Shown here: in pieces, positions 1-64,000 of the stretch
How the letters are laid out: each line of letters starts with the position of its first letter
Position numbering within the stretch: the first letter of the stretch is position 1
DNA from: Couchioplanes caeruleus
GTDB taxonomy: Bacteria > Actinomycetota > Actinomycetes > Mycobacteriales > Micromonosporaceae
Direction: 5' to 3'
DNA: 64,000 nt
NCBI RefSeq assembly: GCF_003751945.1
Contig: NZ_RJKL01000001.1
Span: 6,200,001 to 6,264,000 of the forward strand
The notes under the pieces: generated by a model
What the model saw: only the letters and a program-made list of their open reading frames with translations
Databases searched by the model: none
Told to the model about the DNA's origin: nothing
Translations under genes and position numbers: made by a program

Positions 1-446
1 CGTACGGGCTGTTCCGGCGTACCGCCCTGGGCCGGCACCTGACGCCGGTGTGGTCGCAGATGGCGCTGCACCGCCCGGCCGAGTTCAACAAGAGCCACCT
101 GCCCGCGTTCCTCGCCGACGAGCAGCCGCGGCCGTACATCTGCGTGTATCCGTTCGTGCGGTCGTACGAGTGGTACCTGCTGCCCGACGAGGAGCGCCGC
201 GCGATGCTCGCCGAGCACGGCAAGATGGCGCGCGGCTACCCGGACGTGCGGGCGAACACGGTCGCGTCGTTCGCGCTCGGCGACTACGAGTGGATGCTCG
301 CCTTCGAAGCCGACGAGCTGCACCGCATCGTCGACCTGATGCGGGACCTGCGGGCTTCCGGCGCCCGCCGGCACGTCCGCGAGGAGGTGCCGTTCTACAC
401 CGGCCGCCGCCGCTCGGTCACCGAGATCATCGCCGCGCTGCCCTGA
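1..446 (+). CDS. hemQ: Coproheme decarboxylase HemQ (ChdC), 3' part
   Basis: Last step of the coproporphyrin-dependent haem pathway: decarboxylation of coproheme to haem b in the cytoplasm. The gene enters from the left edge, the first full codon being at base 3, so the N-terminal part lies outside the window. The visible part carries family blocks: the segment around [14 protein letters not shown], the strongly conserved [26 protein letters not shown] and a C-terminal VPFYTGRRR. These match the haem-binding half of actinobacterial HemQ. Its last 20 bases overlap the 3' end of the convergent acetyltransferase gene. No oddity in codon use. Confidence is high despite truncation because the blocks are long and colinear with the family. 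Confidence 0.93.
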
Positions 447-873
447 CCATCGGTACGTGGGTGATGCCGTCCTCCTCGTATGCGTCGCCCGCCACCTCGA
501 AGCCGAAGCGGCCGTAGAAGCCGGTCAGTGGTGCCTGTGACTCGAGAGTGGCGGGCCGGTCGCCGATGATCGTGAGGGCGTGCGCGACGAGCCGGCTCGC
601 GTAGCCGCCCTGGCGCGCGCTCGCCGCGGTCACCACCCGGCCGATCTGGTCGGCGCCGCCGTTGTCGAGGATCCGCAGGTAGGCGAGGATCTCGTCGCCG
701 CGGGTCAGCCAGACGTGCCGGGTGCCGGGCTCGTCGTCGCGCCCGTCGAGCTCCGGGTACGGGCAGGCCTGTTCGACGACGAACACGTCGACACGCAGCT
801 TGAGGATCGCGTACAGGGTGGCGACGCCGAGCTCGCGGAACGACGCCACCCGGATCTCCTCCGGGGAATGCAT
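427..873 (-). CDS. ElaA-type GNAT N-acetyltransferase
   Basis: Small cytoplasmic acyl-CoA-dependent acetyltransferase of unknown substrate, 148 residues, the usual ElaA length. The ElaA signature block [16 protein letters not shown] near residues 20-35 is followed by [17 protein letters not shown], as in E. coli ElaA. The acetyl-CoA loop is degenerate ([17 protein letters not shown]), also typical of ElaA. The ATG at 873 is used. The stop overlaps the end of hemQ by 20 bases, a tail-to-tail arrangement that leaves no room for a separate terminator. The family assignment is secure; the physiological substrate is not known. Confidence 0.88.
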
Positions 874-947
874 CGTGGCATCTTATGCGTCACTTCTCGC
901 GTCCTCGGCCGTTGTCTCCACTGGAGCGCGGCATTCCAGGGGGACAC

Positions 948-1223
948 ATGATCAAGCGGAGCAAGCTGTTCGGTAACAAGACCCGGGTGACGTTCTGCCT
1001 GCCCAAGGACGCCCCGGAAGGCGCCGTCAGCGTGGTCGGCACGTTCAACGACTGGAGGCCCGGGCTGCACGAGCTGAAGATCCGGCGGGACGGCACCCGT
1101 ACGGTGACGCTGAGCCTCGAGCCCGGCCACTATCGCTTCCGGTACCTCGCCAGCGACGGCGTGTGGCTGGACGACGAGCACGCCGACGCGGTGGGTCCGC
1201 ACGGCAGCGAGTTGCTTCTCTGA
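948..1223 (+). CDS. Small CBM48 / isoamylase-N-type glycan-binding protein
   Basis: A 91-residue stand-alone carbohydrate-binding module of the CBM48 (isoamylase N-terminal, AMPK-beta) type. The fold signature is clear: VTFCLPKDAPEGAVSVVG, then TFNDW, then a strand with EPGHYRFRYLASDGVW and the acidic DDEHAD turn. Such single-domain proteins are thought to bind alpha-glucans such as glycogen and lack catalytic residues. The ATG at 948 is chosen because a purine-rich AGGGGGA sits about six bases upstream; an earlier in-frame start at 885 would add an implausible Arg/Pro-rich leader. It stands alone between elaA (divergent) and wrbA. Confidence 0.8.
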   Translation: MIKRSKLFGNKTRVTFCLPKDAPEGAVSVVGTFNDWRPGLHELKIRRDGTRTVTLSLEPGHYRFRYLASDGVWLDDEHADAVGPHGSELLL

Positions 1224-1260
1224 CGTTTTGCCCCGGACTCCGCGGGAACCACCTACCTTT

Positions 1261-1282
1261 TAGTTGACATTGCAAATAACTA
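1261..1282. promoter_or_regulatory. Candidate operator upstream of wrbA
   Basis: An AT-rich imperfect inverted repeat, TAGTTG (1261-1266) and TAACTA (1277-1282), lies in the leader just before the ribosome binding site of wrbA, in an otherwise GC-rich region. TAGTT/AACTA half-sites of this kind are common for MarR/HxlR-type redox regulators of quinone reductases. No such regulator gene is adjacent, so the link is inferred. Confidence 0.35.
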
Positions 1283-1293
1283 GGAGGGTTTCT

Positions 1294-1899
1294 GTGGAGA
1301 ACGTCAAACTGGCCGTCATCTACTACTCGGCGACCGGCAACATTCACGAGATGGCGGAGCGTCTGGCGCAGGCGGGCGAGAAGGCCGGCGCCGAGGTGCG
1401 GCTGCGCCAGGTTCCGGAGCTCGCGCCGCAGGAGGCGATCGCGTCGAACGCGGCGTGGAGCCAGCACTTCGACCGTACGAAGGACGAGCCCAAGGCGGTC
1501 GCGGACGACCTGGTCTGGGCCGACGCGGTGCTGTTCGGCACCCCGACGCGGTACGGCAACGTCGCCAGCCAGCTCAAGCAGTTCATCGACACGCTCGGCC
1601 CGCAGTGGCAGCAGGGCCTGCTCGCCGACAAGGCGTACGCCGGCTTCACCGCGTCGATGACCGCGCACGGCGGCCAGGAGTCGACGCTGCTGGCGCTCTA
1701 CAACACCATCTACCACTTCGGCGGCGTGGTGGTGGCGCCCGGCTACACGGACGCGCTGAAGTTCAACGACGGCAACCCGTACGGCGCCTCGCACGTCACC
1801 GGCGGCTCCAACAGCGCGCCCCTGAGCGAGGTGGAGTACGCGGCCCTCGACCATCTTGCGCAGCGGGTGGTCACGATCGCGGGCAAGCTCCGGGGCTGA
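1294..1899 (+). CDS. wrbA: NAD(P)H:quinone oxidoreductase, WrbA/flavodoxin-like
   Basis: FMN-dependent two-electron quinone reductase protecting against quinone redox cycling; tetrameric and cytoplasmic in the family. The N-terminal flavodoxin phosphate loop is VIYYSATGNIHEMAE, followed by the WrbA-type GTPTRYGNVASQLKQF segment and the C-terminal YGASHVTGGS substrate-site block. The length of 201 residues fits WrbA. I chose GTG 1294 because TAGGAGGGT at 1281-1289 is a strong, well-spaced ribosome binding site; an in-frame TTG at 1264 lies inside the candidate operator. The gene is monocistronic, with DUF397 43 bases downstream. Confidence 0.93.
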   Translation: MENVKLAVIYYSATGNIHEMAERLAQAGEKAGAEVRLRQVPELAPQEAIASNAAWSQHFDRTKDEPKAVADDLVWADAVLFGTPTRYGNVASQLKQFIDTLGPQWQQGLLADKAYAGFTASMTAHGGQESTLLALYNTIYHFGGVVVAPGYTDALKFNDGNPYGASHVTGGSNSAPLSEVEYAALDHLAQRVVTIAGKLRG

Positions 1900-1942
1900 G
1901 CACCCTCGGCGCTCGGTGGCCGGTGGTGGCAGACTGGCGTTT

Positions 1943-2149
1943 GTGGCGAAGAAGTTCGAGTTGGACCTGAGTGACGCCGTGTGGCGCCGCAGTGGCACGT
2001 CCGAGGAGGCGGCGGTCGAAGTCGCCCTGCTGGAGGGTGGCGTGGCGGTCCGCGACTCCCGCCGCCCCGACGGCGACGTCCTCTTCTTCACCCCCGCCGA
2101 GTGGGACGCCTTCGTCGGCGGCGCCAAGGACGGCGAGTTCGACCTTTAG
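1943..2149 (+). CDS. DUF397 domain protein
   Basis: A 68-residue protein of the actinobacterial DUF397 family. The key blocks are WRRSGTSEEAAVEVALL at the start, VAVRDSRRPDG in the middle and LFFTPAEWDAFVGGAKDGEFD at the end. In Streptomyces and relatives, DUF397 proteins are usually paired with an XRE-family regulator (the BldB/Scr-type pairs act in development and antibiotic control). No XRE partner is visible beside this copy, so it is an orphan. GTG 1943 gives the canonical family length. A hairpin terminator follows. Confidence 0.8.
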   Translation: MAKKFELDLSDAVWRRSGTSEEAAVEVALLEGGVAVRDSRRPDGDVLFFTPAEWDAFVGGAKDGEFDL

Positions 2150-2157
2150 CGGGATGA

Positions 2158-2178
2158 GCCGGGCTTCGCCCGGCTTTC
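2158..2178 (+). terminator. Intrinsic terminator after DUF397 gene
   Basis: GCCGGGC (2158-2164), a TTC loop, GCCCGGC (2168-2174), then TTT. A perfect 7-bp stem nine bases after the DUF397 stop codon, with a short T-run: a classic compact terminator. Confidence 0.8.
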
Positions 2179-2223
2179 CCCATATCAACCCGAAGATGGT
2201 TCATTTCTGGCTACTGTGCGGAC

Positions 2224-2472
2224 ATGACCAATTGCGAGTCTGACCTGCTGAAAAAGGTGGAGCGGTACGAGAACGCCGTGCATGAGCTCAAGGCCGCCCA
2301 CGATGACGTCAAGGACGTTCTGACCCAGCACATCCTGTTCGACCGGTGGAAGGAGCTCGGCACCCCGCTCGGCTTCAAGGCCGAGAAGCCCGTGGACTCC
2401 GAGGAACCCAATCGCGACCTCGCCCAGCTCAATCAGCAGATCTCCGCGATGAGCGAGTCCTGGTCACACTGA
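2224..2472 (+). CDS. Small hypothetical protein with helical/coiled-coil character
   Basis: An 82-residue acidic, strongly helical protein that I do not recognise. The N-terminal two thirds (LLKKVERYENAVHELKAAHD) has heptad-like spacing of hydrophobic residues and would form a coiled coil; there are no membrane segments and only one Cys. ATG 2224 has no clear Shine-Dalgarno. A TACTGT hexamer 7-12 bases upstream could be a -10 element, so the transcript may be leaderless. The coding assignment rests on codon use and on fit between the DUF397 terminator and thyA. Confidence 0.55.
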   Translation: MTNCESDLLKKVERYENAVHELKAAHDDVKDVLTQHILFDRWKELGTPLGFKAEKPVDSEEPNRDLAQLNQQISAMSESWSH

Positions 2473-2544
2473 CCGGGCGCATGTGTCCCACCTCGCCCGG
2501 GGCGGTCGCCGTCCCGGGCGGCGGGACGCGTTACCGTGTCGGCC

Positions 2545-3342
2545 ATGGCCGACACCCAGTACGAACAGTTGCTGCGCCGGGTCCTCGAGAGCGGCACTCC
2601 CAAGGCGGACCGGACGGGCACCGGCACGGTCAGCCTCTTCGGTGAACGGCTGCGCTACGACCTCTCCCGCGGCTTCCCGCTGATCACGACCAAGCGCGTG
2701 CACTTCAAGTCGGTCGCCGTCGAGCTCTTGTGGTTCCTGCGCGGTGACAGCAACGTCCAGTGGCTGCGCGACCAGGGCGTCACCATCTGGGACGAATGGG
2801 CCGACGCCGACGGCGAGCTCGGCCCGGTCTACGGCAAGCAGTGGCGGTCCTGGCCGACCCCGGACGGCGGGCACGCGGACCAGATCGCCGACCTGCTGGC
2901 CACGCTGCGTCGCGACCCCGACTCGCGCCGGATGATCGTCTCCGCCTGGAACGTGTCCCAGTTGCCGGAGATGGCGCTGGCGCCGTGCCACGCGATGTTC
3001 CAGTTCTACGTCGCCGACGGCCGGCTCTCCTGCCAGCTCTACCAGCGCAGCGCCGACATGTTCCTCGGCGTACCGTTCAACATCGCCAGCTACGCCCTGC
3101 TGACCCACATGATCGCGGCGCAGGCCGGCCTCGCGCCGGGTGACTTCATCTGGGTGGGCGGCGACTGCCACGTCTACAACAACCACGTGGAGCAGGTGAG
3201 CGAGCAACTCTCCCGCGAGGCGTACGAGTTCCCCACGCTGGAACTGGCCGCGAAGCCGTCCCTCTTCGACTACACGTACGAGGACTTCACGGTGGTCGGC
3301 TATCAGCACCACCCGGCCCTGCGCGCCCCGGTAGCGGTATGA
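2545..3342 (+). CDS. thyA: Thymidylate synthase ThyA
   Basis: Converts dUMP and methylene-THF to dTMP and DHF. At 265 residues it matches the E. coli enzyme (264). Diagnostic segments: [20 protein letters not shown] (dUMP phosphate Arg), the [20 protein letters not shown] block, the nucleophile in [14 protein letters not shown], then [20 protein letters not shown] and the HVYNNH loop. ATG 2545 is preferred over GTG 2536. folA follows 85 bases downstream on the same strand, pairing DHF production with its re-reduction, as is common in bacteria. A stable inverted repeat lies between the two genes. Confidence 0.97.
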
Positions 3343-3358
3343 CGGACTGCACCGAGCC

Positions 3359-3398
3359 GCCCTCGCCGGCGGTGGGAAACGGCCGTGACGGCGAGGGC
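3359..3398 (+). promoter_or_regulatory. Inverted repeat between thyA and folA
   Basis: GCCCTCGCCG (3359-3368) and CGGCGAGGGC (3389-3398) form a perfect 10-bp stem with a 20-base loop in the 85-bp gap. There is no T-run. It could weaken read-through (attenuator), terminate thyA, or stabilise its mRNA 3' end. Confidence 0.5.
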
Positions 3399-3427
3399 CA
3401 GAGGGGCATGCCGACCGGGGGCACTGC

Positions 3428-3907
3428 ATGACGATCCACATGATCTGGGCCGAGGCCCGCGGCGGAGTGATCGGCGCGAACGGCGACATCCCCTGGCACG
3501 TGCCGGGCGAGCAGAAGATCTTCAAGGACTTCACGATGGGTGCCACCGTCGTGATGGGGCGCACGACGTGGGAGTCGCTGCCGGAGCGCGTCCGCCCGTT
3601 ACCCGGACGCCACAACGTGGTCCTGACCCGCAGGCCCGGCTGGACCGCCCCGGGCGCGACGGTGGTCGCCTCCGTGCAGGATCTGCTCGCCCACCACGAC
3701 GAGTTCTGGGTGATCGGCGGACAGTCGGTCTACACGGCGTTGTTACCTCATGCGGGCCACATCGTCCGCACCCGCATCGACCTCGATGTCGCCGGTGACA
3801 CGTTCGCACCGGAGCTGGATCCCCGATGGCGGGTCGCCGAGGAGGGCGAGTGGCACACCGCCGAGAACGGCGTGAGATTCGTGGTGGAGCAGCTCCACGC
3901 GGTCTGA
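3428..3907 (+). CDS. folA: Dihydrofolate reductase
   Basis: NADPH-dependent reduction of dihydrofolate to tetrahydrofolate, replenishing the cofactor consumed by ThyA just upstream. The 159-residue length is typical. Visible motifs: GVIGANGDIPWHVPGE with the catalytic acid as Glu28 (position of E. coli Asp27), VVMGRTTWESLP for NADPH binding, LPGRHNVVLTRR, and the second nucleotide-binding loop FWVIGGQSVY, ending in GDTFAPEL. The ATG at 3428 gives the family N-terminus (MTIHMIWAEA). Trimethoprim sensitivity cannot be judged by eye. Same-strand spacing suggests partial cotranscription with thyA. Confidence 0.96.
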   Translation: MTIHMIWAEARGGVIGANGDIPWHVPGEQKIFKDFTMGATVVMGRTTWESLPERVRPLPGRHNVVLTRRPGWTAPGATVVASVQDLLAHHDEFWVIGGQSVYTALLPHAGHIVRTRIDLDVAGDTFAPELDPRWRVAEEGEWHTAENGVRFVVEQLHAV

Positions 3908-4033
3908 GCACGCACGCTCATCCCGGCGGTCCTCTGGGTTGCGAGGTGCTGCGCGCCCAGTCATCGCGAGTAGTCCGTTACTGACGGTCAAGCCTTCGCA
4001 GTCGACCCATGCAAACTGACGAAAGTCTGGGCC

Positions 4034-4441
4034 CTACTGCTTCGGGTTCAGGCGGAGGGACAGGCTGTTGACGCAGTGGCGGGTGTTCTTGGCGGTCATC
4101 ATCTCGCCGCGGAAGACGTGGCCCAGGTGGCTGTCGCAGCGGGCGCAGCGGATCTCCGTGCGGACCATGCCGTGGCTGTGGTCGTCGATCTCCTTGATGG
4201 CGCCCGGGATGGCGTCGTCGAAGGAGGGCCATCCGCAGCCGGATTCGAACTTGGTGTCGCTCGGGTAGAGCTCGGCCCCGCAGGCGCGGCACCGGTACGT
4301 GCCCTCTTCCTTGGTGTTCACGTACTCGCCGGACCAGGGTGCCTCGGTGCCGGCCTGGCGCAGCACGCGGAACTCGTCCGGGCTGAGGCGGATCCGCCAC
4401 TCGTCCTCGGTGGTGGGCAGGGTGGTGTCGTCGGGTGCCAT
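4034..4441 (-). CDS. msrB: Peptide methionine-(R)-S-oxide reductase MsrB
   Basis: Reduces the R form of methionine sulfoxide in proteins, using thioredoxin. The 135-residue protein has both zinc-binding pairs (YRCRACG and IRCARCDSHLGHVF), the substrate-pocket GCGWPSFDDAI, and the catalytic Cys in RHCVNSLSL near the C-terminus. The residue after SLR is Leu where many homologues have Phe, a mild variation. ATG 4441 is chosen since the longer in-frame extension to 4537 is Arg/Pro-rich and lacks homologous character. It stands alone, convergent with folA and divergent from a small membrane ORF. Confidence 0.95.
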   Translation of the reverse strand: MAPDDTTLPTTEDEWRIRLSPDEFRVLRQAGTEAPWSGEYVNTKEEGTYRCRACGAELYPSDTKFESGCGWPSFDDAIPGAIKEIDDHSHGMVRTEIRCARCDSHLGHVFRGEMMTAKNTRHCVNSLSLRLNPKQ

Positions 4442-4511
4442 GTCTTCCACGGTACGTCGCGGCGCACCGGGAGTGCGGCCTGCGGTCGTACCCTCGGCCG
4501 TTGAGCCTCCT

Positions 4512-4700
4512 ATGGGAGCTGCGCGATTCCGTCCCACCTGGCGGCAGGCTTTCGGCCGTGGCCTTTTCCTGGGTCTGTTGCCGTCCCCGGCGGCACTCGC
4601 CGCCGCGTTGGTCGCCCCGGTCTGGATGGAGGTGTGGTGGCCGGCGCTGCTGGTTGCGCCGCCATTGGGTGGGGCGGTCTTCGGAGGAGTTCCCTGCTGA
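4512..4700 (+). CDS. Putative small membrane protein
   Basis: A possible 62-residue protein starting at ATG 4512. After a basic N-terminus (ARFRPTWRQAFGR) there are two hydrophobic stretches (LFLGLLPSPAALAAALVAP and WWPALLVAPPLGGAVFGGV) separated by a short turn, consistent with a two-helix hairpin in the membrane. No family is recognised. It lies in the 350-bp gap between msrB and the LPxTG gene. Support is only hydropathy, codon use and orientation, so it may not be real. Confidence 0.35.
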   Translation: MGAARFRPTWRQAFGRGLFLGLLPSPAALAAALVAPVWMEVWWPALLVAPPLGGAVFGGVPC

Positions 4701-4712
4701 TCAACGGGGGCG

Positions 4713-4733
4713 TTACGTGCAAAACGGACGTAA
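4713..4733. promoter_or_regulatory. Candidate operator upstream of LPxTG gene
   Basis: TTACGT (4713-4718) and ACGTAA (4728-4733) are a perfect 6-bp inverted repeat with nine bases between, lying in a locally AT-richer promoter region about 60 bases before the surface-protein start. The regulator is unknown. Confidence 0.3.
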
Positions 4734-4791
4734 GACGCTAAACTCCCTGCGGACCGAGACCGGACTTACAGCAACAGAACGGATGCTCCTC

Positions 4792-5322
4792 ATGAGTTTG
4801 ACGCGCCGACTGGCTGCGGTACTACCCGCGACCGGCGTCACCGTCCTCGCCGCCCTGGCCCTCACCGGTGCACCCGCCGCGGCGACGGCTGACGAGGCCG
4901 CGGCCCGCGCCCCGCACCCCGCCGTGATGACAACCCCCTGCGCCGAGGGAGAGCGCGACGAGGACTGCGGCTACGGCAGCAAGCCCGGCGCCGCTGCCAC
5001 CGCCGGCCCGACCCGGGGCAACGGCGGATACGGCGGCGAGAGCCCGAGCGCCGCCCCCACCCCGTCGCCCACCACCACGACTCCCGCCACGCCGAGCACG
5101 CCGACCGCCAGCGTCGACACCGTCCCGCCGGGCGGCGAGAGCCCGGCGACCTCGACGCCGGCCACGCCCGCGCCGACCCAGAGCAGCCCGGGCGGCGTCA
5201 GCGCGGGCGGCACCCTGCCGCTGACCGGCGCGCCGATGGGCCTGACCGTCGCGTTCGGCGCCATCCTGGTCGCCGCCGGCGTCGGTGCGGTCATCTACGG
5301 CCGGCGTCGTCGCAGCGCCTGA
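4792..5322 (+). CDS. LPxTG-anchored Pro/Thr/Ser-rich surface protein
   Basis: A 176-residue exported protein built for sortase attachment to the wall. The N-terminal signal peptide (basic TRRLAAVLPATG, hydrophobic core, AAATADEA cleavage region) leads to a mature domain with one Cys pair (PCAEGERDEDCGYG) and a long low-complexity Pro/Thr/Ser/Gly linker. The C-terminus has the complete sorting signal: LPLTG, a hydrophobic helix (AFGAILVAAGVGAVIY) and a GRRRR tail. Either ATG 4783 or 4792 could be used; 4792 gives a more normal signal peptide. No sortase gene is in the window. A strong terminator follows. Confidence 0.8.
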   Translation: MSLTRRLAAVLPATGVTVLAALALTGAPAAATADEAAARAPHPAVMTTPCAEGERDEDCGYGSKPGAAATAGPTRGNGGYGGESPSAAPTPSPTTTTPATPSTPTASVDTVPPGGESPATSTPATPAPTQSSPGGVSAGGTLPLTGAPMGLTVAFGAILVAAGVGAVIYGRRRRSA

Positions 5323-5332
5323 CATCTCTTTC

Positions 5333-5370
5333 GCGACGGCCGTCCTCCCCGCGGAGAGGGCGGCCGTCGC
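5333..5370 (+). terminator. Strong hairpin after LPxTG gene
   Basis: A 15-bp stem with one mismatch: arms 5333-5347 and 5356-5370, loop CCCGCGGA, starting ten bases after the stop. There is no T-run, as is common for terminators in high-GC actinobacteria. Confidence 0.7.
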
Positions 5371-5392
5371 CGTCTGCGCATAAGGTCGTCGC

Positions 5393-6424
5393 ATGGCAGC
5401 TTCCCGGTCACCCGCCGTCGAGGTCGAGGTCGCGGGTCATCCCGTACGGCTGAGCAGCCCCGACAAGGTCTGCTTCCCTGGCAGGGGATACACCAAGCGG
5501 GACGTGTTCGAGTACTACCTGGCGGTCGGCGACGGCATCATGCGCGCCCTGCGGCACCGGCCCACGACCCTGCAACGCTTCCCCGACGGCATCGAGGGTG
5601 AGGCGTTCTTCCAGAAACGCGTTCCGACCCGGGGCGTCCCGCCCTGGGTGCAGACCGCGACCATCGCTTTCCCCAGCGGGCGGACGGCCGCCGAGCTCTG
5701 CCCCGCCGACCTGGCCCACGTGGCCTGGGCCGCGCAGATGGGCACCATCGTCTTCCACCCCTGGCCGGTGCGCGGCGACGCCCCCGACAACCCCGACGAG
5801 CTGCGCATGGATCTCGACCCGCAGCCCGGCCTCGGCTTCGGCGACGTGGTGGCCGCGGCCGGGGTCGTGCACGAGGTGCTGGACGAGCTGGGTTGGACCG
5901 GCTACCCGAAGACCTCGGGCGGGCGCGGTGTGCACGTGTACGTCCGTATCCAGCCGAAGTGGTCGTTCGTGCAGGTGCGCCGGGCGGCGATCGCCCTCGC
6001 CCGCGAGGTCGAGCGGCGCAGCCCCGGCCGGATCACCACCTCCTGGTGGAAGGAGGAGCGCGGCGACCGGGTCTTCATCGACTACAACCAGATGGCGCGG
6101 GACCGGACCATCGCCTGCGCGTACTCGTTGCGCGCCAACGCGCGGGCGACCGCCTCGGCCCCGGTCACCTGGGCGGAGCTGCCCGACGTGGAGCCGGACG
6201 ACTTCGACCTGCGGACCATGCCGAAGCGGATCGCCGAGATCGGGGATCCGCACGCGGGGATCGACGACGTCGCCCACGACATCACGCCGCTGCTCGAGTG
6301 GTCCGAGCGGGACGAGAGGGCCGGCGCCGGAGACCTGCCGTATCCGCCCGACCATCCGAAGATGCCGGGCGAGCCGAAGCGGGTGCAGCCCTCCAAGGAC
6401 CGGGACCTCAAAGAGCGATCTTGA
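5393..6424 (+). CDS. LigD-type NHEJ polymerase (archaeo-eukaryotic primase fold)
   Basis: Stand-alone polymerase module of bacterial DNA ligase D, an AEP-superfamily enzyme adding (ribo)nucleotides at DNA ends. In its 343 residues I see the N-terminal SSPDKVCFPGRGYTKRDVFEYY, the TTLQRFPDGIEGEAFFQKR block, the metal-binding DLDPQPG (Asp-x-Asp), the SGGRGVHVYVRI histidine motif and the third acidic motif in FIDYNQMARDRT. All catalytic acids appear intact. Ligase and nuclease domains are absent; a separate ATP-dependent ligase lies 2.6 kb downstream on the other strand. The last 17 bases overlap the convergent acetyltransferase. Confidence 0.93.
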   Translation: MAASRSPAVEVEVAGHPVRLSSPDKVCFPGRGYTKRDVFEYYLAVGDGIMRALRHRPTTLQRFPDGIEGEAFFQKRVPTRGVPPWVQTATIAFPSGRTAAELCPADLAHVAWAAQMGTIVFHPWPVRGDAPDNPDELRMDLDPQPGLGFGDVVAAAGVVHEVLDELGWTGYPKTSGGRGVHVYVRIQPKWSFVQVRRAAIALAREVERRSPGRITTSWWKEERGDRVFIDYNQMARDRTIACAYSLRANARATASAPVTWAELPDVEPDDFDLRTMPKRIAEIGDPHAGIDDVAHDITPLLEWSERDERAGAGDLPYPPDHPKMPGEPKRVQPSKDRDLKERS

Positions 6425-6875
6425 ATCCCTCGTGGGTGGCCGCGAAGCCGAGCGAGGCGTAGAAGCGGTGCGCGTCCGTGCGGCGCTTGTCCGTCGTGAG
6501 CTGCGCCAGGCGGCAGCCGCGTTCCCGGGCCCGCTCCAGCGCCCACTCCATCATCTGCCGCCCGAGGCCACGGCCACGCTGGTCGCCGCGGATCCGGACC
6601 GCCTCGATCGTCATGCGTTCGGTGCCGCGGCGGCTCAGCGACGGCGTGAACGTGAGCTGGAAGGTGCCGACGATCTCGCCGCCGGCCTCCGCGACGATCA
6701 GGTCGTTGCGCGGGTCGGCGTCGATCGCCTCGAAGGCCGACCAGTACGCCGCGTCCACGGTCTCGTCGATGGGCGGCGCCGACTCGCGGGCGTGCGCGAT
6801 CTCATCGTCGGCGAGGAGACGCAAAATTTCGGGAACGTCCGCGCGCGTCGCGGTACGGAAGATCAGGTCGGCCAC
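6408..6875 (-). CDS. GNAT N-acetyltransferase
   Basis: A 155-residue acetyl-CoA-dependent N-acetyltransferase of unknown substrate. The pyrophosphate-binding loop is canonical: VRIRGDQRGRGLGRQMM (R-x-x-G-x-G/A). The N-terminal LIFRTATRADVPEILRLLADDE and the C-terminal AHRFYASLGF are typical of the family, resembling PhnO/YhbS-like members. GTG at 6875 starts the protein. It overlaps the end of the LigD-type polymerase gene tail to tail by 17 bases and is divergent from the ion channel gene. Confidence 0.88.
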   Translation of the reverse strand: MADLIFRTATRADVPEILRLLADDEIAHARESAPPIDETVDAAYWSAFEAIDADPRNDLIVAEAGGEIVGTFQLTFTPSLSRRGTERMTIEAVRIRGDQRGRGLGRQMMEWALERARERGCRLAQLTTDKRRTDAHRFYASLGFAATHEGFKIAL

Positions 6876-6940
6876 GCGGCCATCCTGACACGCCCGTCGG
6901 GCTGAGCCGGACGGCGCCCACCGCGGTGCACCATGGCGCC

Positions 6941-7399
6941 ATGCGGTTGCTGCTCCTGCCGTTGCGGCAGATCCACCGGGGCCTGGTCTGGCTGGCGAAC
7001 TCGCCGCGGACGCTGATGCTGTCCTACCTGATGCTCATCCTCGTCTGCGCCGTGCTCTACCCGATCTTCGAGGAGTCGGAATCCTTCGGCGACGCGCTGT
7101 GGTGGGCCGTCGTCACCGCGTCGACCGTGGGTTACGGCGACGAGGCGCCCACGTCGCTGGAGGGGCGCGTGATGGCGGCGGTGCTCATCTCGATCATGGT
7201 GCTCCTCGTCGTGCCGCTCATCACCGCGCACTTCGCCAGCAAGCTCATCGTGGACCATGACGCCTTCAAGCACGAGGAGCAGGAGGAGCTGAAGGACAAC
7301 CTGCGCCGGGTCCGCCAGCTCCTCGAGGAGCTGGCGGAACGCCAGGGGATTACTTCGCCGGGCAGCGCAGCCCCTCCTTCGGCACCGTCAGATCGATGA
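6941..7399 (+). CDS. Two-TM potassium channel
   Basis: A 152-residue minimal K+ channel subunit, expected to form a tetramer in the membrane. The order is a short basic N-terminus, TM1 (LMLSYLMLILVCAVLYPIF), a pore helix (DALWWAVVTAS) with the selectivity filter TVGYGD, TM2 (VMAAVLISIMVLLVVPLIT), then a charged, coiled-coil-like C-terminus (EEQEELKDNLRRVRQLLEEL). No RCK/TrkA domain or voltage sensor is present. ATG 6941 is preferred over 6926. Its last 50 bases overlap the convergent hydrolase gene, a long tail overlap. Confidence 0.9.
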   Translation: MRLLLLPLRQIHRGLVWLANSPRTLMLSYLMLILVCAVLYPIFEESESFGDALWWAVVTASTVGYGDEAPTSLEGRVMAAVLISIMVLLVVPLITAHFASKLIVDHDAFKHEEQEELKDNLRRVRQLLEELAERQGITSPGSAAPPSAPSDR

Positions 7400-8921
7400 G
7401 GTAGCGGTCCACCGCCTCGACGATGCACTTGGTGCTCGGATAGGCCGTGTGGCCCTCGCCCTCCCAGGTCAGGACGCGACCGGTGCCGAGCATGCGGGCC
7501 AGCTCCGCGGTGTTCTCGTACGGCGTCGCCGGGTCGCCGGTGGTGCCGACCACGACGATCGGCGGGGCACCGGTGGCCGCACCGACCGGGTACGGATCCC
7601 GATTGCCGGGCCAGTAGACGCACGGCAGCATGCCCATGGCCAGCGCCGCCCCGAACAGCGGGTACTTGGCGCGCCACTCGCCCTGCAACTGCCGGATGCG
7701 CTCGACCGAGGGGGCGTCGGCGGTGTCCGCGCAGTTGACGGTGAGGTTGGCGTCGAACAGGTTGGAGTAGCTGCCGTCGGGCCGGCGGTCGGCGTACTGG
7801 TCCGCGAGGTCGAAGATGCCGTCCGCGTCGCCGGCCTGCAGGTCGTCGACGGCCTCGGCGAGCTGCTGCCAGCCGGACTCGGTGTAGAGAGACGAGATCA
7901 CCGCCACGAAGATCCACCCCGAGGTGGCATCCCGGCCGTCGGAACCCCGGACCGGAGAGGCCTCCGCCTTCGCGAGCGCGTCGGTGACCGCCTCACGGGC
8001 GTCCGGTGCGATCGGGCACTTGCCCGGCGTGGCCTTGCACCAGGTCGTGAAGTTGGTGAAGGCGCGCTCGAAGCCCTTGGCCTGCGCCTCGGAGCCGGCC
8101 ACGAAGTCCTGCCTGGGGTTGACCGCGCCGTCCAGGACCAGGGCCCGCACCTTGTCGGGGAAGAGCTGGGCGTACGTCGCGCCGAGCAGCGTGCCGTACG
8201 AGAAGCCGAGATAGGTCATCTTCGCGTCGCCGACCGCCGCCCGCAGCGCGTCCATGTCCCGGGCCGCCTGCTCGGTGCTGAATGTGCCGAGCTGGTCACC
8301 GTACTTGCGGCCGCAACCCTCCGCGACCTTCTTGTTGAGCGCCACGACCTCCTGGAAGTCGGCGTCGGAGCGCGGATCCGGGGACGCGGCGAACGTCGCG
8401 TCCTGGTCGCGGGCGCCGATGCAGGTCACCGGGCTGGAGCGGCCGATGCCGCGCGGGTCGAAGCCGACGATGTCGAACCGGTCGGTGACCTCGGTCGGCA
8501 GGCCGCCGAGCGCCTGGCCGAAGGAGAGATAGACCGCGGTGTCGATGCCGGAGGCGCCGGGGCCGCCCGGGTTGATCAATAGCGAGCCGATCCGGTCGCG
8601 TTGGTTGGCGGAGCGGATGCGGACCATCGCCACGTCGTAGGTCTGCCCGCTGCGCGGCGCGTTCCAGTCGCGTGGAACGGCGACCGACGCGCAGTCGTAT
8701 GTCATGCCCTGTGCGGCGCGGCCGACGAGCTTCTGCGGCACCTCGGGGCACGGGGCCCACTGGGCCAAGGTGCCGGGTACTGCGGCCGGCGCTTTGCTGC
8801 CGGCGACCGTCGGGCCGGACCCGTCGGAGTCCTCCGGGGCGAAGACCGGCAGCGTGCAGCCGGCGGTGGTCACGACCGCGGCGACCAGGGCAGCCAGGAC
8901 CAGACGGGGGGTACGCGGCAC
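7350..8921 (-). CDS. Secreted alpha/beta hydrolase, TAP-like lipoprotein
   Basis: A 523-residue exported serine hydrolase of the tripeptidyl-aminopeptidase-like family (SlpD/SlpE, TAP-like C-terminal domain) that trims peptides outside the cell. The signal peptide ends in a lipobox (VVTTAGC), so the protein is probably lipid-anchored. Catalytic parts: oxyanion/N-terminal INPGGPGASG, nucleophile elbow GFSYGTLLG, Asp in VVGTTGDPATPYE, His in WEGEGHTAYPSTKC. The Cys pairs seen are typical of this secreted family. ATG at 8921. Substrate specificity cannot be read from sequence. The 3' end overlaps the ion channel gene. Confidence 0.9.
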   Translation of the reverse strand: MPRTPRLVLAALVAAVVTTAGCTLPVFAPEDSDGSGPTVAGSKAPAAVPGTLAQWAPCPEVPQKLVGRAAQGMTYDCASVAVPRDWNAPRSGQTYDVAMVRIRSANQRDRIGSLLINPGGPGASGIDTAVYLSFGQALGGLPTEVTDRFDIVGFDPRGIGRSSPVTCIGARDQDATFAASPDPRSDADFQEVVALNKKVAEGCGRKYGDQLGTFSTEQAARDMDALRAAVGDAKMTYLGFSYGTLLGATYAQLFPDKVRALVLDGAVNPRQDFVAGSEAQAKGFERAFTNFTTWCKATPGKCPIAPDAREAVTDALAKAEASPVRGSDGRDATSGWIFVAVISSLYTESGWQQLAEAVDDLQAGDADGIFDLADQYADRRPDGSYSNLFDANLTVNCADTADAPSVERIRQLQGEWRAKYPLFGAALAMGMLPCVYWPGNRDPYPVGAATGAPPIVVVGTTGDPATPYENTAELARMLGTGRVLTWEGEGHTAYPSTKCIVEAVDRYLIDLTVPKEGLRCPAK

Positions 8922-8988
8922 GGTGCGCGCCTTTCTTCCAGCGGCGGGTTCCGCGCACGAGGCTACGCGGTGACCCTGACAGAGTCGC

Positions 8989-10056
8989 TCAGCGGCTCGT
9001 CAGCACGTCCGCCAGGTTGAACCGAACCGGGTGCTCGAGCTGCTCGTACGTGCACGTGTGCGGCTGCCGGTCCGGACGCCACCGCTCGAACTGGGCGGTG
9101 TGCCGGAACCGTACGCCCTCCATGTAGTCGTAGCGCACCTCGACCACCCGCTCGGGCCGCAGCGGCACGAACGACAGGTCCTTGCCGTTGTTCCAGCGGC
9201 TCACCTCGTTCTTGCGCGGGGTGCGTTCGCCGGACTCGTGCGCCGCCCAGTTCCACGGATGTCCCTCGAAGGTGGTGACAAGGTGCTGCAGCTCGACGAA
9301 GAGCTCCTCGCGCACCTTCATCGGGAAGGAGCCGATCACGCCGACCGACACCAGCACGTCCCGCTCGTCGTAGAGGCCGAGCAGGAGCGAGCCGATGCGG
9401 TTGTCGCCGGACTTGTGCAGGCGGTATCCCGCGACGACGCAGTCCGCCGTACGCTTGTGCTTGATCTTGGTCATGACCCGCTTGTCCGGCTCGTAGCCCA
9501 GGTCCTTGCCCTTGGCGATGAGCCCGTCGAGCCCGGCGCCCTCGAACTCGGCGAACCAGCGCCGCGCGGTCTCCAGGTCGTCGGTGACCGGGGTGACATA
9601 GACCGGCGGCTTCGCGCCGGCCAGGCACTCCTCGAGCCGGGCCCGCCGCTCCGCGAACGGCCGGGTGGTCAGGTCCTCGTCGCCGAGCGCCAGCAGGTCG
9701 AAGGCGACGAAGCCGGCCGGCGTCTGCTCGGAGAGCAGCTTGACCCGGCTCGCCGCGGGATGGATCCGCTGCTGCAGCGCCTCGAAGTCGAGCGTGTTGC
9801 GCTCGGTGTCGGCGACGACGATCTCGCCGTCGATCACCGACCGCGCCGGGAAGCTGGCGAGGACCGCCTCGACGACCTCGGGGAAGTACCGCGTCATCGG
9901 CTTCTCGTTGCGGCTGCCGATCTCCACCTCGTCGCCGTCGCGGAAGATGATCGAGCGGAAGCCGTCCCACTTCGGCTCGTAGAGCTGCCCCGGCGGGATC
10001 TCGGCGACCGGCTTGGCGAGCATCGGCTTCACAGGCGGATTGACGGGCAGGTCCAT
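8989..10056 (-). CDS. ATP-dependent DNA ligase (LigD/LigC-type)
   Basis: Seals DNA nicks via a ligase-adenylate; the family serves NHEJ and repair in actinobacteria. In the 355 residues, motif I is YEPKWDGFRSI with the AMP-accepting Lys, followed by SVIDGEIVV, the FVAFDLLALGDEDL block (motif IIIa), LDGLIAKGKDLGY (motif IV) and motif V in VMTKIKHKRTADCVVAGY. The OB-fold domain runs to the C-terminus with VEVRYDYMEGVRFRH. ATG 10056 gives a standard start (MDLPVNPPVKPMLAKP). It is divergent from the SDR gene and forms a split pair with the LigD-type polymerase at 5393-6424. Confidence 0.93.
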   Translation of the reverse strand: MDLPVNPPVKPMLAKPVAEIPPGQLYEPKWDGFRSIIFRDGDEVEIGSRNEKPMTRYFPEVVEAVLASFPARSVIDGEIVVADTERNTLDFEALQQRIHPAASRVKLLSEQTPAGFVAFDLLALGDEDLTTRPFAERRARLEECLAGAKPPVYVTPVTDDLETARRWFAEFEGAGLDGLIAKGKDLGYEPDKRVMTKIKHKRTADCVVAGYRLHKSGDNRIGSLLLGLYDERDVLVSVGVIGSFPMKVREELFVELQHLVTTFEGHPWNWAAHESGERTPRKNEVSRWNNGKDLSFVPLRPERVVEVRYDYMEGVRFRHTAQFERWRPDRQPHTCTYEQLEHPVRFNLADVLTSR

Positions 10057-10137
10057 GCCGACAGTCTCCCCGCTGACGGCGGAAAAGAAAGCGCGAAGTG
10101 CCGTTCGGCGGCCTCTGCGGCGGGTAATGCCTTCGTC

Positions 10138-11085
10138 GTGGGCTCTCGGGTGGTGGTCCTGACGGGCGGGTCCAGCGGGATCGGCCGTGCGGCCGCGCGG
10201 GCCTTCGCGGCCCGCGGCGACAAGCTCGTGCTCGCCGCGCGCGGCCTCACCGACCTCCAGAAGGTCGCGGCGGACTGCGGCGGCGACGTCGTGGTCGTCC
10301 CGACCGACGTGAGCGTACGGACGCAGGTCGACGACCTCGCCCGGGTAGCCCTGGACGGCTTCGGGCGCATCGACGTGTGGGCCGACACCGCGGCCGTGAT
10401 GGCGTACGGGCGCTTCGAGGACCTGCCGCCGTACGTCTTCGACAAGGTGATCGCCACCGACCTGCTCGGCCCGGCCAACGTGGCGCGCGCCGCCCTGCGG
10501 GTCTTCCGGGCGCAGGGCCACGGCACCCTCATCCTGTGCAGCTCGCTGGTCGGGCACGTCACCGCGCCGTCCATGTCCGCGTACGCGACAGCGAAGTGGG
10601 GCCTGCGCGCGCTGGCGCGGACCCTGCGGCAGGAGACCCGGGACGCCCCGGACATCCACGTCTGCCAGCTCGTGCCCGGCAGCGTCGACACGCCGATCTA
10701 CACCAGCGCCGCGAACTACGCCGGTGTCGTCGGGCGCCCGCCACCGCCCGTCGACAGCGCCGAGCGCCTGGGCGCGGCGGTCGTACGCCTCGCCGACCGG
10801 CCCCGCCGGAAGCTGTCGGTGGGCGCCGCGAACCGGATCGTCGAGTTCGGCTTCTACGGCCTGCCGCCGGTGTACGACGCGCTCGTCGGCCCGCTGATGT
10901 ACCGGCTCGGCCTGTCCCGCCGCCCGGCGCCCGCCGACACCGGCAACGTCTTCGCCAGCACACCCCGGTCCGACGGCGGCCCGGCCCGCAACGGCCGCAC
11001 GGCGGTCGGCGCCGCGGCCGCCGGCGCGCTCGCACTCGGCGCCGCGGCCGCGCTGGCGCTGCGCCGGGGACTGCGCGTGCGCTGA
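10138..11085 (+). CDS. SDR family oxidoreductase with C-terminal hydrophobic tail
   Basis: A 315-residue NAD(P)-dependent short-chain dehydrogenase of unknown substrate. The Rossmann glycine motif is TGGSSGIGRA, the active-site Ser lies in ILCSSLVGH, and the catalytic pair is YATAK. NNAG is replaced by ADTAAV, a divergence also seen in the DltE-like/membrane-associated SDR subgroup. The last about 30 residues (AAAAGALALGAAAALALRR) form a probable membrane anchor after an Arg/Pro-rich linker, unusual for a classical SDR. GTG 10138 is the first start that excludes the antisense ligase region. A perfect hairpin follows. Confidence 0.85.
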   Translation: MGSRVVVLTGGSSGIGRAAARAFAARGDKLVLAARGLTDLQKVAADCGGDVVVVPTDVSVRTQVDDLARVALDGFGRIDVWADTAAVMAYGRFEDLPPYVFDKVIATDLLGPANVARAALRVFRAQGHGTLILCSSLVGHVTAPSMSAYATAKWGLRALARTLRQETRDAPDIHVCQLVPGSVDTPIYTSAANYAGVVGRPPPPVDSAERLGAAVVRLADRPRRKLSVGAANRIVEFGFYGLPPVYDALVGPLMYRLGLSRRPAPADTGNVFASTPRSDGGPARNGRTAVGAAAAGALALGAAAALALRRGLRVR

Positions 11086-11088
11086 CAG

Positions 11089-11122
11089 GTCTTCACCCGT
11101 CCCCCTGGTGCCGGGTGAAGAC
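11089..11122. terminator. Perfect hairpin after SDR gene
   Basis: GTCTTCACCCG (11089-11099) and CGGGTGAAGAC (11112-11122) form a perfect 11-bp stem with a 12-base loop three bases after the SDR stop. It also faces the end of the DUF3037 gene on the other strand and could end both transcripts. The rest of the gap, 11123-11311, shows no gene that I can support. Confidence 0.65.
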
Positions 11123-11311
11123 TGCTGCCATGAAAGCCCACGGCGTCCGGCCCGGCGCAGGAGGACCCACGCGCCGACGACGGTGACGCCGGCCGCCGTC
11201 GCCCAGTCCGGCCCGTGCAGCACGAGAACGGCGGGACCGAAATCCGCGACCCGGTAGGCGAGCAGCAGGTCGGCGGCGAGCACCACCCAGACGCTCGTAC
11301 CCCCCGGGAAG

Positions 11312-11689
11312 CTAGTGGACCAGCAGCGCGACGAGCCGGTCAAGCTCGGCGGAGGGGTCGTCGGCCAGTCCCATGTGCACCGGGCCGGCGCGCAGAATCG
11401 TGCTGCGGGGGGCGACCAGCCAGCGGAAGCGCTCGCCCTGCTTCATCTCGCGGGCCGCGCCACCGTCGGCGCCGCCCGCGCAGGTGATCTCCCAGGACTT
11501 GAGGGCCGCGCGAATGCCGTCCAGGTCGGCGTTCGGGTCGAGGGCGAGCAGGCGCTGCTCGTGCAGGAGGGTCCGGGCGTTGAGGAAGTCGTGCCGGTGG
11601 CAGTAGAGGATCACCCCGACGTTGATGAGTTCGCCTCGTTCCACCCGGGGGACGGCCTGGATCACGGCGTACTCGTAGGGGACGCTCAT
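11312..11689 (-). CDS. DUF3037 protein, partner of HipA-like kinase
   Basis: A 125-residue protein of the DUF3037 family. Its core reads YEYAVIQAVPRVERGELINVG followed by VILYC, the defining block of the family, with a C-terminal GERFRWLVAPRSTILRAG segment. Function is unknown. DUF3037 genes are recurrently found beside HipA-like kinase genes, as here. The ATG at 11689 overlaps the kinase stop codon (ATGA), so the two are translationally coupled and probably made in fixed ratio. No membrane or signal segments. Confidence 0.82.
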   Translation of the reverse strand: MSVPYEYAVIQAVPRVERGELINVGVILYCHRHDFLNARTLLHEQRLLALDPNADLDGIRAALKSWEITCAGGADGGAAREMKQGERFRWLVAPRSTILRAGPVHMGLADDPSAELDRLVALLVH

Positions 11690-12432
11690 GACGGCAGCCA
11701 CGCTTCCGGCCGTGCCGCGCGGGCGAGGAGATGATCCCGGTACGCGAGCCGGGCGGCGGCCGCGGAGTCGAAGTCGAACTCGGCCAGCCACTCGTCCGGC
11801 ACCAGCGTCAGCACCTCGTCGAGCAGGTCCGCGGTCAGCCGCGGAAGGATGTCGGCGGCCGCGGCGGCGACGGCGGTCGCGTACGGCTTCAGCACGTGAT
11901 CGTCCCATGTGTACTGCCGGTGCACCACGTCGGCGGCCCGTGGCCAATTGTGGTGGAAGTACAGCGTCGCGCCGTGGTCGATGAGCCACAGGTCGCCGTG
12001 CCAGACGAGCAGGTTGGGGTTGCGCCAACTACGGTCGACGTTCTCCACGAAGGCGTCGAACACCAGGACGCGGGAGGCCAGGCCGGCGTCCACGGGGTGG
12101 GCGACCGGGTCGTAGCCGAGGGCGCCGGGCAGGTAGTCCATGCCGAGGTTCGCGCCGGCGCTGGCCTTGATCAGCTCCTGGACCTCCTGGTCCGGCTCGG
12201 CGCGAGCCACGACCGGATCGAGGCCGACGACGACGAGCTCCGGCACGGGCAGGCCCAGCCGCCGGGCCAGCTCGCCGGCGACGACCTCCGCCACCAGCGC
12301 CTTGGGGCCCTGACCCGCTCCACGGAACTTCACGACGTACGTGCCGAGATTGCCGCCCTCGACGATCCCGGGGAGCGAACCGCCCTCGCGCAGCGGCGTG
12401 ACGTAGCGGACGGCGGCGATCTCGGGAAGCAC
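11686..12432 (-). CDS. HipA-like kinase domain protein
   Basis: A 248-residue single-domain protein of the HipA-like kinase group (not the two-domain HipA toxin). The N-lobe has a glycine-rich stretch (EGGNLGTYVVKF, with the likely ATP-binding Lys) and VAEVVAGELARRLGLP. The C-lobe carries FDAFVENVDRSWRNPNLLVW (catalytic Asp and Asn) and a DFG-like LWLIDHGATLYFHH. It lacks the HipB-binding N-terminal subdomain and no HipB-like regulator is adjacent. The neighbours are dGTPase, ten bases upstream, and the coupled DUF3037 downstream. Its target is unknown; a growth-control or toxin-like role is inference from the family name only. Confidence 0.8.
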   Translation of the reverse strand: MLPEIAAVRYVTPLREGGSLPGIVEGGNLGTYVVKFRGAGQGPKALVAEVVAGELARRLGLPVPELVVVGLDPVVARAEPDQEVQELIKASAGANLGMDYLPGALGYDPVAHPVDAGLASRVLVFDAFVENVDRSWRNPNLLVWHGDLWLIDHGATLYFHHNWPRAADVVHRQYTWDDHVLKPYATAVAAAAADILPRLTADLLDEVLTLVPDEWLAEFDFDSAAAARLAYRDHLLARAARPEAWLPS

Positions 12433-12441
12433 GGCCCCACC

Positions 12442-13926
12442 CTAGAGGACGAAGGCGTCGGTCCAGAGCTGACGCGTACGCCCGGACAACGCCTCCATCA
12501 GCGCCACCGCCTGGCTGTCCGTCAGCGCCGCCACGAAGTCGATCACTGCCCGGCCGCGGGCCCGGGTCAGCGCGTCCGGGGTGCCGTCGGGCAGCTCCAG
12601 CTCGGCCAGCTCGACCAGGTCGCGCAGCCGGCGCGGCAGCCGCTCGGCCTCGTCCGGGTCCGCCAGCCAGGCCAGCAGCGCCTCGACCAGCGAGCTCAAC
12701 AGCCGGGCCTGGCCGCGCTGGTGCAGGGCCAGGTCGGGACGGGCGAGCACGAACCTGTTCTGCACGAACTTGAGGACCTGCACCTCGTGCCACTGCGCGG
12801 GAGCCAGCAGCACGTGTCCCGAGCGCACCGCCGGCGACTCGGTCACCGTGATCGACTCCACCAGCCGCCGGGTCCACGTCGCCGAGAACGCCGCCACCTG
12901 CGCCTCCGCCTCCAGGGAGCCGTCGAAGGGCGCGCTGAGCAGGCCGTCGACCAGCTCGGCGCGTACCTGCTCGACCGCCGCCGCGAAGGCGTCGTCGTCG
13001 GCCACCCAGCCGTCCTTGCGGTGCAGTTGCCGCCGCAGCGCCTCGATGGAGCTTCCCGGGCGCCGCGCGACCAGATCGGCGTCCGGCACCTGGCGCAGCG
13101 ACGTGCGTTGCCAGGCCATCAGCTCCGCCGCCACCGCACCCTGCTGCAGCACGCCGACGCGGTGCACGTCCTCCAGGTCGTGGATCGCGTACGCGATGTC
13201 GTCGGCGGTGTCCATCACCGAGGCCTCGGGCGTCTGCTGCCAGTCCGCGACCCGGCCCGCGAAGGGCAGCCGGGCCTGCGTCATGTCCTCGACCTCGGTC
13301 GTGTACGCCCCGAACTTCAGCGAACCGCCGTCCGGATCGTCCGGGGGAGCGGCGGCACCCCGCGGCGGCGGGTCCAGCAGGCGGGGGTGCGGCGACGGAT
13401 GCGTACGCCGGGTCCACGGGTACTTGAGGATCGCCGCGCGGGTGGCGGCCGTCAGGTTCAGGCCGAGCGTCGTCTGGCCCCGGATCTCGGTGCTCGTCAC
13501 GATCCGGTACGACTGCGCGTTGCCCTCGAAGCCGTCCCGCAGCCGCAGCCGCTGCCGGGCCAGGTTGTCGAGCACCCGCTCGCCGAGGTGCCCGAACGGT
13601 GGGTGCCCGAGGTCGTGCGCCAGCGCGGCGGCCTCCACCACGTCCGGGTCGCAGCCGCCGAGCTTGTCGAGCGTGTCGGCGTACTCGCGGAGCAGCCGTT
13701 CGGCGATCGCCCGGCCGACCGAGGCCACCTTGAGGCTGTGGGTCAGCCGGTTGTGGACCAGCAGGCCGGCCCCGCCCGGGCTGATCACCTGGGTGACGCC
13801 GCCCAGCCGGGCGAAGAACGGCGAGCTGACGATCCGGTCCCGGTCGACGCGGAACGGGCTGGCCGCCAGGTCGCCGGGCGCGACGAGGCTGTCGCCGAAC
13901 AGGCGCCGGGCGCGGAGATCCTCCAT
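12442..13926 (-). CDS. dgt: dGTP triphosphohydrolase (HD domain)
   Basis: Hydrolyses dGTP (and often other dNTPs) to deoxynucleoside plus tripolyphosphate. This 494-residue member has all HD metal ligands: the RLTHSLKVASVGR histidine, the AALAHDLGHPPFGH His-Asp pair and the distal Asp in DTADDIAYAIHDLED. EGNAQSYRIVT matches the substrate-site block of the dNTPase family. The insertion near residues 190-225 is Pro/Arg-rich and variable. ATG 13926. It leads a tight minus-strand run with the HipA-like kinase (9-bp gap) and DUF3037. dNTPases serve dNTP pool balance and, in some bacteria, phage defence. Confidence 0.94.
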   Translation of the reverse strand: MEDLRARRLFGDSLVAPGDLAASPFRVDRDRIVSSPFFARLGGVTQVISPGGAGLLVHNRLTHSLKVASVGRAIAERLLREYADTLDKLGGCDPDVVEAAALAHDLGHPPFGHLGERVLDNLARQRLRLRDGFEGNAQSYRIVTSTEIRGQTTLGLNLTAATRAAILKYPWTRRTHPSPHPRLLDPPPRGAAAPPDDPDGGSLKFGAYTTEVEDMTQARLPFAGRVADWQQTPEASVMDTADDIAYAIHDLEDVHRVGVLQQGAVAAELMAWQRTSLRQVPDADLVARRPGSSIEALRRQLHRKDGWVADDDAFAAAVEQVRAELVDGLLSAPFDGSLEAEAQVAAFSATWTRRLVESITVTESPAVRSGHVLLAPAQWHEVQVLKFVQNRFVLARPDLALHQRGQARLLSSLVEALLAWLADPDEAERLPRRLRDLVELAELELPDGTPDALTRARGRAVIDFVAALTDSQAVALMEALSGRTRQLWTDAFVL

Positions 13927-13961
13927 GGGAGCGACGCTATTACATGCCCGGCGGCGGCCGG

Positions 13962-14540
13962 TCAGCGCGCCTGCAGTGCGTCGAGCGCCACCGCCATCGC
14001 GACGACGAGGCGGCGGTCGAGCTGCGGGTCGTGGATCGTGACCACGTACCGGTCGCGCAGGCCCCACTTCTTCACCACGGAGAAGGCCGGCCGGTCGCCC
14101 AGCACGAACTCGAAGTGGTACGGCAGCCAGGACAGCGCGTCCACGAACCGGCGCAGGATGGCCACGGCCAGGTTCGACTCCCGGCCCACCATCTCGCCGT
14201 GGCCCGGCTGTTCGAGGCGCCACGTCGAACGCAGCAGCGATTCCTTGAAGTTCTTGCGGAACAGGCCGATGGGGTTACCCGCGGCGTCCGTGACGTCGTA
14301 GGTGGCACCCAGGTCGATCACCTGGCGCGCCTTGAAGCCCAGGACCGGGGTGGACCTGCTGTCGTCGGCGTAGATCGTCACCTGCTCCTTGAACGCCATC
14401 CGCTTCTGCTGGGCGAAGGCGAGCAGCCCACCCTCGGACCCGTCCGGGTTCGCCGCGTGCACCTCGTACTGGTTGACCATCATGCGGACGCGCTGACGCA
14501 CGATGAGCTGCTGCTGGGCCTGCAGAGTGTTGATCGTCAC
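13962..14540 (-). CDS. LURP-one-related / scramblase-like protein
   Basis: A 192-residue beta-rich protein of the LURP-one-related (Tubby-like, DUF567) group. Characteristic parts: the N-terminal LIVRQRVRMMVNQYEVH, then LLAFAQQKRMAFKEQVTIY, the repeated two-stranded units such as YDVTDAAGNPIGLFRKNF and the C-terminal DRYVVTIHDPQLDRRLVVAM followed by a hydrophobic helix. Family members may bind phospholipid headgroups, but function in bacteria is unproven. GTG 14540 is the likely start. It lies 35 bases upstream of dgt on the same strand and may be the first gene of that transcription unit. Confidence 0.78.
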   Translation of the reverse strand: MTINTLQAQQQLIVRQRVRMMVNQYEVHAANPDGSEGGLLAFAQQKRMAFKEQVTIYADDSRSTPVLGFKARQVIDLGATYDVTDAAGNPIGLFRKNFKESLLRSTWRLEQPGHGEMVGRESNLAVAILRRFVDALSWLPYHFEFVLGDRPAFSVVKKWGLRDRYVVTIHDPQLDRRLVVAMAVALDALQAR

Positions 14541-14657
14541 GGCGGCAGTGTGGCACACGCGTGATGCTGGACGGAGCACCCGCGCCCGGTGGCGGCGGGG
14601 CCCGGCGGCCGGTCAGACTGGGTCGCCGGGGATGGAACGGACACGGAGGAACCGCGC

Positions 14658-15782
14658 ATGGCGAAGCAGGCAGACGGCCGTCGAGGGCGCAAGGGAGTGT
14701 GGATCTCCCTCGCACTGGGCGCGGCCGCGGTATGGGCCGCACGCGACATCCCTCTGCAGATGGGGTCCCGCAGGATCGGCGACCGCGCCGCGGGAGAGCG
14801 GGCCGAGCGCTACCGCCGGTCCCCGCAGTTCGCCGAGGGCAAGTTCCGCAACACCATCCCCGCGAGCGAGGTGGCGATCGCGTCGATGCCGCGCCTGCTG
14901 GCCGCGGCCCTGACCGACCGCGAGCGCCGGTACCCGACCAGGCCGATCCCGGTGCTCACCCCGGAGACCGGCGGCGACGGCCTCTACGTCACCTGGTACG
15001 GGCACTCGTCCGCGCTGATCGAGATCGAGGGCCGGCGGGTCCTGATCGACCCGCTCTGGAGCGACCGCTGTTCCCCGTCGCGGCTGCAGGGCCCCAAGCG
15101 CCTGCACGAGCCGCCGGTGCCGCTGCGGGAGCTGCCGCCGCTGGACGCGGTGCTCATCTCCCACGACCACTACGACCACCTCGACATGGAGACCATCCGC
15201 AACCTGGTGGACCTGCAGGCCGCACCGTTCCTGGTGCCGCTGGGCATCGGCGCGCATCTGGAGCGCTGGGGCGTGCCGGCGACCCGGATCGTCGAGCTCG
15301 ACTGGGACGAGCGCGCGTCCGTGGCGGGCGTCGAGTTCGTCGCCACCCCGGCCCGGCACTTCTCCGGGCGCGGCTTCTCGCGCGACGAGACGCTGTGGGC
15401 CTCGTGGGTGATCGCGGGGCCGAACCGGAAGGTCTTCTACTCCGGCGACACCGGATACTTCCCCGGCTTCGCGCGGATCGGCGAGGAGCACGGTCCGTTC
15501 GACGCGACGCTGGTACAGATCGGCGCGTACGGCGACGCGTGGCCCGACATCCACATGACGCCCGAGGACGGCGTTGCCACGCACGTGGACGTCCGGGGTG
15601 GGCTGATGATCCCGGTGCACTGGGCGACGTTCAACCTGGCGCTGCACGACTGGGCGGAGCCGGCCGACCGGGCCTGGCGCGAGGCCAAGGCCCGCGACGT
15701 GCGCCTGGCCGTTCCGCGGCCCGGAGAGCGGGTCGACGTCGACAACCCGCCCTCCGTCGACGGCTGGTGGCAGCAGCTTTAG
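14658..15782 (+). CDS. Metallo-beta-lactamase-fold hydrolase (NAPE-PLD/UlaG-like)
   Basis: A 374-residue zinc hydrolase of the Zn-dependent NAPE-PLD-like branch. The N-terminus is basic with a single hydrophobic segment (WISLALGAAAVWAA) and may be a signal anchor. The metal site is complete: VTWYGHSSALIEIEG, SHDHYDHLD (HxHxDH), the third His in TPARHFSGRG, the bridging Asp in FYSGDTGYF and the final His in IPVHWATFNL. The ribosome binding site GGAGGA is at 14645-14650 before ATG 14658. The substrate is not predictable: lipid phosphodiester or lactone are options. Confidence 0.88.
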   Translation: MAKQADGRRGRKGVWISLALGAAAVWAARDIPLQMGSRRIGDRAAGERAERYRRSPQFAEGKFRNTIPASEVAIASMPRLLAAALTDRERRYPTRPIPVLTPETGGDGLYVTWYGHSSALIEIEGRRVLIDPLWSDRCSPSRLQGPKRLHEPPVPLRELPPLDAVLISHDHYDHLDMETIRNLVDLQAAPFLVPLGIGAHLERWGVPATRIVELDWDERASVAGVEFVATPARHFSGRGFSRDETLWASWVIAGPNRKVFYSGDTGYFPGFARIGEEHGPFDATLVQIGAYGDAWPDIHMTPEDGVATHVDVRGGLMIPVHWATFNLALHDWAEPADRAWREAKARDVRLAVPRPGERVDVDNPPSVDGWWQQL

Positions 15783-15806
15783 GCCTCTGCCCGCATCCGT
15801 CTCGTC

Positions 15807-15885
15807 GCTTCGGCGGCCGGCGTCGGCCGCGGGGTTGCTTCGGCGGCCGGCGTCGGCCGCGTCGTCGCTTCAGCGGCCGGCGTCG
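15807..15885. repeat. Three tandem 30-bp imperfect repeats
   Basis: Units start at 15807, 15837 and 15867, each beginning GCTTCGGCGGCCGGCGTCGG (third copy GCTTCAGCGGCCGGCGTCG). They fill the gap after the metallo-hydrolase gene and run into the 3' end of the next, convergent gene. The G-to-A change in the third unit creates that gene's TGA stop. GC palindromes within each unit could also form hairpins. Confidence 0.8.
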
Positions 15886-16118
15886 TAGGCGGCGGCGAAA
15901 AGGGTGGCGAAGAAGGTGGCCAGGGCGAACAGGGTGCCCAGGAGCAGTGGCCGGGTGTGGCTCCAAGCGATCTTCCGCTTGGCGGGGACGTCGCGCTTCG
16001 TCGCGCGCAGATCCCGCCAAGCCGCGTGGGCCCGCCCGACCCGGTAGCCGATCATGATCACGGTGGCGGCGGCCATCACCGTGGCGACGCTCGCTGCGGA
16101 ACTCTGGTGGTACGTCAC
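15870..16118 (-). CDS. Small two-TM membrane protein
   Basis: An 82-residue predicted membrane protein of unknown family. TM1 (SVATVMAAATVIMIGYRVG) is followed by a basic cytoplasmic loop (RATKRDVPAKRKIAWSHTR) and TM2 (LLLGTLFALATFFATLFAAA). GTG 16118 is preceded by AGGGGG at a proper distance on the minus strand. The loop spacing and length resemble uncharacterised actinobacterial small membrane proteins. The stop codon lies in the third copy of a 30-bp tandem repeat, so the present C-terminus may have been shaped by repeat slippage. Confidence 0.55.
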   Translation of the reverse strand: MTYHQSSAASVATVMAAATVIMIGYRVGRAHAAWRDLRATKRDVPAKRKIAWSHTRPLLLGTLFALATFFATLFAAAYDAGR

Positions 16119-16243
16119 ACGAACCCCCTGGAGAGGCGTAGCAGTGCCGGACGGACCTAGTCTGGGGGCGCTGCCTGCCCGTTACCAGGGGATAGAAGGC
16201 GTTAAAACACCATAAAAAGCGTTTGCGGGTACGGACGGAAGTG

Positions 16244-17170
16244 TCAGCTATCCGATCCCTGCCTCGGCACACAGACCTTGACAGCGGCCGGCGCCACCTC
16301 GACCCGGATCTTCTTCACCGCCTTGCGGGAACCGCCGTCCAGCTCGTACATCAACGGCTCGCGCAGTTTGACGTCGATCCGGCGGGCCCGGGTCATGTGC
16401 ACGAATGGCGAGTCCGCGGACCGCCCGACCGCCATCTGCCCCATCGTGCGCGCCCACTGCACCGCACCGCGCGCGGTGGCGACTCCGACATCCAGCCACC
16501 CGTCGTCGGGCTTGGCATCGTCGAACGCCGTGATGCCCCCGGTGATCATGCTGACATTGCCGATGAGCACACAGGTCGCTTCGTCGGTGAACCACTCGGT
16601 GCCGTCCACTGTGACGCGGGCCCGCGGCGCGGCATCGTCGAGATGGCGCAGCCCGGTCCACACGTAGGACAGCTTGCCCAGCCGGTCCTTCAGCGTGCCG
16701 TCCGCATCATGGATCATCGCGCCGTCGAACCCGATGCCGGCCATGACCGCGAAATGCTCCCCGTTCAGCACTCCGAGATCGAGCCGGTGCCGCCGTCCGT
16801 GAAAGGCGGTGTGCACGGCCCCGGCAAGGTCGTCGGGCACACCGAGATTCCCGGCGAGCATGTTCGCCGTACCCGCGGGAATGATCCCGACCGGAACCTG
16901 CGCGCCGCCCTTCTTCCCGTTCTTGCGGATGCCGGCGATCGTGTCGAGGGTCCGCTGCACCATGCCGTCGCCACCCCAGACGATCAGCAGGTCGGGCTTC
17001 TCGCCGAGGGCTCGCCGCACCTGCTTGGGTGCCTTCTTGCTCTTCGGCACCTCGTACCAGAACAACTCGTCGACACCCTCGTCGGTGATCCGCCGTCGCA
17101 GCTCGTCGAGCCCGCCGCCGAGGGTCTTGCGCTGATGAGCGACCACAGCCACTCTCCGAGGAGTCCGCAT
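16244..17170 (-). CDS. Diacylglycerol/lipid kinase family protein (DagK/YegS-like)
   Basis: A 308-residue lipid kinase of the DAGK catalytic superfamily, phosphorylating diacylglycerol or a related lipid at the membrane face. Motifs: LLIVWGGDGMVQRTLDTI (GGDG nucleotide loop), PVGIIPAGTANMLAGNLGVP, the GIGFDGAM catalytic segment and the C-terminal YELDGGSRK. ATG 17170 is taken as start, but an in-frame GTG at 17221 would add VKIVARLGIRRLGYRRE and cannot be excluded; neither has an ideal Shine-Dalgarno. Convergent with no close partner downstream; divergent from the STAS-ATPase gene. Confidence 0.9.
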   Translation of the reverse strand: MRTPRRVAVVAHQRKTLGGGLDELRRRITDEGVDELFWYEVPKSKKAPKQVRRALGEKPDLLIVWGGDGMVQRTLDTIAGIRKNGKKGGAQVPVGIIPAGTANMLAGNLGVPDDLAGAVHTAFHGRRHRLDLGVLNGEHFAVMAGIGFDGAMIHDADGTLKDRLGKLSYVWTGLRHLDDAAPRARVTVDGTEWFTDEATCVLIGNVSMITGGITAFDDAKPDDGWLDVGVATARGAVQWARTMGQMAVGRSADSPFVHMTRARRIDVKLREPLMYELDGGSRKAVKKIRVEVAPAAVKVCVPRQGSDS

Positions 17171-17477
17171 CTCCCGCCGATACCCCAACCTGCGAATTCC
17201 CAAGCGCGCCACGATCTTCACGACTCCAGAATCGTTGCGTAACGAAAGGTTGCGACCGGGAGAATCCGGTGAAACGGGTGCGTGACACCGATCACGGATT
17301 TTCCCGAAAAACAATTTCGCTCAATCACGAATCTGTTGCTACAGAGCAAATGATGCAACAGTGGTAAGGCCGGGCCGCCCTGCATGATGGCGTGAGGCCA
17401 TGTCCAGCGCGTCCGCACCAGGGTCGTTGCGGAGTCATGAAGGCGGGGCAAGGAACAAGATGTCCGGAAGGTGAAAC
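17171..17477. other. Divergent intergenic region, AT-richer
   Basis: About 250-300 bases without a supported gene between the lipid kinase and the STAS-ATPase gene. The part 17225-17345 is clearly AT-richer than its surroundings and must hold the promoters for both genes. I see no convincing operator, RNA gene or terminator in it. Confidence 0.5.
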
Positions 17478-18290
17478 ATGGACAGAGCTTTGCCACACCT
17501 GAGCGACACGTTCGAGGGGTCGACGGTGGAGATCACCGGGCATGCCGAAAGCGAGTCGCTGGAGATGGTGGTTCACGGCCGATGGAACGCCGCTCTCGCC
17601 ATCGACCTGCGCTCCGCGATTCATAAATGTCTGGCCGAGCACCCGACCGTGCTGCTCGCCGACCTGCGTGACCTCGGTGACCCGGACGGGCGCAGCGCGC
17701 CGTTGTGGCTGGCCGCTCATCGGGCCGCCAACCTCCGGCACCCCCACGTGCGGCTGGCCTTGTGCATCCCACCGGCCGCCATGCTCGCCACCCGGCTGCG
17801 CAGGGTCGGAGCACTCCGCTTCCTGTCGATGTTCGCCAGCATGCCGGAGGCCCGTGCGGCGCGGGTCGGCGGGCTGGCGCCGCCCGATCGGTTGCAGCTC
17901 ACCCTGGCGCCCGAGCCGCATTCGCCCACCCGTGCGCGCGATCTGGTCACCCGGGCCTGCCTCGACTGGCGCCTGGCGCCGTTGCGGCATCGGGCCGTCG
18001 CGGTGGTGTCCGAACTGGTCGCCAACGGCGTCGAACACGCCGGGACGCCCCTGCGGCTCACGGTGTCCCGTCGCGGGACGGGGTTGTACCTCGCCGTTCA
18101 GGATGACGACCCCCGGTTGCCGGTTCTCCTGGCCCCTTCATCGCACGAGCCCGGGGAGCCCCTGCTCGCCCGGGGGCACGGCCTGCGCGTGGTGAACGTC
18201 GCGGCGAGTGCCTGGGGAGCCCGGAACCACCGCGGCGGCAAGGTCGTCTGGGCCACCGTCCGCGACAGCGTCCGGCAGACGGACGCCTGA
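17478..18290 (+). CDS. STAS-like plus HATPase_c (RsbW-like) fusion regulator
   Basis: A 270-residue two-domain protein. Residues about 10-125 resemble a STAS/anti-sigma-antagonist-like domain (SLEMVVHGRWNAALAIDL, VLLADLRDLGDPDGRSAPLW), though the usual phosphorylatable DSSG is replaced by DPDG. Residues about 140-265 are a histidine-kinase-type ATPase domain: N box VVSELVANGVEHAGTP, G1-like LAVQDDDP and G2-like ARGHGLRVVNVAA. Streptomyces-type anti-sigma kinases have this ATPase layout. Likely role: partner-switching control of a sigma factor. GGAAGGTGAA at 17467 is the ribosome binding site. No sigma factor is adjacent. Confidence 0.75.
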   Translation: MDRALPHLSDTFEGSTVEITGHAESESLEMVVHGRWNAALAIDLRSAIHKCLAEHPTVLLADLRDLGDPDGRSAPLWLAAHRAANLRHPHVRLALCIPPAAMLATRLRRVGALRFLSMFASMPEARAARVGGLAPPDRLQLTLAPEPHSPTRARDLVTRACLDWRLAPLRHRAVAVVSELVANGVEHAGTPLRLTVSRRGTGLYLAVQDDDPRLPVLLAPSSHEPGEPLLARGHGLRVVNVAASAWGARNHRGGKVVWATVRDSVRQTDA

Positions 18291-18304
18291 ACCCCTCGCG
18301 GAGC

Positions 18305-18883
18305 TCAGCTCACGGTGTCCCGCATGCGTTGTTCGGCGGCGGCGCTGCGAATCACCATCAGGCGCAGTTCCAGCTCGTCGGAGACCATGGCGGCGAGGTG
18401 TTCCAGGGCCTTGAGCTGGCGCTGCGTCGCCTCGCGGGGCCTGTTGTCGATCACGTTGACCGTGCCGAGGCGGTAGCCGTCGTGGGTGCGGATCGGGGCC
18501 GCCGCGTAGAAGCGGAGGCCGAGTTCGCCGCGGACCAGAGGATGTTCCAGAGTGCGGGGGTCGACCGCCGCGTTGTTGATGACGTAGACGTCGTCCTGGG
18601 CGATGACCGAGGCGCAGAGGCCGGGCTCCTTGCCCACCTCGCGGACGCCGCTGATGCCCTGGCAGGCGGCAAGCCACACGCGGTCCTGTTCCACCAGGGA
18701 CACCGTGGCGATCGGGGTGTCGAAGATGGCGCCCGCCACGTAGGCGATGCGGTCGTAGGTATCCTCGGCCGGCTGGTCCACCAGGCGGTAGCGGCGGACG
18801 GCCTCCAGCCGTCGCTGCTCCTCGGGGCTGACGTTGTCCAGATACTCGTAGGCGCCGCCAGAAACCGGGCTGCTGTTCGTCAC
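18305..18883 (-). CDS. GAF domain protein
   Basis: A 192-residue cytoplasmic sensor-like protein with one GAF domain and no output domain. After a short leader comes an acidic helix (SPEEQRRLEAVRRYRLVDQP) and the GAF core: IAYVAGAIFDTPIATVSLVEQDRVW, GLCASVIAQDD, RFYAAAPIRTHDGYRLGTV NVID-like strand and a C-terminal helix. This is the common actinobacterial free GAF protein, often near diguanylate cyclase or STAS/HATPase regulators. GTG 18883 is preferred because GAGGGG lies seven bases upstream; GTG 18919 is also possible. Convergent with the STAS-ATPase gene, 14 bases apart. Confidence 0.85.
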   Translation of the reverse strand: MTNSSPVSGGAYEYLDNVSPEEQRRLEAVRRYRLVDQPAEDTYDRIAYVAGAIFDTPIATVSLVEQDRVWLAACQGISGVREVGKEPGLCASVIAQDDVYVINNAAVDPRTLEHPLVRGELGLRFYAAAPIRTHDGYRLGTVNVIDNRPREATQRQLKALEHLAAMVSDELELRLMVIRSAAAEQRMRDTVS

Positions 18884-19031
18884 GGGTGTACCCCTCACGC
18901 ATTGATCGCTCGCGGTCACTATGAGCCTAATGAGACGCCCCGGGGCGGCCGCAATGCTGTGAACGGCCGAATCCCCCGGTCGGTACGCCGGACGGGGGAA
19001 TGTCGCACAAACTGTCGGGTACTAGATCGTT

Positions 19032-19940
19032 GTGAACACACCGGTAGTGGTCGTCGTGGGGCAACTCGCGCGGGATCTCGTCCTGTCCGTCGATGCGGTC
19101 CCCGGGGCCGAGAGCGCTTGCGATGCGACCGAGCGGCGGGAGCAGCTCGGCGGCAAGGGCGCCAACCAGGCGGTGGGGCTCGCTCAGCTCGGCGTACGGC
19201 CCCGGCTCGTGGCCGTGGCCGGCGACGACGTCATCGGCGACGTGCTGCTCGACCAGGCGCGGCGCGACGGCATCGACGTGAGCGCGGTCGTCCGCCGCCG
19301 GGGCGCGCTCACCGGGTTGATCGTGGAGCTGCTCGACGCCGGCGGGCGGTGGCGGTACATCCAGCATCTCAGTGAGGCGGTGCTGCTCACCGAGCACGAT
19401 GTGGCGGCGGCCCGGCACGTGTGGGGCGGTGCCGACGCCGTACTCGTGCAGTTGCAGCAACCACCCGCGGCCACGCTGGCTGCCGCCCGGATCGGGCACG
19501 ACGCGGGCCGGCTGGTCGTGCTGGACGGCGCGCCGCGGCAGTGCCGGGACGAGCTGCTCGCCGCGGCCGACGTGCTGCGGGCCGATGATCAGGAGGCGGA
19601 GTTGCTGCTCGGCGGCGCACCGACGGTGGAGAAGGCGCGAAGCATGCTCGAGAAGGGACCACGGATGGTGGCACTCGGAACCGGGGACGGCAACCTCTTC
19701 GTGTGGCGGGACGGGCACCTACGGCTGCCGCTCACCGACGAACGGGTCGCCGACACGACCGGGGGCGGGGACGCCTTCACCGCGGCGCTGACGGCGTCGC
19801 TGCTGCGGGGCGACGACCCTTCCACCGCGGCCCGCTGGGCGGTGGCCGCGTCGGGGGTGACCGTCGGACACCCCGGCGGACGCCCCGACCTGCGGATGGC
19901 GGACCTGGAGAAGCGTGCCCGGGAGCTCGCCGGTGAGTGA
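19032..19940 (+). CDS. PfkB-family carbohydrate kinase (ribokinase-like)
   Basis: A 302-residue ATP-dependent sugar kinase. The N-terminal signature is VVGQLARDLVLSVDAVPGAE, then QLGGKGANQAVGLAQLG (PfkB signature 1) and the catalytic anion-hole ADTTGGGDAFTAAL (signature 2). The substrate cannot be fixed; ribokinase-type GGKGAN favours ribose or a related sugar. GTG 19032 is probably translated from a leaderless or short-leader message (TACTAG about ten bases upstream). The stop overlaps the start of the GH65 gene by eight bases, so the pair is translationally coupled and likely acts on one sugar route. Confidence 0.92.
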   Translation: MNTPVVVVVGQLARDLVLSVDAVPGAESACDATERREQLGGKGANQAVGLAQLGVRPRLVAVAGDDVIGDVLLDQARRDGIDVSAVVRRRGALTGLIVELLDAGGRWRYIQHLSEAVLLTEHDVAAARHVWGGADAVLVQLQQPPAATLAAARIGHDAGRLVVLDGAPRQCRDELLAAADVLRADDQEAELLLGGAPTVEKARSMLEKGPRMVALGTGDGNLFVWRDGHLRLPLTDERVADTTGGGDAFTAALTASLLRGDDPSTAARWAVAASGVTVGHPGGRPDLRMADLEKRARELAGE

Positions 19941-22224
19941 GCTGGGACCCGCCGAGCCGTGGGCCGTCCGCGAGACCGCGCTCTCCGGTGACGCGCTGAG
20001 CACGTCGGCGCTGCGCCACACGGAGTCGATCTTCGCCCTCGCCAACGGGCACATCGGGCTGCGCGGCAACCTGGACGAGGGGCCGTGCGGCATGCCCGGC
20101 ACCTTCCTCAACTCGTTGCACGAGCGGCGGGACCTCGAATATCCCGAGGCGGGATACGGCTTCCCGGAGCGCACCGAGACCGTCGTCGACGCGCCCAACG
20201 GCAAGCCCATCGTGCTGACCGTCGACGACGAGCGTTTCGACCTGCGCACCGGGACGGTACGCCGGCATGAGCGCTGCCTCGACCTGCGCGCAGGCACGCT
20301 GCACCGCGACGTCGAGTGGGTCTCCGAGTCGGGGGCCGCGATCCGGGTGCGCAGCACCCGCGTCGTCTCCTTTCCCTTCCCGGCGGTGGCGGCCATCCGC
20401 TACGAGGTGGAGGCGCTGGACCGCCCGGTGCGAATCCGGATCGAGTCGGACCTGATCGCCAACGAGGAGCAGCCGGACCAGCGCGACGACCCGCGCGCCT
20501 CGGCGACCCTGCACTCGCCGCTGAGGTTGTTGTCGCATTCGCCCGACGTGCTGCTGCACCGCACCCGTCGCAGCGGCATCGAGGTCGCCTCGGCCGTCGC
20601 CCATGCCGGCCCTCCCGTCTTCACCTCGTCCGAACCGGACCGCATCCGGGCCGTGGTCAGCACCACGCTGGCCCCCGGCGAGCCGCTGCGGCTGGAGAAG
20701 TTTCTCGCGTATGCGTGGGGCGTGCAGACCCCTGTGGACATCGCGCTCGCCGCCCGCGACGAGGCCGTACGGTGGGGCTTCGACGAGCTGCTGGCGCGGC
20801 AGCGGGAATACCTGGACGAGTTCTGGGAGACGGCGGATGTCGAGCTGGACGGCGATCCCGAGGTGCAGCAGGGCGTGCGGTTCGGGCTCTTCCACGTGCT
20901 CCAGGCCGGCGCCCAGGCGGGCCCGCACCCGATCGCCGCCAAGGGGCTCACCGGCAACGGCTACGACGGCCACGTGTTGTGGGACACGGAGACCTTCGTG
21001 CTGCCCGTCCTGACGTACACCCATCCGGCATGTGTGGGCCTTGCCCTGCGCTGGCGGCACGCGACGCTGGGCGCGGCCCGCGAGCGCGCCCGGGAGCTGC
21101 GGCTGGCCGGGGCGGCGTACCCGTGGCGGACGATCAGCGGCGCGGAATGCTCGGGCTACTGGCCGGCCGGAACGGCGGCCCTGCACGTCAACGCGGACAT
21201 CGCCGCCGCGGTGCTGCGCTACGTCGCGGCCAGCGGCGACGAAGAGTTCCTGCGCGAGGCGGGCGCGGAGATCCTGGTGGAGACCGCCCGCCTGTGGTGC
21301 CGGGTGACCCACGCCGACGACGAGGGGGTCCACCACATCGACGGGGTGACCGGCCCGGACGAGTACACCGCGCTGGTGGACGACAACGTCTTCACCAACC
21401 TGATGGCGCAGCACAACCTGCTCGGCGCCGCCTCCGTCGCCGAGCGGCTCGGCATCGCCGGGGTCACCGCCGAGGAGATCGGCGCCTGGCGGGCGGCGGC
21501 GCGGCGGCTGTTCGTTCCGTACGCCCCCCGCCGCGGAGTCCACGAGCAGCACAGCGGCTTCACGCGCCTGCAGGAGTGGGACTTCGACGCCACCAAGGAC
21601 GACGACTACCCGCTCATGCTGAACTTTCCGTACCTCGACCTCTACCGCCGCCAGGTGGTGAAGCAGGCCGACCTGGTGCTGGCCATGATGCTGCGCGGGG
21701 ACGCCTTCACGCCCGAGGAGAAGCGCCGCAACTTCGTGTACTACGAGGCCCGCACGGTCCGCGACTCGTCGCTGTCGGCCCCGGCCCAGGCGGTCCTGGC
21801 GGCGGAGACCGGGCACCTCCGGCTGGCCTACGACTACCTCGCGGAAGCGGCCCTGCTGGACCTGCGCTCCGGCGGCGAGGCCAGCGGGGACGGCCTGCAC
21901 ATCGCCGCGTGCGCGGGCGTGTGGATCGCGCTGGTGCAGGGCTTCGGCGGTCTGCGCGACCACGGCGGCCGCCTGTCGTTCGCGCCCCGGCTGCCGAGCT
22001 GCCTGCCCCGGCTGAGCTTCTGTCTGCGCTGGCGGGACAGCAGGCTTCGGGTCACGGTGACAGGTGGCGAGGTCACCTACGCGGTCACCGGCGCGGACCT
22101 GACTTTCGAGCACTATGGATCGCCGGTGACGGTGGCCGGGGGCGACACCGTGACGATCCCACTGGACCCGGTGGAAGAACTTCGCGCACCGCCGTCACCG
22201 AGGCCGCCCGAACGCCGTGGGTAG
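19933..22224 (+). CDS. Glycoside hydrolase family 65 disaccharide phosphorylase
   Basis: A 763-residue inverting phosphorylase of the maltose/trehalose/kojibiose phosphorylase family, splitting an alpha-glucosyl disaccharide into beta-glucose-1-phosphate and a sugar. The N-terminal beta-sandwich (SIFALANGHIGLRGNLDEG) leads to the (alpha/alpha)6 barrel with GHVLWDTETFVLPVL, SGAECSGYWPAGTAALHVN and the general acid Glu in GVTGPDEYTALVDDN; the phosphate-site block KQADLVLAMM is present. Length fits the family. No beta-phosphoglucomutase gene, the usual partner, is adjacent; a PfkB kinase is coupled upstream instead. Substrate choice among trehalose, maltose and others is open. Confidence 0.92.
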   Translation: MSELGPAEPWAVRETALSGDALSTSALRHTESIFALANGHIGLRGNLDEGPCGMPGTFLNSLHERRDLEYPEAGYGFPERTETVVDAPNGKPIVLTVDDERFDLRTGTVRRHERCLDLRAGTLHRDVEWVSESGAAIRVRSTRVVSFPFPAVAAIRYEVEALDRPVRIRIESDLIANEEQPDQRDDPRASATLHSPLRLLSHSPDVLLHRTRRSGIEVASAVAHAGPPVFTSSEPDRIRAVVSTTLAPGEPLRLEKFLAYAWGVQTPVDIALAARDEAVRWGFDELLARQREYLDEFWETADVELDGDPEVQQGVRFGLFHVLQAGAQAGPHPIAAKGLTGNGYDGHVLWDTETFVLPVLTYTHPACVGLALRWRHATLGAARERARELRLAGAAYPWRTISGAECSGYWPAGTAALHVNADIAAAVLRYVAASGDEEFLREAGAEILVETARLWCRVTHADDEGVHHIDGVTGPDEYTALVDDNVFTNLMAQHNLLGAASVAERLGIAGVTAEEIGAWRAAARRLFVPYAPRRGVHEQHSGFTRLQEWDFDATKDDDYPLMLNFPYLDLYRRQVVKQADLVLAMMLRGDAFTPEEKRRNFVYYEARTVRDSSLSAPAQAVLAAETGHLRLAYDYLAEAALLDLRSGGEASGDGLHIAACAGVWIALVQGFGGLRDHGGRLSFAPRLPSCLPRLSFCLRWRDSRLRVTVTGGEVTYAVTGADLTFEHYGSPVTVAGGDTVTIPLDPVEELRAPPSPRPPERRG

Positions 22225-22236
22225 GCGCCGGACCGG

Positions 22237-23013
22237 CTACTCCGGCTCAGGCAACGAGTACTGGATTTCGAAGTGTTGGCCGGCCTTCACCATAACCGTC
22301 ACCTCGATCGGCCGGTCGTTGTCGCTGAAGACCACCCGAAACTGCCGGAGCACCGGGTTGTCTCCCGGCAGTCTGAGCGCCGTGAACTCCTCGACCGTTG
22401 CCAGGCGCGCCGACACTTGATCAACCGCGTGGCGCAGCGGGTGACCAAGTTCGGCGAGTACGCCCGGCGTTCCACCGCGGATCTTACGAGCTTCCGCCAG
22501 CCGGGTTCCCCGCGCGACGTCCAGGGAGTAGTACGACCACACCAACTCGGCTGGCTCACCGTCCAAACTGAGCAGTTGGTGCCGCACCACGACAGGCGCG
22601 CCCACCTCGAGGCCGAATGCCGCTGCCACTTGCAGGGGAGCGGGCACCTCGCCCACGTGAAGGAGCTCGACACTGCCTCGTCGTCCGCGTGAGGCGTTGT
22701 CGGTGATCCACGGGTGAGGCTGATCAGGTGCCGTGTGGGGGTAGTGGCTGGCTCGGACGACAACCGGGACCTGGGCGGTAACGAACACACCGCGGCCCTT
22801 CTGGCCCTCCACGAAACGCTCCGCTTTGAGAATCGCGAGCGCCCGCTGCACCGTCTTGTCGGTGACGCCGTACTGGGCCATGAGATCGGCCGTGGACGGC
22901 ACGCGGTCGCCGGCACGGAGGTCGCCGGACAGGATGAGGGCTCGAAGATTCGCGGCGATCTGCTGCTGTCTTTGCCGGACGCCGTCGTCCGGGAGGCTGG
23001 ACCGTGGGCTCAC
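22237..23013 (-). CDS. GntR-family regulator, HutC/UTRA type
   Basis: A 258-residue transcription regulator with an N-terminal winged helix-turn-helix (residues about 15-80: QQQIAANLRALILSGDLRAG, RVPSTADLMAQYGVTDKTVQ, EGQKGRGVFV) and a C-terminal UTRA effector domain (SVELLHVGEVPAPLQVAAAF, GAPVVVRHQLLSLDGEPAEL, VWSYYSLDVA). UTRA domains bind small metabolites. Its GTG start overlaps the stop of the UTRA-only gene upstream (GTGA), so the two are made together. The likely target is the palindrome at 23643-23661. It is convergent with the GH65 gene. Confidence 0.88.
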   Translation of the reverse strand: MSPRSSLPDDGVRQRQQQIAANLRALILSGDLRAGDRVPSTADLMAQYGVTDKTVQRALAILKAERFVEGQKGRGVFVTAQVPVVVRASHYPHTAPDQPHPWITDNASRGRRGSVELLHVGEVPAPLQVAAAFGLEVGAPVVVRHQLLSLDGEPAELVWSYYSLDVARGTRLAEARKIRGGTPGVLAELGHPLRHAVDQVSARLATVEEFTALRLPGDNPVLRQFRVVFSDNDRPIEVTVMVKAGQHFEIQYSLPEPE

Positions 23014-23549
23014 TGTCGCGTGTTCCGCATCCGGTATTCGAGCGGTTCCACCCGGTTGCCGACCATGCGGTTGACGGCATACTCCACCGGCTCGCGACCT
23101 GTCGGTGCGCTGACACGGCGGATGACGATCAGTGGTTCGTCTTCGGCGATGTCGAGGAGGGCCACATCCTCGCGGGTCGGCCGTTCGGCGGTCACCCGCT
23201 CGACGGATTCATCCAGCCGATAGCCCGCTTCGACAAGGATGCGTACCGCGCCCCCGCGAACCTTCTTGTTCTCGGCCAGCGGGGTGTCGGCGGCAATGCT
23301 GGCCGGATAGTACGAGGCAGCGATCTCGACCGGCTCGCCGTCGGCAAGGATCAGCCGGCGCCGAACCACGACCTGCGCGCCCGGCGGCAACTGGAGCGCG
23401 TCACGCACTTCATCCGCGGGCGGCCCGGTCTCGACGGCGAGCAGGCGTTGCGTGCCGAGTTTTCCCTGCGCCGCGGCGTCGACGGCCCAGGCGTCCCGCT
23501 GCTGCGGCGCGGTGTAGCGGTCGGAGCTGCTGGAGCGTAGTTCACTCAC
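23010..23549 (-). CDS. UTRA-domain protein lacking a DNA-binding domain
   Basis: A 179-residue protein consisting essentially of a UTRA effector domain: KLGTQRLLAVETGPPADEVR, QLPPGAQVVVRRRLILADGE, PVEIAASYYPASIAADTPLA, KKVRGGAVRILVEAGYRLDE and the C-terminal EPVEYAVNRMVGNRVEPLEY. The winged helix found in ordinary GntR proteins is missing, and the upstream sequence to the promoter does not encode one in any phase that I can see. GGAAGGGGG lies six bases before GTG 23549, which fixes the start. It is coupled by GTGA overlap to a complete GntR gene, suggesting a heterodimer or a ligand-sensing partner. Confidence 0.8.
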   Translation of the reverse strand: MSELRSSSSDRYTAPQQRDAWAVDAAAQGKLGTQRLLAVETGPPADEVRDALQLPPGAQVVVRRRLILADGEPVEIAASYYPASIAADTPLAENKKVRGGAVRILVEAGYRLDESVERVTAERPTREDVALLDIAEDEPLIVIRRVSAPTGREPVEYAVNRMVGNRVEPLEYRMRNTRQ

Positions 23550-23642
23550 GGCGGACCCCCTTCCTGTGTGGCTCCGACAATGCTCCCTGATTCTCTGTGC
23601 TTGGGGCACCCGGCACACTCGGGTCGGACGACGCTTGTGACC

Positions 23643-23661
23643 TTAGTATTGATGATACTAA
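23643..23661. promoter_or_regulatory. Palindromic operator between GntR/UTRA pair and divergent small gene
   Basis: TTAGTAT (23643-23649), TGATG, ATACTAA (23655-23661): a perfect 7-bp inverted repeat in an AT-rich patch of the 156-bp divergent gap. Its size and AGTAT/ATACT half-sites suit a GntR/HutC-type dimer. It is well placed to control both the regulator pair and the small gene. Confidence 0.55.
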
Positions 23662-23705
23662 AGTTGGCGTCGGCAAAGACGTTCGGGAGAAGGGAAGCTC
23701 GTCCG

Positions 23706-23927
23706 GTGAAGCGTGATGACCTGCTGAAACAGCTTTCGTCCTTCCCTGCCGATGCGGAGATCGGGGTGCGGCTCGGCAACGCCAGCCTCGACATCCCCGA
23801 TGTCTCGGCCTGGGGCAAGGGCCAGTTCGTCGCTATCGAATGCCACGAGGGTGACGTCTACGACGTGATGAGGGAATGGGGCGTCCCCACCGGCCAACGC
23901 GGCAAGCTGGTGAAGAAGGACGCCTGA
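23706..23927 (+). CDS. Small conserved-looking hypothetical protein
   Basis: A 73-residue acidic protein I do not recognise. It begins with a helix (KRDDLLKQLSSFPADAEIGV), followed by short strands (VRLGNASLDIPDV, FVAIECHEGDVYDVM) and a basic tail (TGQRGKLVKKDA). There is one Cys, no membrane segment and no signal. AGAAGGGAAG at 23688-23697 is an acceptable ribosome binding site for GTG 23706. It lies divergently from two GntR/UTRA genes across a palindrome, so it is the best candidate for their regulated target besides themselves. Confidence 0.6.
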   Translation: MKRDDLLKQLSSFPADAEIGVRLGNASLDIPDVSAWGKGQFVAIECHEGDVYDVMREWGVPTGQRGKLVKKDA

Positions 23928-23953
23928 CACCCTCGCAGATCGCGGAGACCGGC

Positions 23954-25231
23954 TCAGTCGTCGGTGCGGGACAGGGGGCGGAGGCGGATGCGGGTGATGG
24001 CGCGGCCGGTCACCTCGACGACCTCGGCCGTGAATTCCGGGAGGGTGACGATTTCGCCCGGCGCGGTGGGGATGTGGCCGAGGGCGGCCAGCAGCATTCC
24101 CGCGACCGTCGTGTAGTCGCCCTCGTCCTGGCCGTTGCCGTCGAAGCCGATGTCCGGCAGGTCGTGAATCGGGAAGGAGCCCGCCATCAGCAGGGCGCCG
24201 TCCGGCTCCTTGACGACGGCCTGGACGTCGCGGTCGGTTTCGTCGTAGATCTCGCCGACGATCTCCTCGACCAGGTCCTCCATGGTCACGATGCCGTCGA
24301 TGGCTCCGCGCTCGTCGACGACCATGGCCAGTTGCTGGCGTTCCGCGCGCATCTGGCGCAGGGCGTCGGAGACGCGCAGCGTCTCGGGAAGGAAGAGGCC
24401 CGGCCGGGCGACCGCGTCGACCGGGCCCTCGGTGCCGACGAGGTCGCGCAGATGTACCACGCCGATGACGTCGTCGAGCCCGGCCGGGCCGACCACCGGC
24501 GCCCGGGTGTGGCCGCCGGCGATGAGCCGGTCGAGGGCGTCGCGGCAGCGCAGGCCGGTGGCGAGGGAGACCACGTCGCGGCGCGGGACGAGGATCTCCC
24601 GCAGGATGCGGTCGGCGATCTCGAAGGCTCCCGAGATGATCGTGCGCTGTTCGGCGGAGAAGTCCTGCTGCGCGGCGACCATGTCGCGGATCTCCTCGGT
24701 GCTGACCTCCTCGCGCTGCGCCCGGGGGTCGCCGCCGGCCAGCCGCACGGCCAGGTCGGTGGACTTGCTCAGCAGCCACACCGCCGGACGGGAGACCGTC
24801 GAGAGCAGGTCCAGCGGGCGGGCGACCAGCAGGGCCCATCCTTCCGTACGCTGCATCGCGATCCGCTTCGGCGCGAGCTCCCCGATCACCAGGGTGACGA
24901 AGGTCAGCACGATCGTGACCAGCACGATGGCGGTCGGCCGGGCGGCGGCACCGAGGAATCCCAGCGGCTCGATCAAAGGCTCGGACAGGGACACCGCGGC
25001 GGCCGCCGAGGCGAGGAAGCCGGCCAGCGTGATGCCGATCTGGATCGTCGCCAGGAACCGGTTGGGGTCGCGGGTCAGCCGGGCGAGCACCCGCCCGGAC
25101 CGCGAGGTGCGCTCCAACTTGTGCACCTGGCTGTCACGCAGTGACACCAGGGCCATCTCACTGCCGGAGAAGGCCGCGTTCACGAGTACGAGCACCAGCA
25201 CGAGCACGAGCTGCCCGCCTATGCCATCCAC
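23954..25231 (-). CDS. CNNM/CorC-family (hemolysin C-like) membrane protein
   Basis: A 425-residue inner-membrane protein with DUF21, CBS pair and CorC/HlyC C-terminal domains, a family linked to Mg2+/Co2+ transport or homeostasis. TM segments lie at the N-terminus (GGQLVLVLVLVLVNAAFSGS), in IQIGITLAGFLASAAAAVSL and IVLVTIVLTFVTLVIGELAPK. The conserved GELAPKRIAMQ and STEEIRDMV follow; the CBS region includes ILVPRRDVV and MVVDERGAIDGIVTMEDLVE; the C-terminal DEGDYTTVAGMLL fits CorC_HlyC. ATG 25231. It is alone, with the biotin operon upstream in the same direction about 100 bases away. Confidence 0.92.
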   Translation of the reverse strand: MDGIGGQLVLVLVLVLVNAAFSGSEMALVSLRDSQVHKLERTSRSGRVLARLTRDPNRFLATIQIGITLAGFLASAAAAVSLSEPLIEPLGFLGAAARPTAIVLVTIVLTFVTLVIGELAPKRIAMQRTEGWALLVARPLDLLSTVSRPAVWLLSKSTDLAVRLAGGDPRAQREEVSTEEIRDMVAAQQDFSAEQRTIISGAFEIADRILREILVPRRDVVSLATGLRCRDALDRLIAGGHTRAPVVGPAGLDDVIGVVHLRDLVGTEGPVDAVARPGLFLPETLRVSDALRQMRAERQQLAMVVDERGAIDGIVTMEDLVEEIVGEIYDETDRDVQAVVKEPDGALLMAGSFPIHDLPDIGFDGNGQDEGDYTTVAGMLLAALGHIPTAPGEIVTLPEFTAEVVEVTGRAITRIRLRPLSRTDD

Positions 25232-25330
25232 GACAGATACCGCTCCTCGGCGTATGGATCATGAGACCCACACGCTAGCGACAGACGGTGACCGCCGGGT
25301 GGCGCCGGGCGGAAAACCCCCCGCGACGGC

Positions 25331-26290
25331 TCAGCTGATCTCGTCGGCCCAGACCCGCCAGTCGTCCAGGACGCCGTAGAGCGCCGGGGTGAGCCAGCCC
25401 GGCGCCGAACGCTGGAAGACGCCCGGTTCCATCTGGCCCGCGCCGTCCGGCAGGGCGCCGACGAGGTGGGGGACCAGCTCCGTCAGGTTGGCCCAGTGGA
25501 CCAGCTCGGGCTCCGCCGGCCAGGCGCCGAGGACGACCTTGGCCGGTACGCCACGGCGGTCGAGCGCCTCCAGGGTGAGCGCCGTGTGGTTGAGCGTGCC
25601 GAGCCCGGCGCGCGCCACCACGATCGTCTGCACGCCCAGCGTGGTCGCCAGGTCGGCCAGGGTCCACGCCTCGCCGGAGGGCCGTACGCCCATCGGGACC
25701 AGCAGGCCGCCGGCCCCCTCGACGAGCACGAGGTCGTGCTGGGCCGACTCGGACCGGACGGCGTCGACCACCTCGTAGAGCTCCAGCGGCGCCATGCCGG
25801 CGATCCGCGCCGCGGCCAGCGGGGCCAGCGGCTCCGGGTACGACCGCAGCGTGCGGCAGGTGTGCGGGGCGGCGAGGTGGGTGACCCGGTCGATGTCGGT
25901 GGGGTCGCCGAGGGCGGTGCCCGTCTGCCCCGGTTTGACCACCGCCACCCGCAATCCGGCGGCCTGCGCGGCCGCGGCGACGGCGGCCGTGACGACGGTC
26001 TTGCCGACGTCGGTGTCCGTGCCGGTGATGAGCACGATGCCCCGCCACTCCCCGGACTGCGCGGGCCGGGCGCGAACCTCGGACGCGGGCGCGGGAGCGG
26101 TGAGCGCGGCCACATCGGCGTCGGCGGGATCGGCGGGCCCCACGCCGGGCGAGACGGGCGCCTCCGGAAGAGAACCGGGGTCCGCGGGAGAATTCGGTAT
26201 GCCGGGCGCGGGCGGGATGGTCGCGGGCGGGACCGGGCGGGGCTCCTCCTCGGGGGACTGCGGGGGAGCGGTCTGGTCGCCGGTCGTCAT
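25331..26290 (-). CDS. bioD: Dethiobiotin synthase with Pro-rich N-terminal extension
   Basis: ATP-dependent carboxylation of diaminopelargonate to dethiobiotin. The catalytic part (from about residue 85) has the P-loop VLITGTDTDVGKTVVTAAV, VAVVKPGQTGT, and the EGAGGLLVPMG block, with a C-terminus typical of actinobacterial BioD. The first about 80 residues are Pro/Ala/Glu-rich and low complexity, not found in standard BioD (about 230 residues). The ATG at 26290 overlaps the bioF stop (ATGA), which supports that start, but a later unannotated start cannot be excluded. It is the second gene of bioF-bioD. Confidence 0.9.
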   Translation of the reverse strand: MTTGDQTAPPQSPEEEPRPVPPATIPPAPGIPNSPADPGSLPEAPVSPGVGPADPADADVAALTAPAPASEVRARPAQSGEWRGIVLITGTDTDVGKTVVTAAVAAAAQAAGLRVAVVKPGQTGTALGDPTDIDRVTHLAAPHTCRTLRSYPEPLAPLAAARIAGMAPLELYEVVDAVRSESAQHDLVLVEGAGGLLVPMGVRPSGEAWTLADLATTLGVQTIVVARAGLGTLNHTALTLEALDRRGVPAKVVLGAWPAEPELVHWANLTELVPHLVGALPDGAGQMEPGVFQRSAPGWLTPALYGVLDDWRVWADEIS

Positions 26291-27423
26291 GGTGCGCACT
26301 CCACGATCACGTCCAGGGCGCGGTCGAAGTCCGCCGCCGAGATACCCGCGTTCAGCGTCAGTCGCAGGCGGGAGGAGCCGTCCGGTGTGGAGGGCGGCCG
26401 GAAGCAGCCCACCGCGATGTCCCGGTCGCGGCAGTCCGCCGCCCAGGCCAGGGCCGCCTCCGGCCCCGGAGCCAGCACCGACAGCACACCCGCCGCCGGT
26501 GCGGAGACCTCGAAGCCGGCCGCGCGCAGCCGGCGTACGGTGAGGGCGGCGCGCTCCCGCAGGATCGCCCGCCGGTCGTCGGCGTCGCGGGCGATGCGCA
26601 GGGCCGCGTGGACCCCGGCGACGACCGCGGGAGGCGGCGCCGTGTCGTAGATGAACGTGCGGCCCGTGTCGACGAGGTGCCGGATCAGCGGCTCGGGGCC
26701 TGCGACGACGCCGCCCGCACCGCCCAGGGACTTGGAGAGCGTGGCCGTGACGACCACGTCGGGGGCGCCCGCCAGGCCCGCCGCCGCCACGCCGCCCGCG
26801 CCCCGGTCGCCGAGCAGGCCGAGCGCGTGGGCGTCGTCGACCAGCATCAGCGCGCCGTACGCGGAGGTCACCTCGTGCAGGGCGGCGAGCGGGGCGAGGT
26901 CGCCGTCGACGGAGAAGACCGACTCGGTGACGAACACGGCGGGGCGTCCGGGACGGGCCGCGAGGATGGTCGCCAGCGCGGACGGGTCGGCGTGCGGGGC
27001 GACGACCACCTCGGCGCCCGAGCCGCGGCAGCCGTCGATCAGGGACGCGTGGTTGTAACGGTCGGAGACCAACAGCGTGCCCGGTTCGGCGAGCGCGCGG
27101 ACCGCGCCGAGGTTGGCCAGGAAGCCCGACGAGTAGACCAGCGCCCGCGGAAAACCCAGCCACTGTGCGAGATCCGACTCGAGGTCGGCATGGGGCATGG
27201 TGGAGCCGCGGACGAGACGCGAACCGGTGGCGCCCAGCCCGTACGCCCGCAGTGCCTCGACCGCCGCACCCACCACCTCGGGGTGGACCGCCAGGCCGAG
27301 ATAGTCGTTGCCGGCCAGGTCGACGACGGTGTCGCCGGCGGCGCGCGGCCGCAGCGTGCGGGTGAGCCCGGCCTTCGCCCGCACGCGGGCCTGGCGCTCC
27401 AGCGCCTCCTGCCAGCCCGTCAC
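26287..27423 (-). CDS. bioF: 8-amino-7-oxononanoate synthase
   Basis: PLP-dependent condensation of pimeloyl-thioester with alanine, entering the biotin ring pathway. The 378-residue protein has the family start (WQEALERQARVRAKAGLTR, LDLAGNDYLG-like NDYLGLA), the substrate block GATGSRLVRGSTMPHADLE, the cofactor Asp in LMLVDDAHALG and the PLP Lys in VTATLSKSLGGAGG. GTG 27423 is chosen for its GGGGG ribosome binding site and because longer starts would run into the divergent bioB leader. bioF-bioD is divergent from bioB across a 97-bp gap that must hold both promoters. bioA is not in this window. Confidence 0.94.
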   Translation of the reverse strand: MTGWQEALERQARVRAKAGLTRTLRPRAAGDTVVDLAGNDYLGLAVHPEVVGAAVEALRAYGLGATGSRLVRGSTMPHADLESDLAQWLGFPRALVYSSGFLANLGAVRALAEPGTLLVSDRYNHASLIDGCRGSGAEVVVAPHADPSALATILAARPGRPAVFVTESVFSVDGDLAPLAALHEVTSAYGALMLVDDAHALGLLGDRGAGGVAAAGLAGAPDVVVTATLSKSLGGAGGVVAGPEPLIRHLVDTGRTFIYDTAPPPAVVAGVHAALRIARDADDRRAILRERAALTVRRLRAAGFEVSAPAAGVLSVLAPGPEAALAWAADCRDRDIAVGCFRPPSTPDGSSRLRLTLNAGISAADFDRALDVIVECAP

Positions 27424-27520
27424 GTGCGCCCCCGCAATCACTGATCCGACCGTTTCGTCGGGGAAACTATCACTTACCACCGGCATCCCCGTGGGCCGGA
27501 ATGCCTTGTAGGGTACGGGC

Positions 27521-28516
27521 ATGCCAGAGATCCTCGACCGGGCCCGGGCCCAGGTGCTAGCTGACGGTGTCGGGCTCGACGAGGCGGGCATCCTCGCGGT
27601 GTTGCGCCTTCCCGACGAGGACCTGCCCGAGTTGCTCCAACTTGCTCACGACGTACGCATGAAGTGGTGTGGTCCCGAGGTCGAGGTCGAGGGCATCGTG
27701 TCCCTGAAGACCGGCGGCTGCCCCGAGGACTGCCACTTCTGCTCGCAGTCGGGCCTGTTCACCTCGCCCGTGCGCTCGGTGTGGCTGGACATTCCGTCGC
27801 TGGTCGAGGCGGCCAAGCAGACCGCCGCGACCGGCGCCACGGAGTTCTGCATCGTGGCCGCGGTGCGCGGGCCGGACAAGCGGCTGATGACCCAGATGCG
27901 CGAGGGCGTCGCCGCGATCAAGGAGGCGGTCGACATCCAGGTCGCGGCGAGTCTCGGCATGCTCAGCCAGGAGCAGGTCGACGAGCTCGTCGAGATGGGC
28001 GTGCACCGCTACAACCACAATCTGGAGACCTGCAAGTCCTACTTCCCCAATGTGGTCACCACCCACTCGTGGGAAGAGCGCTGGAGCACGCTGTCGATGG
28101 TCCGCGACTCGGGCATGGAGGTCTGCTGCGGCGGCATCCTGGGCCTCGGCGAGACGATCGAGCAGCGCGCCGAGTTCGCGGCGCAGCTCGCCGCGCTGGA
28201 TCCGCACGAGGTCCCGCTGAACTTCCTCAACCCGCGCCCGGGCACCCCGCTGGGTGACCGCCCGGTGGTGGAGGGCAAGGACGCGCTGCGCGCGATCGCG
28301 GCGTTCCGCCTGGCGATGCCGAAGACCATCCTCCGGTACGCGGGTGGCCGCGAGATCACCCTGGGCGACCTCGGCACCAAGGAGGGCCTGCTCGGTGGCA
28401 TCAACGCGGTGATCGTGGGCAACTACCTGACCACGCTGGGCCGTCCGGCCACGGCGGACATCGAGCTCCTTCAGGAGCTCAAGATGCCCGTCAAGGCGCT
28501 GTCGGCGACCCTGTGA
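27521..28516 (+). CDS. bioB: Biotin synthase BioB
   Basis: Radical SAM enzyme inserting sulfur into dethiobiotin. The 331-residue protein carries the [4Fe-4S] motif [14 protein letters not shown], then the [20 protein letters not shown] barrel start, HRYNHNLET, the [2Fe-2S]/substrate region [14 protein letters not shown] and the C-terminal [13 protein letters not shown] 27521. The stop overlaps the GTG of the small Cys-rich gene that follows (GTGA), matching the actinobacterial layout in which bioB is coupled to an auxiliary protein. Radical SAM and biotin pathway assignments are secure. Confidence 0.97.
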
Positions 28517-28701
28517 CGGTCCTGGTGTGGTGCGACCGGTGCGGTGAGGAGGCCGATCGGGGCGACCACCGTGCCTGCGCCGCCGCCCGGCGGCTGGAGC
28601 CCCCGCGCTACTGCCCCGACTGTCGGCGCCGGATGAAGGTGCAGGTCGTCCCGACCGGCTGGACGGCCACCTGCGTCGAGCACGGCGTCCGCCATTCCTG
28701 A
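28513..28701 (+). CDS. bsaP: Biotin synthase auxiliary protein (BsaP-like), Cys-rich
   Basis: A 62-residue Cys-rich protein with CDRC near residues 7-10, Cys22, CPDC near 34-37, a basic RRRM and a final Cys-His pair (TCVEHG). This matches the small auxiliary protein found in mycobacteria and other actinobacteria that is needed by their BioB, probably an Fe-S cluster protein assisting sulfur supply or cluster repair. The direct four-base overlap with bioB is the expected context. It was assigned from motif layout and neighbourhood; a generic zinc ribbon is the alternative, less likely given position. Confidence 0.78.
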
Positions 28702-28702
28702 G

Positions 28703-29206
28703 GTGCTGCGCGGCAGGTTGGTGACGCTGCGGCCGGCGACCGAGGATGATGTGCCCGCGCTGGCCGCCGTGCGGGCCACGCCGCAGGTCATGGCCCGCTG
28801 GGGTGGCGGCGACCTCGCCGGCGAGATCCGCGAAGCGATCGCCGAGAAGGGCCTGCACTACCTGGCCGTCTGCCTGGACGGCCGGGTAGTGGGCGCGATC
28901 CAGTGGGCCGCCGAGGAGGACCCGGAGTACCGGCACGCGAGCATGGACATCTTCCTCGACCCGTCGGTGCACGGCCGCGGCGTCGGCACGGACGCGGTGC
29001 GGACCCTCGCCGTCCACCTGGTCGACCACGAGAGGTTCCACCGGCTGGTGATCGACCCGGCGGCCGACAACGAGGCGGCGATCCGCTGCTACGCGAAGGT
29101 GGGGTTCAAGCCCGTCGGGATCATGCGCCAGTACGAGTGCGGCGCCGACGGCACCTGGCACGACGGCCTGCTCATGGATCTGCTGGCCGCCGAGCTGGTG
29201 CGCTGA
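28703..29206 (+). CDS. GNAT acetyltransferase, RimJ/AAC(6')-like
   Basis: A 167-residue GNAT enzyme. Its N-terminus (LRGRLVTLRPATEDDVPAL) and the RWGGGD turn recall AAC(6')-type and RimJ-like enzymes; the acetyl-CoA loop is VHGRGVGTDAVRTL, and AIRCYAKVGFKPVG is the standard C-terminal block. The likely substrate is an amine on a small molecule or protein N-terminus; aminoglycoside resistance cannot be claimed from sequence. GTG 28703 begins one base after the bsaP stop, so it is the third gene of the bioB transcript, though a link to biotin is not evident. Confidence 0.87.
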   Translation: MLRGRLVTLRPATEDDVPALAAVRATPQVMARWGGGDLAGEIREAIAEKGLHYLAVCLDGRVVGAIQWAAEEDPEYRHASMDIFLDPSVHGRGVGTDAVRTLAVHLVDHERFHRLVIDPAADNEAAIRCYAKVGFKPVGIMRQYECGADGTWHDGLLMDLLAAELVR

Positions 29207-29212
29207 CGAAGG

Positions 29213-29962
29213 CTAGGTGCGGTCGAGCGCGACCGGCGGGACACCGGCCAGGTCGAGGCGGTCGCCGAGGATCACCGCGGCGGCGCGGACGAGCTGCGAG
29301 ATCCGATCGACCTCGGTGACGTGGAAAGCGGCGGCGGGCAGGTCGTCGGAATCCGAGCGGGCGACCACGAGCACCAGGCCGGCGCGGCCGAACGGCGCCA
29401 CCGCATACCGGGTGCCGTCGGTGCCGGTCATCGGGCGGGCCCGCAGCGGGGTGATCTCCGGCAGGTGCAGCGGGGAGGGGGCGCGCCAGCTCGCGCACGC
29501 AGGCGTCGGCTCGCTGCCGTGCGGCAGGCGCAGCGACGGCTCGTCGGCGGGCACACGGGGCGCGGCCGTGCGGGCGGCCCAGTCGGCCGGCACCATCGCG
29601 GCGGCGGCCCAGTCGGCGGCGAGCAGGGCCGGCACGGCGTCCACCAGGGTCGCGAGCCCCTCCACCGGATTCGCGGCGATCTGAGCCAGCAGCTCGGCGT
29701 CGTGGCCGCCGGAGACCGGCGCGCCGATCGCCTTCCAGACGCCGTCGACCTGCACCCCGGGGATGGCGGCGAGGCCGGCGAGGAGCCGCTCGACACGGGA
29801 CGCGCCCGGCCAGACGACCGTGAAGTCGTCGACGGCCCGGCCCCCGAGGCGCTCCAGCACCACCACCTGGACGATGTCGGCACCGGCGACACCGAGTGTG
29901 CGCGCCACCTGGCCGAGGGCACCCGGGCGGTCCGGCAGAGTGACCCGTACCCGCAACAACAT
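29213..29962 (-). CDS. ACT domain-containing protein
   Basis: A 249-residue protein with an N-terminal ACT domain (LLRVRVTLPDRPGALGQVART, LGVAGADIVQVVVLE, DDFTVVWP) and a long C-terminal region without recognisable catalytic motifs (GLATLVDAVPALLAADWAAA, PFGRAGLVLVVAR). ACT domains usually sense amino acids, so a regulatory role is plausible. ATG 29962 follows GGAGGAG at good spacing on the minus strand. It is convergent with the GNAT gene, nearly touching, and lies downstream of the LacI gene in the same direction. Target process unknown. Confidence 0.85.
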   Translation of the reverse strand: MLLRVRVTLPDRPGALGQVARTLGVAGADIVQVVVLERLGGRAVDDFTVVWPGASRVERLLAGLAAIPGVQVDGVWKAIGAPVSGGHDAELLAQIAANPVEGLATLVDAVPALLAADWAAAAMVPADWAARTAAPRVPADEPSLRLPHGSEPTPACASWRAPSPLHLPEITPLRARPMTGTDGTRYAVAPFGRAGLVLVVARSDSDDLPAAAFHVTEVDRISQLVRAAAVILGDRLDLAGVPPVALDRT

Positions 29963-30130
29963 GCGACTCCTCCCGTCTGCGACCTGGCACGGCGGTGCCG
30001 TCGTCATGTGGCCTTCAGCCTGCCCTAACGGCGTTTCGCGACTGTTGCACCGCTGTGTCCCGGCCGTCAAAGCACGTGTCCCGCCGTCGCGCGTCCCGCC
30101 CGTCGACGCACCCCTGGAGGGTAGGACGGC

Positions 30131-31147
30131 TCAGGCGGAGGCGCGACGGACCAGATGGGTGTCGAGCAGAACGTGGGAATTCTCGACGGGTTCCTGACGG
30201 ATCCGGCTGACCAGCAACTCCGCCATGCGCCGGCCCATCTCCTCGACGGGCTGGTGCACGGTCGAGAGCGGCGGCTCGCACTGCCGGGCGGACGGCGCGT
30301 CCTCGAAGCCGACGACCCGCACGTCCTGCGGCACCCGTCGGCCCGCCTCGCGCAGGGCGCGCAGGGCGCCGCTCGCCATCAGGTCGGAGGCGGCGAAGAC
30401 GGCGTCGAGGCCGGGCTCGCGGGCCAGCAGGGCGCGCATCGCGGCCGCGCCGCCGTCCTCGGTGAAGTCGCCGTACGCGATGAGCCCGGCGCCGGGCACG
30501 GCGGTGCGGTAACCGGCGAGCCGGGCGCGGCCGACCTCCATGTCCTGGGGGCCGGCGACGGTCGCGACCCGGCCGGCGCCGCCGGCGATCAGATACTCGA
30601 CGGCCTTGCGGGCGCCGGCCGCGTTGTCGACGTCGACGAAGTAGTCGTCGTCGTGCGGCTCGGACGGCCTGCCGCCGAGCACGAACGGCATCCCCCGCTC
30701 GCGCAGCAGCTTCGGCAGCGGATCCTCGTCGTGCAGCGAGAGCAGCAGCACGCCGTCGACGTGCTGGCTGGTCAGGTGGGCTTCGACGCGTTCGCGCTGC
30801 GCGGGCGAGGCCACCATGGCCAGCCACAGTTGCAGCGGCGTCTCCAGCAGGGCCGCGTTGATGCCGCGCAGCACCCCGGCGAAGAACGGTTCGCCGAAGA
30901 CGCGCTCCTGCGACTCCGACACGACCAGGGCGACCGAGTCCGTCCGTTGGGTCACCAGGGAGCGCGCGGCGCGGTTGGGCACGTAGCCCAGCTCGATGAT
31001 CGCCGCCTCGACGGCCGCCCTGGCCTGCGGGCTGACCTGGGAGGATCCGTTCAGGACGCGGGACGCGGTGCCCCGGCCCACCCCGGCGCGCGCCGCCACG
31101 GCGTCGAGCGTCGGGCGGCCCGGGGAGCGGGCGGGCTGCCTCGTCAT
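30131..31147 (-). CDS. LacI-family regulator, CelR/CebR-like group
   Basis: A 338-residue sugar-responsive repressor. The HTH is PTLDAVAARAGVGRGTASRV with the hinge helix LGYVPNRAARSL; the periplasmic-binding-like domain follows (DSVALVVSESQERVFGEPF, GVLLLSLHDEDPLP, GAGRVATVAGPQDMEVGRAR, DAVFAASDLMASGALRALRE). The GVGRGT-SRVLNG recognition helix is of the type found in cellulose-responsive CelR-like repressors, whose sites are TGGGAGCGCTCCCA. A perfect copy of that site occurs at 63935 in this window; no such site is seen at its own promoter. Start ATG 31147. Confidence 0.9.
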   Translation of the reverse strand: MTRQPARSPGRPTLDAVAARAGVGRGTASRVLNGSSQVSPQARAAVEAAIIELGYVPNRAARSLVTQRTDSVALVVSESQERVFGEPFFAGVLRGINAALLETPLQLWLAMVASPAQRERVEAHLTSQHVDGVLLLSLHDEDPLPKLLRERGMPFVLGGRPSEPHDDDYFVDVDNAAGARKAVEYLIAGGAGRVATVAGPQDMEVGRARLAGYRTAVPGAGLIAYGDFTEDGGAAAMRALLAREPGLDAVFAASDLMASGALRALREAGRRVPQDVRVVGFEDAPSARQCEPPLSTVHQPVEEMGRRMAELLVSRIRQEPVENSHVLLDTHLVRRASA

Positions 31148-31216
31148 GAGCGCATTATTCTCCAGCCGGACGATAGCCGCCCGCCCTAGGGCGGCCGGAG
31201 CGCATAGGGTGGCGGC

Positions 31217-31336
31217 ATGATCTGCCGCGCGTGTCGCGAGCAACGGCACAAGGACTGCAGGGGTGGGTCCTGGTGTGACTGCCAGCACCGGCCCGTCGTA
31301 CCGACGCCGCCGGTCACCGGGCCGGCCTCGCCATGA
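31217..31336 (+). CDS. 39-residue Cys-rich microprotein coupled to RibD_C gene
   Basis: A short open frame from ATG 31217 to TGA 31336. The product starts MICRACREQRHKDCRG, continues WCDCQH and ends in a Pro-rich tail. Five Cys and two His (CxxC, C, CxC-x-H) suggest a metal-binding knuckle. GGTGGCGGC is a weak ribosome binding site. Its stop overlaps the ATG of the RibD_C gene (ATGA), a strong sign of translational coupling. Small Cys-rich proteins with this start are seen before pyrimidine-reductase-like genes in actinobacteria by my recollection; function is unknown. Confidence 0.6.
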   Translation: MICRACREQRHKDCRGGSWCDCQHRPVVPTPPVTGPASP

Positions 31337-32028
31337 TCCTCGAAGACCTGCTGGAGCGCTACCCGCGCCGCGCGGAGCCGACGCTGCGGGTCAACTTCGT
31401 CGCCGCCGTCGACGGCGCCGTGACGATCGACGGCAGGTCGAGCGCGCTGGGCGGGCCGGGCGACAAGCAGATCTTCGACCTGCTGCGGATGACCTGCGAC
31501 GCCCTGGTCGTCGCGGCGGGCACGGTCCGCACGGAGAACTACGACGCGTTGCGCCTCGACGAGGCGGGTCGCGCCTGGCGCCGGGCACGGGGACTGCCCG
31601 AGTTTCCGCTCATGGTGGTCGTCTCGGGCTCGCTGGACCTCGACCCCGCCCAGCTCGTCTTCGCCGACGCGCCGATCCGGCCGCTGGTCGTGACGGGCGC
31701 GGGCCAGGCGCCGCCGCCGGGGCTGGCAAAGGTCGCCGAGATCCTCACCCTCGGTGACGATGCGGTGGACCTGGCGGCGATGGTCGCGGAGTTGCACCGG
31801 CGCGGCGCGACCCAGATCCTGTGCGAGGGCGGGCCCCGGCTCTTCGGGGCGCTGATCGCGGCCGACCTGGTCGACGAGGTCTGCCTCACCGTGTCTCCGC
31901 TGCTCACCGGCGGTGGCGCGGGCCGGATCGCGGCCGGCCCGGACGGTCATCCGCCGCGGCGGATGGCCCTGCGCAGCGTCCTGTCCGACGACGACATGCT
32001 CTTCCTCCGGTACGTCCGCAGCCACTGA
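31333..32028 (+). CDS. RibD C-terminal-domain reductase (pyrimidine reductase family)
   Basis: A 231-residue stand-alone RibD_C/DHFR-fold NADPH reductase. Conserved parts: LRVNFVAAVDGAVTIDGRSS, the CDALVVAAGTVRTENYDALR block, and the C-terminal ILCEGGPRLFGALIAADLVDE. It lacks the RibD deaminase domain, so it may work in riboflavin or another flavin/deazaflavin-like pathway, or act on an unrelated substrate; no rib genes are adjacent. The ATG overlaps the stop of the 39-codon Cys-rich gene. The gap to the HerA-like gene is 43 bases and holds a 12-bp palindrome. Confidence 0.88.
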   Translation: MILEDLLERYPRRAEPTLRVNFVAAVDGAVTIDGRSSALGGPGDKQIFDLLRMTCDALVVAAGTVRTENYDALRLDEAGRAWRRARGLPEFPLMVVVSGSLDLDPAQLVFADAPIRPLVVTGAGQAPPPGLAKVAEILTLGDDAVDLAAMVAELHRRGATQILCEGGPRLFGALIAADLVDEVCLTVSPLLTGGGAGRIAAGPDGHPPRRMALRSVLSDDDMLFLRYVRSH

Positions 32029-32044
32029 CGGGGGACACGCGGTC

Positions 32045-32056
32045 CGACAAGTGTCG
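32045..32056. promoter_or_regulatory. 12-bp palindrome before the HerA-like gene
   Basis: CGACAAGTGTCG (32045-32056) reads the same on both strands except the two central bases, and lies 15 bases before the HerA-like ATG. It could be an operator for the end-resection operon. It does not match the actinobacterial LexA box. Confidence 0.3.
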
Positions 32057-32071
32057 TACCTCTGGTGCAAC

Positions 32072-33868
32072 ATGATCGGCGTGTCTGTCGAAGCGAGCGA
32101 AGCAAGCGAACCGGTCGGGCGGGTCCTGGGCACCGCCGACGCCACCCCGTTGCAGTTCTGGACGGCGGTGACGCCGGGCAGCTACCTGCAGCTCGACGAC
32201 GTGGTCGTGACCCGTCGCGACCTGCCCGACCGCGAGCCGGTGACGATCGCCGGCGTGGTCACCCAGGTCCGGGCCCGGCACGAGGGCGCGCAGTTCGACT
32301 CGGACGTGTTCGCGATCGCCGAGGGCACGCTGCCCGCCCTGGTCCAGGAGGCGGCCGAGGTCACCACCACCCGGGTCGACCCCGAGCTCTACGTGCCGCC
32401 GGCCCCGGGCGCGATCGTGCACCGGGCCTCCGGGGCGGCCCGTGACGCGGCGCTGCACTTCGACCGGATGGAACGCCGGGTCCCGATGGGCACCGGCCGC
32501 GACGGCGTGCCCGTGTTCCTCAATGCCGACTTCCTCGACGGCACCCGGGGCGCGCATGTGTCCATCTCCGGCATTTCCGGCGTGGCGACCAAGACGAGCT
32601 TCGCGACGTTCCTGCTCTACTCGGTGTTCCGGTCCGGCGCGCTCGGCGCCGACGGTGCCAACGCCCGGGCGCTGATCTTCAACGTCAAGGGTGAGGACCT
32701 GCTCTTCCTCGACCACGCCAACACCAAGCTCGACGAGCCGACCACCGCGGCGTACAAGCTGCTCGAGCTGCCCGCGACGGCGTTCCCGGACGTCCGGGTC
32801 TATGCGCCGCCCCGGGCCAACGACTCGTCCGGCGCCCCCGACGTCAGCAGCCGGCTGACCGGGGTCGACAGCTTCTACTGGACGCTCGAGGAGTTCTGCG
32901 CCGACCGGCTCCTGCCGTACGTGTTCGCCGACGCCGACGACGAGCGTCAGCAGTACACGATGGTGGTCCACTCGGTGACCGCCCATCTGGCCCGCCATGC
33001 CGTGCCGGCCGAGGGCGGGATCAGCATCGACGGCCGCCGCCTGGGCGGCTACGGCGACCTGGTCGACCACATCGTCGACCAGCTCACCGACGACGAGACC
33101 CGGTCGATGTGGGCGGGCAGCGCGGTCAACATGGGCACGGTCAACGCGTTCGCCCGGCGGCTGATCGGCAGCAAGCGCGACCTGTCCCGGCTCATCCGCG
33201 GCGACCTCGCGGCCCGCCGCCCGCACCGGATCAAGACCGCGGAGAGCGCCCAGGTCACCGTCGTCGACCTGCACAACCTTCCCGACCGCGCGCAGCGCTT
33301 CGTGGTCGGCGTGACGCTCAAGACGGAGTTCGACGACAAGGAGAAGTCGGGCACCGGACGGCCGCTGCTGTTCGTCGTCCTCGACGAGCTCAACAAGTAC
33401 GCCCCGCGCGAGGGATCGTCGCCGATCAAGGAGGTGCTGCTCGACATCGCCGAGCGGGGCCGCTCGCTCGGCGTCATCCTCATCGGCGCGCAGCAGACCG
33501 CCAGCGAGGTCGAGCGCCGGATCGTGACGAACTCGGCGATCAGGGTCGTCGGCCGCCTTGACCCGGCCGAGGCCTCCCGCCCGGAGTACGGCTTCCTGCC
33601 CCCGGCCATGCGCCAGCGCGCCCTGCTGGCCCGGCCGGGCACGATGTTCGTCAACCAGCCCGACATCCCGGTGCCGCTCTGCGTGGAGTTCCCGTTCCCG
33701 GCCTGGGCCACCCGCAAGTCGGAGTCCGGGCCACCGCCGGTGGGCACCCAGCGCTCGATCGTGCAGAGTGTCGATCCGTTCACCGTCGTCGGCGGCCGTG
33801 GCGGCGCCGCACTCGACCGCGGCGGAAAACCGGTGCCCAGTCCACACGACGACGACATTCCGTTCTAA
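32072..33868 (+). CDS. HerA-like ATPase of the end-resection operon
   Basis: A 598-residue P-loop ATPase of the HerA/FtsK superfamily. The N-terminal beta-barrel (HAS-barrel-like; EPVGRVLGTADATPLQFWT, GSYLQLDDVVVT) precedes an ATPase core with an unusual Walker A, GISGVATKTS (about residues 167-176), Walker B LLFVVLDELNK (about 432-442) and a sensor-like LIGAQQTASEVERRI followed by NSAIRVVGRLDPAEASR. Archaeal HerA forms a hexamer that translocates dsDNA and drives NurA during resection. The next three genes are SbcD, SbcC and a NurA-like nuclease, with 9-bp, -4 and -4 spacings. ATG 32072 or GTG 32081 may be used. Confidence 0.85.
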   Translation: MIGVSVEASEASEPVGRVLGTADATPLQFWTAVTPGSYLQLDDVVVTRRDLPDREPVTIAGVVTQVRARHEGAQFDSDVFAIAEGTLPALVQEAAEVTTTRVDPELYVPPAPGAIVHRASGAARDAALHFDRMERRVPMGTGRDGVPVFLNADFLDGTRGAHVSISGISGVATKTSFATFLLYSVFRSGALGADGANARALIFNVKGEDLLFLDHANTKLDEPTTAAYKLLELPATAFPDVRVYAPPRANDSSGAPDVSSRLTGVDSFYWTLEEFCADRLLPYVFADADDERQQYTMVVHSVTAHLARHAVPAEGGISIDGRRLGGYGDLVDHIVDQLTDDETRSMWAGSAVNMGTVNAFARRLIGSKRDLSRLIRGDLAARRPHRIKTAESAQVTVVDLHNLPDRAQRFVVGVTLKTEFDDKEKSGTGRPLLFVVLDELNKYAPREGSSPIKEVLLDIAERGRSLGVILIGAQQTASEVERRIVTNSAIRVVGRLDPAEASRPEYGFLPPAMRQRALLARPGTMFVNQPDIPVPLCVEFPFPAWATRKSESGPPPVGTQRSIVQSVDPFTVVGGRGGAALDRGGKPVPSPHDDDIPF

Positions 33869-33877
33869 GGTTCGGCG

Positions 33878-35029
33878 ATGCGCATCCTGCACACGTCCGA
33901 CTGGCATGTCGGAAAGGTCCTCAAGGGACGGGCCCGGCTCGACGAGCACATCCGGGTGCTCGCCCAGGTCGTGGAGATCGCCCGGGCGGAGCGGCCGGAC
34001 CTGGTCGTCATCGCCGGCGACCTCTACGACACGGCCGCGCCCTCGCCGGATTCGACCCGGGTGGTGACCCGGGCGCTGTCGGCGCTGCGGCAGACGGGTG
34101 CGCGAGTGGTGGCGATCGGCGGCAACCACGACAACGGGCCCGCGCTGGACGCGCTGCGGCCGTGGGCCGACGCGGCGGGCATCGAGCTGCGCGGCTCCGT
34201 CCGCGACAAACCGGACGACCTGATCATCCGGGGCGAGACGGCGACCGGCGAGCGGTGGCAGCTCGCCGCCCTGCCGTTCCTGTCCCAGCGCTACGCGGTC
34301 CGCGCCGTGGAGATGTACGAGCTGACCGCGGCCGAGGCCACCCAGACGTACGCCGACCACGTCGCCCGCCTGATCGCCCGCCTGGCCGAGGGCTTCGCCG
34401 AGCCCGGCGTGATCAACCTGCTCACCGCCCACCTCACCGTCGTCGGCGCCAGCGCCGGCGGCGGCGAGCGGGAGGCGCACACGGTGATGGGCTACGCGGT
34501 CCCGGCCACGGTCTTCCCGCCGAACGCCCACTACGTCGCCCTGGGTCACCTGCACCGCGCGCAGCGGGTCATCGGCCCCTGCCCGGTGCGTTACAGCGGC
34601 AGCCCGCTCGCCGTCGACTTCGGCGAGGAGGAGAACGTCTGCTCGGTCGCGATCGTCGACGTCTCCACCGACAAGGCCGCACGGGTCCGCGACGTGCCGG
34701 TGACCTCGGCGCGCACCCTGCGGACGGTCCGGGGCAGTCTGGAGCAGCTCGCCACGGTGAACCTTCCGGATGCGTGGCTGCGCGTCTACGTCCGGGAGAC
34801 GCCGCGGGTCGGGCTGCGCGAGGACGTGCAGGAGTTGCTTCCCCAGGCGCTCGAGGTGCGCATCGACCCCGACATGGTGCCCGACAAGGCCGGTGAACGG
34901 ATGGCCCAGCGCGCCGGCCGCTCGCCGCGCGAGCTCTTCGGCGACTACCTGGACAGCCGCGGCAACGCCGAGGAAGGCGTCCGCGAACTCTTCGACGAGC
35001 TGTATGACGAGGTGAGCACGCAGCAATGA
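33878..35029 (+). CDS. sbcD: Exonuclease subunit SbcD / Mre11
   Basis: Mn-dependent calcineurin-like nuclease that processes DNA ends and hairpins with SbcC. In its 383 residues the five phosphoesterase motifs are visible: LHTSDWHVGK, VVIAGDLYDTAAP, IGGNHDNG, the H of NLLTAHLTVVG and YVALGHLHRAQ with YSGSPLAVDFGE. The C-terminal part binds SbcC coiled coils in homologues. ATG 33878 follows nine bases after the HerA-like stop; the stop overlaps the sbcC ATG (ATGA). The organisation argues for a single multi-protein machine. Confidence 0.96.
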   Translation: MRILHTSDWHVGKVLKGRARLDEHIRVLAQVVEIARAERPDLVVIAGDLYDTAAPSPDSTRVVTRALSALRQTGARVVAIGGNHDNGPALDALRPWADAAGIELRGSVRDKPDDLIIRGETATGERWQLAALPFLSQRYAVRAVEMYELTAAEATQTYADHVARLIARLAEGFAEPGVINLLTAHLTVVGASAGGGEREAHTVMGYAVPATVFPPNAHYVALGHLHRAQRVIGPCPVRYSGSPLAVDFGEEENVCSVAIVDVSTDKAARVRDVPVTSARTLRTVRGSLEQLATVNLPDAWLRVYVRETPRVGLREDVQELLPQALEVRIDPDMVPDKAGERMAQRAGRSPRELFGDYLDSRGNAEEGVRELFDELYDEVSTQQ

Positions 35030-37515
35030 GGCCTTTGCGGCTCGACATGGCCGGGTTCACGGTGTTCCGCGACGAGACCACCGTCGACTTCACCGACGCC
35101 GACTACTTCGCCCTGGTCGGCCCGACCGGCTCCGGCAAATCCACCGTGCTCGACGGCATCTGCTTCGCCCTCTACGGCACGGTGCCGAGGTGGGGCGGCA
35201 GCCGCGGCATCGGCAACGCGCTCGCCCCGTCGGCGACCGAGGCCCGGGTGCGGCTGGTGTTCGAGTCCGCCGGCTCGCGGTATGTCGCGACCCGGGTGGT
35301 GCGCCGCGACGGCCGCGGCAACGTCAAGACCGCGGGCGCGGGACTGCAGCTCATGCCGCCGGGCTTCGACGTCACCCGGCTCGACACCGGCATGAGCCTC
35401 GACGACCTCGGTGACGTGCTGGCCGGCACCCCGGCGGAGATGGACCGGGCGATCGTGGAGGCGGTCGGCCTGCCGTACGAGCAGTTCACTAGCTGCGTCG
35501 TGCTGCCGCAGGGCCAGTTCGCCGACTTCCTGCACGCCAAGCCCGCCACCCGGCAGCAGATCCTGGTCAACCTGCTCGGTCTGCACGTCTACGAGGAGGT
35601 GCAGACCCGCGCGTCCACCCGGGCGACCCGGGCGGAGGCCCAGCTCGCCGTGGTCGACCAGGCCCTGGCCGCCCTCGCCGACGCCGACGACGAGGCGGTC
35701 GACGCCGCGGCGGCCCGGCGGGACGCGATGCGCGAACTGACCGGCGAGGTCGAGGCCGCCATGCCGCGGCTGCGGGCCGCGCGAGAGCGCGAGGCCGAGC
35801 TGGCCGCCGCCCGCGACGCCGTCGCGGCGGAGCTCGCCGTGCTGGCACGGGTCGCGGCGCCGGAGGGCAGCGCACGGATCGCCGAGGCCGCGGCCACCGC
35901 CCGGGTCGCGGCCGAGGACGCGGCGACGGCCGTGCGGGCCGCCGAGGAGCGCGAGGAGAAGGTACGCGGAGAGCTGGCGGCGGCGGGCGACGCGGGCTCG
36001 CTGGGGCTGCTCCTGGACCGCCACGTCGAGTGCGACCGGCTGACCGGCCAGGCGGAGTGGTTCGCCGGCGAGGTGTCGGTCGCCGAGGTCGAGCACAGGG
36101 ACGCGGTCGCCGCGGCGGAGCTGGCCCGCTCGGCGCATCTCGGCGCCGAGCAGCTTCTCGAACAGGCCCGGCTGGACTACACCACGGCACAGGCCATGGA
36201 CCGCGCCGCCGCCCTGCGGTCGCATCTCAGCGCCGGGCACGACTGCCCGGTGTGCGCCCAGCCGGTGACGACCGTGCCGCCGATGCCGGAGGGCTCGGCG
36301 GTGGAGGCGGCCGAGCGTCAGGGCAAGGCGGCGCGCGCGGCGGCGGACGTGGCGTCGACGGCCTGGAAGCAGCGCGACGCCGTCGCCCGGGAGCTGGAGC
36401 GCGGCCTGGACCGCAAGCGGGCCCAGTTCGAGCAGCACAAGGCCCGCCTCGCCGAGGTGACGGCGGGACTCGCCGACTCGCCCGGCGTCGAGGCGCTGCG
36501 GGCCCGGCTGGCGGAGCTGACCAAGCTCCAGCGCCGGCTCGACGAGGCCGGCGCGGAGGTGCGCTCCGCCCGGGAGACACACCGCGGGGCCCAGGCGGCG
36601 GTCGCCGCCGCCGAGGAGCGGCAGCGTACGGCGTGGCGTTCGTTCGACCACGTCCGTGATCTCGTGGCCCGGTTCGGGCCGCCTCCGGCCGACCGGGACG
36701 ATCTCGCGGGCGCCTGGACGGCCCTGGTCGAGTGGGCGCGGGAGTCGGCGCGCCGCCGCGAGGTGGCCCGCGACGAGGCGGCCGCCGCCCTCGAGGCCGC
36801 GCAGGACGAGACCCGGCAGACCCGCGCGGCCGTCGCCGGCCTCTTCACCGACCGGGGCCTGCCGGCCCCCGCGGGTGGTACGGACGCCGACCTGATCCGC
36901 GCGGCGGCGGTCGCCGCCGAGCGGGCCGAGGCGGCCTGGCAGCGCCTCGCCGACCGCCGCGAACAGGCCCGCGAGTATGCCGAACAGCGGGCGGGCCTGG
37001 TGCGCGACGGCCGGGTAGCCAAGTCCCTCGCCGGGCACCTGCGGGCCAACAACTTCGAGCGCTGGCTCCTGGAGGAGGCACTCGACCTGCTCGTGGACGG
37101 CGCCTCGCGGATCCTTCGCGAGCTCACCGGCGGCCAGTACGACCTGATGCACGACAAGGGCGAATTCTTCGTCGTCGACCACCACGACGCCGGGCTGCGC
37201 CGGGCGGTGCGGACCCTGTCGGGCGGCGAGACGTTCCAGGCGTCGCTGGCGCTGGCCCTTGCCCTGTCCGAGCAACTGGCCGGGATGTCGACGACGGCGG
37301 CGAGCCTCGAGTCGATCGTGCTGGACGAGGGCTTCGGCACGCTCGACGCGGCGACGCTCGACGTGGTGGCGGCGACCCTGGAGAACCTGGCCGCCCGCGG
37401 CGACCGGATGGTCGGCGTCGTCACGCATGTGCACGCCCTGGCCGAGCGGGTGCCGGTCCGGTTCGAGGTGCACAAGGACGCGCGCACCGCGCACGTGGAG
37501 AGGGTCGGCTTGTGA
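35026..37515 (+). CDS. sbcC: Exonuclease ATPase subunit SbcC / Rad50
   Basis: SMC-like ATPase partner of SbcD, 829 residues, shorter than the about 1,000 of many SbcC. Order: Walker A GPTGSGKST (32-40), Q-loop in VVLPQGQFADFLHA, long Ala/Glu/Arg-rich coiled coil, zinc hook CPVC (407-410), second coiled coil, ABC signature LSGGETFQASLAL (from about 731), Walker B SIVLDEGFGTLD (about 763-774). It tethers DNA ends and gates SbcD by ATP hydrolysis. Coding strand Ala/Arg bias in the arms is normal for high-GC coiled coils. The stop overlaps the NurA-like GTG. Confidence 0.95.
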   Translation: MRPLRLDMAGFTVFRDETTVDFTDADYFALVGPTGSGKSTVLDGICFALYGTVPRWGGSRGIGNALAPSATEARVRLVFESAGSRYVATRVVRRDGRGNVKTAGAGLQLMPPGFDVTRLDTGMSLDDLGDVLAGTPAEMDRAIVEAVGLPYEQFTSCVVLPQGQFADFLHAKPATRQQILVNLLGLHVYEEVQTRASTRATRAEAQLAVVDQALAALADADDEAVDAAAARRDAMRELTGEVEAAMPRLRAAREREAELAAARDAVAAELAVLARVAAPEGSARIAEAAATARVAAEDAATAVRAAEEREEKVRGELAAAGDAGSLGLLLDRHVECDRLTGQAEWFAGEVSVAEVEHRDAVAAAELARSAHLGAEQLLEQARLDYTTAQAMDRAAALRSHLSAGHDCPVCAQPVTTVPPMPEGSAVEAAERQGKAARAAADVASTAWKQRDAVARELERGLDRKRAQFEQHKARLAEVTAGLADSPGVEALRARLAELTKLQRRLDEAGAEVRSARETHRGAQAAVAAAEERQRTAWRSFDHVRDLVARFGPPPADRDDLAGAWTALVEWARESARRREVARDEAAAALEAAQDETRQTRAAVAGLFTDRGLPAPAGGTDADLIRAAAVAAERAEAAWQRLADRREQAREYAEQRAGLVRDGRVAKSLAGHLRANNFERWLLEEALDLLVDGASRILRELTGGQYDLMHDKGEFFVVDHHDAGLRRAVRTLSGGETFQASLALALALSEQLAGMSTTAASLESIVLDEGFGTLDAATLDVVAATLENLAARGDRMVGVVTHVHALAERVPVRFEVHKDARTAHVERVGL

Positions 37516-38480
37516 GGATGTTCGTCGACGCCTGGGATCCTGCGTACGGGGCGTCGTTCGAGGGCGGGGGCGCCGCCGACGGGCCGGCCTCGCCGAGCAG
37601 CGCGCAGGTCGACACGGACGTCGAGGTGCCCGCCGCGCAGTGGGCCCCGATCGACGTGCCGGCGGGTGTGCGCTGCCCCGACGTGGTGTTCCTCGTCGAC
37701 GGCGTGCGCCGTAACGACGCCGGGCTCTGGACGGCCGAGGAGGACGGGCTGTCCTATGCCGGCCTCGCCGCCTCGTACGCGGCCGGCGTCGTCCGCTGCG
37801 ACCTGCGCCGGGGAGTGGCCGAGTTGGCGGGGGCACGGGTGGCCCGGGGTCTGTTCACCGCGAGCCCGTCGGCGGAAGACGTGCAGGCCGGCTCGGTGCG
37901 CTACGAGGTGCACCGGGTCAGCGGCACCGGCGAGGCGAGCAAGCTGCCGGCGGCCGTTCAGGCGCCGCTGACCGCCCTGGAGATCGACATTTCGGGGGAG
38001 GCCCGCAGTCACGGCTCGGACGGCGCCGACCTGCTCGTGGTCGACGGTCCGCTGCGCAACCGCCGCCAGTTGCCGCGCACCATCGGGTACGTGAAGACCC
38101 AGCAGAAGCAGTATCTGCCGGCCCAGCTCACCCCGGTCGTGACCGGGCTGCGCCCCGGCCAGCGGACGCCGGTCTTCGCGCTCGGCACGGTCTGGGGCGG
38201 CTGGTCGTGGTATCTGCGCCTGCCCGGCGCCTCGGGGGCGCCGTGGTCGGGCATCGTCCGGGTGGAGTGCTCGCCGGATCTGACGCCCGCGCAGGCCGTC
38301 GAGCTCGCCGGGCTGTCCGGGGCGACGCTGCCGCGGTTCGCGTCGTCGGCGTACAAGGATCCGAGGGCCCCGCAGAATCTGGTCCCGATCGCGGGCCTGG
38401 AACGCCGATTGCGCGGGCTGCTGGGTGACGCCCGGGTGCTGCACCGCGCCCTGACCCTGGCCGCGGCCCGCACCCGATGA
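37512..38480 (+). CDS. nurA: NurA-like DNA end-processing nuclease
   Basis: A 322-residue protein with the layout of the NurA (RNase-H-like) nuclease: a first acidic site in VVFLVDGVRRND (Asp63), a second in LLVVDGPLRNRR (Asp178), the GYVKTQQKQYL lysine block (Lys195) and a C-terminal YKDPRAPQNLVPIAGLERRL segment resembling the NurA end motif. NurA is the nuclease driven by HerA in archaea. GTG 37512 overlaps the sbcC stop; ATG 37518 is an alternative. The position as fourth gene after HerA, SbcD and SbcC strongly supports the call, which otherwise rests on motif spacing. Confidence 0.78.
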   Translation: MRMFVDAWDPAYGASFEGGGAADGPASPSSAQVDTDVEVPAAQWAPIDVPAGVRCPDVVFLVDGVRRNDAGLWTAEEDGLSYAGLAASYAAGVVRCDLRRGVAELAGARVARGLFTASPSAEDVQAGSVRYEVHRVSGTGEASKLPAAVQAPLTALEIDISGEARSHGSDGADLLVVDGPLRNRRQLPRTIGYVKTQQKQYLPAQLTPVVTGLRPGQRTPVFALGTVWGGWSWYLRLPGASGAPWSGIVRVECSPDLTPAQAVELAGLSGATLPRFASSAYKDPRAPQNLVPIAGLERRLRGLLGDARVLHRALTLAAARTR

Positions 38481-38918
38481 CCGGTTCATGCCTTTCGGCG
38501 ATCCTTGCCGGACCCGCTCACCGTTGCGGTCACGCTACCGAGCGTAGAGCAAAATCGGCTCCTCAGTCACGCTGAGTAAGTTGCGTTTCACGGCGCGCCG
38601 ACGGCGCATCAGCCGAGCGTCTCGAGTACGCACTGTGCGTCTGTCGACGGAACCGGCCTGCTGAGTATTATTCGCGTGCCACTGGGCGTATATCGGCGCC
38701 TATGGATGGATGTTGCGACCCACGCGCGCCCTGGCCTCCCGCTTTCCGCGGGCGGTCGAGCGTGCCCAATGCGCTTGGAACCGGAGGAACCTCTTGCGAC
38801 TGCACGTCGATGCATCGCCTCCCCGCCCTCGCCGGGAAATTTTCCCCATCGCTTTGATCCCGGCGGGCCACCCCGCGCGTATGACAGGCGACGGGGTAAG
38901 CACCGGCAGGAGGAATCG
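38481..38918. other. 438-bp non-coding leader of the sigma-factor operon
   Basis: No gene that I can support. The first half is AT-richer, with a CTCAG/CTGAG inverted repeat near 38562-38576. Two ECF-type GGAAC elements occur at 38649 and 38786; the latter is followed by CGTC at 38805 (14-base spacer, shorter than the usual 15-17), a weak candidate for autoregulation. A good ribosome binding site, CAGGAGG, is at 38907-38913. Confidence 0.45.
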
Positions 38919-39596
38919 ATGCATGCGACGGTCATGGAGCGGCTCGCGCCGGACGGGGTGCGCGTCATGACGCAGCAGCGATCCGGAGGCCGGTGGCAGG
39001 CGCTCGACGGAGGCCGTAGTGCGGAGAATGATGACGCCGTGACGCCGCGGCAGGCCCGCCACGAGGCCGGGTCGGCGACCGCGAATCACGAGGACACGCT
39101 GGTCCGGATGCTGTACGAGGAGCACGCCGGCCCGCTGCTGATGTTCGTGCTGCGGCTCACCGGCGGAGACCGGCAGCGCGCCGAGGACATCGTCCAGGAG
39201 ACGCTGCTGCGGGCGTGGCGCAACGCGCACCGCCTCGGCGCCCAGGGCCAGCAGTCGCTGCGGCCCTGGCTGGTCACGGTGGCCCGGCGGATCGCGATCG
39301 ACGACCATCGCAGCGCCAGCGCCCGCCCGCCGGAAACGTACGACCGCGAACTGGAGAGCTTCCCCAGCACGGCCGACGATACGGATCGGGTCCTCCAGTT
39401 GATGACCGTGACCGATGCCTTGCGTACTCTGAGCCAGTCGCATCGGGAGATCCTTGTCGAGACCTACTTCCGCGGCCGGACCGTTCCGGAGGCCGCGGAC
39501 GTGCTCGGCCTGCCTCTGGGTACGGCCAAATCGCGTGTGTACTACGCCTTGCGGGCCCTGCGTACGGCTCTGCAGCAGCGGGGGGTGACTGAGTAA
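38919..39596 (+). CDS. ECF sigma factor (SigL-like)
   Basis: A 225-residue extracytoplasmic-function sigma factor. Region 2 is YEEHAGPLLMFVLRLTGGD with AEDIVQETLLRAWRN; region 4 is LSQSHREILVETYFRGRTV and GLPLGTAKSRVYYALRALR. Sequence layout is closest in my reading to mycobacterial SigL, which is also followed by a zinc anti-sigma. An N-terminal extension of about 55 residues precedes region 2. ATG 38919 has a strong CAGGAGG five bases upstream. The stop TAA shares its A with the ATG of the anti-sigma gene (TAATG), so they are coupled. Confidence 0.92.
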   Translation: MHATVMERLAPDGVRVMTQQRSGGRWQALDGGRSAENDDAVTPRQARHEAGSATANHEDTLVRMLYEEHAGPLLMFVLRLTGGDRQRAEDIVQETLLRAWRNAHRLGAQGQQSLRPWLVTVARRIAIDDHRSASARPPETYDRELESFPSTADDTDRVLQLMTVTDALRTLSQSHREILVETYFRGRTVPEAADVLGLPLGTAKSRVYYALRALRTALQQRGVTE

Positions 39597-40378
39597 TGAC
39601 GCAGGAACAGCACTTCGACGTCGCCGCGTACGCCCTCGGCGTACTCGACGAGCGCGATGCCGCCCGTTTCGAGGACCATCTGATCGACTGCCCGGCCTGC
39701 GCGATCGAGCTCGAGTCGTTGCTGCCGGTGGTCGACATCCTCTCGGACGTCGACGCGGACGCGCTGGTCGCGACCGAGCAGTCGCGCCGCGACGGCCTGA
39801 TGCTGAAGTCGATGATCGGCGAGGTGAAGCGGGAGCGGCGCCGGGCCAACAGCCGGCGGCTCTACTCGCTGGCGGCCGCGGTCGTGGTCTTCGCGATGCT
39901 GTCCATCGGCGCGCTCTTCGCCGGCGGCCAGTGGCTCGCCCCGGAGCAGGCGCCCCAGCCGGAGGCGCAGAAGTCCCAGCCGCGCTCGAGCAAGGTGCTC
40001 GACCCGCTGCCGGTGGCCAAGGACATCAGCATCGGCGGCACGCCGCTCGCCGGCGAGACCTTCACCGCCACGGACGCCCGCAGTGGTGTCAAGGCGTTGG
40101 TGGGTCTCGAGCCGAAGGACTGGGGTACCCAGGTCTCCTACGCCGTCGGCAACATCAAGGGTCCGCTGCTGTGCCGGGCCGTCGCGGTCCGCACCAACGG
40201 CGGGATCGAGGAGCTGTCGACCTGGAACGTGGGAGATAAGGGCTGGGGCACACCCGCCCAGCCGGAGCCGCTGCTGCTGCAGTCCGTGACGGCGCTCCCG
40301 CGCGCCGACATCGCGCACATCCAGGTGCAGGCCTCCGACGGCAAGGGCGGGTGGGAGACGCTGGTTCGCGTTCCCTGA
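39596..40378 (+). CDS. Zinc-binding membrane anti-sigma factor
   Basis: A 260-residue anti-sigma factor of the ZAS class. The cytoplasmic N-terminus has the HxxxCxxC-type site: His6, then HLIDCPACAIELE near residues 27-40. One TM (SLAAAVVVFAMLSIGALFA) follows near residues 90-110, then an extracytoplasmic domain (EPKDWGTQVSYAVGNIKGPL, CRAVAVRTNGG, WNVGDKGWGTPAQPEPLLL), the DUF4384/SCO-RskA-like sensor region. It should hold the ECF sigma inactive until an envelope or redox signal acts. Translational coupling to the sigma gene fixes the pair. A strong terminator follows. Confidence 0.92.
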   Translation: MTQEQHFDVAAYALGVLDERDAARFEDHLIDCPACAIELESLLPVVDILSDVDADALVATEQSRRDGLMLKSMIGEVKRERRRANSRRLYSLAAAVVVFAMLSIGALFAGGQWLAPEQAPQPEAQKSQPRSSKVLDPLPVAKDISIGGTPLAGETFTATDARSGVKALVGLEPKDWGTQVSYAVGNIKGPLLCRAVAVRTNGGIEELSTWNVGDKGWGTPAQPEPLLLQSVTALPRADIAHIQVQASDGKGGWETLVRVP

Positions 40379-40392
40379 CGATTCCCTACCTC

Positions 40393-40430
40393 GCAAGCCC
40401 GGTCGCGTCGCGGCCGGGCTTGCTGCTTTT
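40393..40430 (+). terminator. Intrinsic terminator after anti-sigma gene
   Basis: GCAAGCCCGG (40393-40402) and CCGGGCTTGC (40414-40423) form a perfect 10-bp stem, 11-base loop, followed by TGCTTTT. Separates the sigma/anti-sigma unit from the lipoprotein gene. Confidence 0.88.
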
Positions 40431-40620
40431 CACCGTACGCCTATGAGCGGCTCACGCAATGCAATGAATTCGCGGTGAGGGCCACTCAATCACGTACGGG
40501 GAGCGCGAAGGGTTCAAACAAAAATCGGGGAAATTGATTGCCTCGATTCTTCAACCCCGGCGGCCGTCCTCTCGTACTACAGCGCGGAACACGGAGATGG
40601 ACGAAACTGGGAGGGCTCTC

Positions 40621-41340
40621 GTGGTACCGGAGAAGCGGAAGTTGGTCGTCGTCAGCGCGGCGATCGCGGCGGCGTTCGCGCTGACCGGGTGCGCCCCTGC
40701 GGGATACAACAGCAGCGACTACGGCGCCCAGCCGGCGGCCAACGCCGTCGAGGCCGGGGCGACCGCCGAAGCCGTCCCCGAGGCGGAGGCGACGCCGGGC
40801 GCGGAACCCGAGGACGAAGAGTCCGAAGAGGGCGGTGAGGGCGGCGAGGGCGCCGAGCTCAGCGAGGACGAGGTCACCAGCGAGCTCAAGGCGGCCGCGA
40901 TCAAGCGCATGGGCGAGACCGTCCAGAACCAGGACGGCTTCGTGCTGTACCGCTTCGACAAGGACAAGGTCGACCCGAAGGCCGTGTCCAACTGCAACGA
41001 CGACTGCGCGAAGGTCTGGCCGCCCGCCCTGATCAACAAGGGCGAGAAGCCCAAGCTCGACGGCGTGGACGCGAAGCTCGTCGGCACGGTCAAGCGCAAG
41101 GACGGCACGCTGCAACTGACCCTCGACAAGTGGCCGCTCTACACCTACATCGGTGACAAGGAGCCGGGCCAGTGGAAGGGCCAGAACGTGGCCGGCACCT
41201 GGTTCGTGATCACGCCCGAGGGCAAGAAGAACCTGACCTGCCTGCCGGCCGTCTCGAAGCCCGTCGCGCCGCCGTCGGACGGCGCCGGGGCCGAGGACGA
41301 CAGCCCCGAGGGCAGCGGTGGGTCCGACTACAGCTACTGA
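40621..41340 (+). CDS. COG4315-type lipoprotein with secreted repeats
   Basis: A 239-residue predicted lipoprotein. The lipobox is LTGC near residue 25; a very acidic linker (Glu/Asp/Gly-rich) leads to the paired 'secreted repeat' units: DGFVLYRFDKDKVDPKAV with CNDDCAKVWPP, and TLQLTLDKWPLYTYIGDK with GQNVAGTWFVITPEGK. Such proteins are common in actinobacteria, often near ECF sigma or redox genes; function unknown. GTG 40621 with GGGAGGG upstream. It follows the anti-sigma gene after a terminator, so it has its own promoter in the AT-rich 40431-40620 stretch, where I see no clear ECF site. Confidence 0.85.
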   Translation: MVPEKRKLVVVSAAIAAAFALTGCAPAGYNSSDYGAQPAANAVEAGATAEAVPEAEATPGAEPEDEESEEGGEGGEGAELSEDEVTSELKAAAIKRMGETVQNQDGFVLYRFDKDKVDPKAVSNCNDDCAKVWPPALINKGEKPKLDGVDAKLVGTVKRKDGTLQLTLDKWPLYTYIGDKEPGQWKGQNVAGTWFVITPEGKKNLTCLPAVSKPVAPPSDGAGAEDDSPEGSGGSDYSY

Positions 41341-41494
41341 GTGAAATCGTGGCCGGTCGACGTCTTTCATTGGCGGCGGCCGGCCGCGGCGCCGGCGGAT
41401 TCCACGGCCTCAAGTTCTCTTTAAGTCGAGCGTAAGTAGTTCGTTTTCCATTGCGACAGCCAAGACCTGCTCCTAGCGTTTCTCGCAGGTCACA

Positions 41495-41519
41495 GGAATT
41501 TCTCAGAAACGTTTCCGTC
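41495..41519 (+). promoter_or_regulatory. ECF-type promoter before the DUF4142 gene
   Basis: GGAAT (41495-41499), a 16-base spacer, CGTC (41516-41519): a very good match to the GGAAC/T-N16-17-CGTC pattern of ECF sigma promoters. It would start transcription about 15 bases before the ATG at 41540. The adjacent SigL-like factor is the obvious candidate. The spacer includes TTTCTCAGAAA, a near-palindrome. Confidence 0.5.
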
Positions 41520-41539
41520 CTCGTCGGAGGTGTCAAAAG

Positions 41540-42319
41540 ATGATCGCCGCCCGTTCCTCCCGCCGGCCGCAGCGCTGGCTGGTGGGCGCTCTGGTCACGA
41601 CCCTGGCGTTCCTGCTGGCCCCCGCCGGCACAGCCCGGGCGGCCGAGCCGGGTCCGGTGCCGGTTCCGCCGAGCATGAACGCCCAGGGCAAGGGCAGCGT
41701 CTCGCTGGCGGACCGGGACTTCGTCATCAAGGTCCGGCTCGCCGGACTGTGGGAGATTCCCGCGGGCAACATGGCCGTCCAGAAGTCCAAGGACCCGCGG
41801 ATCCAGGAGATCGGCAAGTCGATCTCCGCGCAGCACGTGGTCCTCGACAAGCTCGACATGGCGGTCGCCAAGAAGCTCGGCATCGCCCTGCCGAACCTGC
41901 CCAACAACGAACAGCAGGGCTGGCTCAACGAGATGAACAACGCTCCGGCGCCGGAGCAGTTCGACCAGCTCTACATCGACCGGCTCCGGGCGGCGCACGG
42001 CAAGATCTTCCCGGCGATCGCGACGATCCGGGCCAGCACCCGCAACGACGAGGTCCGCAAGCTGGCGCAGCAGACCAACCAGTTCGTCATGACGCACATG
42101 ACCCTGCTGGAGAGCAGCGGCATCGTCGACTACGGCGCGCTGCCGACGGCCCCCGCGCCGGCCGGCGCGGGTGGGCCGGCCGTGGACACCGCGATGGTCG
42201 CCGCCGCCAGCAGCTCGGGTGGCGTGCCCGGGGTCAGCACCTCCGTCATCCTCATCGTCCTCGCCGGAGCCCTCGTGGCCGGCGTGGTCACCACGATGCG
42301 TATCTTCCGGCCGCGGTAG
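41540..42319 (+). CDS. DUF4142 exported protein with C-terminal membrane anchor
   Basis: A 259-residue exported protein. A Sec signal peptide (WLVGALVTTLAFLLAPAG, cleavage near ARAAEP) is followed by the four-helix DUF4142 domain (FVIKVRLAGLWEIPAGNMAV, SKDPRIQEIGKSISAQHVVL, NDEVRKLAQQTNQFVMTHMT) and, after a short Ala/Pro linker, a C-terminal TM (VILIVLAGALVAGVVTTM) with a basic tail. The domain is ferritin-like in fold; no metal-binding carboxylate pattern is obvious. ATG 41540 with TCGGAGG nine bases upstream. A good ECF-type promoter precedes it, tying it to the nearby sigma factor. Confidence 0.88.
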   Translation: MIAARSSRRPQRWLVGALVTTLAFLLAPAGTARAAEPGPVPVPPSMNAQGKGSVSLADRDFVIKVRLAGLWEIPAGNMAVQKSKDPRIQEIGKSISAQHVVLDKLDMAVAKKLGIALPNLPNNEQQGWLNEMNNAPAPEQFDQLYIDRLRAAHGKIFPAIATIRASTRNDEVRKLAQQTNQFVMTHMTLLESSGIVDYGALPTAPAPAGAGGPAVDTAMVAAASSSGGVPGVSTSVILIVLAGALVAGVVTTMRIFRPR

Positions 42320-42416
42320 CGCGCGGACGGTAATCGACCTGGCCAGCCGACCAGGCGTAGGCAACACCCCGGCGGCTCCACCGCCCGCCACGTGTGGACA
42401 GAGAAAGGTGTCAGCA

Positions 42417-43697
42417 ATGCGAAGGTCGCAGTACCGGCGCGAATCCAGCAAGTCCAAGTGGTTCACCGGTCGGCGCCGGATCATCGCCGCGGTAGCCACC
42501 CTGGTTGCCTTCGGCGGCATCGTCACCGTCACGCAGGTGTCCGACGCGAGCACGAAGCGTTCGACCCAGCGCGCTCTGGCCGCATGCAATAACCTCCAGG
42601 CGCCGAAGAAGTCACAGCTCTCGACCGAGACCCGGAAGGGCTCTTACACCACCGACAAGGGCCGGGTCACCCAGCACGCCGACGACGGCGGCGGCAACGT
42701 GCCGACCACCGAGCAGATGCGGGCCCGCTGTCGCCAGTGGGTCACGCAGAACACCGGCAACAACACCAACACAGGCAACAACACCAATGCCGAGGGTGAT
42801 CAGCAGCAGGACGGTCAGCAGCAGGACGGTCAGCAGCAGGACGGTCAGCAACAGGACGGTCAGCAACAGGACGGTCAGGACAACGACGGTCAGAACAACG
42901 ACGGTCAGGACAACGACGGCCAGAACAACGATGGCAACAACGACGGCCAGAACAACGACGGCAACAACGGTGGCAACCCGCCGCCCGGTGCCGGCCTCGG
43001 CGTTCTGACCAATAGCTGCCAGACCAGCCAGCTCCAGCCGCACGACGGTTTCCAGAACGGCAACCGCTGCGTCTCCACCGAGTTCGGTGAGGTCGGCGCC
43101 GCCGGGAACAACCCGTCGCTGCTGATCACCGAGGCGCCGCAGCAGGTCCAGGAGGGCCAGGCGTTCACACTGAAGGTGAGCACCCGCAACCTGATCCGCG
43201 ACCGCTTCCTCGCGGCCGGTCAGGGCGGCTACTACGTGGAGTCCTCGGTGCTGCAGGGCGGCCTCGTCCGCGGTCACTTCCACACCGCCTGCCGGATGCT
43301 GGACAACACCAACGCCGCTCCGAACCCGGAGCCCGCGCCGGCGTTCTTCGTGGCCACCGAGGACAACCAGGGTGGAGCCGCTCCCGACGTCGTGACCATC
43401 CAGGTCCCGGGCCTGCCCGACGAGGGTCTCGCCCAGTGCGCCTCGTGGGCCGGTGACGGCTCGCACCGCATCCCGATGATGGAGCGCGCCAACCAGACCC
43501 CGGCCTTCGACGCGGTGCGCATCCAGGTCGGCAACAACAACGACGGTCAGAACAACGACGGTCAGAACAACGACGGTCAGAACAACGACGGTCAGAACGA
43601 CAACGACGGCCAGAACAACGACGGCCAGAACGACAACGACGGCCAGAACAACGACGGCCAGAACGACAACGACGGCCAGAACAACGACGGCCGTTAA
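42417..43697 (+). CDS. Secreted protein with N/Q/D/G pentapeptide arrays flanking a globular domain
   Basis: A 426-residue exported protein. A basic leader and one hydrophobic segment (IIAAVATLVAFGGIVTVT) act as signal. The mature part has three zones: a helical Cys-containing head (to about 125), array 1 of QQQDG and Q(D/N)NDG pentapeptides (129-183), a globular domain (about 190-370) with SCQTSQLQPHDGFQNGNRC, RNLIRDRFLAAGQGGYY, GHFHTACRML and FFVATEDNQGGA, then array 2 of QNNDG/QNDNDG (about 373-425). I do not recognise the central domain. Asp-Asn-Gly spacing recalls calcium-binding repeats. ATG 42417 lies just after GAGAAAGGTG. Confidence 0.85.
   Translation: MRRSQYRRESSKSKWFTGRRRIIAAVATLVAFGGIVTVTQVSDASTKRSTQRALAACNNLQAPKKSQLSTETRKGSYTTDKGRVTQHADDGGGNVPTTEQMRARCRQWVTQNTGNNTNTGNNTNAEGDQQQDGQQQDGQQQDGQQQDGQQQDGQDNDGQNNDGQDNDGQNNDGNNDGQNNDGNNGGNPPPGAGLGVLTNSCQTSQLQPHDGFQNGNRCVSTEFGEVGAAGNNPSLLITEAPQQVQEGQAFTLKVSTRNLIRDRFLAAGQGGYYVESSVLQGGLVRGHFHTACRMLDNTNAAPNPEPAPAFFVATEDNQGGAAPDVVTIQVPGLPDEGLAQCASWAGDGSHRIPMMERANQTPAFDAVRIQVGNNNDGQNNDGQNNDGQNNDGQNDNDGQNNDGQNDNDGQNNDGQNDNDGQNNDGR
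42801..42965 (+). repeat. 15-bp tandem repeat array 1 (QQQDG then QDNDG/QNNDG)
   Basis: Five near-identical 15-bp units CAGCAGCAGGACGGT from 42801 (the last two have CAGCAACAG), then about six degenerate units reading CAGGACAACGACGGT or CAGAACAACGACGGT. All keep the reading frame. Likely to vary in copy number by slippage. Confidence 0.92.
43533..43694 (+). repeat. Tandem repeat array 2 (QNNDG, QNDNDG)
   Basis: Four units of AACAACGACGGTCAG, then three 33-bp higher-order units encoding QNDNDGQNNDG. The second array uses the same Q-N-N-D-G words as the end of array 1, so the two probably share origin. In frame to the stop codon. Confidence 0.92.
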
Positions 43698-43748
43698 GAG
43701 CAACGACAACTAGGTACGGAGCCCTACCGCACCCGGGAACCGAACCCC

Positions 43749-43783
43749 GCGGGGCCGCGCCACCTCTCCAGGTGCCGCCCCGC
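43749..43783 (+). terminator. Imperfect GC-rich hairpin after the repeat protein
   Basis: Arms around GGGGCCGCGCCACCT and AGGTGCCGCCCC with a CTCC loop and one mismatch plus a bulge, about 50 bases after the stop codon. No T-run; probable terminator. Confidence 0.5.
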
Positions 43784-43946
43784 CGGGACCCCCCGTCGGA
43801 GACCGGTCGTCGTCCACCCCCCTGAGGACGGCACGCGGCAGGCGGCTCGAACAAGGAATCGGCTGACGAAAGGAGGCGCGATACCACTCGAGCCGAGCTA
43901 TCAGCTCCGCCACCGGGTGACGCGGACCCAGTCCGCCCACCTCACC

Positions 43947-43980
43947 GATGGCCCTGACCGGGAGCGCGGTCAGGGCCATC
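43947..43980. terminator. Perfect 13-bp hairpin between repeat protein and DoxX remnant
   Basis: GATGGCCCTGACC (43947-43959), loop GGGAGCGC, GGTCAGGGCCATC (43968-43980). It sits 14 bases before the stop of the minus-strand DoxX remnant, so it could terminate both strands. The sequence 43784-43946 holds nothing else that I can support. Confidence 0.65.
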
Positions 43981-43993
43981 GGCATGCGGTGCG

Positions 43994-44317
43994 TCAGATC
44001 AGCCAGCGGTTCCTGCGGACGAACGCAATCCCGGCCCAACGGCGGCCCAAACCCAAGCTGTGTCCGGCGTAGGCCGCGGCGCAGACGATCAGGGCCACGC
44101 CGACGGCGAGCATGCCGAGCATGAAGAGCCAGTCGGCCCACCAGGCGCCCGCCATCGCGTGAAACGCCGGTCGCAGCGGGCCGGCCTCGAGCGAGCCGAG
44201 GAAGCCCCGGGTGGGCGAGCCGCCGTGGATCCAGGCCTTCGCCGTCGGGGTCGCGTACCCCAGGCCCAGGGTCTTGTCCAGGAACGCCCAGAGGAAGACG
44301 AAGCCGGTCGGACACCC
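43994..44317 (-). pseudogene. DoxX-family membrane protein remnant
   Basis: Reading the minus strand from 44317 to the TGA at 43994-43996 gives 107 codons that clearly belong to the actinobacterial DoxX family: GFVFLWAFLDKTLGLGYAT, AKAWIHGGSPTRGFLGSLE, GAWWADWLFMLGMLAVGVAL and the family C-terminus LGLGRRWAGIAFVRRNRWLI. Two defects: the frame opens directly after a stop with no start codon and no N-terminal TM lead-in, and from GVAL the sequence jumps straight to the last TM, so about 60-70 residues (a middle TM region) are missing in frame. Intact homologues have four TMs. It is therefore a decayed gene. Confidence 0.75.
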
Positions 44318-44414
44318 TCACCCTCGTCTTTCCCGCCGTCCGGCGCGTGGGCCGAACTCACCGCCTCCGCGGGACCAAAGTCCCCATCACCTTCGCGGTA
44401 GGCCCCGTTCGATA

Positions 44415-44444
44415 TGTATCGAAGAATGTAACTATCTCGATACA
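44415..44444. promoter_or_regulatory. Inverted repeat in the protease promoter region
   Basis: TGTATCGA (44415-44422) and TCGATACA (44437-44444), a perfect 8-bp inverted repeat with 14 bases between, in a distinctly AT-rich patch 57 bases before the serine protease ATG. A good candidate operator, maybe of the TetR or PadR/MarR type; the regulator is unknown. Confidence 0.5.
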
Positions 44445-44500
44445 GTTGTTACGGGCAACCCGCCCGCCGTCACCCCCAACGGCACAGACAGGACGACCGC

Positions 44501-45238
44501 ATGCGTACCCTCGCCCGGACACTCCTCACGGTCACCGCCACCGCCGTCGGTCTGCTCACGCCGGCCGTCGCCATCGCGTCACCCGTCCCCGACCCCGTCA
44601 GTCCCCGCATCGTCAACGGCCGGCCCGCCACCCAGAACTACTCGTTCATGGTGTACGTGTCGGGCTGTTCCGGCTCCCTGATCAAGGCCAACTGGGCCGT
44701 CACCGCCAGGCACTGCCCGACGCCCAGCTCGGTGCGCGTCGGCAGCATCGACCGCACCAGCGGCGGCACGGTCGTCTCCGTGCGGCGCGCGGTGAGCCAC
44801 TCGCGGATCGACGTCAAGCTGCTCGAGCTGACGTCGTCCGTCACCCACGCCCCCGCGCCGATCCCGACGTCCTCGGGCGCGGTCGGCACGGCGACCCGGA
44901 TCATCGGCTGGGGCCAGACCTGCCCGACCCGCGGCTGCGGCCCCACGCCGAACGTCGCGAACGAACTCGACACGTCGATCGTGTCGGACAGCCGCTGCAC
45001 CGGCATCGACGCGGCGTACGAGATCTGCACCAACAACACCAACGGCAACGCCGGCGCCTGCTACGGCGACTCCGGCGGACCGCAGGTGCGCACGATCAAC
45101 GGCCGCTGGGCGCTGATCGGCGTGACGAGCCGCTCGGGCAATGGCAGCCCGGTCTGCGCGACCGGCCCGTCCATCTACGGCGACCTCTCGTCGATCCGCA
45201 ACTGGGTCAACCAGCAGGTGGGCGGCCTCCCCTCCTGA
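44501..45238 (+). CDS. Secreted trypsin-like serine protease (S1)
   Basis: A 245-residue secreted protease. Signal peptide: TLARTLLTVTATAVGLLTPA, ending AIASPVP. The propeptide is short; the mature end is PRIVNGRPATQNYSFMV. The triad is complete: His in WAVTARHCP, Asp in SRIDVKLLEL and Ser in CYGDSGGP. The S1-pocket residue region CYGDSGGPQ follows NAGA; Cys pairs include SGCSGS-HC and TCPTRGC. Streptogrisin/trypsin-like proteases are used for protein scavenging. An AT-rich promoter with an inverted repeat precedes it and a hairpin terminator follows. Confidence 0.93.
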   Translation: MRTLARTLLTVTATAVGLLTPAVAIASPVPDPVSPRIVNGRPATQNYSFMVYVSGCSGSLIKANWAVTARHCPTPSSVRVGSIDRTSGGTVVSVRRAVSHSRIDVKLLELTSSVTHAPAPIPTSSGAVGTATRIIGWGQTCPTRGCGPTPNVANELDTSIVSDSRCTGIDAAYEICTNNTNGNAGACYGDSGGPQVRTINGRWALIGVTSRSGNGSPVCATGPSIYGDLSSIRNWVNQQVGGLPS

Positions 45239-45250
45239 CCGCCCCGACGA

Positions 45251-45284
45251 ACGGGCCGGCGTGACCTCGGTCGCACCGGCCCGT
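45251..45284 (+). terminator. Hairpin terminator after protease gene
   Basis: ACGGGCCGG (45251-45259) and CCGGCCCGT (45276-45284), a perfect 9-bp stem with a 16-base loop, 12 bases after the protease stop. Confidence 0.65.
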
Positions 45285-45287
45285 CCG

Positions 45288-45355
45288 TGCGCGTCGTCCG
45301 GGTCGGCCCGGGTGCGGGGCAAGCCTGCGCGTCGTCCGGGTCGGCCCGGGGTGCG
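45288..45355. repeat. 38-bp direct repeat, two copies
   Basis: TGCGCGTCGTCCGGGTCGGC begins at 45288 and again at 45326, each followed by CCGGG(G)TGCG. The copies lie in the gap between the protease terminator and the glycosylase gene; nothing else is seen in 45285-45482 except a TATAGT hexamer (45478-45483) that could be a -10 element. Confidence 0.7.
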
Positions 45356-45482
45356 CGCCAAGCCGCGGATGTCGGTGCCCTTCCCCAAGCCCTTCCGCGG
45401 CGAGGACACTCGCGAACAGTTGCCGGACGGCCGGCATGACCGACCCTGTGACCAGGTGGGCGGGGCGGTGGGCGAACGTATA

Positions 45483-46400
45483 GTGGCGCGGGTGACGACG
45501 ACGGTGACGCGCCGGCTGCGGCCGCCGGACGGCTACGCCTTCTCCGGCACCCTGCGGTCGCTGGTCGTCGTCCGGCACGATCCCTGCGGCAGGCTCGCCG
45601 ACGGGGATTTCTGGCTCTCCGCGCGTACGCCCGAGGGGCCCGCGTCCTTGCATCTCGCCCGGATGGGCGCGGAATTGACCGCGACCGGGCACGGGCCCGG
45701 CGCGGGCTGGATCGTCGAGCGGGCCGACGCGATCGCCGGGTTGCGCGACGACCTCGGCGACTTCCCGGCCCTTGCGGCGCGTCACCCGCTGGTTGCGCGG
45801 CTGGCGAAGACCTTCTCCGGGGTACGGTTCCCCGCCACCGGCCGGCTCTTCCATCGCCTGATCCGGGCGGTACTGGAGCAGAAGGTCACCGGCATCGAGG
45901 CGCACCGGGCGTACCGTGCGCTCGTCCGGCACTTCGGTGAGCCGGCGCCCGGGCCCGCCGGGCTGGTGCTGCCGCCCGACCCGGACGCGGTGGCGGCGAC
46001 GCCGTACTGGACCTTCCATCCCTTCGGGGTGGAGCAGCGGCGCACCCAGGCCTTGCTTCGCTGTGCCGTCGAGGCGGCCCGGCTGGAGCGCTGCGAGGAC
46101 AGCGTCGAGGCGACCCGCCGGCTGACCGCGATCGCGGGAATCGGGCCGTGGACCGCGGCCGAGGTGGTCCGCACCGCGTACGGCGACCCGGACGCGGTCA
46201 GCGTCGGCGACTTCCACATCCCGAACACGGTGGCGTGGGCGCTGGCGGGAGAGGCGCGCGGCACCGACGCCCGGATGCTGGAGCTGTTGGAGCCGTTCGC
46301 CGGTCACCGCGGCCGGGTCTGCGAGCTGCTCGCGGCCGGCGGCATCGCCGCTCCCAAGTTCGGCCCGCGGATGCCGATCCGCGGCTTCGCGCGCTTCTGA
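45483..46400 (+). CDS. AlkA-type DNA-3-methyladenine glycosylase
   Basis: Excises alkylated bases from DNA. A 305-residue protein with an AlkA N-terminal beta domain (RPPDGYAFSGTLRSLVVV) and the helix-hairpin-helix GPD region: LIRAVLEQKVTGIEAHRAYR, LTAIAGIGPWTAAEVV, and the catalytic Asp in AVSVGDFHIPNTVAW. No Ada-like domain is fused. GTG 45483 or 45492 is likely; TATAGT just upstream would suit a leaderless transcript starting at 45492. The ROK kinase follows eight bases after the stop on the same strand, though a functional link is not evident. Confidence 0.9.
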   Translation: MARVTTTVTRRLRPPDGYAFSGTLRSLVVVRHDPCGRLADGDFWLSARTPEGPASLHLARMGAELTATGHGPGAGWIVERADAIAGLRDDLGDFPALAARHPLVARLAKTFSGVRFPATGRLFHRLIRAVLEQKVTGIEAHRAYRALVRHFGEPAPGPAGLVLPPDPDAVAATPYWTFHPFGVEQRRTQALLRCAVEAARLERCEDSVEATRRLTAIAGIGPWTAAEVVRTAYGDPDAVSVGDFHIPNTVAWALAGEARGTDARMLELLEPFAGHRGRVCELLAAGGIAAPKFGPRMPIRGFARF

Positions 46401-46407
46401 ACGCAAT

Positions 46408-47181
46408 ATGAACTGTCAGACTGCACGTGTGGCATTCACGTTGACGATCGACTGCGGCGGCGGGGGCATCAAGGGGTCGGTGCTCGACGAGGCGGGCACG
46501 ATGCGGGCCCAGCCGCTGCGGGTGCCCACGCCGTACCCGTTGCCTCCGGATCTTTTCGTCAAGACGCTGGTCGGGCTGGGGGAGCGGCTGCCGACCGCCG
46601 ACCGGGTCACCGTCGGCATGCCGGGGATGCTGCGTCACGGCGTCGTGGTGGCCACGCCGCACTACATCACCCGCAGCGGGCCCCGCACCAGGGTGGATCC
46701 GGAGCTGGTCGAAGCGTGGTACGGCTTCGACGCGCGCACCGCGCTGGCCGAGGCGTTCGGGCTGCCCACGCTGGTGCTCAACGACGCCGAGGTGCACGGC
46801 GCCGGGGTGGTCGCGGGCACCGGCTGCGAGCTGATCCTGACCCTGGGGACGGGCCTGGGCTGCGCGCTGTTCGACGGCGGCACCCTCGCGCCGCACCTGG
46901 AGATGTCGCAGGCGCCGGTGCGGTGGGGGATGAGCTACGACACCTACATCGGCGAGCACGAGCGCCGCCGGCTCGGCGACGCGCTCTGGTCCCGGCGGGT
47001 CCGCAACGTCGTCGAGGGACTGCGCCCGGTCTTCCTGTGGGACCGCCTCTACCTGGGCGGCGGGAACTCGCGGCTGATCACCGCGACGCAGCTCGCCCGG
47101 ATGGGCGACGACGTGGTGGTGGTGCCCAACACCGCCGGCATCGTCGGCGGCGTCCGGGCCTGGGCGCTGCAGGCCCGCTGA
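46408..47181 (+). CDS. ROK-family sugar kinase (polyphosphate-glucokinase-like)
   Basis: A 257-residue ROK kinase. The phosphate-binding start is TLTIDCGGGGIKGSVLDEAG, the catalytic Asp is in LVLNDAEVHGAGVVAG, and the adenosine-site strand LILTLGTGLGCALFDGG is followed by LEMSQAPVRWG. The ROK zinc motif (CxCGxxGC) is absent, which, with the short length and GGGGIKG start, points to the polyphosphate/ATP glucokinase branch. The C-terminal GGGNSRLI is the usual ROK closing block. ATG 46408 has no clear Shine-Dalgarno; GTG 46429 would match the family start better. Likely substrate glucose, by inference. Confidence 0.85.
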   Translation: MNCQTARVAFTLTIDCGGGGIKGSVLDEAGTMRAQPLRVPTPYPLPPDLFVKTLVGLGERLPTADRVTVGMPGMLRHGVVVATPHYITRSGPRTRVDPELVEAWYGFDARTALAEAFGLPTLVLNDAEVHGAGVVAGTGCELILTLGTGLGCALFDGGTLAPHLEMSQAPVRWGMSYDTYIGEHERRRLGDALWSRRVRNVVEGLRPVFLWDRLYLGGGNSRLITATQLARMGDDVVVVPNTAGIVGGVRAWALQAR

Positions 47182-47187
47182 GCCCGG

Positions 47188-50100
47188 CTAGGCGGCGATC
47201 GGCTGCGGGTTGCGCAGCCACGTCAGGGCCTCCGTGGCGTCCAGCGGGGCCGAGTAGTAATAGCCCTGGCCGAGGGGACAGCCGAGCTGCGCCAGGATCT
47301 CCCGGTGCGTCGCCTCCTCGATGCCCTCGGCGACCACGGTCAGGTTCAGCGTCTGTGCGAGGCTCACGATGCCGCGTACCAGCGCGAACTGCTGGTCGTC
47401 GCCCACCATGTCGTCGATGAACATCTTGTCGATCTTCAGTACGTCGATCGGCCGCTGGCGCAGGTAGCCCAGCGAGGAGTAGCCCGTGCCGAAGTCGTCG
47501 ATGGCGATCCGCACGCCCATGTCGCGCAGGACGGCCAGGTCCGACCAGATCTGCTCGTCGTCTCCCATGAGGAGGGTCTCGGTGATCTCGAGCATGAGCG
47601 CCTGCGGGGGTACGCCCGCGAAGTCCAGCGACGCCCGGACCTGCTCGACGAAGCCGGCCTCGCGGAACTGGCGGACGGACACGTTGACGCTGACGTACGG
47701 CTGGCGCGTGCGCGGCAGGATGCGACGCCACTGCGCCACCGTGTGCAGCGCCTGGTCGAGCACCCACCGACCCATCGGGACGATCAGGCCGCTCTCCTCG
47801 GCGACCTCGATGAACTGGTCGGGCGCGATGACGCCGCGGGCCGGGTGGTGCCAGCGCACCAGCGCCTCGAAGCCGACCGCCTCGTCCGAGGCCAGGTCCA
47901 CGATCGGCTGGTACTGCAGCAGGAAGCTGCCCTCGTTGACGGCGTGGTCCAGCGCCGAGCGCAGTTCGAGCCGGGCGACCATCGCGTCGTGCAGGTGGCT
48001 CTGGTAGCGCCGCCACTGGTTCTTGCCGGCGCCCTTCGCGACGTACAGCGCGAGGTCCGCCTGGCGCAGCAGCTCGTCGGCGTTGTCGGCCTCCGGGGTC
48101 GTGGTGATGCCGATGCTGGCGACGGCCTGCAACGGCTCGCCGTCGATGACGATGGGATGGGCGAGGGCGGCCAGGATCCGGGTGGCGGTCTCCTCGACCG
48201 CGCCGGGGTCCTGCACGTTCTCCACCAGCGCAGCGAACTCGTCGCCGCCGAGTCGGGCCGCGGTGTCGTCGGCGCGCAGGGCCCCGGCGATGCGCTCCGC
48301 CACCGCGAGCAGGAGCTGGTCGCCGACGGCGTGCCCGAGGGTGTCGTTGACGATCTTGAAGTCGTCGAGGTCGATGAAGAGGACGCCGACCACCGAGCCG
48401 TCCCGCGCGCCGCGGGCCAGCGCATGCTGGAGCCGGTCGGCGAAGAGCACCCGGTTGGCCAGGCCGGTCAGCGCGTCGTGGAACGCCTGGTGGGTGAGCT
48501 CGCGCTCGAGCTGGCGCCGCTCGGTGACGTCGCGCAGGGTCACCACCAGCCCGGCGACGGTCTGGTCGGTGCGCAGGTCGCGGCAGTGCATCTCGAGCAT
48601 GACCTCGGTACGCCGCCGCCCGACCGCCCGGAAGTCGAGTCCCTCCGGGGTCGTCGCCCCCTTGCGCACCCCGGCGAGTACGTCGGCCAGCCGGAGACGG
48701 TCGCCGGGATGGATGATGTCGGGCAGCCGGACGCCGACCGGGTCCGCGCCGAGCACGTGCACCGCGGACGGGCTCGCGTACCGGACCCGGTCCTCGTCGT
48801 CGACGATCAGGATGACGTCGGAGGTGTTCAGCACGAGCGTGCGGAAGTAGGCCTCGCTGTTGCGCCGGATGACCTCCTCGCTCAGGGCGATCCGCTCGAG
48901 CGCCAGGGCGACCTGCGTGGCGAGCACCTCCAGGGCACGTTGCAGGCCGAGCAGCGAACCCGTCGGGGCGCCGACGTGCAGGACGCCGACCAGCGGGTCG
49001 CCGGTCGGGCGGTCCGCCAGCACCAGGGGGCAGCGCAGGACCATGTTGAACTGGGTCATGCGGACGGCCACCGCCCAGTCGACGTCCCGGGTGGCGACCA
49101 GGCGCGCCGAGGTGCCGGCGGCGCGGTCCTGGGCGGACTGGGCGGCGGCCTCGGGAGAGACCAGTTGCTCCGGCTCGGTGTAAGCCATGGCGAGCACCAC
49201 CCGGTGCGGCACGTCGGCGGGCAGCAGTTGCTCGACCGCCTTGCGGACGGCGCCGGCGACCTCGTCCGCGTCGGCCGCCGAGACCAGCGCGGCGGAGGCC
49301 TCGCGCAGGCCGCGCTCGCGCGCCAGCGCCAGCCGGTGGCTCGCCATGATGCCGGCCATCCGGGTCAGGACCAGCAGGAACGTGCACGCGCTGAGCCCGG
49401 CGATCACGGTCAGGTCGGGCACCCGGCCGTCCACGCCGACCTGGAAGACCAGGACGGCGGGGGCGACCAGGGAGGCGAGGGCGAGCAGGGCGAGCCGCAC
49501 GCGGCCCAGCTCGGCCGGAGGCTCTCCCGCCTCGCGGGTCAGCTCGGTCATCGAGGGGTGCAGGGCGGCGATGCCGATCCCGGCGTACAGCGGGATCCGG
49601 CCGAAGACGCCCAGGTTGGTGAGGTCGTGGTGCAGCGCCGTGAGATCGGTGACGACGTCGGCGGCCAGCATCGCGAGGACGCCGCCGGCCAGCCAGCCGG
49701 ATACGCTCAGGCGGCGTCCGGACGCGATCAGCAGGCGGGCCAGCATGCCGAGACAGAGCAGGCCGCCGACCGGGAAGGCGACGGCGATCCAGCGGTCGGC
49801 GTCCGAGAGGCCGGCGTCGCGTACCCGGGGGCCGATGACGAAGGTCCAGGCGAGCAGGCCGACGCCGCAGGTGAGGGTGAGCGCGTCCAGCAGCCCGCCG
49901 CGGTCGCGCCGGCCGCGGGTGCGGCGCCGCACGAACAGGAACAGCGCGACGGCCAGCACCGGGTAGAAGATCAACAGGATGGCCGTGCCCACCGTACCCG
50001 GCAGGGAATGGCCGGTGCCGGCCGTGTACGCGACCGAGCCGACCACCGACAGCACGACCGCGGCGCCGAGGAGCTGCCACGGGCCACGGTGGGACGGACG

Positions 50101-50250
50101 ATGCTGGCGGAGGCCGAAGCTCAGGGCGAGCACGGCGCCGACACCGGCGATCAGCCGTACGGGTGTACGCCAGCCGGGTTCGAGCGCGAATACGACGCCG
50201 AGACCGGCCATCGCTGTGCCGAAGAGGACGGCCGCCAAGCGTGCCGGCAT
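47188..50250 (-). CDS. GGDEF-EAL protein with N-terminal membrane domain, GAF-like and PAS domains
   Basis: A 1020-residue c-di-GMP enzyme. Residues about 1-300 hold eight or so TM segments (MASE-like); a GAF-like region (about 320-460) is followed by a PAS domain (NTSDVILIVDDEDRVRYASP) with a PAC-type end (VTLRDVTERRQLERELTH). The cyclase domain has RLGGDEFAALVE; the phosphodiesterase domain has GFEALVRWHHP, EITETLLMGD, IDDFGTGYSSLGYL and VVAEGIEE. Both active sites look intact, so the net activity cannot be predicted. ATG 50250 follows GGGGAGG. Convergent with the ROK gene, divergent from the methyltransferase. Confidence 0.95.
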   Translation of the reverse strand: MPARLAAVLFGTAMAGLGVVFALEPGWRTPVRLIAGVGAVLALSFGLRQHRPSHRGPWQLLGAAVVLSVVGSVAYTAGTGHSLPGTVGTAILLIFYPVLAVALFLFVRRRTRGRRDRGGLLDALTLTCGVGLLAWTFVIGPRVRDAGLSDADRWIAVAFPVGGLLCLGMLARLLIASGRRLSVSGWLAGGVLAMLAADVVTDLTALHHDLTNLGVFGRIPLYAGIGIAALHPSMTELTREAGEPPAELGRVRLALLALASLVAPAVLVFQVGVDGRVPDLTVIAGLSACTFLLVLTRMAGIMASHRLALARERGLREASAALVSAADADEVAGAVRKAVEQLLPADVPHRVVLAMAYTEPEQLVSPEAAAQSAQDRAAGTSARLVATRDVDWAVAVRMTQFNMVLRCPLVLADRPTGDPLVGVLHVGAPTGSLLGLQRALEVLATQVALALERIALSEEVIRRNSEAYFRTLVLNTSDVILIVDDEDRVRYASPSAVHVLGADPVGVRLPDIIHPGDRLRLADVLAGVRKGATTPEGLDFRAVGRRRTEVMLEMHCRDLRTDQTVAGLVVTLRDVTERRQLERELTHQAFHDALTGLANRVLFADRLQHALARGARDGSVVGVLFIDLDDFKIVNDTLGHAVGDQLLLAVAERIAGALRADDTAARLGGDEFAALVENVQDPGAVEETATRILAALAHPIVIDGEPLQAVASIGITTTPEADNADELLRQADLALYVAKGAGKNQWRRYQSHLHDAMVARLELRSALDHAVNEGSFLLQYQPIVDLASDEAVGFEALVRWHHPARGVIAPDQFIEVAEESGLIVPMGRWVLDQALHTVAQWRRILPRTRQPYVSVNVSVRQFREAGFVEQVRASLDFAGVPPQALMLEITETLLMGDDEQIWSDLAVLRDMGVRIAIDDFGTGYSSLGYLRQRPIDVLKIDKMFIDDMVGDDQQFALVRGIVSLAQTLNLTVVAEGIEEATHREILAQLGCPLGQGYYYSAPLDATEALTWLRNPQPIAA

Positions 50251-50331
50251 GCTTCCTCCCCTTCGGTGAGCACTGGGCGACTCTGGCACCCTGATCGGTT
50301 TCGCGTTCCGGCAACTGAGCAGAATCGCGGG

Positions 50332-50979
50332 GTGTCCACTCCTGTCGACTTCGTGCGTTCGCACACACGGCTTGCGCCCGTACCGATGCTGCCCGAGATC
50401 CTGCTGCACCAGGCGGACGACCCGATCGCGCTGTGGGAGCGCACCGAGGCGGGCGGCGCGGAGCAGCCGCCCCCGTTCTGGGCCTTCGCCTGGGCGGGCG
50501 GCCAGGCGCTCGCCCGGCACGTGCTGGACGATCCCGACCTGGTCGCCGGGCGGGCGGTGCTCGACCTGGCGACCGGTTCGGGGCTGGTGGCGGTCGCGGC
50601 GGCCCGCGCCGGGGGCCGGCCGGTGACCGCGAACGACATCGACCCCTTCTCGCTGGCCGCGGCGCAGGCGAACGCGGTGGCCAACGGCGTACGGGTCGAG
50701 CCGGTCGAGGGCGACCTGCTGGGCGGCGGGTACGACCCGGCGGGCGTGGTGCTCGCCGGGGACGTCTTCTACAGCCGGGAGATGGCCGGGCGGGTGCTGC
50801 CGTTCCTGCGGGGTGCCGCCGGCCGGGGCGCGCTGGTGCTGGTGGGGGATCCGGGGCGGGCGTACCTGCCGGTCGAGGGCCTGGTGCGCCGGGCCGAGTA
50901 CGACATTCCCGTGAATCCGGAACTGGAAGGGGTGCCGGTGCGCCGGACGAGCGTGTGGCAGGTGCTCGCCTCCGCATAA
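50332..50979 (+). CDS. SAM-dependent methyltransferase (NNMT/METTL-like)
   Basis: A 215-residue class I methyltransferase of the METTL/protein-N-methyltransferase-like group (methyltransferase 16 family). The start HTRLAPVPMLPEILLHQADD, PPFWAFAWAGGQALARHVLD, the SAM loop VLDLATGSGLVAVAAARAGG, acidic TANDIDPFSLAA and VVLAGDVFYSREMA are all family features of enzymes acting on Lys or small molecules. GTG 50332 is divergent from the GGDEF-EAL gene. It is followed by the twin operator region and the NRAMP-like gene, and may or may not belong to that unit. Confidence 0.85.
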   Translation: MSTPVDFVRSHTRLAPVPMLPEILLHQADDPIALWERTEAGGAEQPPPFWAFAWAGGQALARHVLDDPDLVAGRAVLDLATGSGLVAVAAARAGGRPVTANDIDPFSLAAAQANAVANGVRVEPVEGDLLGGGYDPAGVVLAGDVFYSREMAGRVLPFLRGAAGRGALVLVGDPGRAYLPVEGLVRRAEYDIPVNPELEGVPVRRTSVWQVLASA

Positions 50980-50985
50980 TCCAGA

Positions 50986-51018
50986 TTGTTGAACAACCCT
51001 TGTGTGATCGTTGAACAA
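50986..51018. promoter_or_regulatory. Twin FadR-type GntR operators before the pxp operon
   Basis: TTGTTGAACAA at 50986-50996 (a perfect palindrome about its centre base) and TCGTTGAACAA at 51008-51018. Both fit the T-N-G-T-N(0-3)-A-C-N-A consensus of FadR-subfamily GntR proteins. Centres are 22 bp apart, two helical turns, allowing side-by-side dimers. They lie 45-78 bases before the transporter ATG; the GntR gene at 54583 is the expected ligand. Confidence 0.62.
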
Positions 51019-51063
51019 TCCCTACCGTCGACGGTGCCTCCATCATTCGATTCAGGAGCGCCC

Positions 51064-52281
51064 ATGACGACGGACACGCGTACCCGTTCCCGCCGGACCG
51101 CCCTCGTCGGGGCGATCTTCCTCATGGCGACCAGCGCCATCGGCCCCGGTTTCATCACCCAGACCACCACCTTCACGGCGAAGCTGGGCGCCGCGTTCGC
51201 CTTCGGCATCCTGATGTCGATCCTGGTGGACTTCGTCGTCCAGATGAACACCTGGCGGATCATCTCGGTCAGCGGCAAGCGGGCACACGAGATCGCCCAC
51301 GCGGTCGTCCCCGGCGCCGGGCACCTTCTCGCCGCCCTGGTCATCCTCGGCGGCCTGGTCTTCAACATCGGCAACGTGGCCGGATCCGGCCTGGGGCTGA
51401 ACGCCGCGCTGGGCCTGGACCCCAAGCTCGGCGGCGCCCTCAGCGCGCTGCTCGCGATCGTCATCTTCACCGTGAAGCGCGCCGGAATGGCGATGGACCG
51501 GCTGCTGATCGTGCTCGGCCTCGTCATGATCTCGCTGACCCTCTACGTCAGCATCGTCTCCCAGCCCCCGATCGGCGAGGCGCTCACGCAGACCGTCCTG
51601 CCCGACGACATCGACTTCGCGGCCATCGTCACGATCATCGGAGGCACCGTCGGCGGCTACATCACCTACTCCGGCGCCCACCGGCTGCTGGACAGCGGGA
51701 CGACCGGCCCCGAGCACGTCCGAGAGGTGACCCGCGGCGCGCTGACCGGCATCGCCGTCACGGGCCTGATGCGCTACCTGCTCTTCCTGGCGGTCCTCGG
51801 CGTCGTGGCCGGCGGCGTCGTCCTCGACACCGGCGGCAACGCCACGGCGCAGGCGTTCGAGTCGGCGGCGGGCGAGTTCGGCCGGCGGGCGTTCGGCGTC
51901 GTGCTCTGGGCGGCGGCCATCACCTCGGTGGTCGGTGCGGCGTTCACCTCCGTGTCGTTCCTCAACGCCTTCTCGCCCGCCCTCGCCGAGGGCCGGCCCC
52001 GATCGTGGGCGACGGTGGCGTTCATCGCCGTCAGTACGGTGATCTACCTGCTGCTCGGCACCGCGCCGGCGGCACTGCTGGTCTTCGCCGGCGGCTTCAA
52101 CGGGCTGATTCTGCCGATCGGGTTCACCATCCTGCTCTACGCGGCCTGGCGCCGCCGTGAACTGTTGAAGGGCTACGCGTACCCGGCCTGGCTGCTCGGG
52201 CTGGGCGCCGTCGTCGCCGCCCTCACCTGGTATATGGGTGCCGTATCGGCCCGCGCGATCTTCGACTACCTGGCCGGCTGA
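51064..52281 (+). CDS. NRAMP-like transporter of the 5-oxoprolinase cluster
   Basis: A 405-residue membrane protein with about eleven TM segments, of the NRAMP-related group linked to pxpABC genes. Visible: TM1 with [19 protein letters not shown] (in place of the metal-site DPGN), TM segments [14 protein letters not shown] and [19 protein letters not shown], and TM6-like [18 protein letters not shown]. The canonical metal-binding DPGN and MPH are not seen, so metal transport is doubtful; uptake of 5-oxoproline or a related acid is possible. ATG 51064 after AGGAG. It heads the operon, with pxpA 14 bases downstream. Confidence 0.85.
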
Positions 52282-52295
52282 CCCCGGGAGAAGAC

Positions 52296-53057
52296 ATGGA
52301 CCTCAACAGCGACCTCGGCGAGGGCTTCGGCGCCTGGTGCCTCGGCGACGACGCGGCGATGCTGGAGATCGTCAGCAGCGCCAACCTCGCCTGCGGGTTC
52401 CACGCCGGCGATCCGCGTACGCTGCTCGCCACCTGCGAGCGGGCGGTCGCGCGCGGCGTGGTCATCGGTGCCCAGGTGGGATACCGGGACCTGCCGGGTT
52501 TCGGCCGGCGCTTCATCGACTACGAGACCGAGGACCTGGTCGCCGACCTGATCTACCAGATCGGCGCGCTCGACGGGCTGGCCCGCGCCGCCGGGGACCG
52601 GGTGCTCTACGTCAAGCCGCACGGCGCGCTCTACAACACGGTCGTGCACCACGAACAGCAGGCCGCCGCCGTCGTCGACGCGGTCCGGCGGTACGACCCC
52701 GACCTGCCGGTGCTGGGCCTGCCCGGCTCGGTCCTCCTGCGGCTGGCCGAGGACGCCGGGCTGCGCACGGTCCGCGAGGCGTTCGCCGACCGGGGATACC
52801 AGGCCGACGGCACGCTGGTGCCGCGCAGCTCGCCGGGCGCGCTGCTGCACGACCCGGCCGAGGTCGCCGAGCGGATGGTCCGCCTGGTCACCGACCGCAC
52901 CCTGGTCGCGGCCGACGGGTCCGTCATCAAGATCGAAGCCGACTCGATCTGCGTGCACGGCGACTCGCCGGGCGCGGTCGGCATGGCCCGGGCGGTGCAC
53001 GACGGGCTCACCGCGGCCGGCGTACGGATCAGCGCCTTCGCCGGAGCCGGGCAATGA
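52296..53057 (+). CDS. pxpA: 5-oxoprolinase subunit A (LamB/YcsF family)
   Basis: ATP-dependent opening of 5-oxo-L-proline to glutamate with PxpB and PxpC. The 253-residue protein begins with [14 protein letters not shown], the family start; [44 protein letters not shown] and [19 protein letters not shown] are all diagnostic. ATG 52296 with CGGGAGAAG upstream. Followed in order by pxpB and pxpC in the same direction, the conserved bacterial arrangement. It detoxifies and salvages 5-oxoproline arising from glutamine or glutathione turnover. Confidence 0.96.
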
Positions 53058-53091
53058 CCGCATCCGGGCTCCGCACGAGGGAATACGAGCC

Positions 53092-53715
53092 ATGACGAGA
53101 TTCCTGCGCTGCGGGCGGGAGGCCGTGCTCGCCGAGGTGGACGATCTCGACGCGGCCCTCGCCCTGTACGCGGCCCTGCGCGACGCTGCGCTGCCCGGGG
53201 TCGTCGACCTGGTGCCGGCGGCCCGCACGGTGCTGATCCGGCTCGACCCGGCGGTCACCTCGCCGGCCGCGGTCCGGGAGGCGACCGCGGCCCTGCGGCC
53301 CGGCGACGCCGGCCGCGCGGACTCCGGCACCGTGCGGATCCCGGTGGTCTACGACGGCCCCGACCTGGCCGAGGTGGCCGAGCGCCTGGGCATCACCGCC
53401 GACGAGGTGGTGGCCCGCCACACCGGCGCCCGGTGGACGGTCGCCTTCTCCGGCTTCGCGCCCGGCTTCGGCTATCTGACCGGGGACGACCCGACGCTCG
53501 ACGTGCCGCGGCGCACCTCGCCGCGGACCCGGATCCCGGCCGGGTCGGTGGGGCTCGCCGGCCGGTTCTCCGGCGTCTATCCGAACGACAGTCCCGGCGG
53601 CTGGCAGCTCATCGGCAGCACGACCGCCCGCATGTGGGATCTGTCGCGCGCGGAACCGGCGCTGCTCGTGCCCGGCGTACGGGTGACGTTCAGGGCGGTG
53701 CCGCGGTGCGGATGA
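53092..53715 (+). CDS. pxpB: 5-oxoprolinase subunit B (PxpB/KipI-type)
   Basis: Carboxyltransferase-domain subunit, 207 residues. Blocks: VRIPVVYDGPDLAEVAERLG (PVVYdGpDL), the HTGARWTVAFSGFAPGFGYL segment with the family FAPGF motif, and DVPRRTSPRTRIPAGSVGLA followed by GVYPNDSPGGWQLIG. B. subtilis homologue KipI was described as a sporulation-kinase inhibitor, but the pxpA-B-C context makes 5-oxoprolinase the better call. ATG 53092. Stop overlaps the pxpC start (ATGA). Confidence 0.94.
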   Translation: MTRFLRCGREAVLAEVDDLDAALALYAALRDAALPGVVDLVPAARTVLIRLDPAVTSPAAVREATAALRPGDAGRADSGTVRIPVVYDGPDLAEVAERLGITADEVVARHTGARWTVAFSGFAPGFGYLTGDDPTLDVPRRTSPRTRIPAGSVGLAGRFSGVYPNDSPGGWQLIGSTTARMWDLSRAEPALLVPGVRVTFRAVPRCG

Positions 53716-54557
53716 CGGTGCTGCGGACCGGGCCGATGACGGTGATCAAGGACGCCGGTCGCCCGGGCCACGCGTACCAGGGCGTGGCGCCGTCGGGGGC
53801 GGTGGACCGGGGCGCGTACGCGCGAGCCAACGCCCTGGCCGGCAACCCGCCGGGCGCCGCCGTCCTGGAGTGCACGCTCGGCGGGCTGCGGGTCTCCTTC
53901 GACGAGCCGGCCGTCGTCGCGCTGACCGGCACGGACGCGGTGCTCACCGTGGACGGGACCGCGGCCGGGGACGACCGGCCCGTGCCTGTGCCGGCGGGAG
54001 CCGTCGTCGCGGTGACCGTGCCGAGGCGCGGGCTGCGCAGCTACCTGGCGGTGCGCGGCGGCATCGACGTCGCGCCGGTGCTGGGCTCGCGCTCGACCGA
54101 CCAGCTCGCGGGTGTGGGTCCCGAGCGGCCGGCGCCGGGTGACGTCCTGCCGATCGGTGCGCCGCCGGCCGACCCGGTGTCCTCACCCGGTGCGCCGCCC
54201 CCGACCGCCGAGGGACCGCTCGAGGTGGATCTCGGCCCGCGCGACGACTGGTTCACCACCGAGGCGATCGCGACGTTCCTCGGCGCCGAGTACACCGTCT
54301 CCCCGGCCGGCAATGCGATCGGCCTGCGGCTCGACGGCCCCGCGCTGATCCGGTCGCGGACCGCCGAGCTGCCCAGCGAGGGCGTCGTCCGCGGCGCGGT
54401 GCAGGTGCCGCCGGACGGCAGGCCGATCATCTTCCAGGCGGACCATCCGGTGACCGGCGGCTATCCGGTGATCGCGGTGCTGACCCCGGAGGCGGCGGAC
54501 CGCGCGGCCCAGTTGCGCCCCGGCGCCACGATCCGCTTCACCCGCGCGCCGCAGTGA
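53712..54557 (+). CDS. pxpC: 5-oxoprolinase subunit C (PxpC/KipA-type)
   Basis: A 281-residue biotin-dependent carboxyltransferase-like subunit that works with PxpB. The start TVLRTGPMTVIKDAGRPGHA, then GVAPSGAVDRGAYARANALA, YLAVRGGIDVAPVLGSRST and the C-terminal SEGVVRGAVQVPPDGRPIIF, QADHPVTGGYPVIAVL are conserved. ATG 53712 overlaps the pxpB stop; GTG 53706 would add two residues. The operon order nrampL-pxpA-pxpB-pxpC-gntR is complete here. Confidence 0.95.
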   Translation: MTVLRTGPMTVIKDAGRPGHAYQGVAPSGAVDRGAYARANALAGNPPGAAVLECTLGGLRVSFDEPAVVALTGTDAVLTVDGTAAGDDRPVPVPAGAVVAVTVPRRGLRSYLAVRGGIDVAPVLGSRSTDQLAGVGPERPAPGDVLPIGAPPADPVSSPGAPPPTAEGPLEVDLGPRDDWFTTEAIATFLGAEYTVSPAGNAIGLRLDGPALIRSRTAELPSEGVVRGAVQVPPDGRPIIFQADHPVTGGYPVIAVLTPEAADRAAQLRPGATIRFTRAPQ

Positions 54558-54582
54558 CCGCCGGGCTGGTTGACTGGGATAT

Positions 54583-55224
54583 GTGACGACGGTGGAGAAG
54601 GCGGGTTCCGCCGCCCGCGCGGTGGAGCAACTGCGCAACTCGATGATCAACGGCGAGTTGGCGCCGGGAACCCGCCTCGCCGAGGCATCGCTGACCGGGC
54701 CGCTCGGCGTCTCCCGTAACACCCTGCGCGAGGCGTTCTCCACGCTCGTCGAGGAGGGCCTGCTCGTCCGCCGGCCGCATCGCGGCGTCTTCGTCGCCAC
54801 CCTGAGCCCGGCGCAGATAGCCGACATCTACCGCGTCCGGGCCCTGCTCGAATGCTCGTCGCTCGCCCAGGCGCCGACCCGGCCGCCGCGCGCGGCGGGC
54901 ATGCGCGCCGCGATCGACGAGGCCGCCCGGGCCGCCGAGGCCGGCGACTGGCGGGCCGTGGGCACGGCCAACATGCACTTCCACGAGCAGATCGTGGCGC
55001 TCGCCGGCAGTCCCCGCCTGGACGCCTGGATGCGCCAGCTCACGGCGGAACTGCGCCTGGCCTTCGCCGCGGCGCCGGACGTGGAGGCCCTGCACCGCCC
55101 GTTCGTGTCGATGAACGCCGACATCACCGCGATGTACGAGGCCGGCGACGCGTCCCGGGCCGCGGAGATGCTCCGCGAGTATCTCCTCACCTCCGAGCGC
55201 ATCGTCCTGGGCAACCTACCCTGA
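54583..55224 (+). CDS. GntR-family regulator, FadR/FCD type
   Basis: A 213-residue regulator closing the pxp cluster. The winged helix is AVEQLRNSMINGELAPGTRL, GVSRNTLREAFSTLVEEGLL and RRPHRGVFV; the FCD domain carries the metal/ligand His pattern IYRVRALLEC, ANMHFHEQIVALAG and FVSMNADITAMYEAGD. FCD proteins bind organic acids. It starts at GTG 54583, 25 bases after pxpC. Most likely it represses this operon through the twin TTGTTGAACAA-type sites at 50986-51018, relieved by 5-oxoproline or glutamate-like ligands (inference). Confidence 0.92.
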   Translation: MTTVEKAGSAARAVEQLRNSMINGELAPGTRLAEASLTGPLGVSRNTLREAFSTLVEEGLLVRRPHRGVFVATLSPAQIADIYRVRALLECSSLAQAPTRPPRAAGMRAAIDEAARAAEAGDWRAVGTANMHFHEQIVALAGSPRLDAWMRQLTAELRLAFAAAPDVEALHRPFVSMNADITAMYEAGDASRAAEMLREYLLTSERIVLGNLP

Positions 55225-55347
55225 GTGAGGGTGCGCGGTAGCACAGCGCCCGGTCCTGCCCGAAGGTATGCCATCCCGCTGCGCTCGAAGTCATAACCCG
55301 GTTCCCGGGCAGCGGTGGAGCGCCCGTGACCGCTAGCGTCGGTGGAC

Positions 55348-56478
55348 ATGATTTCCCGTAGATCCCTGCTGCAGGGCGCCACCGGCCTGGCCGTAGCGGC
55401 ACCGCTGTCACTGGCCGCCGCGCGACCTGCCGCCGCGGCGGCCGCCGGTGCAAGCGTGCCAACAACGTTGTCAGCGAGGAGAGGCGTCGTTCCCTCCGGC
55501 GTCCCGATCGCTCCGGAACTCTCCCTCACCCATCTGTCCGTGGCCGGCGCCGCGTCGGTGCGGGTCCGTACCCGGGCCGGCTGGCAGCCGTGGCGCACGC
55601 CGTCCGGATGTCCGGGCGGGCGGGACGGCGCGGCGGCTCAGCCGCGCACGCTGATCCCGGCCGCCGGGGTCCTGGACTACGAGGTCCGCGGCGACGGCGT
55701 GTCGGTGGTCGAGATCAACACCATGGACGGTCCGAAGCGTACGGTCGCCGCGCCGCAGACCCGGCTGCCGATGGCGGTGCCGAGGCAGATGTGTCCGCAG
55801 TACCTCAGCCGGGCGGCGTGGGGTGCCGACGAGTCGTACCGGTTCAATCCGGACGGCACCCCGAAGCTGACGCTCGCGTTCTTCAAGGTGCAGACTCTGA
55901 CCGTGCACCACAGCGGCGAGGACGCCCCGGTCGCGGACCCGATCGCGCACGTCCGAGGCATCTACTACGCCCAGGCCGTGACGCAGGACTTCGGTGACAT
56001 CGGCTACCAGTTGCTGATCGACGCGGACGGGCGGGTGTACGAGGGCGCCTACTCCGACCCGGACACCGTTCCGGTCTTCGGCCCGGCGCCGGGCGCCGAC
56101 CGCCTGCCCCTGGCGGTCAACGGTGCCCACGTCGGCGGCTTCAACGCCGGCAACGTCGGCATCTGCATGCTCGGGAACTTCATGAAGGCGCCGCCCACCG
56201 CGGCCGCCCTGCGGTCGCTGAAGGTGATCCTGGCCCGGCTGGCCGCCACCACCGAGCTGGACCCGCTCGCCACCACCGAGTACGTCAACCCGATCTCCGG
56301 TAAGAAGGCGACCATCGCCACCATCACCACCCACCAGGACTGGCACCGCGCCAACCCGGATGCCGGCGCCACCCTGTGCCCGGGTGATCAGCTCTATCCC
56401 CTGATGCCCGCCATCCGCAAGGACGTCGCCGACCTCGCGAAGCGGCTCCCGCCGATCACCGTACCGACCGGCCGATAG
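55348..56478 (+). CDS. Tat-exported PGRP-type N-acetylmuramoyl-L-alanine amidase
   Basis: A 376-residue exported peptidoglycan-recognition-like amidase. The twin-arginine signal is ISRRSLLQGATGLAV followed by an Ala-rich h-region. The catalytic/zinc domain (about 160-365) has the amidase_2 layout: QTLTVHHSGEDAPVADPIAH (first His pair), FGDIGYQLLIDADGRVYEG (GY-linked Tyr/Asp), and ITTHQDWHRANPDA with the third His and TLCPGD. It should cut the bond between muramic acid and the stem peptide. ATG 55348 is preferred over 55342. A 13-bp perfect hairpin follows. Confidence 0.92.
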   Translation: MISRRSLLQGATGLAVAAPLSLAAARPAAAAAAGASVPTTLSARRGVVPSGVPIAPELSLTHLSVAGAASVRVRTRAGWQPWRTPSGCPGGRDGAAAQPRTLIPAAGVLDYEVRGDGVSVVEINTMDGPKRTVAAPQTRLPMAVPRQMCPQYLSRAAWGADESYRFNPDGTPKLTLAFFKVQTLTVHHSGEDAPVADPIAHVRGIYYAQAVTQDFGDIGYQLLIDADGRVYEGAYSDPDTVPVFGPAPGADRLPLAVNGAHVGGFNAGNVGICMLGNFMKAPPTAAALRSLKVILARLAATTELDPLATTEYVNPISGKKATIATITTHQDWHRANPDAGATLCPGDQLYPLMPAIRKDVADLAKRLPPITVPTGR

Positions 56479-56493
56479 GACGACGACGAGCGC

Positions 56494-56525
56494 CGCTCCG
56501 GCCGGCCGTCCCGCCGGCCGGAGCG
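56494..56525. terminator. Perfect 13-bp hairpin between amidase and VOC genes
   Basis: CGCTCCGGCCGGC (56494-56506), loop CGTCCC, GCCGGCCGGAGCG (56513-56525), midway between the convergent stops. Probable bidirectional terminator without a T-run. Confidence 0.8.
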
Positions 56526-56539
56526 GGCGCCCCCCGGTC

Positions 56540-57043
56540 CTACGCGGGGCTCTGGCTCTTGGCCCACTCGGCCACGCGGCGTGCACTCTCCTGCTCGGAC
56601 AGGTCCTCGACGCGGGTCATGACGGACCAGCGCACCCCGAAGGGGTCCCGGATGCTCGCGAAGCGGTCCCCGGACACGAATGTCGCCGGTGCCTCCCGTA
56701 CCGTCGCGCCCGCCGCCACCGCCCGCGCGACCACGGCGTCGACGTCCGGGCAGTACAGGCCGATCGAGTAGCAGTCCTGGTCGCCCTCGGGCGCCGGAAC
56801 CAGGCCGTAGTCGGGCATCGGCTCGCCGAGCTGCAGCAGCCCGTTGCCGAAGTCCAGCACCGCGTGGGCCACGACCCCGCCCATCTCCGTCACGTCCACC
56901 AGCCGTGCCCCGAAGATCTTCCGATAGAAGTCGATCGCGCCGCGCGCTTCCGCGATGGCCAGGAACGGCGTCAAGCTGGTGGCGCCGTGCGGGGTGCCGT
57001 TCGTGGTGTGCTCGCCGTCGGCCGCGGGAATGCTCTCTGTCAT
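56540..57043 (-). CDS. VOC-superfamily protein, PhnB/glyoxalase-like
   Basis: A 167-residue vicinal-oxygen-chelate protein with the two beta-alpha-beta-beta-beta units: FLAIAEARGAIDFYRKIFGA, VVAHAVLDFGNGLLQLGEPM, then SIGLYCPDVDAVVARAVAAG and SGDRFASIRDPFGVRWSVM. This matches YdcR/PhnB-like proteins of unknown substrate; the metal residues are only partly visible (His in VAHAV and Glu in LGEPM). ATG 57043 is only eight bases from the divergent AraC-family start, so the two genes share a promoter region and the AraC protein may control it. Confidence 0.87.
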   Translation of the reverse strand: MTESIPAADGEHTTNGTPHGATSLTPFLAIAEARGAIDFYRKIFGARLVDVTEMGGVVAHAVLDFGNGLLQLGEPMPDYGLVPAPEGDQDCYSIGLYCPDVDAVVARAVAAGATVREAPATFVSGDRFASIRDPFGVRWSVMTRVEDLSEQESARRVAEWAKSQSPA

Positions 57044-57051
57044 AGGGCACG

Positions 57052-57861
57052 ATGCTAGGTGTGCCGCATGGCGACGAGCTTGAAGATTCGCGACAGGGCG
57101 CGCCGCCCCGCGGTGTGCTGTATCCGGCCCGGCTGCCCACCTTCGACCGCCTGAGCGCCCCGGCAGCCGTCGACCATTTGGTGCGCTGGTTCTGGATCCC
57201 GCAGTGGGACATCCAGCCCGGTCGCACCTCACGCCAGCACGTCATCGCCTATCCCGCCTGCAACCTGGTCGTCGAGGCGGGTGCGGCCGAGCTCTCCGGG
57301 CCCACCACCCGCGCCTCCCACCGTGATCTCGCCGGCACCGGCTGGGCCGTGGGTGCACTGCTGCGCCCCGCGGCGGTGCCGCACTTCACCGCGGACCCGG
57401 CGGCATTGCGAGACACCTCCGTCACCGTGGACGCCCCCGAACTCGTGCGCCAGGTGAGCGCGACCATGCCCCATCGGCATCGGAGCGCGGTGGACGCCTT
57501 CGCGGCGTGGCTCGCCGCGGTCACCGCCCCGCCGTCGGCCGATGCGCTGCTGGCCAACGCGATGACCGAGCTCATCGACGCCGATCCGGACATCCGCACG
57601 GTCGAGGACGTCGCCACCCGGCTGTCCGTCTCCGTGCGTACGTTGCAACGCCTTGCCGTGCGCTACGTCGGCCTGCCGCCGCTGGCGATGGTCCGCCGCC
57701 GGCGATTGCAGGAGGCGGCGGCGCGGCTGCGGACGGATCCGACGGTGACGCTGGCCGACGTGGCCGCCGACCTGGGGTACAGCGACCACGCACATCTCGC
57801 CAAAGAGTTCCGCTCGGTGCTCGGCCTGACCCTGAGCACGTACCGTCGCGAGGTCTCGTGA
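57052..57861 (+). CDS. AraC-family transcription regulator
   Basis: A 269-residue regulator. The C-terminal helix-turn-helix pair is complete: TVEDVATRLSVSVRTLQRLA and VTLADVAADLGYSDHAHLAK with FRSVLGLTLSTYRREVS. The N-terminal half (ARLPTFDRLSAPAAVDHLVR, FWIPQWDI, GWAVGALLRPAAV) resembles the DUF6597-type domain of such regulators. GTG 57061 may be the real start since ATG 57052 lies only eight bases from the divergent VOC start. The stop codon abuts the convergent epimerase stop to form TGATCA. Effector unknown. Confidence 0.9.
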   Translation: MLGVPHGDELEDSRQGAPPRGVLYPARLPTFDRLSAPAAVDHLVRWFWIPQWDIQPGRTSRQHVIAYPACNLVVEAGAAELSGPTTRASHRDLAGTGWAVGALLRPAAVPHFTADPAALRDTSVTVDAPELVRQVSATMPHRHRSAVDAFAAWLAAVTAPPSADALLANAMTELIDADPDIRTVEDVATRLSVSVRTLQRLAVRYVGLPPLAMVRRRRLQEAAARLRTDPTVTLADVAADLGYSDHAHLAKEFRSVLGLTLSTYRREVS

Positions 57862-58941
57862 TCAGTACGGGTTGCCGGCGCCCGGCAGGCGCCCGCGCAG
57901 CAACCCGCCCATCCGGCCAGGCAGGTCCGGGGCGCCGGAGAGCGGCGGGCTGTCCGTGTGAGCCCGCTCGGCCAGGCCCTCGACCAGTTCCTTCAGCGAG
58001 TGCACCGCGTCGGTCAGGGGACGCCAGCCCAGCTCCGCCGCGATCCGCTCGCACGACATCAACGGCGCCTTGAGGCCGAGACGGACCCAGCCCACGTCGA
58101 CCGGTTGCAGGCGCAGCCGCCAGCTCAGGTCGGCCGCGGCACGCAGCAGGAAGCCCGGCACCGGCACCTCGCGGCCGTGGAACGCCCGGGCGGCCACCGA
58201 CGGGTCCAGCACCGGTCCCGCGGCCACGTTGAAGGCGCCTCGCACGTCGGACGTCAGCGCGCGGGCGTACGCGTCGGCCAGGTCGTCGGCGTGCACCGCC
58301 TGAACCCGCAGCGCCGGGTGGGACGGCACGAGCGGGATGCGGCCGTACCGGAGCAGGCGGGCCGGCAGCAGCGGGCCGGCGAAGTAGCGGCCGATCTCGG
58401 TGCCGACGTCGCGCTGGAAGATCAGGCCCGGCCGGAGCCGGACGATGCGCAGCGGGGGATGGTCCGACTCGACGCGGTCCAGCAGTGTCTCTACCAGAAC
58501 CTTGTGCCGACTGTAGGAGGAGCCCCGCACCCCCGTTCTCGGGTACGCCTCGGTCACGTACGCGTCCTTGGGACCGGACGTGTACACGCCGACCGACGAC
58601 GCGTAGACCAGGGCCGGGACGCCCGCGCGGAGCACGGCCTCGACCACGGCCCGGCTACCCGTCACATTGGTGCGGTAGAGCCGGCCCTGGTCGTGGCTGG
58701 GCTGGATCTGCCAGGCAAGATGCACGACCGCGTCGGCGCCCTGGAACAGCTCGGTCAGGCGTCCGGGCGCCTCCGGAGCGCCGATGTCGCAGGAGTGCCA
58801 CTCGACCGCGTCGTAGGGCGCGGCCGTGGTGCCCGGCGGCCGCCGGACCACCCCGGCCAGGTCCATCCCGGGCTCGTGGCGCAACCTGCGCAGCAGGGCC
58901 GTGCCGGCATTGCCGCTCGCTCCGACGATCACCACTCGCAT
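57862..58941 (-). CDS. NAD-dependent epimerase/dehydratase (extended SDR)
   Basis: A 359-residue Rossmann-fold oxidoreductase. NAD loop VVIVGASGNAGTALLRRL; DAVVHLAWQIQPSHDQ; the atypical active site LVYASSVGVYTSGPKD and SSYSRHKVLVE (Tyr-x-x-x-Lys); C-terminal VHADDLADAYARALTS. Family substrates include nucleotide sugars; no specific call is possible. ATG 58941 is divergent from the [2Fe-2S] subunit gene with 60 bases between. The C-terminal 60 residues are less conserved, ending in a Gly/Arg-rich tail. Confidence 0.9.
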   Translation of the reverse strand: MRVVIVGASGNAGTALLRRLRHEPGMDLAGVVRRPPGTTAAPYDAVEWHSCDIGAPEAPGRLTELFQGADAVVHLAWQIQPSHDQGRLYRTNVTGSRAVVEAVLRAGVPALVYASSVGVYTSGPKDAYVTEAYPRTGVRGSSYSRHKVLVETLLDRVESDHPPLRIVRLRPGLIFQRDVGTEIGRYFAGPLLPARLLRYGRIPLVPSHPALRVQAVHADDLADAYARALTSDVRGAFNVAAGPVLDPSVAARAFHGREVPVPGFLLRAAADLSWRLRLQPVDVGWVRLGLKAPLMSCERIAAELGWRPLTDAVHSLKELVEGLAERAHTDSPPLSGAPDLPGRMGGLLRGRLPGAGNPY

Positions 58942-59001
58942 GTCTTCGGCGTACCCGGCGAAGCGCGGGTTGAACCCGGCGGGGCCGGGTACGCGTCGGT
59001 C

Positions 59002-59490
59002 ATGAATCTGGTCGTCAACGGTGTGGAGCACACCCTCGAGATCGATCCCCGGACCACCCTGCTGGACGCGCTGCGCGAGCAACTCGGTCTGACCGGGGCG
59101 AAGAAGGGCTGCGACCACGGCCAGTGCGGCGCCTGCACCGTGTTGCTGGACGGGCGGCGGGTCAACAGTTGTCTCGTGCTGGCGATCAGCCAGCAGGACG
59201 CCCGGGTGACCACGGTCGAGGGCCTCGGCACCGAGGCGGAGCCGCATCCGTTGCAGCGGGCCTTTCTCGAGCACGACGGCTACCAGTGCGGCTACTGCAC
59301 CCCGGGGCAGATCTGCTCGGCCGCCGGCATGCTCGACGAGGTCGCCCGCGGCTGGCCCAGCGCCGTCACCGCGGACGGCGAGGTGACGCTCGACGACGCG
59401 GAGATCCGGGAGCGGATGAGCGGCAACCTGTGCCGCTGCGGCGCGTACGCGAACATGGTCCCGGCGATCGCGGAGGCGGCCGGCCGGTGA
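59002..59490 (+). CDS. Molybdenum hydroxylase [2Fe-2S] subunit (PaoA/CoxS-like)
   Basis: Small iron-sulfur subunit of an aldehyde/xanthine-oxidase-type enzyme, 162 residues. Plant-type cluster: KKGCDHGQCGACTVLLDG with the fourth Cys in VNSC; second cluster: CGYCTPGQI and GNLCRCGAY. Electrons pass from the Mo cofactor through these clusters to FAD. There is no Tat signal (seen in E. coli PaoA), so the enzyme is probably cytoplasmic. ATG 59002. The stop overlaps the GTG of the FAD subunit (GTGA). Confidence 0.94.
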   Translation: MNLVVNGVEHTLEIDPRTTLLDALREQLGLTGAKKGCDHGQCGACTVLLDGRRVNSCLVLAISQQDARVTTVEGLGTEAEPHPLQRAFLEHDGYQCGYCTPGQICSAAGMLDEVARGWPSAVTADGEVTLDDAEIRERMSGNLCRCGAYANMVPAIAEAAGR

Positions 59491-60470
59491 AGACCTTCGC
59501 CTACACCCCCGCGACCGACGTGGAATCCGCGCTGGCCGCCTGCACCGAGGGCGCCACGTTCCTGGCCGGTGGCACCAATCTGGTCGACCTGATGAAGCTG
59601 GGCGTCGCCACTCCGGACGCGCTGGTCGACATCAACCGGCTGCCGCTGCGTGACGTGACCGAGCTGCCCGGCGGCGGCCTGCGGATCGGCGCCGGGGTCC
59701 GCAACAGCGACCTGGCGGCACACCCGCTCGTCCGCCGCGACTGTCCGGTGCTGAGCCAGGCACTGCTCGCGGGCGCCTCGGGCCAGTTGCGCAACATGGC
59801 CACCACGGGTGGCAACCTGCTGCAGCGCACCCGCTGCGCCTACTTCATGGACATGACCAAGCCGTGCAACAAGCACGCGCCGGGCAGCGGCTGCCCGGCC
59901 CGCGAGGGCGACCATCGCAACCTTGCCATTCTGGGCGCGTCGGAGCACTGCATCGCCACGCATCCCTCCGACATGGCGGTGGCGCTCGCGGCCCTGGACG
60001 CGACCGTACGGATCACGGGCCCGGCCGGCGAGCGGGGCGTGCCGGTGACCGAGCTGCACCGCCTGCCCGGCGACACCCCGCAGGACGACACGGTGCTGCG
60101 CCCCGGCGAGCTGATCACGGCCGTGGATCTGCCGCCGCTGTCCTTCGCGCGCGTGTCGGCGTACCGGAAGGCAAGGGATCGGGCCTCCTTCGCCTTCGCC
60201 GTCGGCTCGGTCGCGGCGGCCGTCGCCGCCGAGGACGGCGTCGTGACCGACGTCCGGCTCGCGTTCGGTGCGGTCGCCCACCGGCCCTGGCGGGCGTACG
60301 CGGCCGAGCAGGCCCTGCGCGGGCGCCCGGCCACGCGGCAGGAGTTCCTGGCCGCCGCCGACGCGGAGCTGGCCGCGGCGGTCTGCCTGCGCGACAACGC
60401 CTACAAGGTGCCGCTGATCCGCAATCTGGTCTCGGCCACCCTGGCCCGGCTGACGGGAGAGGGCGCATGA
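59487..60470 (+). CDS. Molybdenum hydroxylase FAD subunit with extra Fe-S motif (PaoB-like)
   Basis: A 327-residue FAD-binding subunit. FAD loops: ATFLAGGTNLVDLMKLGV and NMATTGGNLLQRTRC. The insertion TRCAYFMDMTKPCNKHAPGS with GCPA carries three Cys beside the later EHC, the arrangement that binds an additional [4Fe-4S] cluster in PaoB of E. coli. This places the enzyme in the PaoABC aldehyde oxidoreductase subgroup rather than CO dehydrogenase or classical xanthine dehydrogenase. GTG 59487, stop overlapping the large-subunit ATG (ATGA). Confidence 0.92.
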   Translation: MKTFAYTPATDVESALAACTEGATFLAGGTNLVDLMKLGVATPDALVDINRLPLRDVTELPGGGLRIGAGVRNSDLAAHPLVRRDCPVLSQALLAGASGQLRNMATTGGNLLQRTRCAYFMDMTKPCNKHAPGSGCPAREGDHRNLAILGASEHCIATHPSDMAVALAALDATVRITGPAGERGVPVTELHRLPGDTPQDDTVLRPGELITAVDLPPLSFARVSAYRKARDRASFAFAVGSVAAAVAAEDGVVTDVRLAFGAVAHRPWRAYAAEQALRGRPATRQEFLAAADAELAAAVCLRDNAYKVPLIRNLVSATLARLTGEGA

Positions 60471-62533
60471 CGACCACGGCGCCGCGCGCGGTGGGCCGGC
60501 CGCTGGCCCGCATCGAGGGCCCGGCCAAGGTCACGGGTACGGCGAGGTACGCCGTCGAATACCCGCTCGAGGACGTCGCGTACGCCTGGGTCGTGCAGTC
60601 GCCCGTCCCGCGCGGCACCCTCACCTCGGTCGTCGTCGACCCGACCGCCGAGGCCGACGACGTGCTGGCCGTGTTGTGGCACGGCAACGCGCCGCGCCTG
60701 GAGCAGCCGGACGACCCCGAGCTGGCCGTGCTGCAGTCCGAGCGGATCAGCTACCGCGGGCAGGCGGTCGCGCTCGTCGTCGCCCGTACGCTGGAGGCCG
60801 CCCGCCGTGCCGCCCAGGTCGTGCGCCTGGAGATCGACGTCGAGCCGCACGACGCGCTGCTGCGCGAGGACCACCCGGAGCTCTACACGCCGGAGGAGGT
60901 CGACCCGGACTCCCCGGCGGTGACGCAGACCGGCGACGTCGAGGCCGCGTTCGCCGCCGCACCGGTCACCGTGGACGTCCGCTACGCGACGCCGGCGCTG
61001 CACAACAACCCGATGGAACCGCACGCGACGACCGCGCTGTGGACGGGCGGCGACCTCGTCCTCCACGACTCCAACCAGCACCCGCCCGGCGTCGCGGCCG
61101 CCGTCGGCGCCGTCTTCGGCCTGGGCGCCGAGCGCGTGCACGTCATCACCGAGCACGTCGGCGGCGGATTCGGCTCCAAGGGCACGGCCCGGCCCAACGC
61201 CGTGCTCGCCGCGATGGCCGCGCGGGTCGCCGACCGCCCGGTCAGGCTCGCGCTGACCCGGCAGGCGATGTTCAGCATGGTCGGATACCGCACGCCCACG
61301 CTGCAACGCATCCGGCTGGCCGCCGATCGCGACGGCACCCTCACCGCGATCGACCACCAGGCCGTCGAGCAGACGTCGCGGATCTTCGAGTACGCCGAAC
61401 AGACCACCGTCGTGAGCCGGCACATGTACGCGTCGGCGAACCGGCGTACCGGCCACCACCTGGTCCGCCTCGACATGCCGACGCCGCGCTGGATGCGGGC
61501 GCCGGGGGAGGCGCCCGGCTCGGTGGGCCTGGAGTGCGCCATGGACGAGCTCGCCGCCGAGCTCGGCATGGACCCGATCGAGCTGCGCATCCGCAACGAG
61601 CCGCGGGCCGAGCCGGAGAGCGGTGTGCCGTTCACCAGCCGCAACTACCTCGCCTGCCTGCGCGAGGGCGCGCAGCGCTTCGGCTGGGAGGGCCGCGATC
61701 CCCGCCCGCGCCGCCGGCGGGAGGGCTCCTGGTGGATCGGGACCGGGGTGGCGGGTGCCACCTACCCGTCCTCGGTGATGCCGTCGGTCGCCCGGGTGCG
61801 GCGGGAGCCGGACGGCGCCGTGGAGGTGTCGATCGCCGCCGCCGACCTCGGCACCGGCGCGCGGACGATCCTCACCCAGATCGCCGCCGACGAACTGCGC
61901 CTGCCGCCGGAGCGGGTACGGGTGCGCATCGGCGACAGCACGCTGCCGAGGGCCTCGGTGGCGGGCGGTTCGTCGGGCAGCGCGTCGTGGGGCTGGGCCG
62001 TCACCGGCGCCTGCCGCGAGCTGCGCGACTCCGGCCGCGACGAGGCGACCTTCGACACCACCGAGCTGGTGGAGCGGCAGGACACGGAGGGCAAGCACGC
62101 GTACGGCGCGCACTTCGCCGAGGTCCGCGTCGACGCCGACTCCGGTGAGGTGCGGGTCTCCCGGCTCTTCGGCATGTACGCGGCCGGCCGCATCCTCAAC
62201 CCCCGCACCGCCCGCAGCCAGTTCATCGGCGGCATGACGATGGGCATGGGCATGGCGCTGCACGAGGAGGGCGTCCTGGATCCGGCTATGGGGGAGTGGG
62301 TCAACCATGATTTCGCGGGTTACCACGTGCCGGTGCACGCCGACGTGGAGTGGATCGACGCGGCGTGGCTCGACGAGGCGGACGACGACCTCAACCCGAT
62401 GGGCAGCAAGGGCATCGGCGAGATCGGCATCGTCGGCTCCCCGGCGGCGATCGTCAACGCCGTCTGGCACGCCACGGGCGTCCGGGTCCGTGACCTACCC
62501 GTACGCCTCGACAAGCTGCTGCCGCAGATCTAG
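60467..62533 (+). CDS. Molybdenum hydroxylase large subunit (PaoC/YagR-like)
   Basis: Molybdopterin-binding catalytic subunit, 688 residues, the shorter PaoC-like length. Blocks: GRPLARIEGPAKVTGTARY, NNPMEPHATTALW, GGGFGSKGTARPNAVLAAM, PTPRWMRAPGEAPG, and the catalytic Glu near the end in GSKGIGEIGIVGSPAAI. Probable reaction: oxidation of aromatic or aliphatic aldehydes to acids with water as oxygen donor. Cofactor maturation genes (XdhC/MocA type) are not adjacent. ATG 60467; its stop forms CTAG with the convergent SDR stop. Confidence 0.93.
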   Translation: MTTTAPRAVGRPLARIEGPAKVTGTARYAVEYPLEDVAYAWVVQSPVPRGTLTSVVVDPTAEADDVLAVLWHGNAPRLEQPDDPELAVLQSERISYRGQAVALVVARTLEAARRAAQVVRLEIDVEPHDALLREDHPELYTPEEVDPDSPAVTQTGDVEAAFAAAPVTVDVRYATPALHNNPMEPHATTALWTGGDLVLHDSNQHPPGVAAAVGAVFGLGAERVHVITEHVGGGFGSKGTARPNAVLAAMAARVADRPVRLALTRQAMFSMVGYRTPTLQRIRLAADRDGTLTAIDHQAVEQTSRIFEYAEQTTVVSRHMYASANRRTGHHLVRLDMPTPRWMRAPGEAPGSVGLECAMDELAAELGMDPIELRIRNEPRAEPESGVPFTSRNYLACLREGAQRFGWEGRDPRPRRRREGSWWIGTGVAGATYPSSVMPSVARVRREPDGAVEVSIAAADLGTGARTILTQIAADELRLPPERVRVRIGDSTLPRASVAGGSSGSASWGWAVTGACRELRDSGRDEATFDTTELVERQDTEGKHAYGAHFAEVRVDADSGEVRVSRLFGMYAAGRILNPRTARSQFIGGMTMGMGMALHEEGVLDPAMGEWVNHDFAGYHVPVHADVEWIDAAWLDEADDDLNPMGSKGIGEIGIVGSPAAIVNAVWHATGVRVRDLPVRLDKLLPQI

Positions 62534-63279
62534 GGCCTGTCCTGGGAACGGGGAGCCGCCTTGCCCGCAAAGGCGCGGTCGGTGACCCAGGGCAGGGCGG
62601 CGGAGGCGGCCATGGCGATGCGGTAGCGCCGCGGCACCACGATGCGCCGCCGCGGCCTGCGCAGCGCCCGCTCGACGGAGGCCGCCACGATCTCCGGCCC
62701 GGGCAGGCGGCCGGCGTGGCGGGCGTTCATCTCGGTGCCGATCCGGCCGGGCTCGATCAGCGTCACGCCGATGCCGGTGCCGGCCAGCTCGCGCCGGACG
62801 GAGTCGGTCATGCCGCGCAGCGCGAACTTCGTCGCCGAGTAGACGCCGCCGATGCCGATCTCGCCGGCGACCGATCCGATGTTGACGATCGCGCCGCCGC
62901 CGGCCGCGCGCATCGGCGGCACGACCGCCCGCATGAGACGGATCGGGGCGAGCAGGTTGACGTCGACCATGGCGGTCAGGCTCGGGTCGTCGAGCAGGAC
63001 GGTCTCCGGCCCGCTCAGGCCCGCGTTGTTGACGAGCCCGCCGATCGTGCCGGTGACCGCGAGGGCCTGCCGCACCAGCGCCTCGATCGCATCCGGTTCC
63101 CGCAGGTCGGTGGGGACGGCGAGGGCGGCGCCGCCGTGGGTCTCGATGGCGGCGGCCACGGCGGCGAGCTCGTCGGCGCGGCGGGCGGCGAGCACCAGGG
63201 TGGTTCCGGGGCGACCGAGCCGCAGCGCGGTCGCGCGGCCGATTCCGCTCGATGCTCCGGTCACGATGATGACGCGCAT
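62530..63279 (-). CDS. Classical SDR oxidoreductase
   Basis: A 249-residue short-chain dehydrogenase with all classical motifs: TGASSGIGRATAL, GLVNNAGLSG, IVNIGSVAGE (catalytic Ser) and YSATKFALRG (Tyr-x-x-x-Lys), then LIEPGRIGTEM. NADP preference is suggested by the RR pair after the second strand (AARRADEL). The C-terminal portion has a moderately hydrophobic segment (AMAASAALPWVTD), seen in membrane-associated SDRs. ATG 63279. It ends tail to tail with the molybdenum enzyme and lies downstream of lsr2 on the same strand, separated by a terminator. Confidence 0.93.
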   Translation of the reverse strand: MRVIIVTGASSGIGRATALRLGRPGTTLVLAARRADELAAVAAAIETHGGAALAVPTDLREPDAIEALVRQALAVTGTIGGLVNNAGLSGPETVLLDDPSLTAMVDVNLLAPIRLMRAVVPPMRAAGGGAIVNIGSVAGEIGIGGVYSATKFALRGMTDSVRRELAGTGIGVTLIEPGRIGTEMNARHAGRLPGPEIVAASVERALRRPRRRIVVPRRYRIAMAASAALPWVTDRAFAGKAAPRSQDRP

Positions 63280-63307
63280 TCGTCCTCCGGCGGGTCTTCG
63301 CGAACAA

Positions 63308-63339
63308 GAAACGGCGCCGCCGTGTGGCGACGCCGTTTC
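63308..63339 (-). terminator. Intrinsic terminator of lsr2
   Basis: GAAACGGCG (63308-63316) and CGCCGTTTC (63331-63339), 9-bp perfect stem, 14-base loop; on the minus strand it is followed by TTGTTCG, a short U-rich tail. About 15 bases after the lsr2 stop. Confidence 0.78.
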
Positions 63340-63354
63340 GCTGCCGGGAAGAAC

Positions 63355-63705
63355 CTATCGCTTGGCGTGGTACGCCTCGACGATGGAGCTCGGGATGCGC
63401 CCGCGCTCCGAGACTTCGTATCCGTTCTTGCCCGCCCACTCGCGAATGGCCTGGTTCTGATCGCGGGTCGCCCGGCCGGTGCTGGCCGGTGCGCCGCCGC
63501 GCCGGGCGACCCGCGCCTCGGCGCCGCTGCGCCCCACGCGCGTGGCGACCGACAGATACGGGTCCAGGGCCTTGCGCAGTTTGCCGGCGTTCTTCTCCGA
63601 CAGGTCGATGGTGTAGTTCACCCCGTCCAGTCCGAATTCGACCGTACGATCGGCCTCGCTGCCGTCGAGGTCGTCGGTCAGAAGGGTGATTACCTGCTTG
63701 GCCAT
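63355..63705 (-). CDS. lsr2: Lsr2, xenogeneic silencer / nucleoid protein
   Basis: Actinobacterial functional analogue of H-NS: bridges DNA and silences AT-rich, horizontally acquired genes. The 116-residue protein has the N-terminal dimerisation domain ([36 protein letters not shown]) and the C-terminal DNA-binding domain ([20 protein letters not shown]) with the RGR minor-groove motif (AT-hook-like). ATG 63705 preceded by GTAGGAG. The leader 63706-63830 is AT-richer with a hairpin, consistent with the autoregulation known for Lsr2. Confidence 0.96.
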
Positions 63706-63802
63706 GATGAGGTCGCTCCTACAGCGGTGCCATTGTCTCGAGTAATTCGCCTATTCATTCTGTCGGTTCGCTCGCGTCGAAGCAAATTGTCGGCGCGCAT
63801 GT

Positions 63803-63828
63803 CGCGATCGCCAATCGGCGATATCGCG
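63803..63828. promoter_or_regulatory. Inverted repeat upstream of lsr2
   Basis: ATCGCC (63807-63812), AATC, GGCGAT (63817-63822) with outer CGCG arms (63803-63806, 63825-63828) and a two-base bulge. About 100 bases before the lsr2 start; possible operator or leader hairpin. Confidence 0.3.
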
Positions 63829-63934
63829 CCGAGAATTCCACGGCGGACGCCGGGCGCACCCCGCCTCACCTCGACGCGTACGGCGAAACTCCACCGCAAC
63901 ACTTCACCGTTCCGTCGATATGTTGTACGGTGGG

Positions 63935-63948
63935 TGGGAGCGCTCCCA
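63935..63948. promoter_or_regulatory. Perfect CebR/CelR-type operator
   Basis: TGGGAGCGCTCCCA, a perfect 14-bp palindrome identical to the sites bound by the cello-oligosaccharide repressors CebR (Streptomyces) and CelR (Thermobifida). It lies just downstream of a possible promoter (TTCACC at 63903, 17-base spacer, TACGGT at 63926) and 44 bases before the ATG of the next gene, which should therefore be induced by cellobiose-type sugars. Confidence 0.85.
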
Positions 63949-63991
63949 AACCCCCTCCCTCTTCCCCGGAGGATCCCCCGAAGGAGCTTTC

Positions 63992-64000
63992 ATGAGACGC
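63992..64000 (+). CDS. Start of a gene cut by the window edge, probable cellulose-system target
   Basis: ATGAGACGC at 63992 with a very good AAGGAG ribosome binding site at 63981-63986. Only Met-Arg-Arg is visible, compatible with the basic start of a signal peptide. Given the CebR/CelR operator upstream, a secreted cellulase, other polysaccharide hydrolase or sugar transporter component is expected; this is inference from the promoter alone. Confidence 0.6.

Follow-up and report, generated by a model that had tools for sequence, protein, structure and literature searches.

The genes herA, sbcD, sbcC and nurA of Couchioplanes and its relatives are, as judged from their sequences, one tight and conserved operon, which we interpret, with a probability of about 75%, as a housekeeping, DNA-damage-inducible operon for DNA end resection, in which HerA-NurA would act as a bacterial resection machine. 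The host of the window (the whole stretch of 64,000 nucleotides analysed) was placed in the Micromonosporaceae, close to Actinoplanes. Four consecutive reading frames were found on its plus strand, at 32072-33868 for herA read from its most upstream ATG and at the positions listed in Table 1 for the other three, separated by intergenic gaps of 9, -4 and -4 bases. The spacings and the HerA-SbcD-SbcC-NurA identities of the original prediction were borne out, as were the CPVC, D63, D178, K195 and YKDP residues it had listed, and the motifs LSGGE and GPTGSGKS were found in addition. A resection unit remains the simplest reading of these identities and of their tight, conserved order, with activity and cooperation as inferred components; the part of that prediction that did not stand is the aberrant Walker A motif of HerA.

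Numbered from the ATG at 32072, HerA aligned with Deinococcus radiodurans HerA (drHerA) in two parts, residues 1-308 and residues 346-551, with K174/T175, D438/E439 and R446 corresponding to drHerA K175/T176, D487/E488 and R495. By this alignment HerA belongs to the bacterial drHerA type; bacterial and archaeal proteins are given as sharing less than 20% identity (PMC9960219). The P-loop GISGVATKTS had been described as unusual, lacking a standard core, but it is the family norm: G[IV]SG[VI]ATKT[ST] was carried by the HerA of 181/181 loci, a count that enters several genomes twice and comes in part from a list with eight additional loci lacking HerA. The identical loop is present in drHerA, in which K175 contacts the ADP beta-phosphate and T176 contacts Mg (PMC9960219); neither an aberrant Walker A nor the suggestion of a mechanistically different motor is supported. 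The NurA-binding acidic patch of drHerA, D78/E80/D81, whose residues align poorly beyond Deinococcus (PMC9960219), is only partly kept in the window HerA (D78, F80, A81). HerA is predicted to be a hexameric dsDNA pump.

The product of nurA has a predicted RNase H-like NurA fold matching that of D. radiodurans NurA (drNurA), with fold comparison figures of 14.3 for drNurA and 13.6 for TM1739, and a weaker match than either to TdpAB (PDB 8WET). Its residues D63, K195 and R285, all invariant in 33 homologues, align with drNurA positions 53, 201 and 309 (the letters there being inferred from a 20-residue numbering offset), which have been mutated in that protein. A dimeric 5' nuclease is predicted. 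The HMM searches originally proposed as a check fail, because Pfam gave neither a DUF87 nor a HAS-barrel match for HerA, nor a NurA (PF09376) match for the product of 37512-38480, in a scan of the window proteins at E<=1. Homology was visible against the solved Deinococcus proteins; PF09376 and DUF87 were treated as detection models and membership was read from the Deinococcus structures instead. The NurA identity is supported by the fold and by the phmmer match (Table 1).

The TIGR00619 match of SbcD lies above the curated cut-off, and the TIGR00618 match of SbcC (259.5 bits) lies below the cut-off of 478.5 bits. SbcC has the P-loop GPTGSGKS, the zinc hook, LSGGE and LDEGFGTLD, and is the only SbcC match found in its own genome. 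The phosphoesterase and the zinc-hook ABC-ATPase are assigned on these grounds as SbcCD (Mre11-Rad50). Directly downstream of the operon, at 38676-40378, the window encodes an ECF sigma factor and a zf-HC2 anti-sigma factor; the listed GTG start of the former may be too early, because its NF007227 match starts at residue 134.

Table 1. Features of the herA-sbcD-sbcC-nurA locus (positions in the window).
Feature	Position	Strand	Evidence
RecA-NDp/PafBC-like promoter element TGTCGTAC-N8-CAACAT	32052..32073	+	kept in genus and family
herA, bacterial HerA-type translocase	32081..33868	+	phmmer vs 7f6d_B E 6.9e-148; GTG at +29 of promoter element
HerA P-loop GISGVATKTS	32570..32599	+	motif and alignment to drHerA
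HerA Walker B VVLDELNK	33374..33397	+	motif and alignment to drHerA
sbcD, Mre11-type nuclease	33878..35029	+	TIGR00619 E 1.5e-49, PF00149 E 1.3e-13
sbcC, Rad50-type ATPase, overlaps sbcD by 4 bases	35026..37515	+	TIGR00618 E 6e-77
SbcC zinc hook CPVC	36244..36255	+	motif
nurA, bacterial NurA-type nuclease, GTG start, overlaps sbcC by 4 bases	37512..38480	+	phmmer vs 7f6d_H E 1.6e-19; fold matches drNurA

HerA was present in 199/200 genomes sampled from the host family, covering 44/44 genera. The four-gene order was found in 21/21 family loci of a first set and in 69/80 of a second, which comprised the best 80 of 208 stretches encoding a relative, all from Micromonosporaceae (e.g. Nucisporomicrobium, Pseudosporangium, Actinoplanes and Micromonospora); at least four genomes occur in both sets. 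The remaining 11 loci end at a contig edge before nurA. An arrangement this consistent is far beyond chance, and the original prediction, which had hinged on the order being conserved in relatives, held on this point. Across the phylum, 105/296 genomes had some HerA-like match at E<=0.001, and among the matches listed for other families of the host class in the same sample there were four weak ones to HerA (best E 1.3e-6). In 198 phylum genomes searched for NurA (taken as G000-G197), HerA was detected at E<1e-50 in 46 and NurA at E<1e-10 in 45, all of them within the 46; in the single exception herA lies close to a contig end. NurA gave two more matches, at E about 1e-6, and both adjoin weak HerA matches.

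Among 20 phylum stretches, one of them from a family member, 13 had the order herA-sbcD-sbcC-nurA, some with intervening DNA, two had nurA-herA-sbcD-sbcC, two had herA-sbcD-sbcC up to a contig end, and three had only HerA, the NurA gene being 14 or 18 kb distant or on a different contig. These last three bear on a reading that we rate below our own but take seriously: two co-transcribed pairs could work separately, with hairpins and crosslinks handled by SbcCD, ends or forks by HerA-NurA (which might restrain recombination), and nothing but regulation in common. The nurA-herA genes of D. radiodurans, described as unlinked from sbcDC (PMC8708640), also fit such a division, as do the conflicting deletion phenotypes: loss of nurA or herA in Deinococcus or Thermus had a modest effect or even improved damage resistance, so a restraining role is possible (PMC9960219). 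Against it, the genes overlap or nearly adjoin in 21/21 family loci (most junctions <=30 bases, the widest 265), and archaeal Mre11 is reported to interact with HerA (PMC2288612).

A near-invariant block upstream of the operon is common to the window and 29 genus relatives, and an element of similar form, TGTCRKAC-N8-TANNNT, precedes recA in 30/30 genus genomes. For the RecA-independent damage promoter, which acts through PafBC, the published consensus is tTGTCRgtg-8-TannnT (PMC5656591). The herA element keeps TGTCG, the spacing and part of the -10, and differs in the gtg and in the first T of TannnT, its upstream half reading TGTCGTAC rather than TGTCRGTG and its -10 part CAACAT rather than TANNNT. 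It resembles a promoter of the RecA-NDp/PafBC type and is considered a candidate for one. The strict element was found in 86/100 family upstream stretches (20 + 80 loci) and on 0/100 opposite strands; of the 14 stretches without it, 13 belong to the group of 20 and bear genus codes other than the host's and the fourteenth (L165) is a record of one of these. PafB- and PafC-like genes (WYL/WCX, HTH_PafC proteins) lie about 2 kb from pafA. DnaA-box-like sequences (TTGTCCACA, <=1 mismatch) were also observed within 300 bases upstream of herA at 38/43 Actinoplanes-side loci (L116-L158), with two or more at 23, at 0/36 Micromonospora-side loci and in 0/79 random control stretches; they precede recA as well in 28/30 genus genomes, and there are none in the window.

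A scan of the window's own genome with TGTCRKAC-N8-YANNNT yielded 54 sites, against eight with the reversed pattern. It was recA and herA that supplied this pattern, so their own matches to it are built in, as is the closeness of the herA score (23.4, the best in the window, with 13.8 for the next) to the median of the other sites (23.7). The stretches at the 53 sites besides herA were examined; 44 had a candidate downstream ORF, and 30 of these were scanned with NCBIfam (for nine of the 14 unscanned, a codon test placed the site within a coding frame). Thirteen of the 30 proteins were named as repair, replication or SOS functions: RecA, LexA, UvrA, PolA, DinB, RecO, PcrA, RadA, PriA, Ogt, an Lhr-type helicase, a DEDD exonuclease and an exonuclease/polymerase (p about 7e-15 if such genes are assumed to make up 2% of the background), and Pfam added an AlkZ-like glycosylase. 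The other 17 had no repair name in NCBIfam and included alr, aroA, ABC transporters and unnamed proteins. The -10 of herA is not alone, since CANNAT sites also precede recO, priA, ogt and the genes for the Lhr-type helicase and the exonuclease/polymerase. We regard the 54-site list as a candidate damage regulon of the Actinoplanes group. An ordinary constitutive promoter would account for the departure of both halves from the published consensus and for the sites ahead of alr, aroA and an ABC transporter; such a promoter is nevertheless unlikely, given the excess over the reversed control, the repair, replication or SOS genes behind 13 of the 30 scanned sites and the same element at recA throughout the genus sample.

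The conserved element also bears on the start of herA. The ATG at 32072, initially taken as the start, overlaps the -10 part of the element, making the in-frame GTG at 32081 the more likely start. Counted from the element, position +28 or +29 was an ATG or GTG in 78/80 loci of the second family set (best 80 of 208 relatives); one exception had no element and the other no start codon. This position points to a leaderless transcript. The codon opens herA itself in 43/78 loci, the window among them, and a short ORF in the other 35, of 14 codons in 28 cases (e.g. MRADRDARPTRVAR). All but one of these 35 loci are on the Micromonospora side (L159-L195), where the short ORF starts at +29, and in 32 the short ORF overlaps the herA ATG by the four bases ATGA. 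In Micromonospora this ORF may be a leader that begins the leaderless mRNA and is coupled to herA.

Phylogenies were inferred for HerA, SbcD and NurA, and in each tree the 11 sampled family rows form one starred clade, which the rows from Streptomyces and Nonomuraea join next (at a starred node in the HerA and SbcD trees, at 93/83 in that of NurA). Such trees are consistent with the genes having descended together within the family. The four genes also occur on a Streptomyces linear plasmid, in an 11.85-Mb Nonomuraea gerenzanensis record and on a cyanobacterial conjugative plasmid. The Streptomyces copy (Streptomyces sp. BB1-1-1, L081) has as neighbours a gene of the ImmA/IrrE family and genes for DUF2397, TIGR02678 and TIGR02680 proteins, considered Wadjet-like. 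A role in phage or plasmid defence had been offered as an alternative; a module of this kind, which like other HerA-nuclease pairs would degrade the ends of invading DNA, is very improbable: the plasmid copies and weak PADLOC matches (not specific, because ordinary SbcC/Rad50 proteins probably match such models too) are outweighed by the near-universal occurrence of HerA in the family, which is not sporadic or island-like, by the single family clade in all three trees, by a viral-contig scan that found no close relatives, and by a promoter of DNA-repair type. The operon is core equipment of the Micromonosporaceae, not a sporadic defence island.

Under the end-resection reading, damage would activate PafBC, raising herA-sbcD-sbcC-nurA together with recA, and the operon would be read from a leaderless mRNA induced with the repair regulon. 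SbcCD may open ends that are closed by a hairpin or blocked by protein, allowing HerA-NurA to load; HerA hexamers would then feed duplex into the NurA dimer, NurA would remove the 5' strand and RecA would load on the resulting 3' tail. The window genome also carries an AdnAB-like pair (L256; 1198 and 1194 aa, both UvrD + PDDEXK), and a second helicase/nuclease pair was observed at C1:4306267-4312703 (L257; 1130 aa, UvrD + PDDEXK, and 1038 aa, PDDEXK). HerA-NurA is therefore not the sole route but an additional one, in a genome with three end-resection-type systems. The most specific version of our reading, a PafBC-controlled, damage-inducible SbcCD-HerA-NurA machine acting beside AdnAB-like enzymes and made from a leaderless mRNA, which in Micromonospora would open with a conserved ~14-codon ORF coupled to herA, is held with less assurance than the general one but is still favoured.

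The archaeal four-gene resection operon is classical, and HerA-NurA has been studied biochemically in archaea and in Deinococcus. The thermophilic archaeal herA-nurA-mre11-rad50 operon brings together the same four functions and is described as UV-induced (PMC5448004); the window proteins differ in being of bacterial type, with less than 20% identity (PMC9960219), and in having a candidate PafBC-type promoter instead of an archaeal one. The HerA-NurA of D. radiodurans (PDB 7F6D, 7WRW, 7WRX) belongs to the same families, with the P-loop, Walker B, Arg495 and NurA catalytic positions alignable. Unlike in the window, its genes are described as not clustered with Mre11/Rad50 homologues (PMC8708640), and D. 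radiodurans lacks RecBCD/AddAB (PMC9960219), whereas the window genome has AdnAB-like genes. In the hepA-sbcD-sbcC cluster already known from Oceanithermus profundus (PMC5448004), sbcD and sbcC likewise lie behind a bacterial homologue of herA, but the cluster is from Thermales and has an archaeal-like HepA, and in Micromonosporaceae nurA comes last. The mycobacterial PafBC/RecA-NDp regulon (PMC5656591, PMC8223512) shares TGTCR, the 8-base spacer and the -10 geometry, with recA and uvrA among its genes, and differs in having TTGTCRGTG where TTGTCRKAC is found here, with CANNAT at herA; no HerA operon is named in the available portions of these two sources.

HerA-NurA in Actinobacteria has been mentioned in one sentence (PMC8708640), and a literature search largely confined to papers outside subscription returned no account of the actinobacterial operon, its near-universal presence in Micromonosporaceae or its repair-type promoter. 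The conserved element before herA and the near-universal family operon are new here; the HerA-NurA families and the archaeal operon are known. If our interpretation is correct, the operon of the Micromonosporaceae would be the bacterial equivalent of the four-gene operon induced by UV in archaea, with an independent regulator in control. The role of HerA-NurA in bacteria is disputed, with conflicting deletion phenotypes (PMC9960219), and the Micromonosporaceae, which can be cultured and whose four genes are core, contiguous and preceded by a recA-type promoter, make it directly testable whether SbcCD (Mre11-Rad50) hands ends to HerA-NurA in a bacterium.
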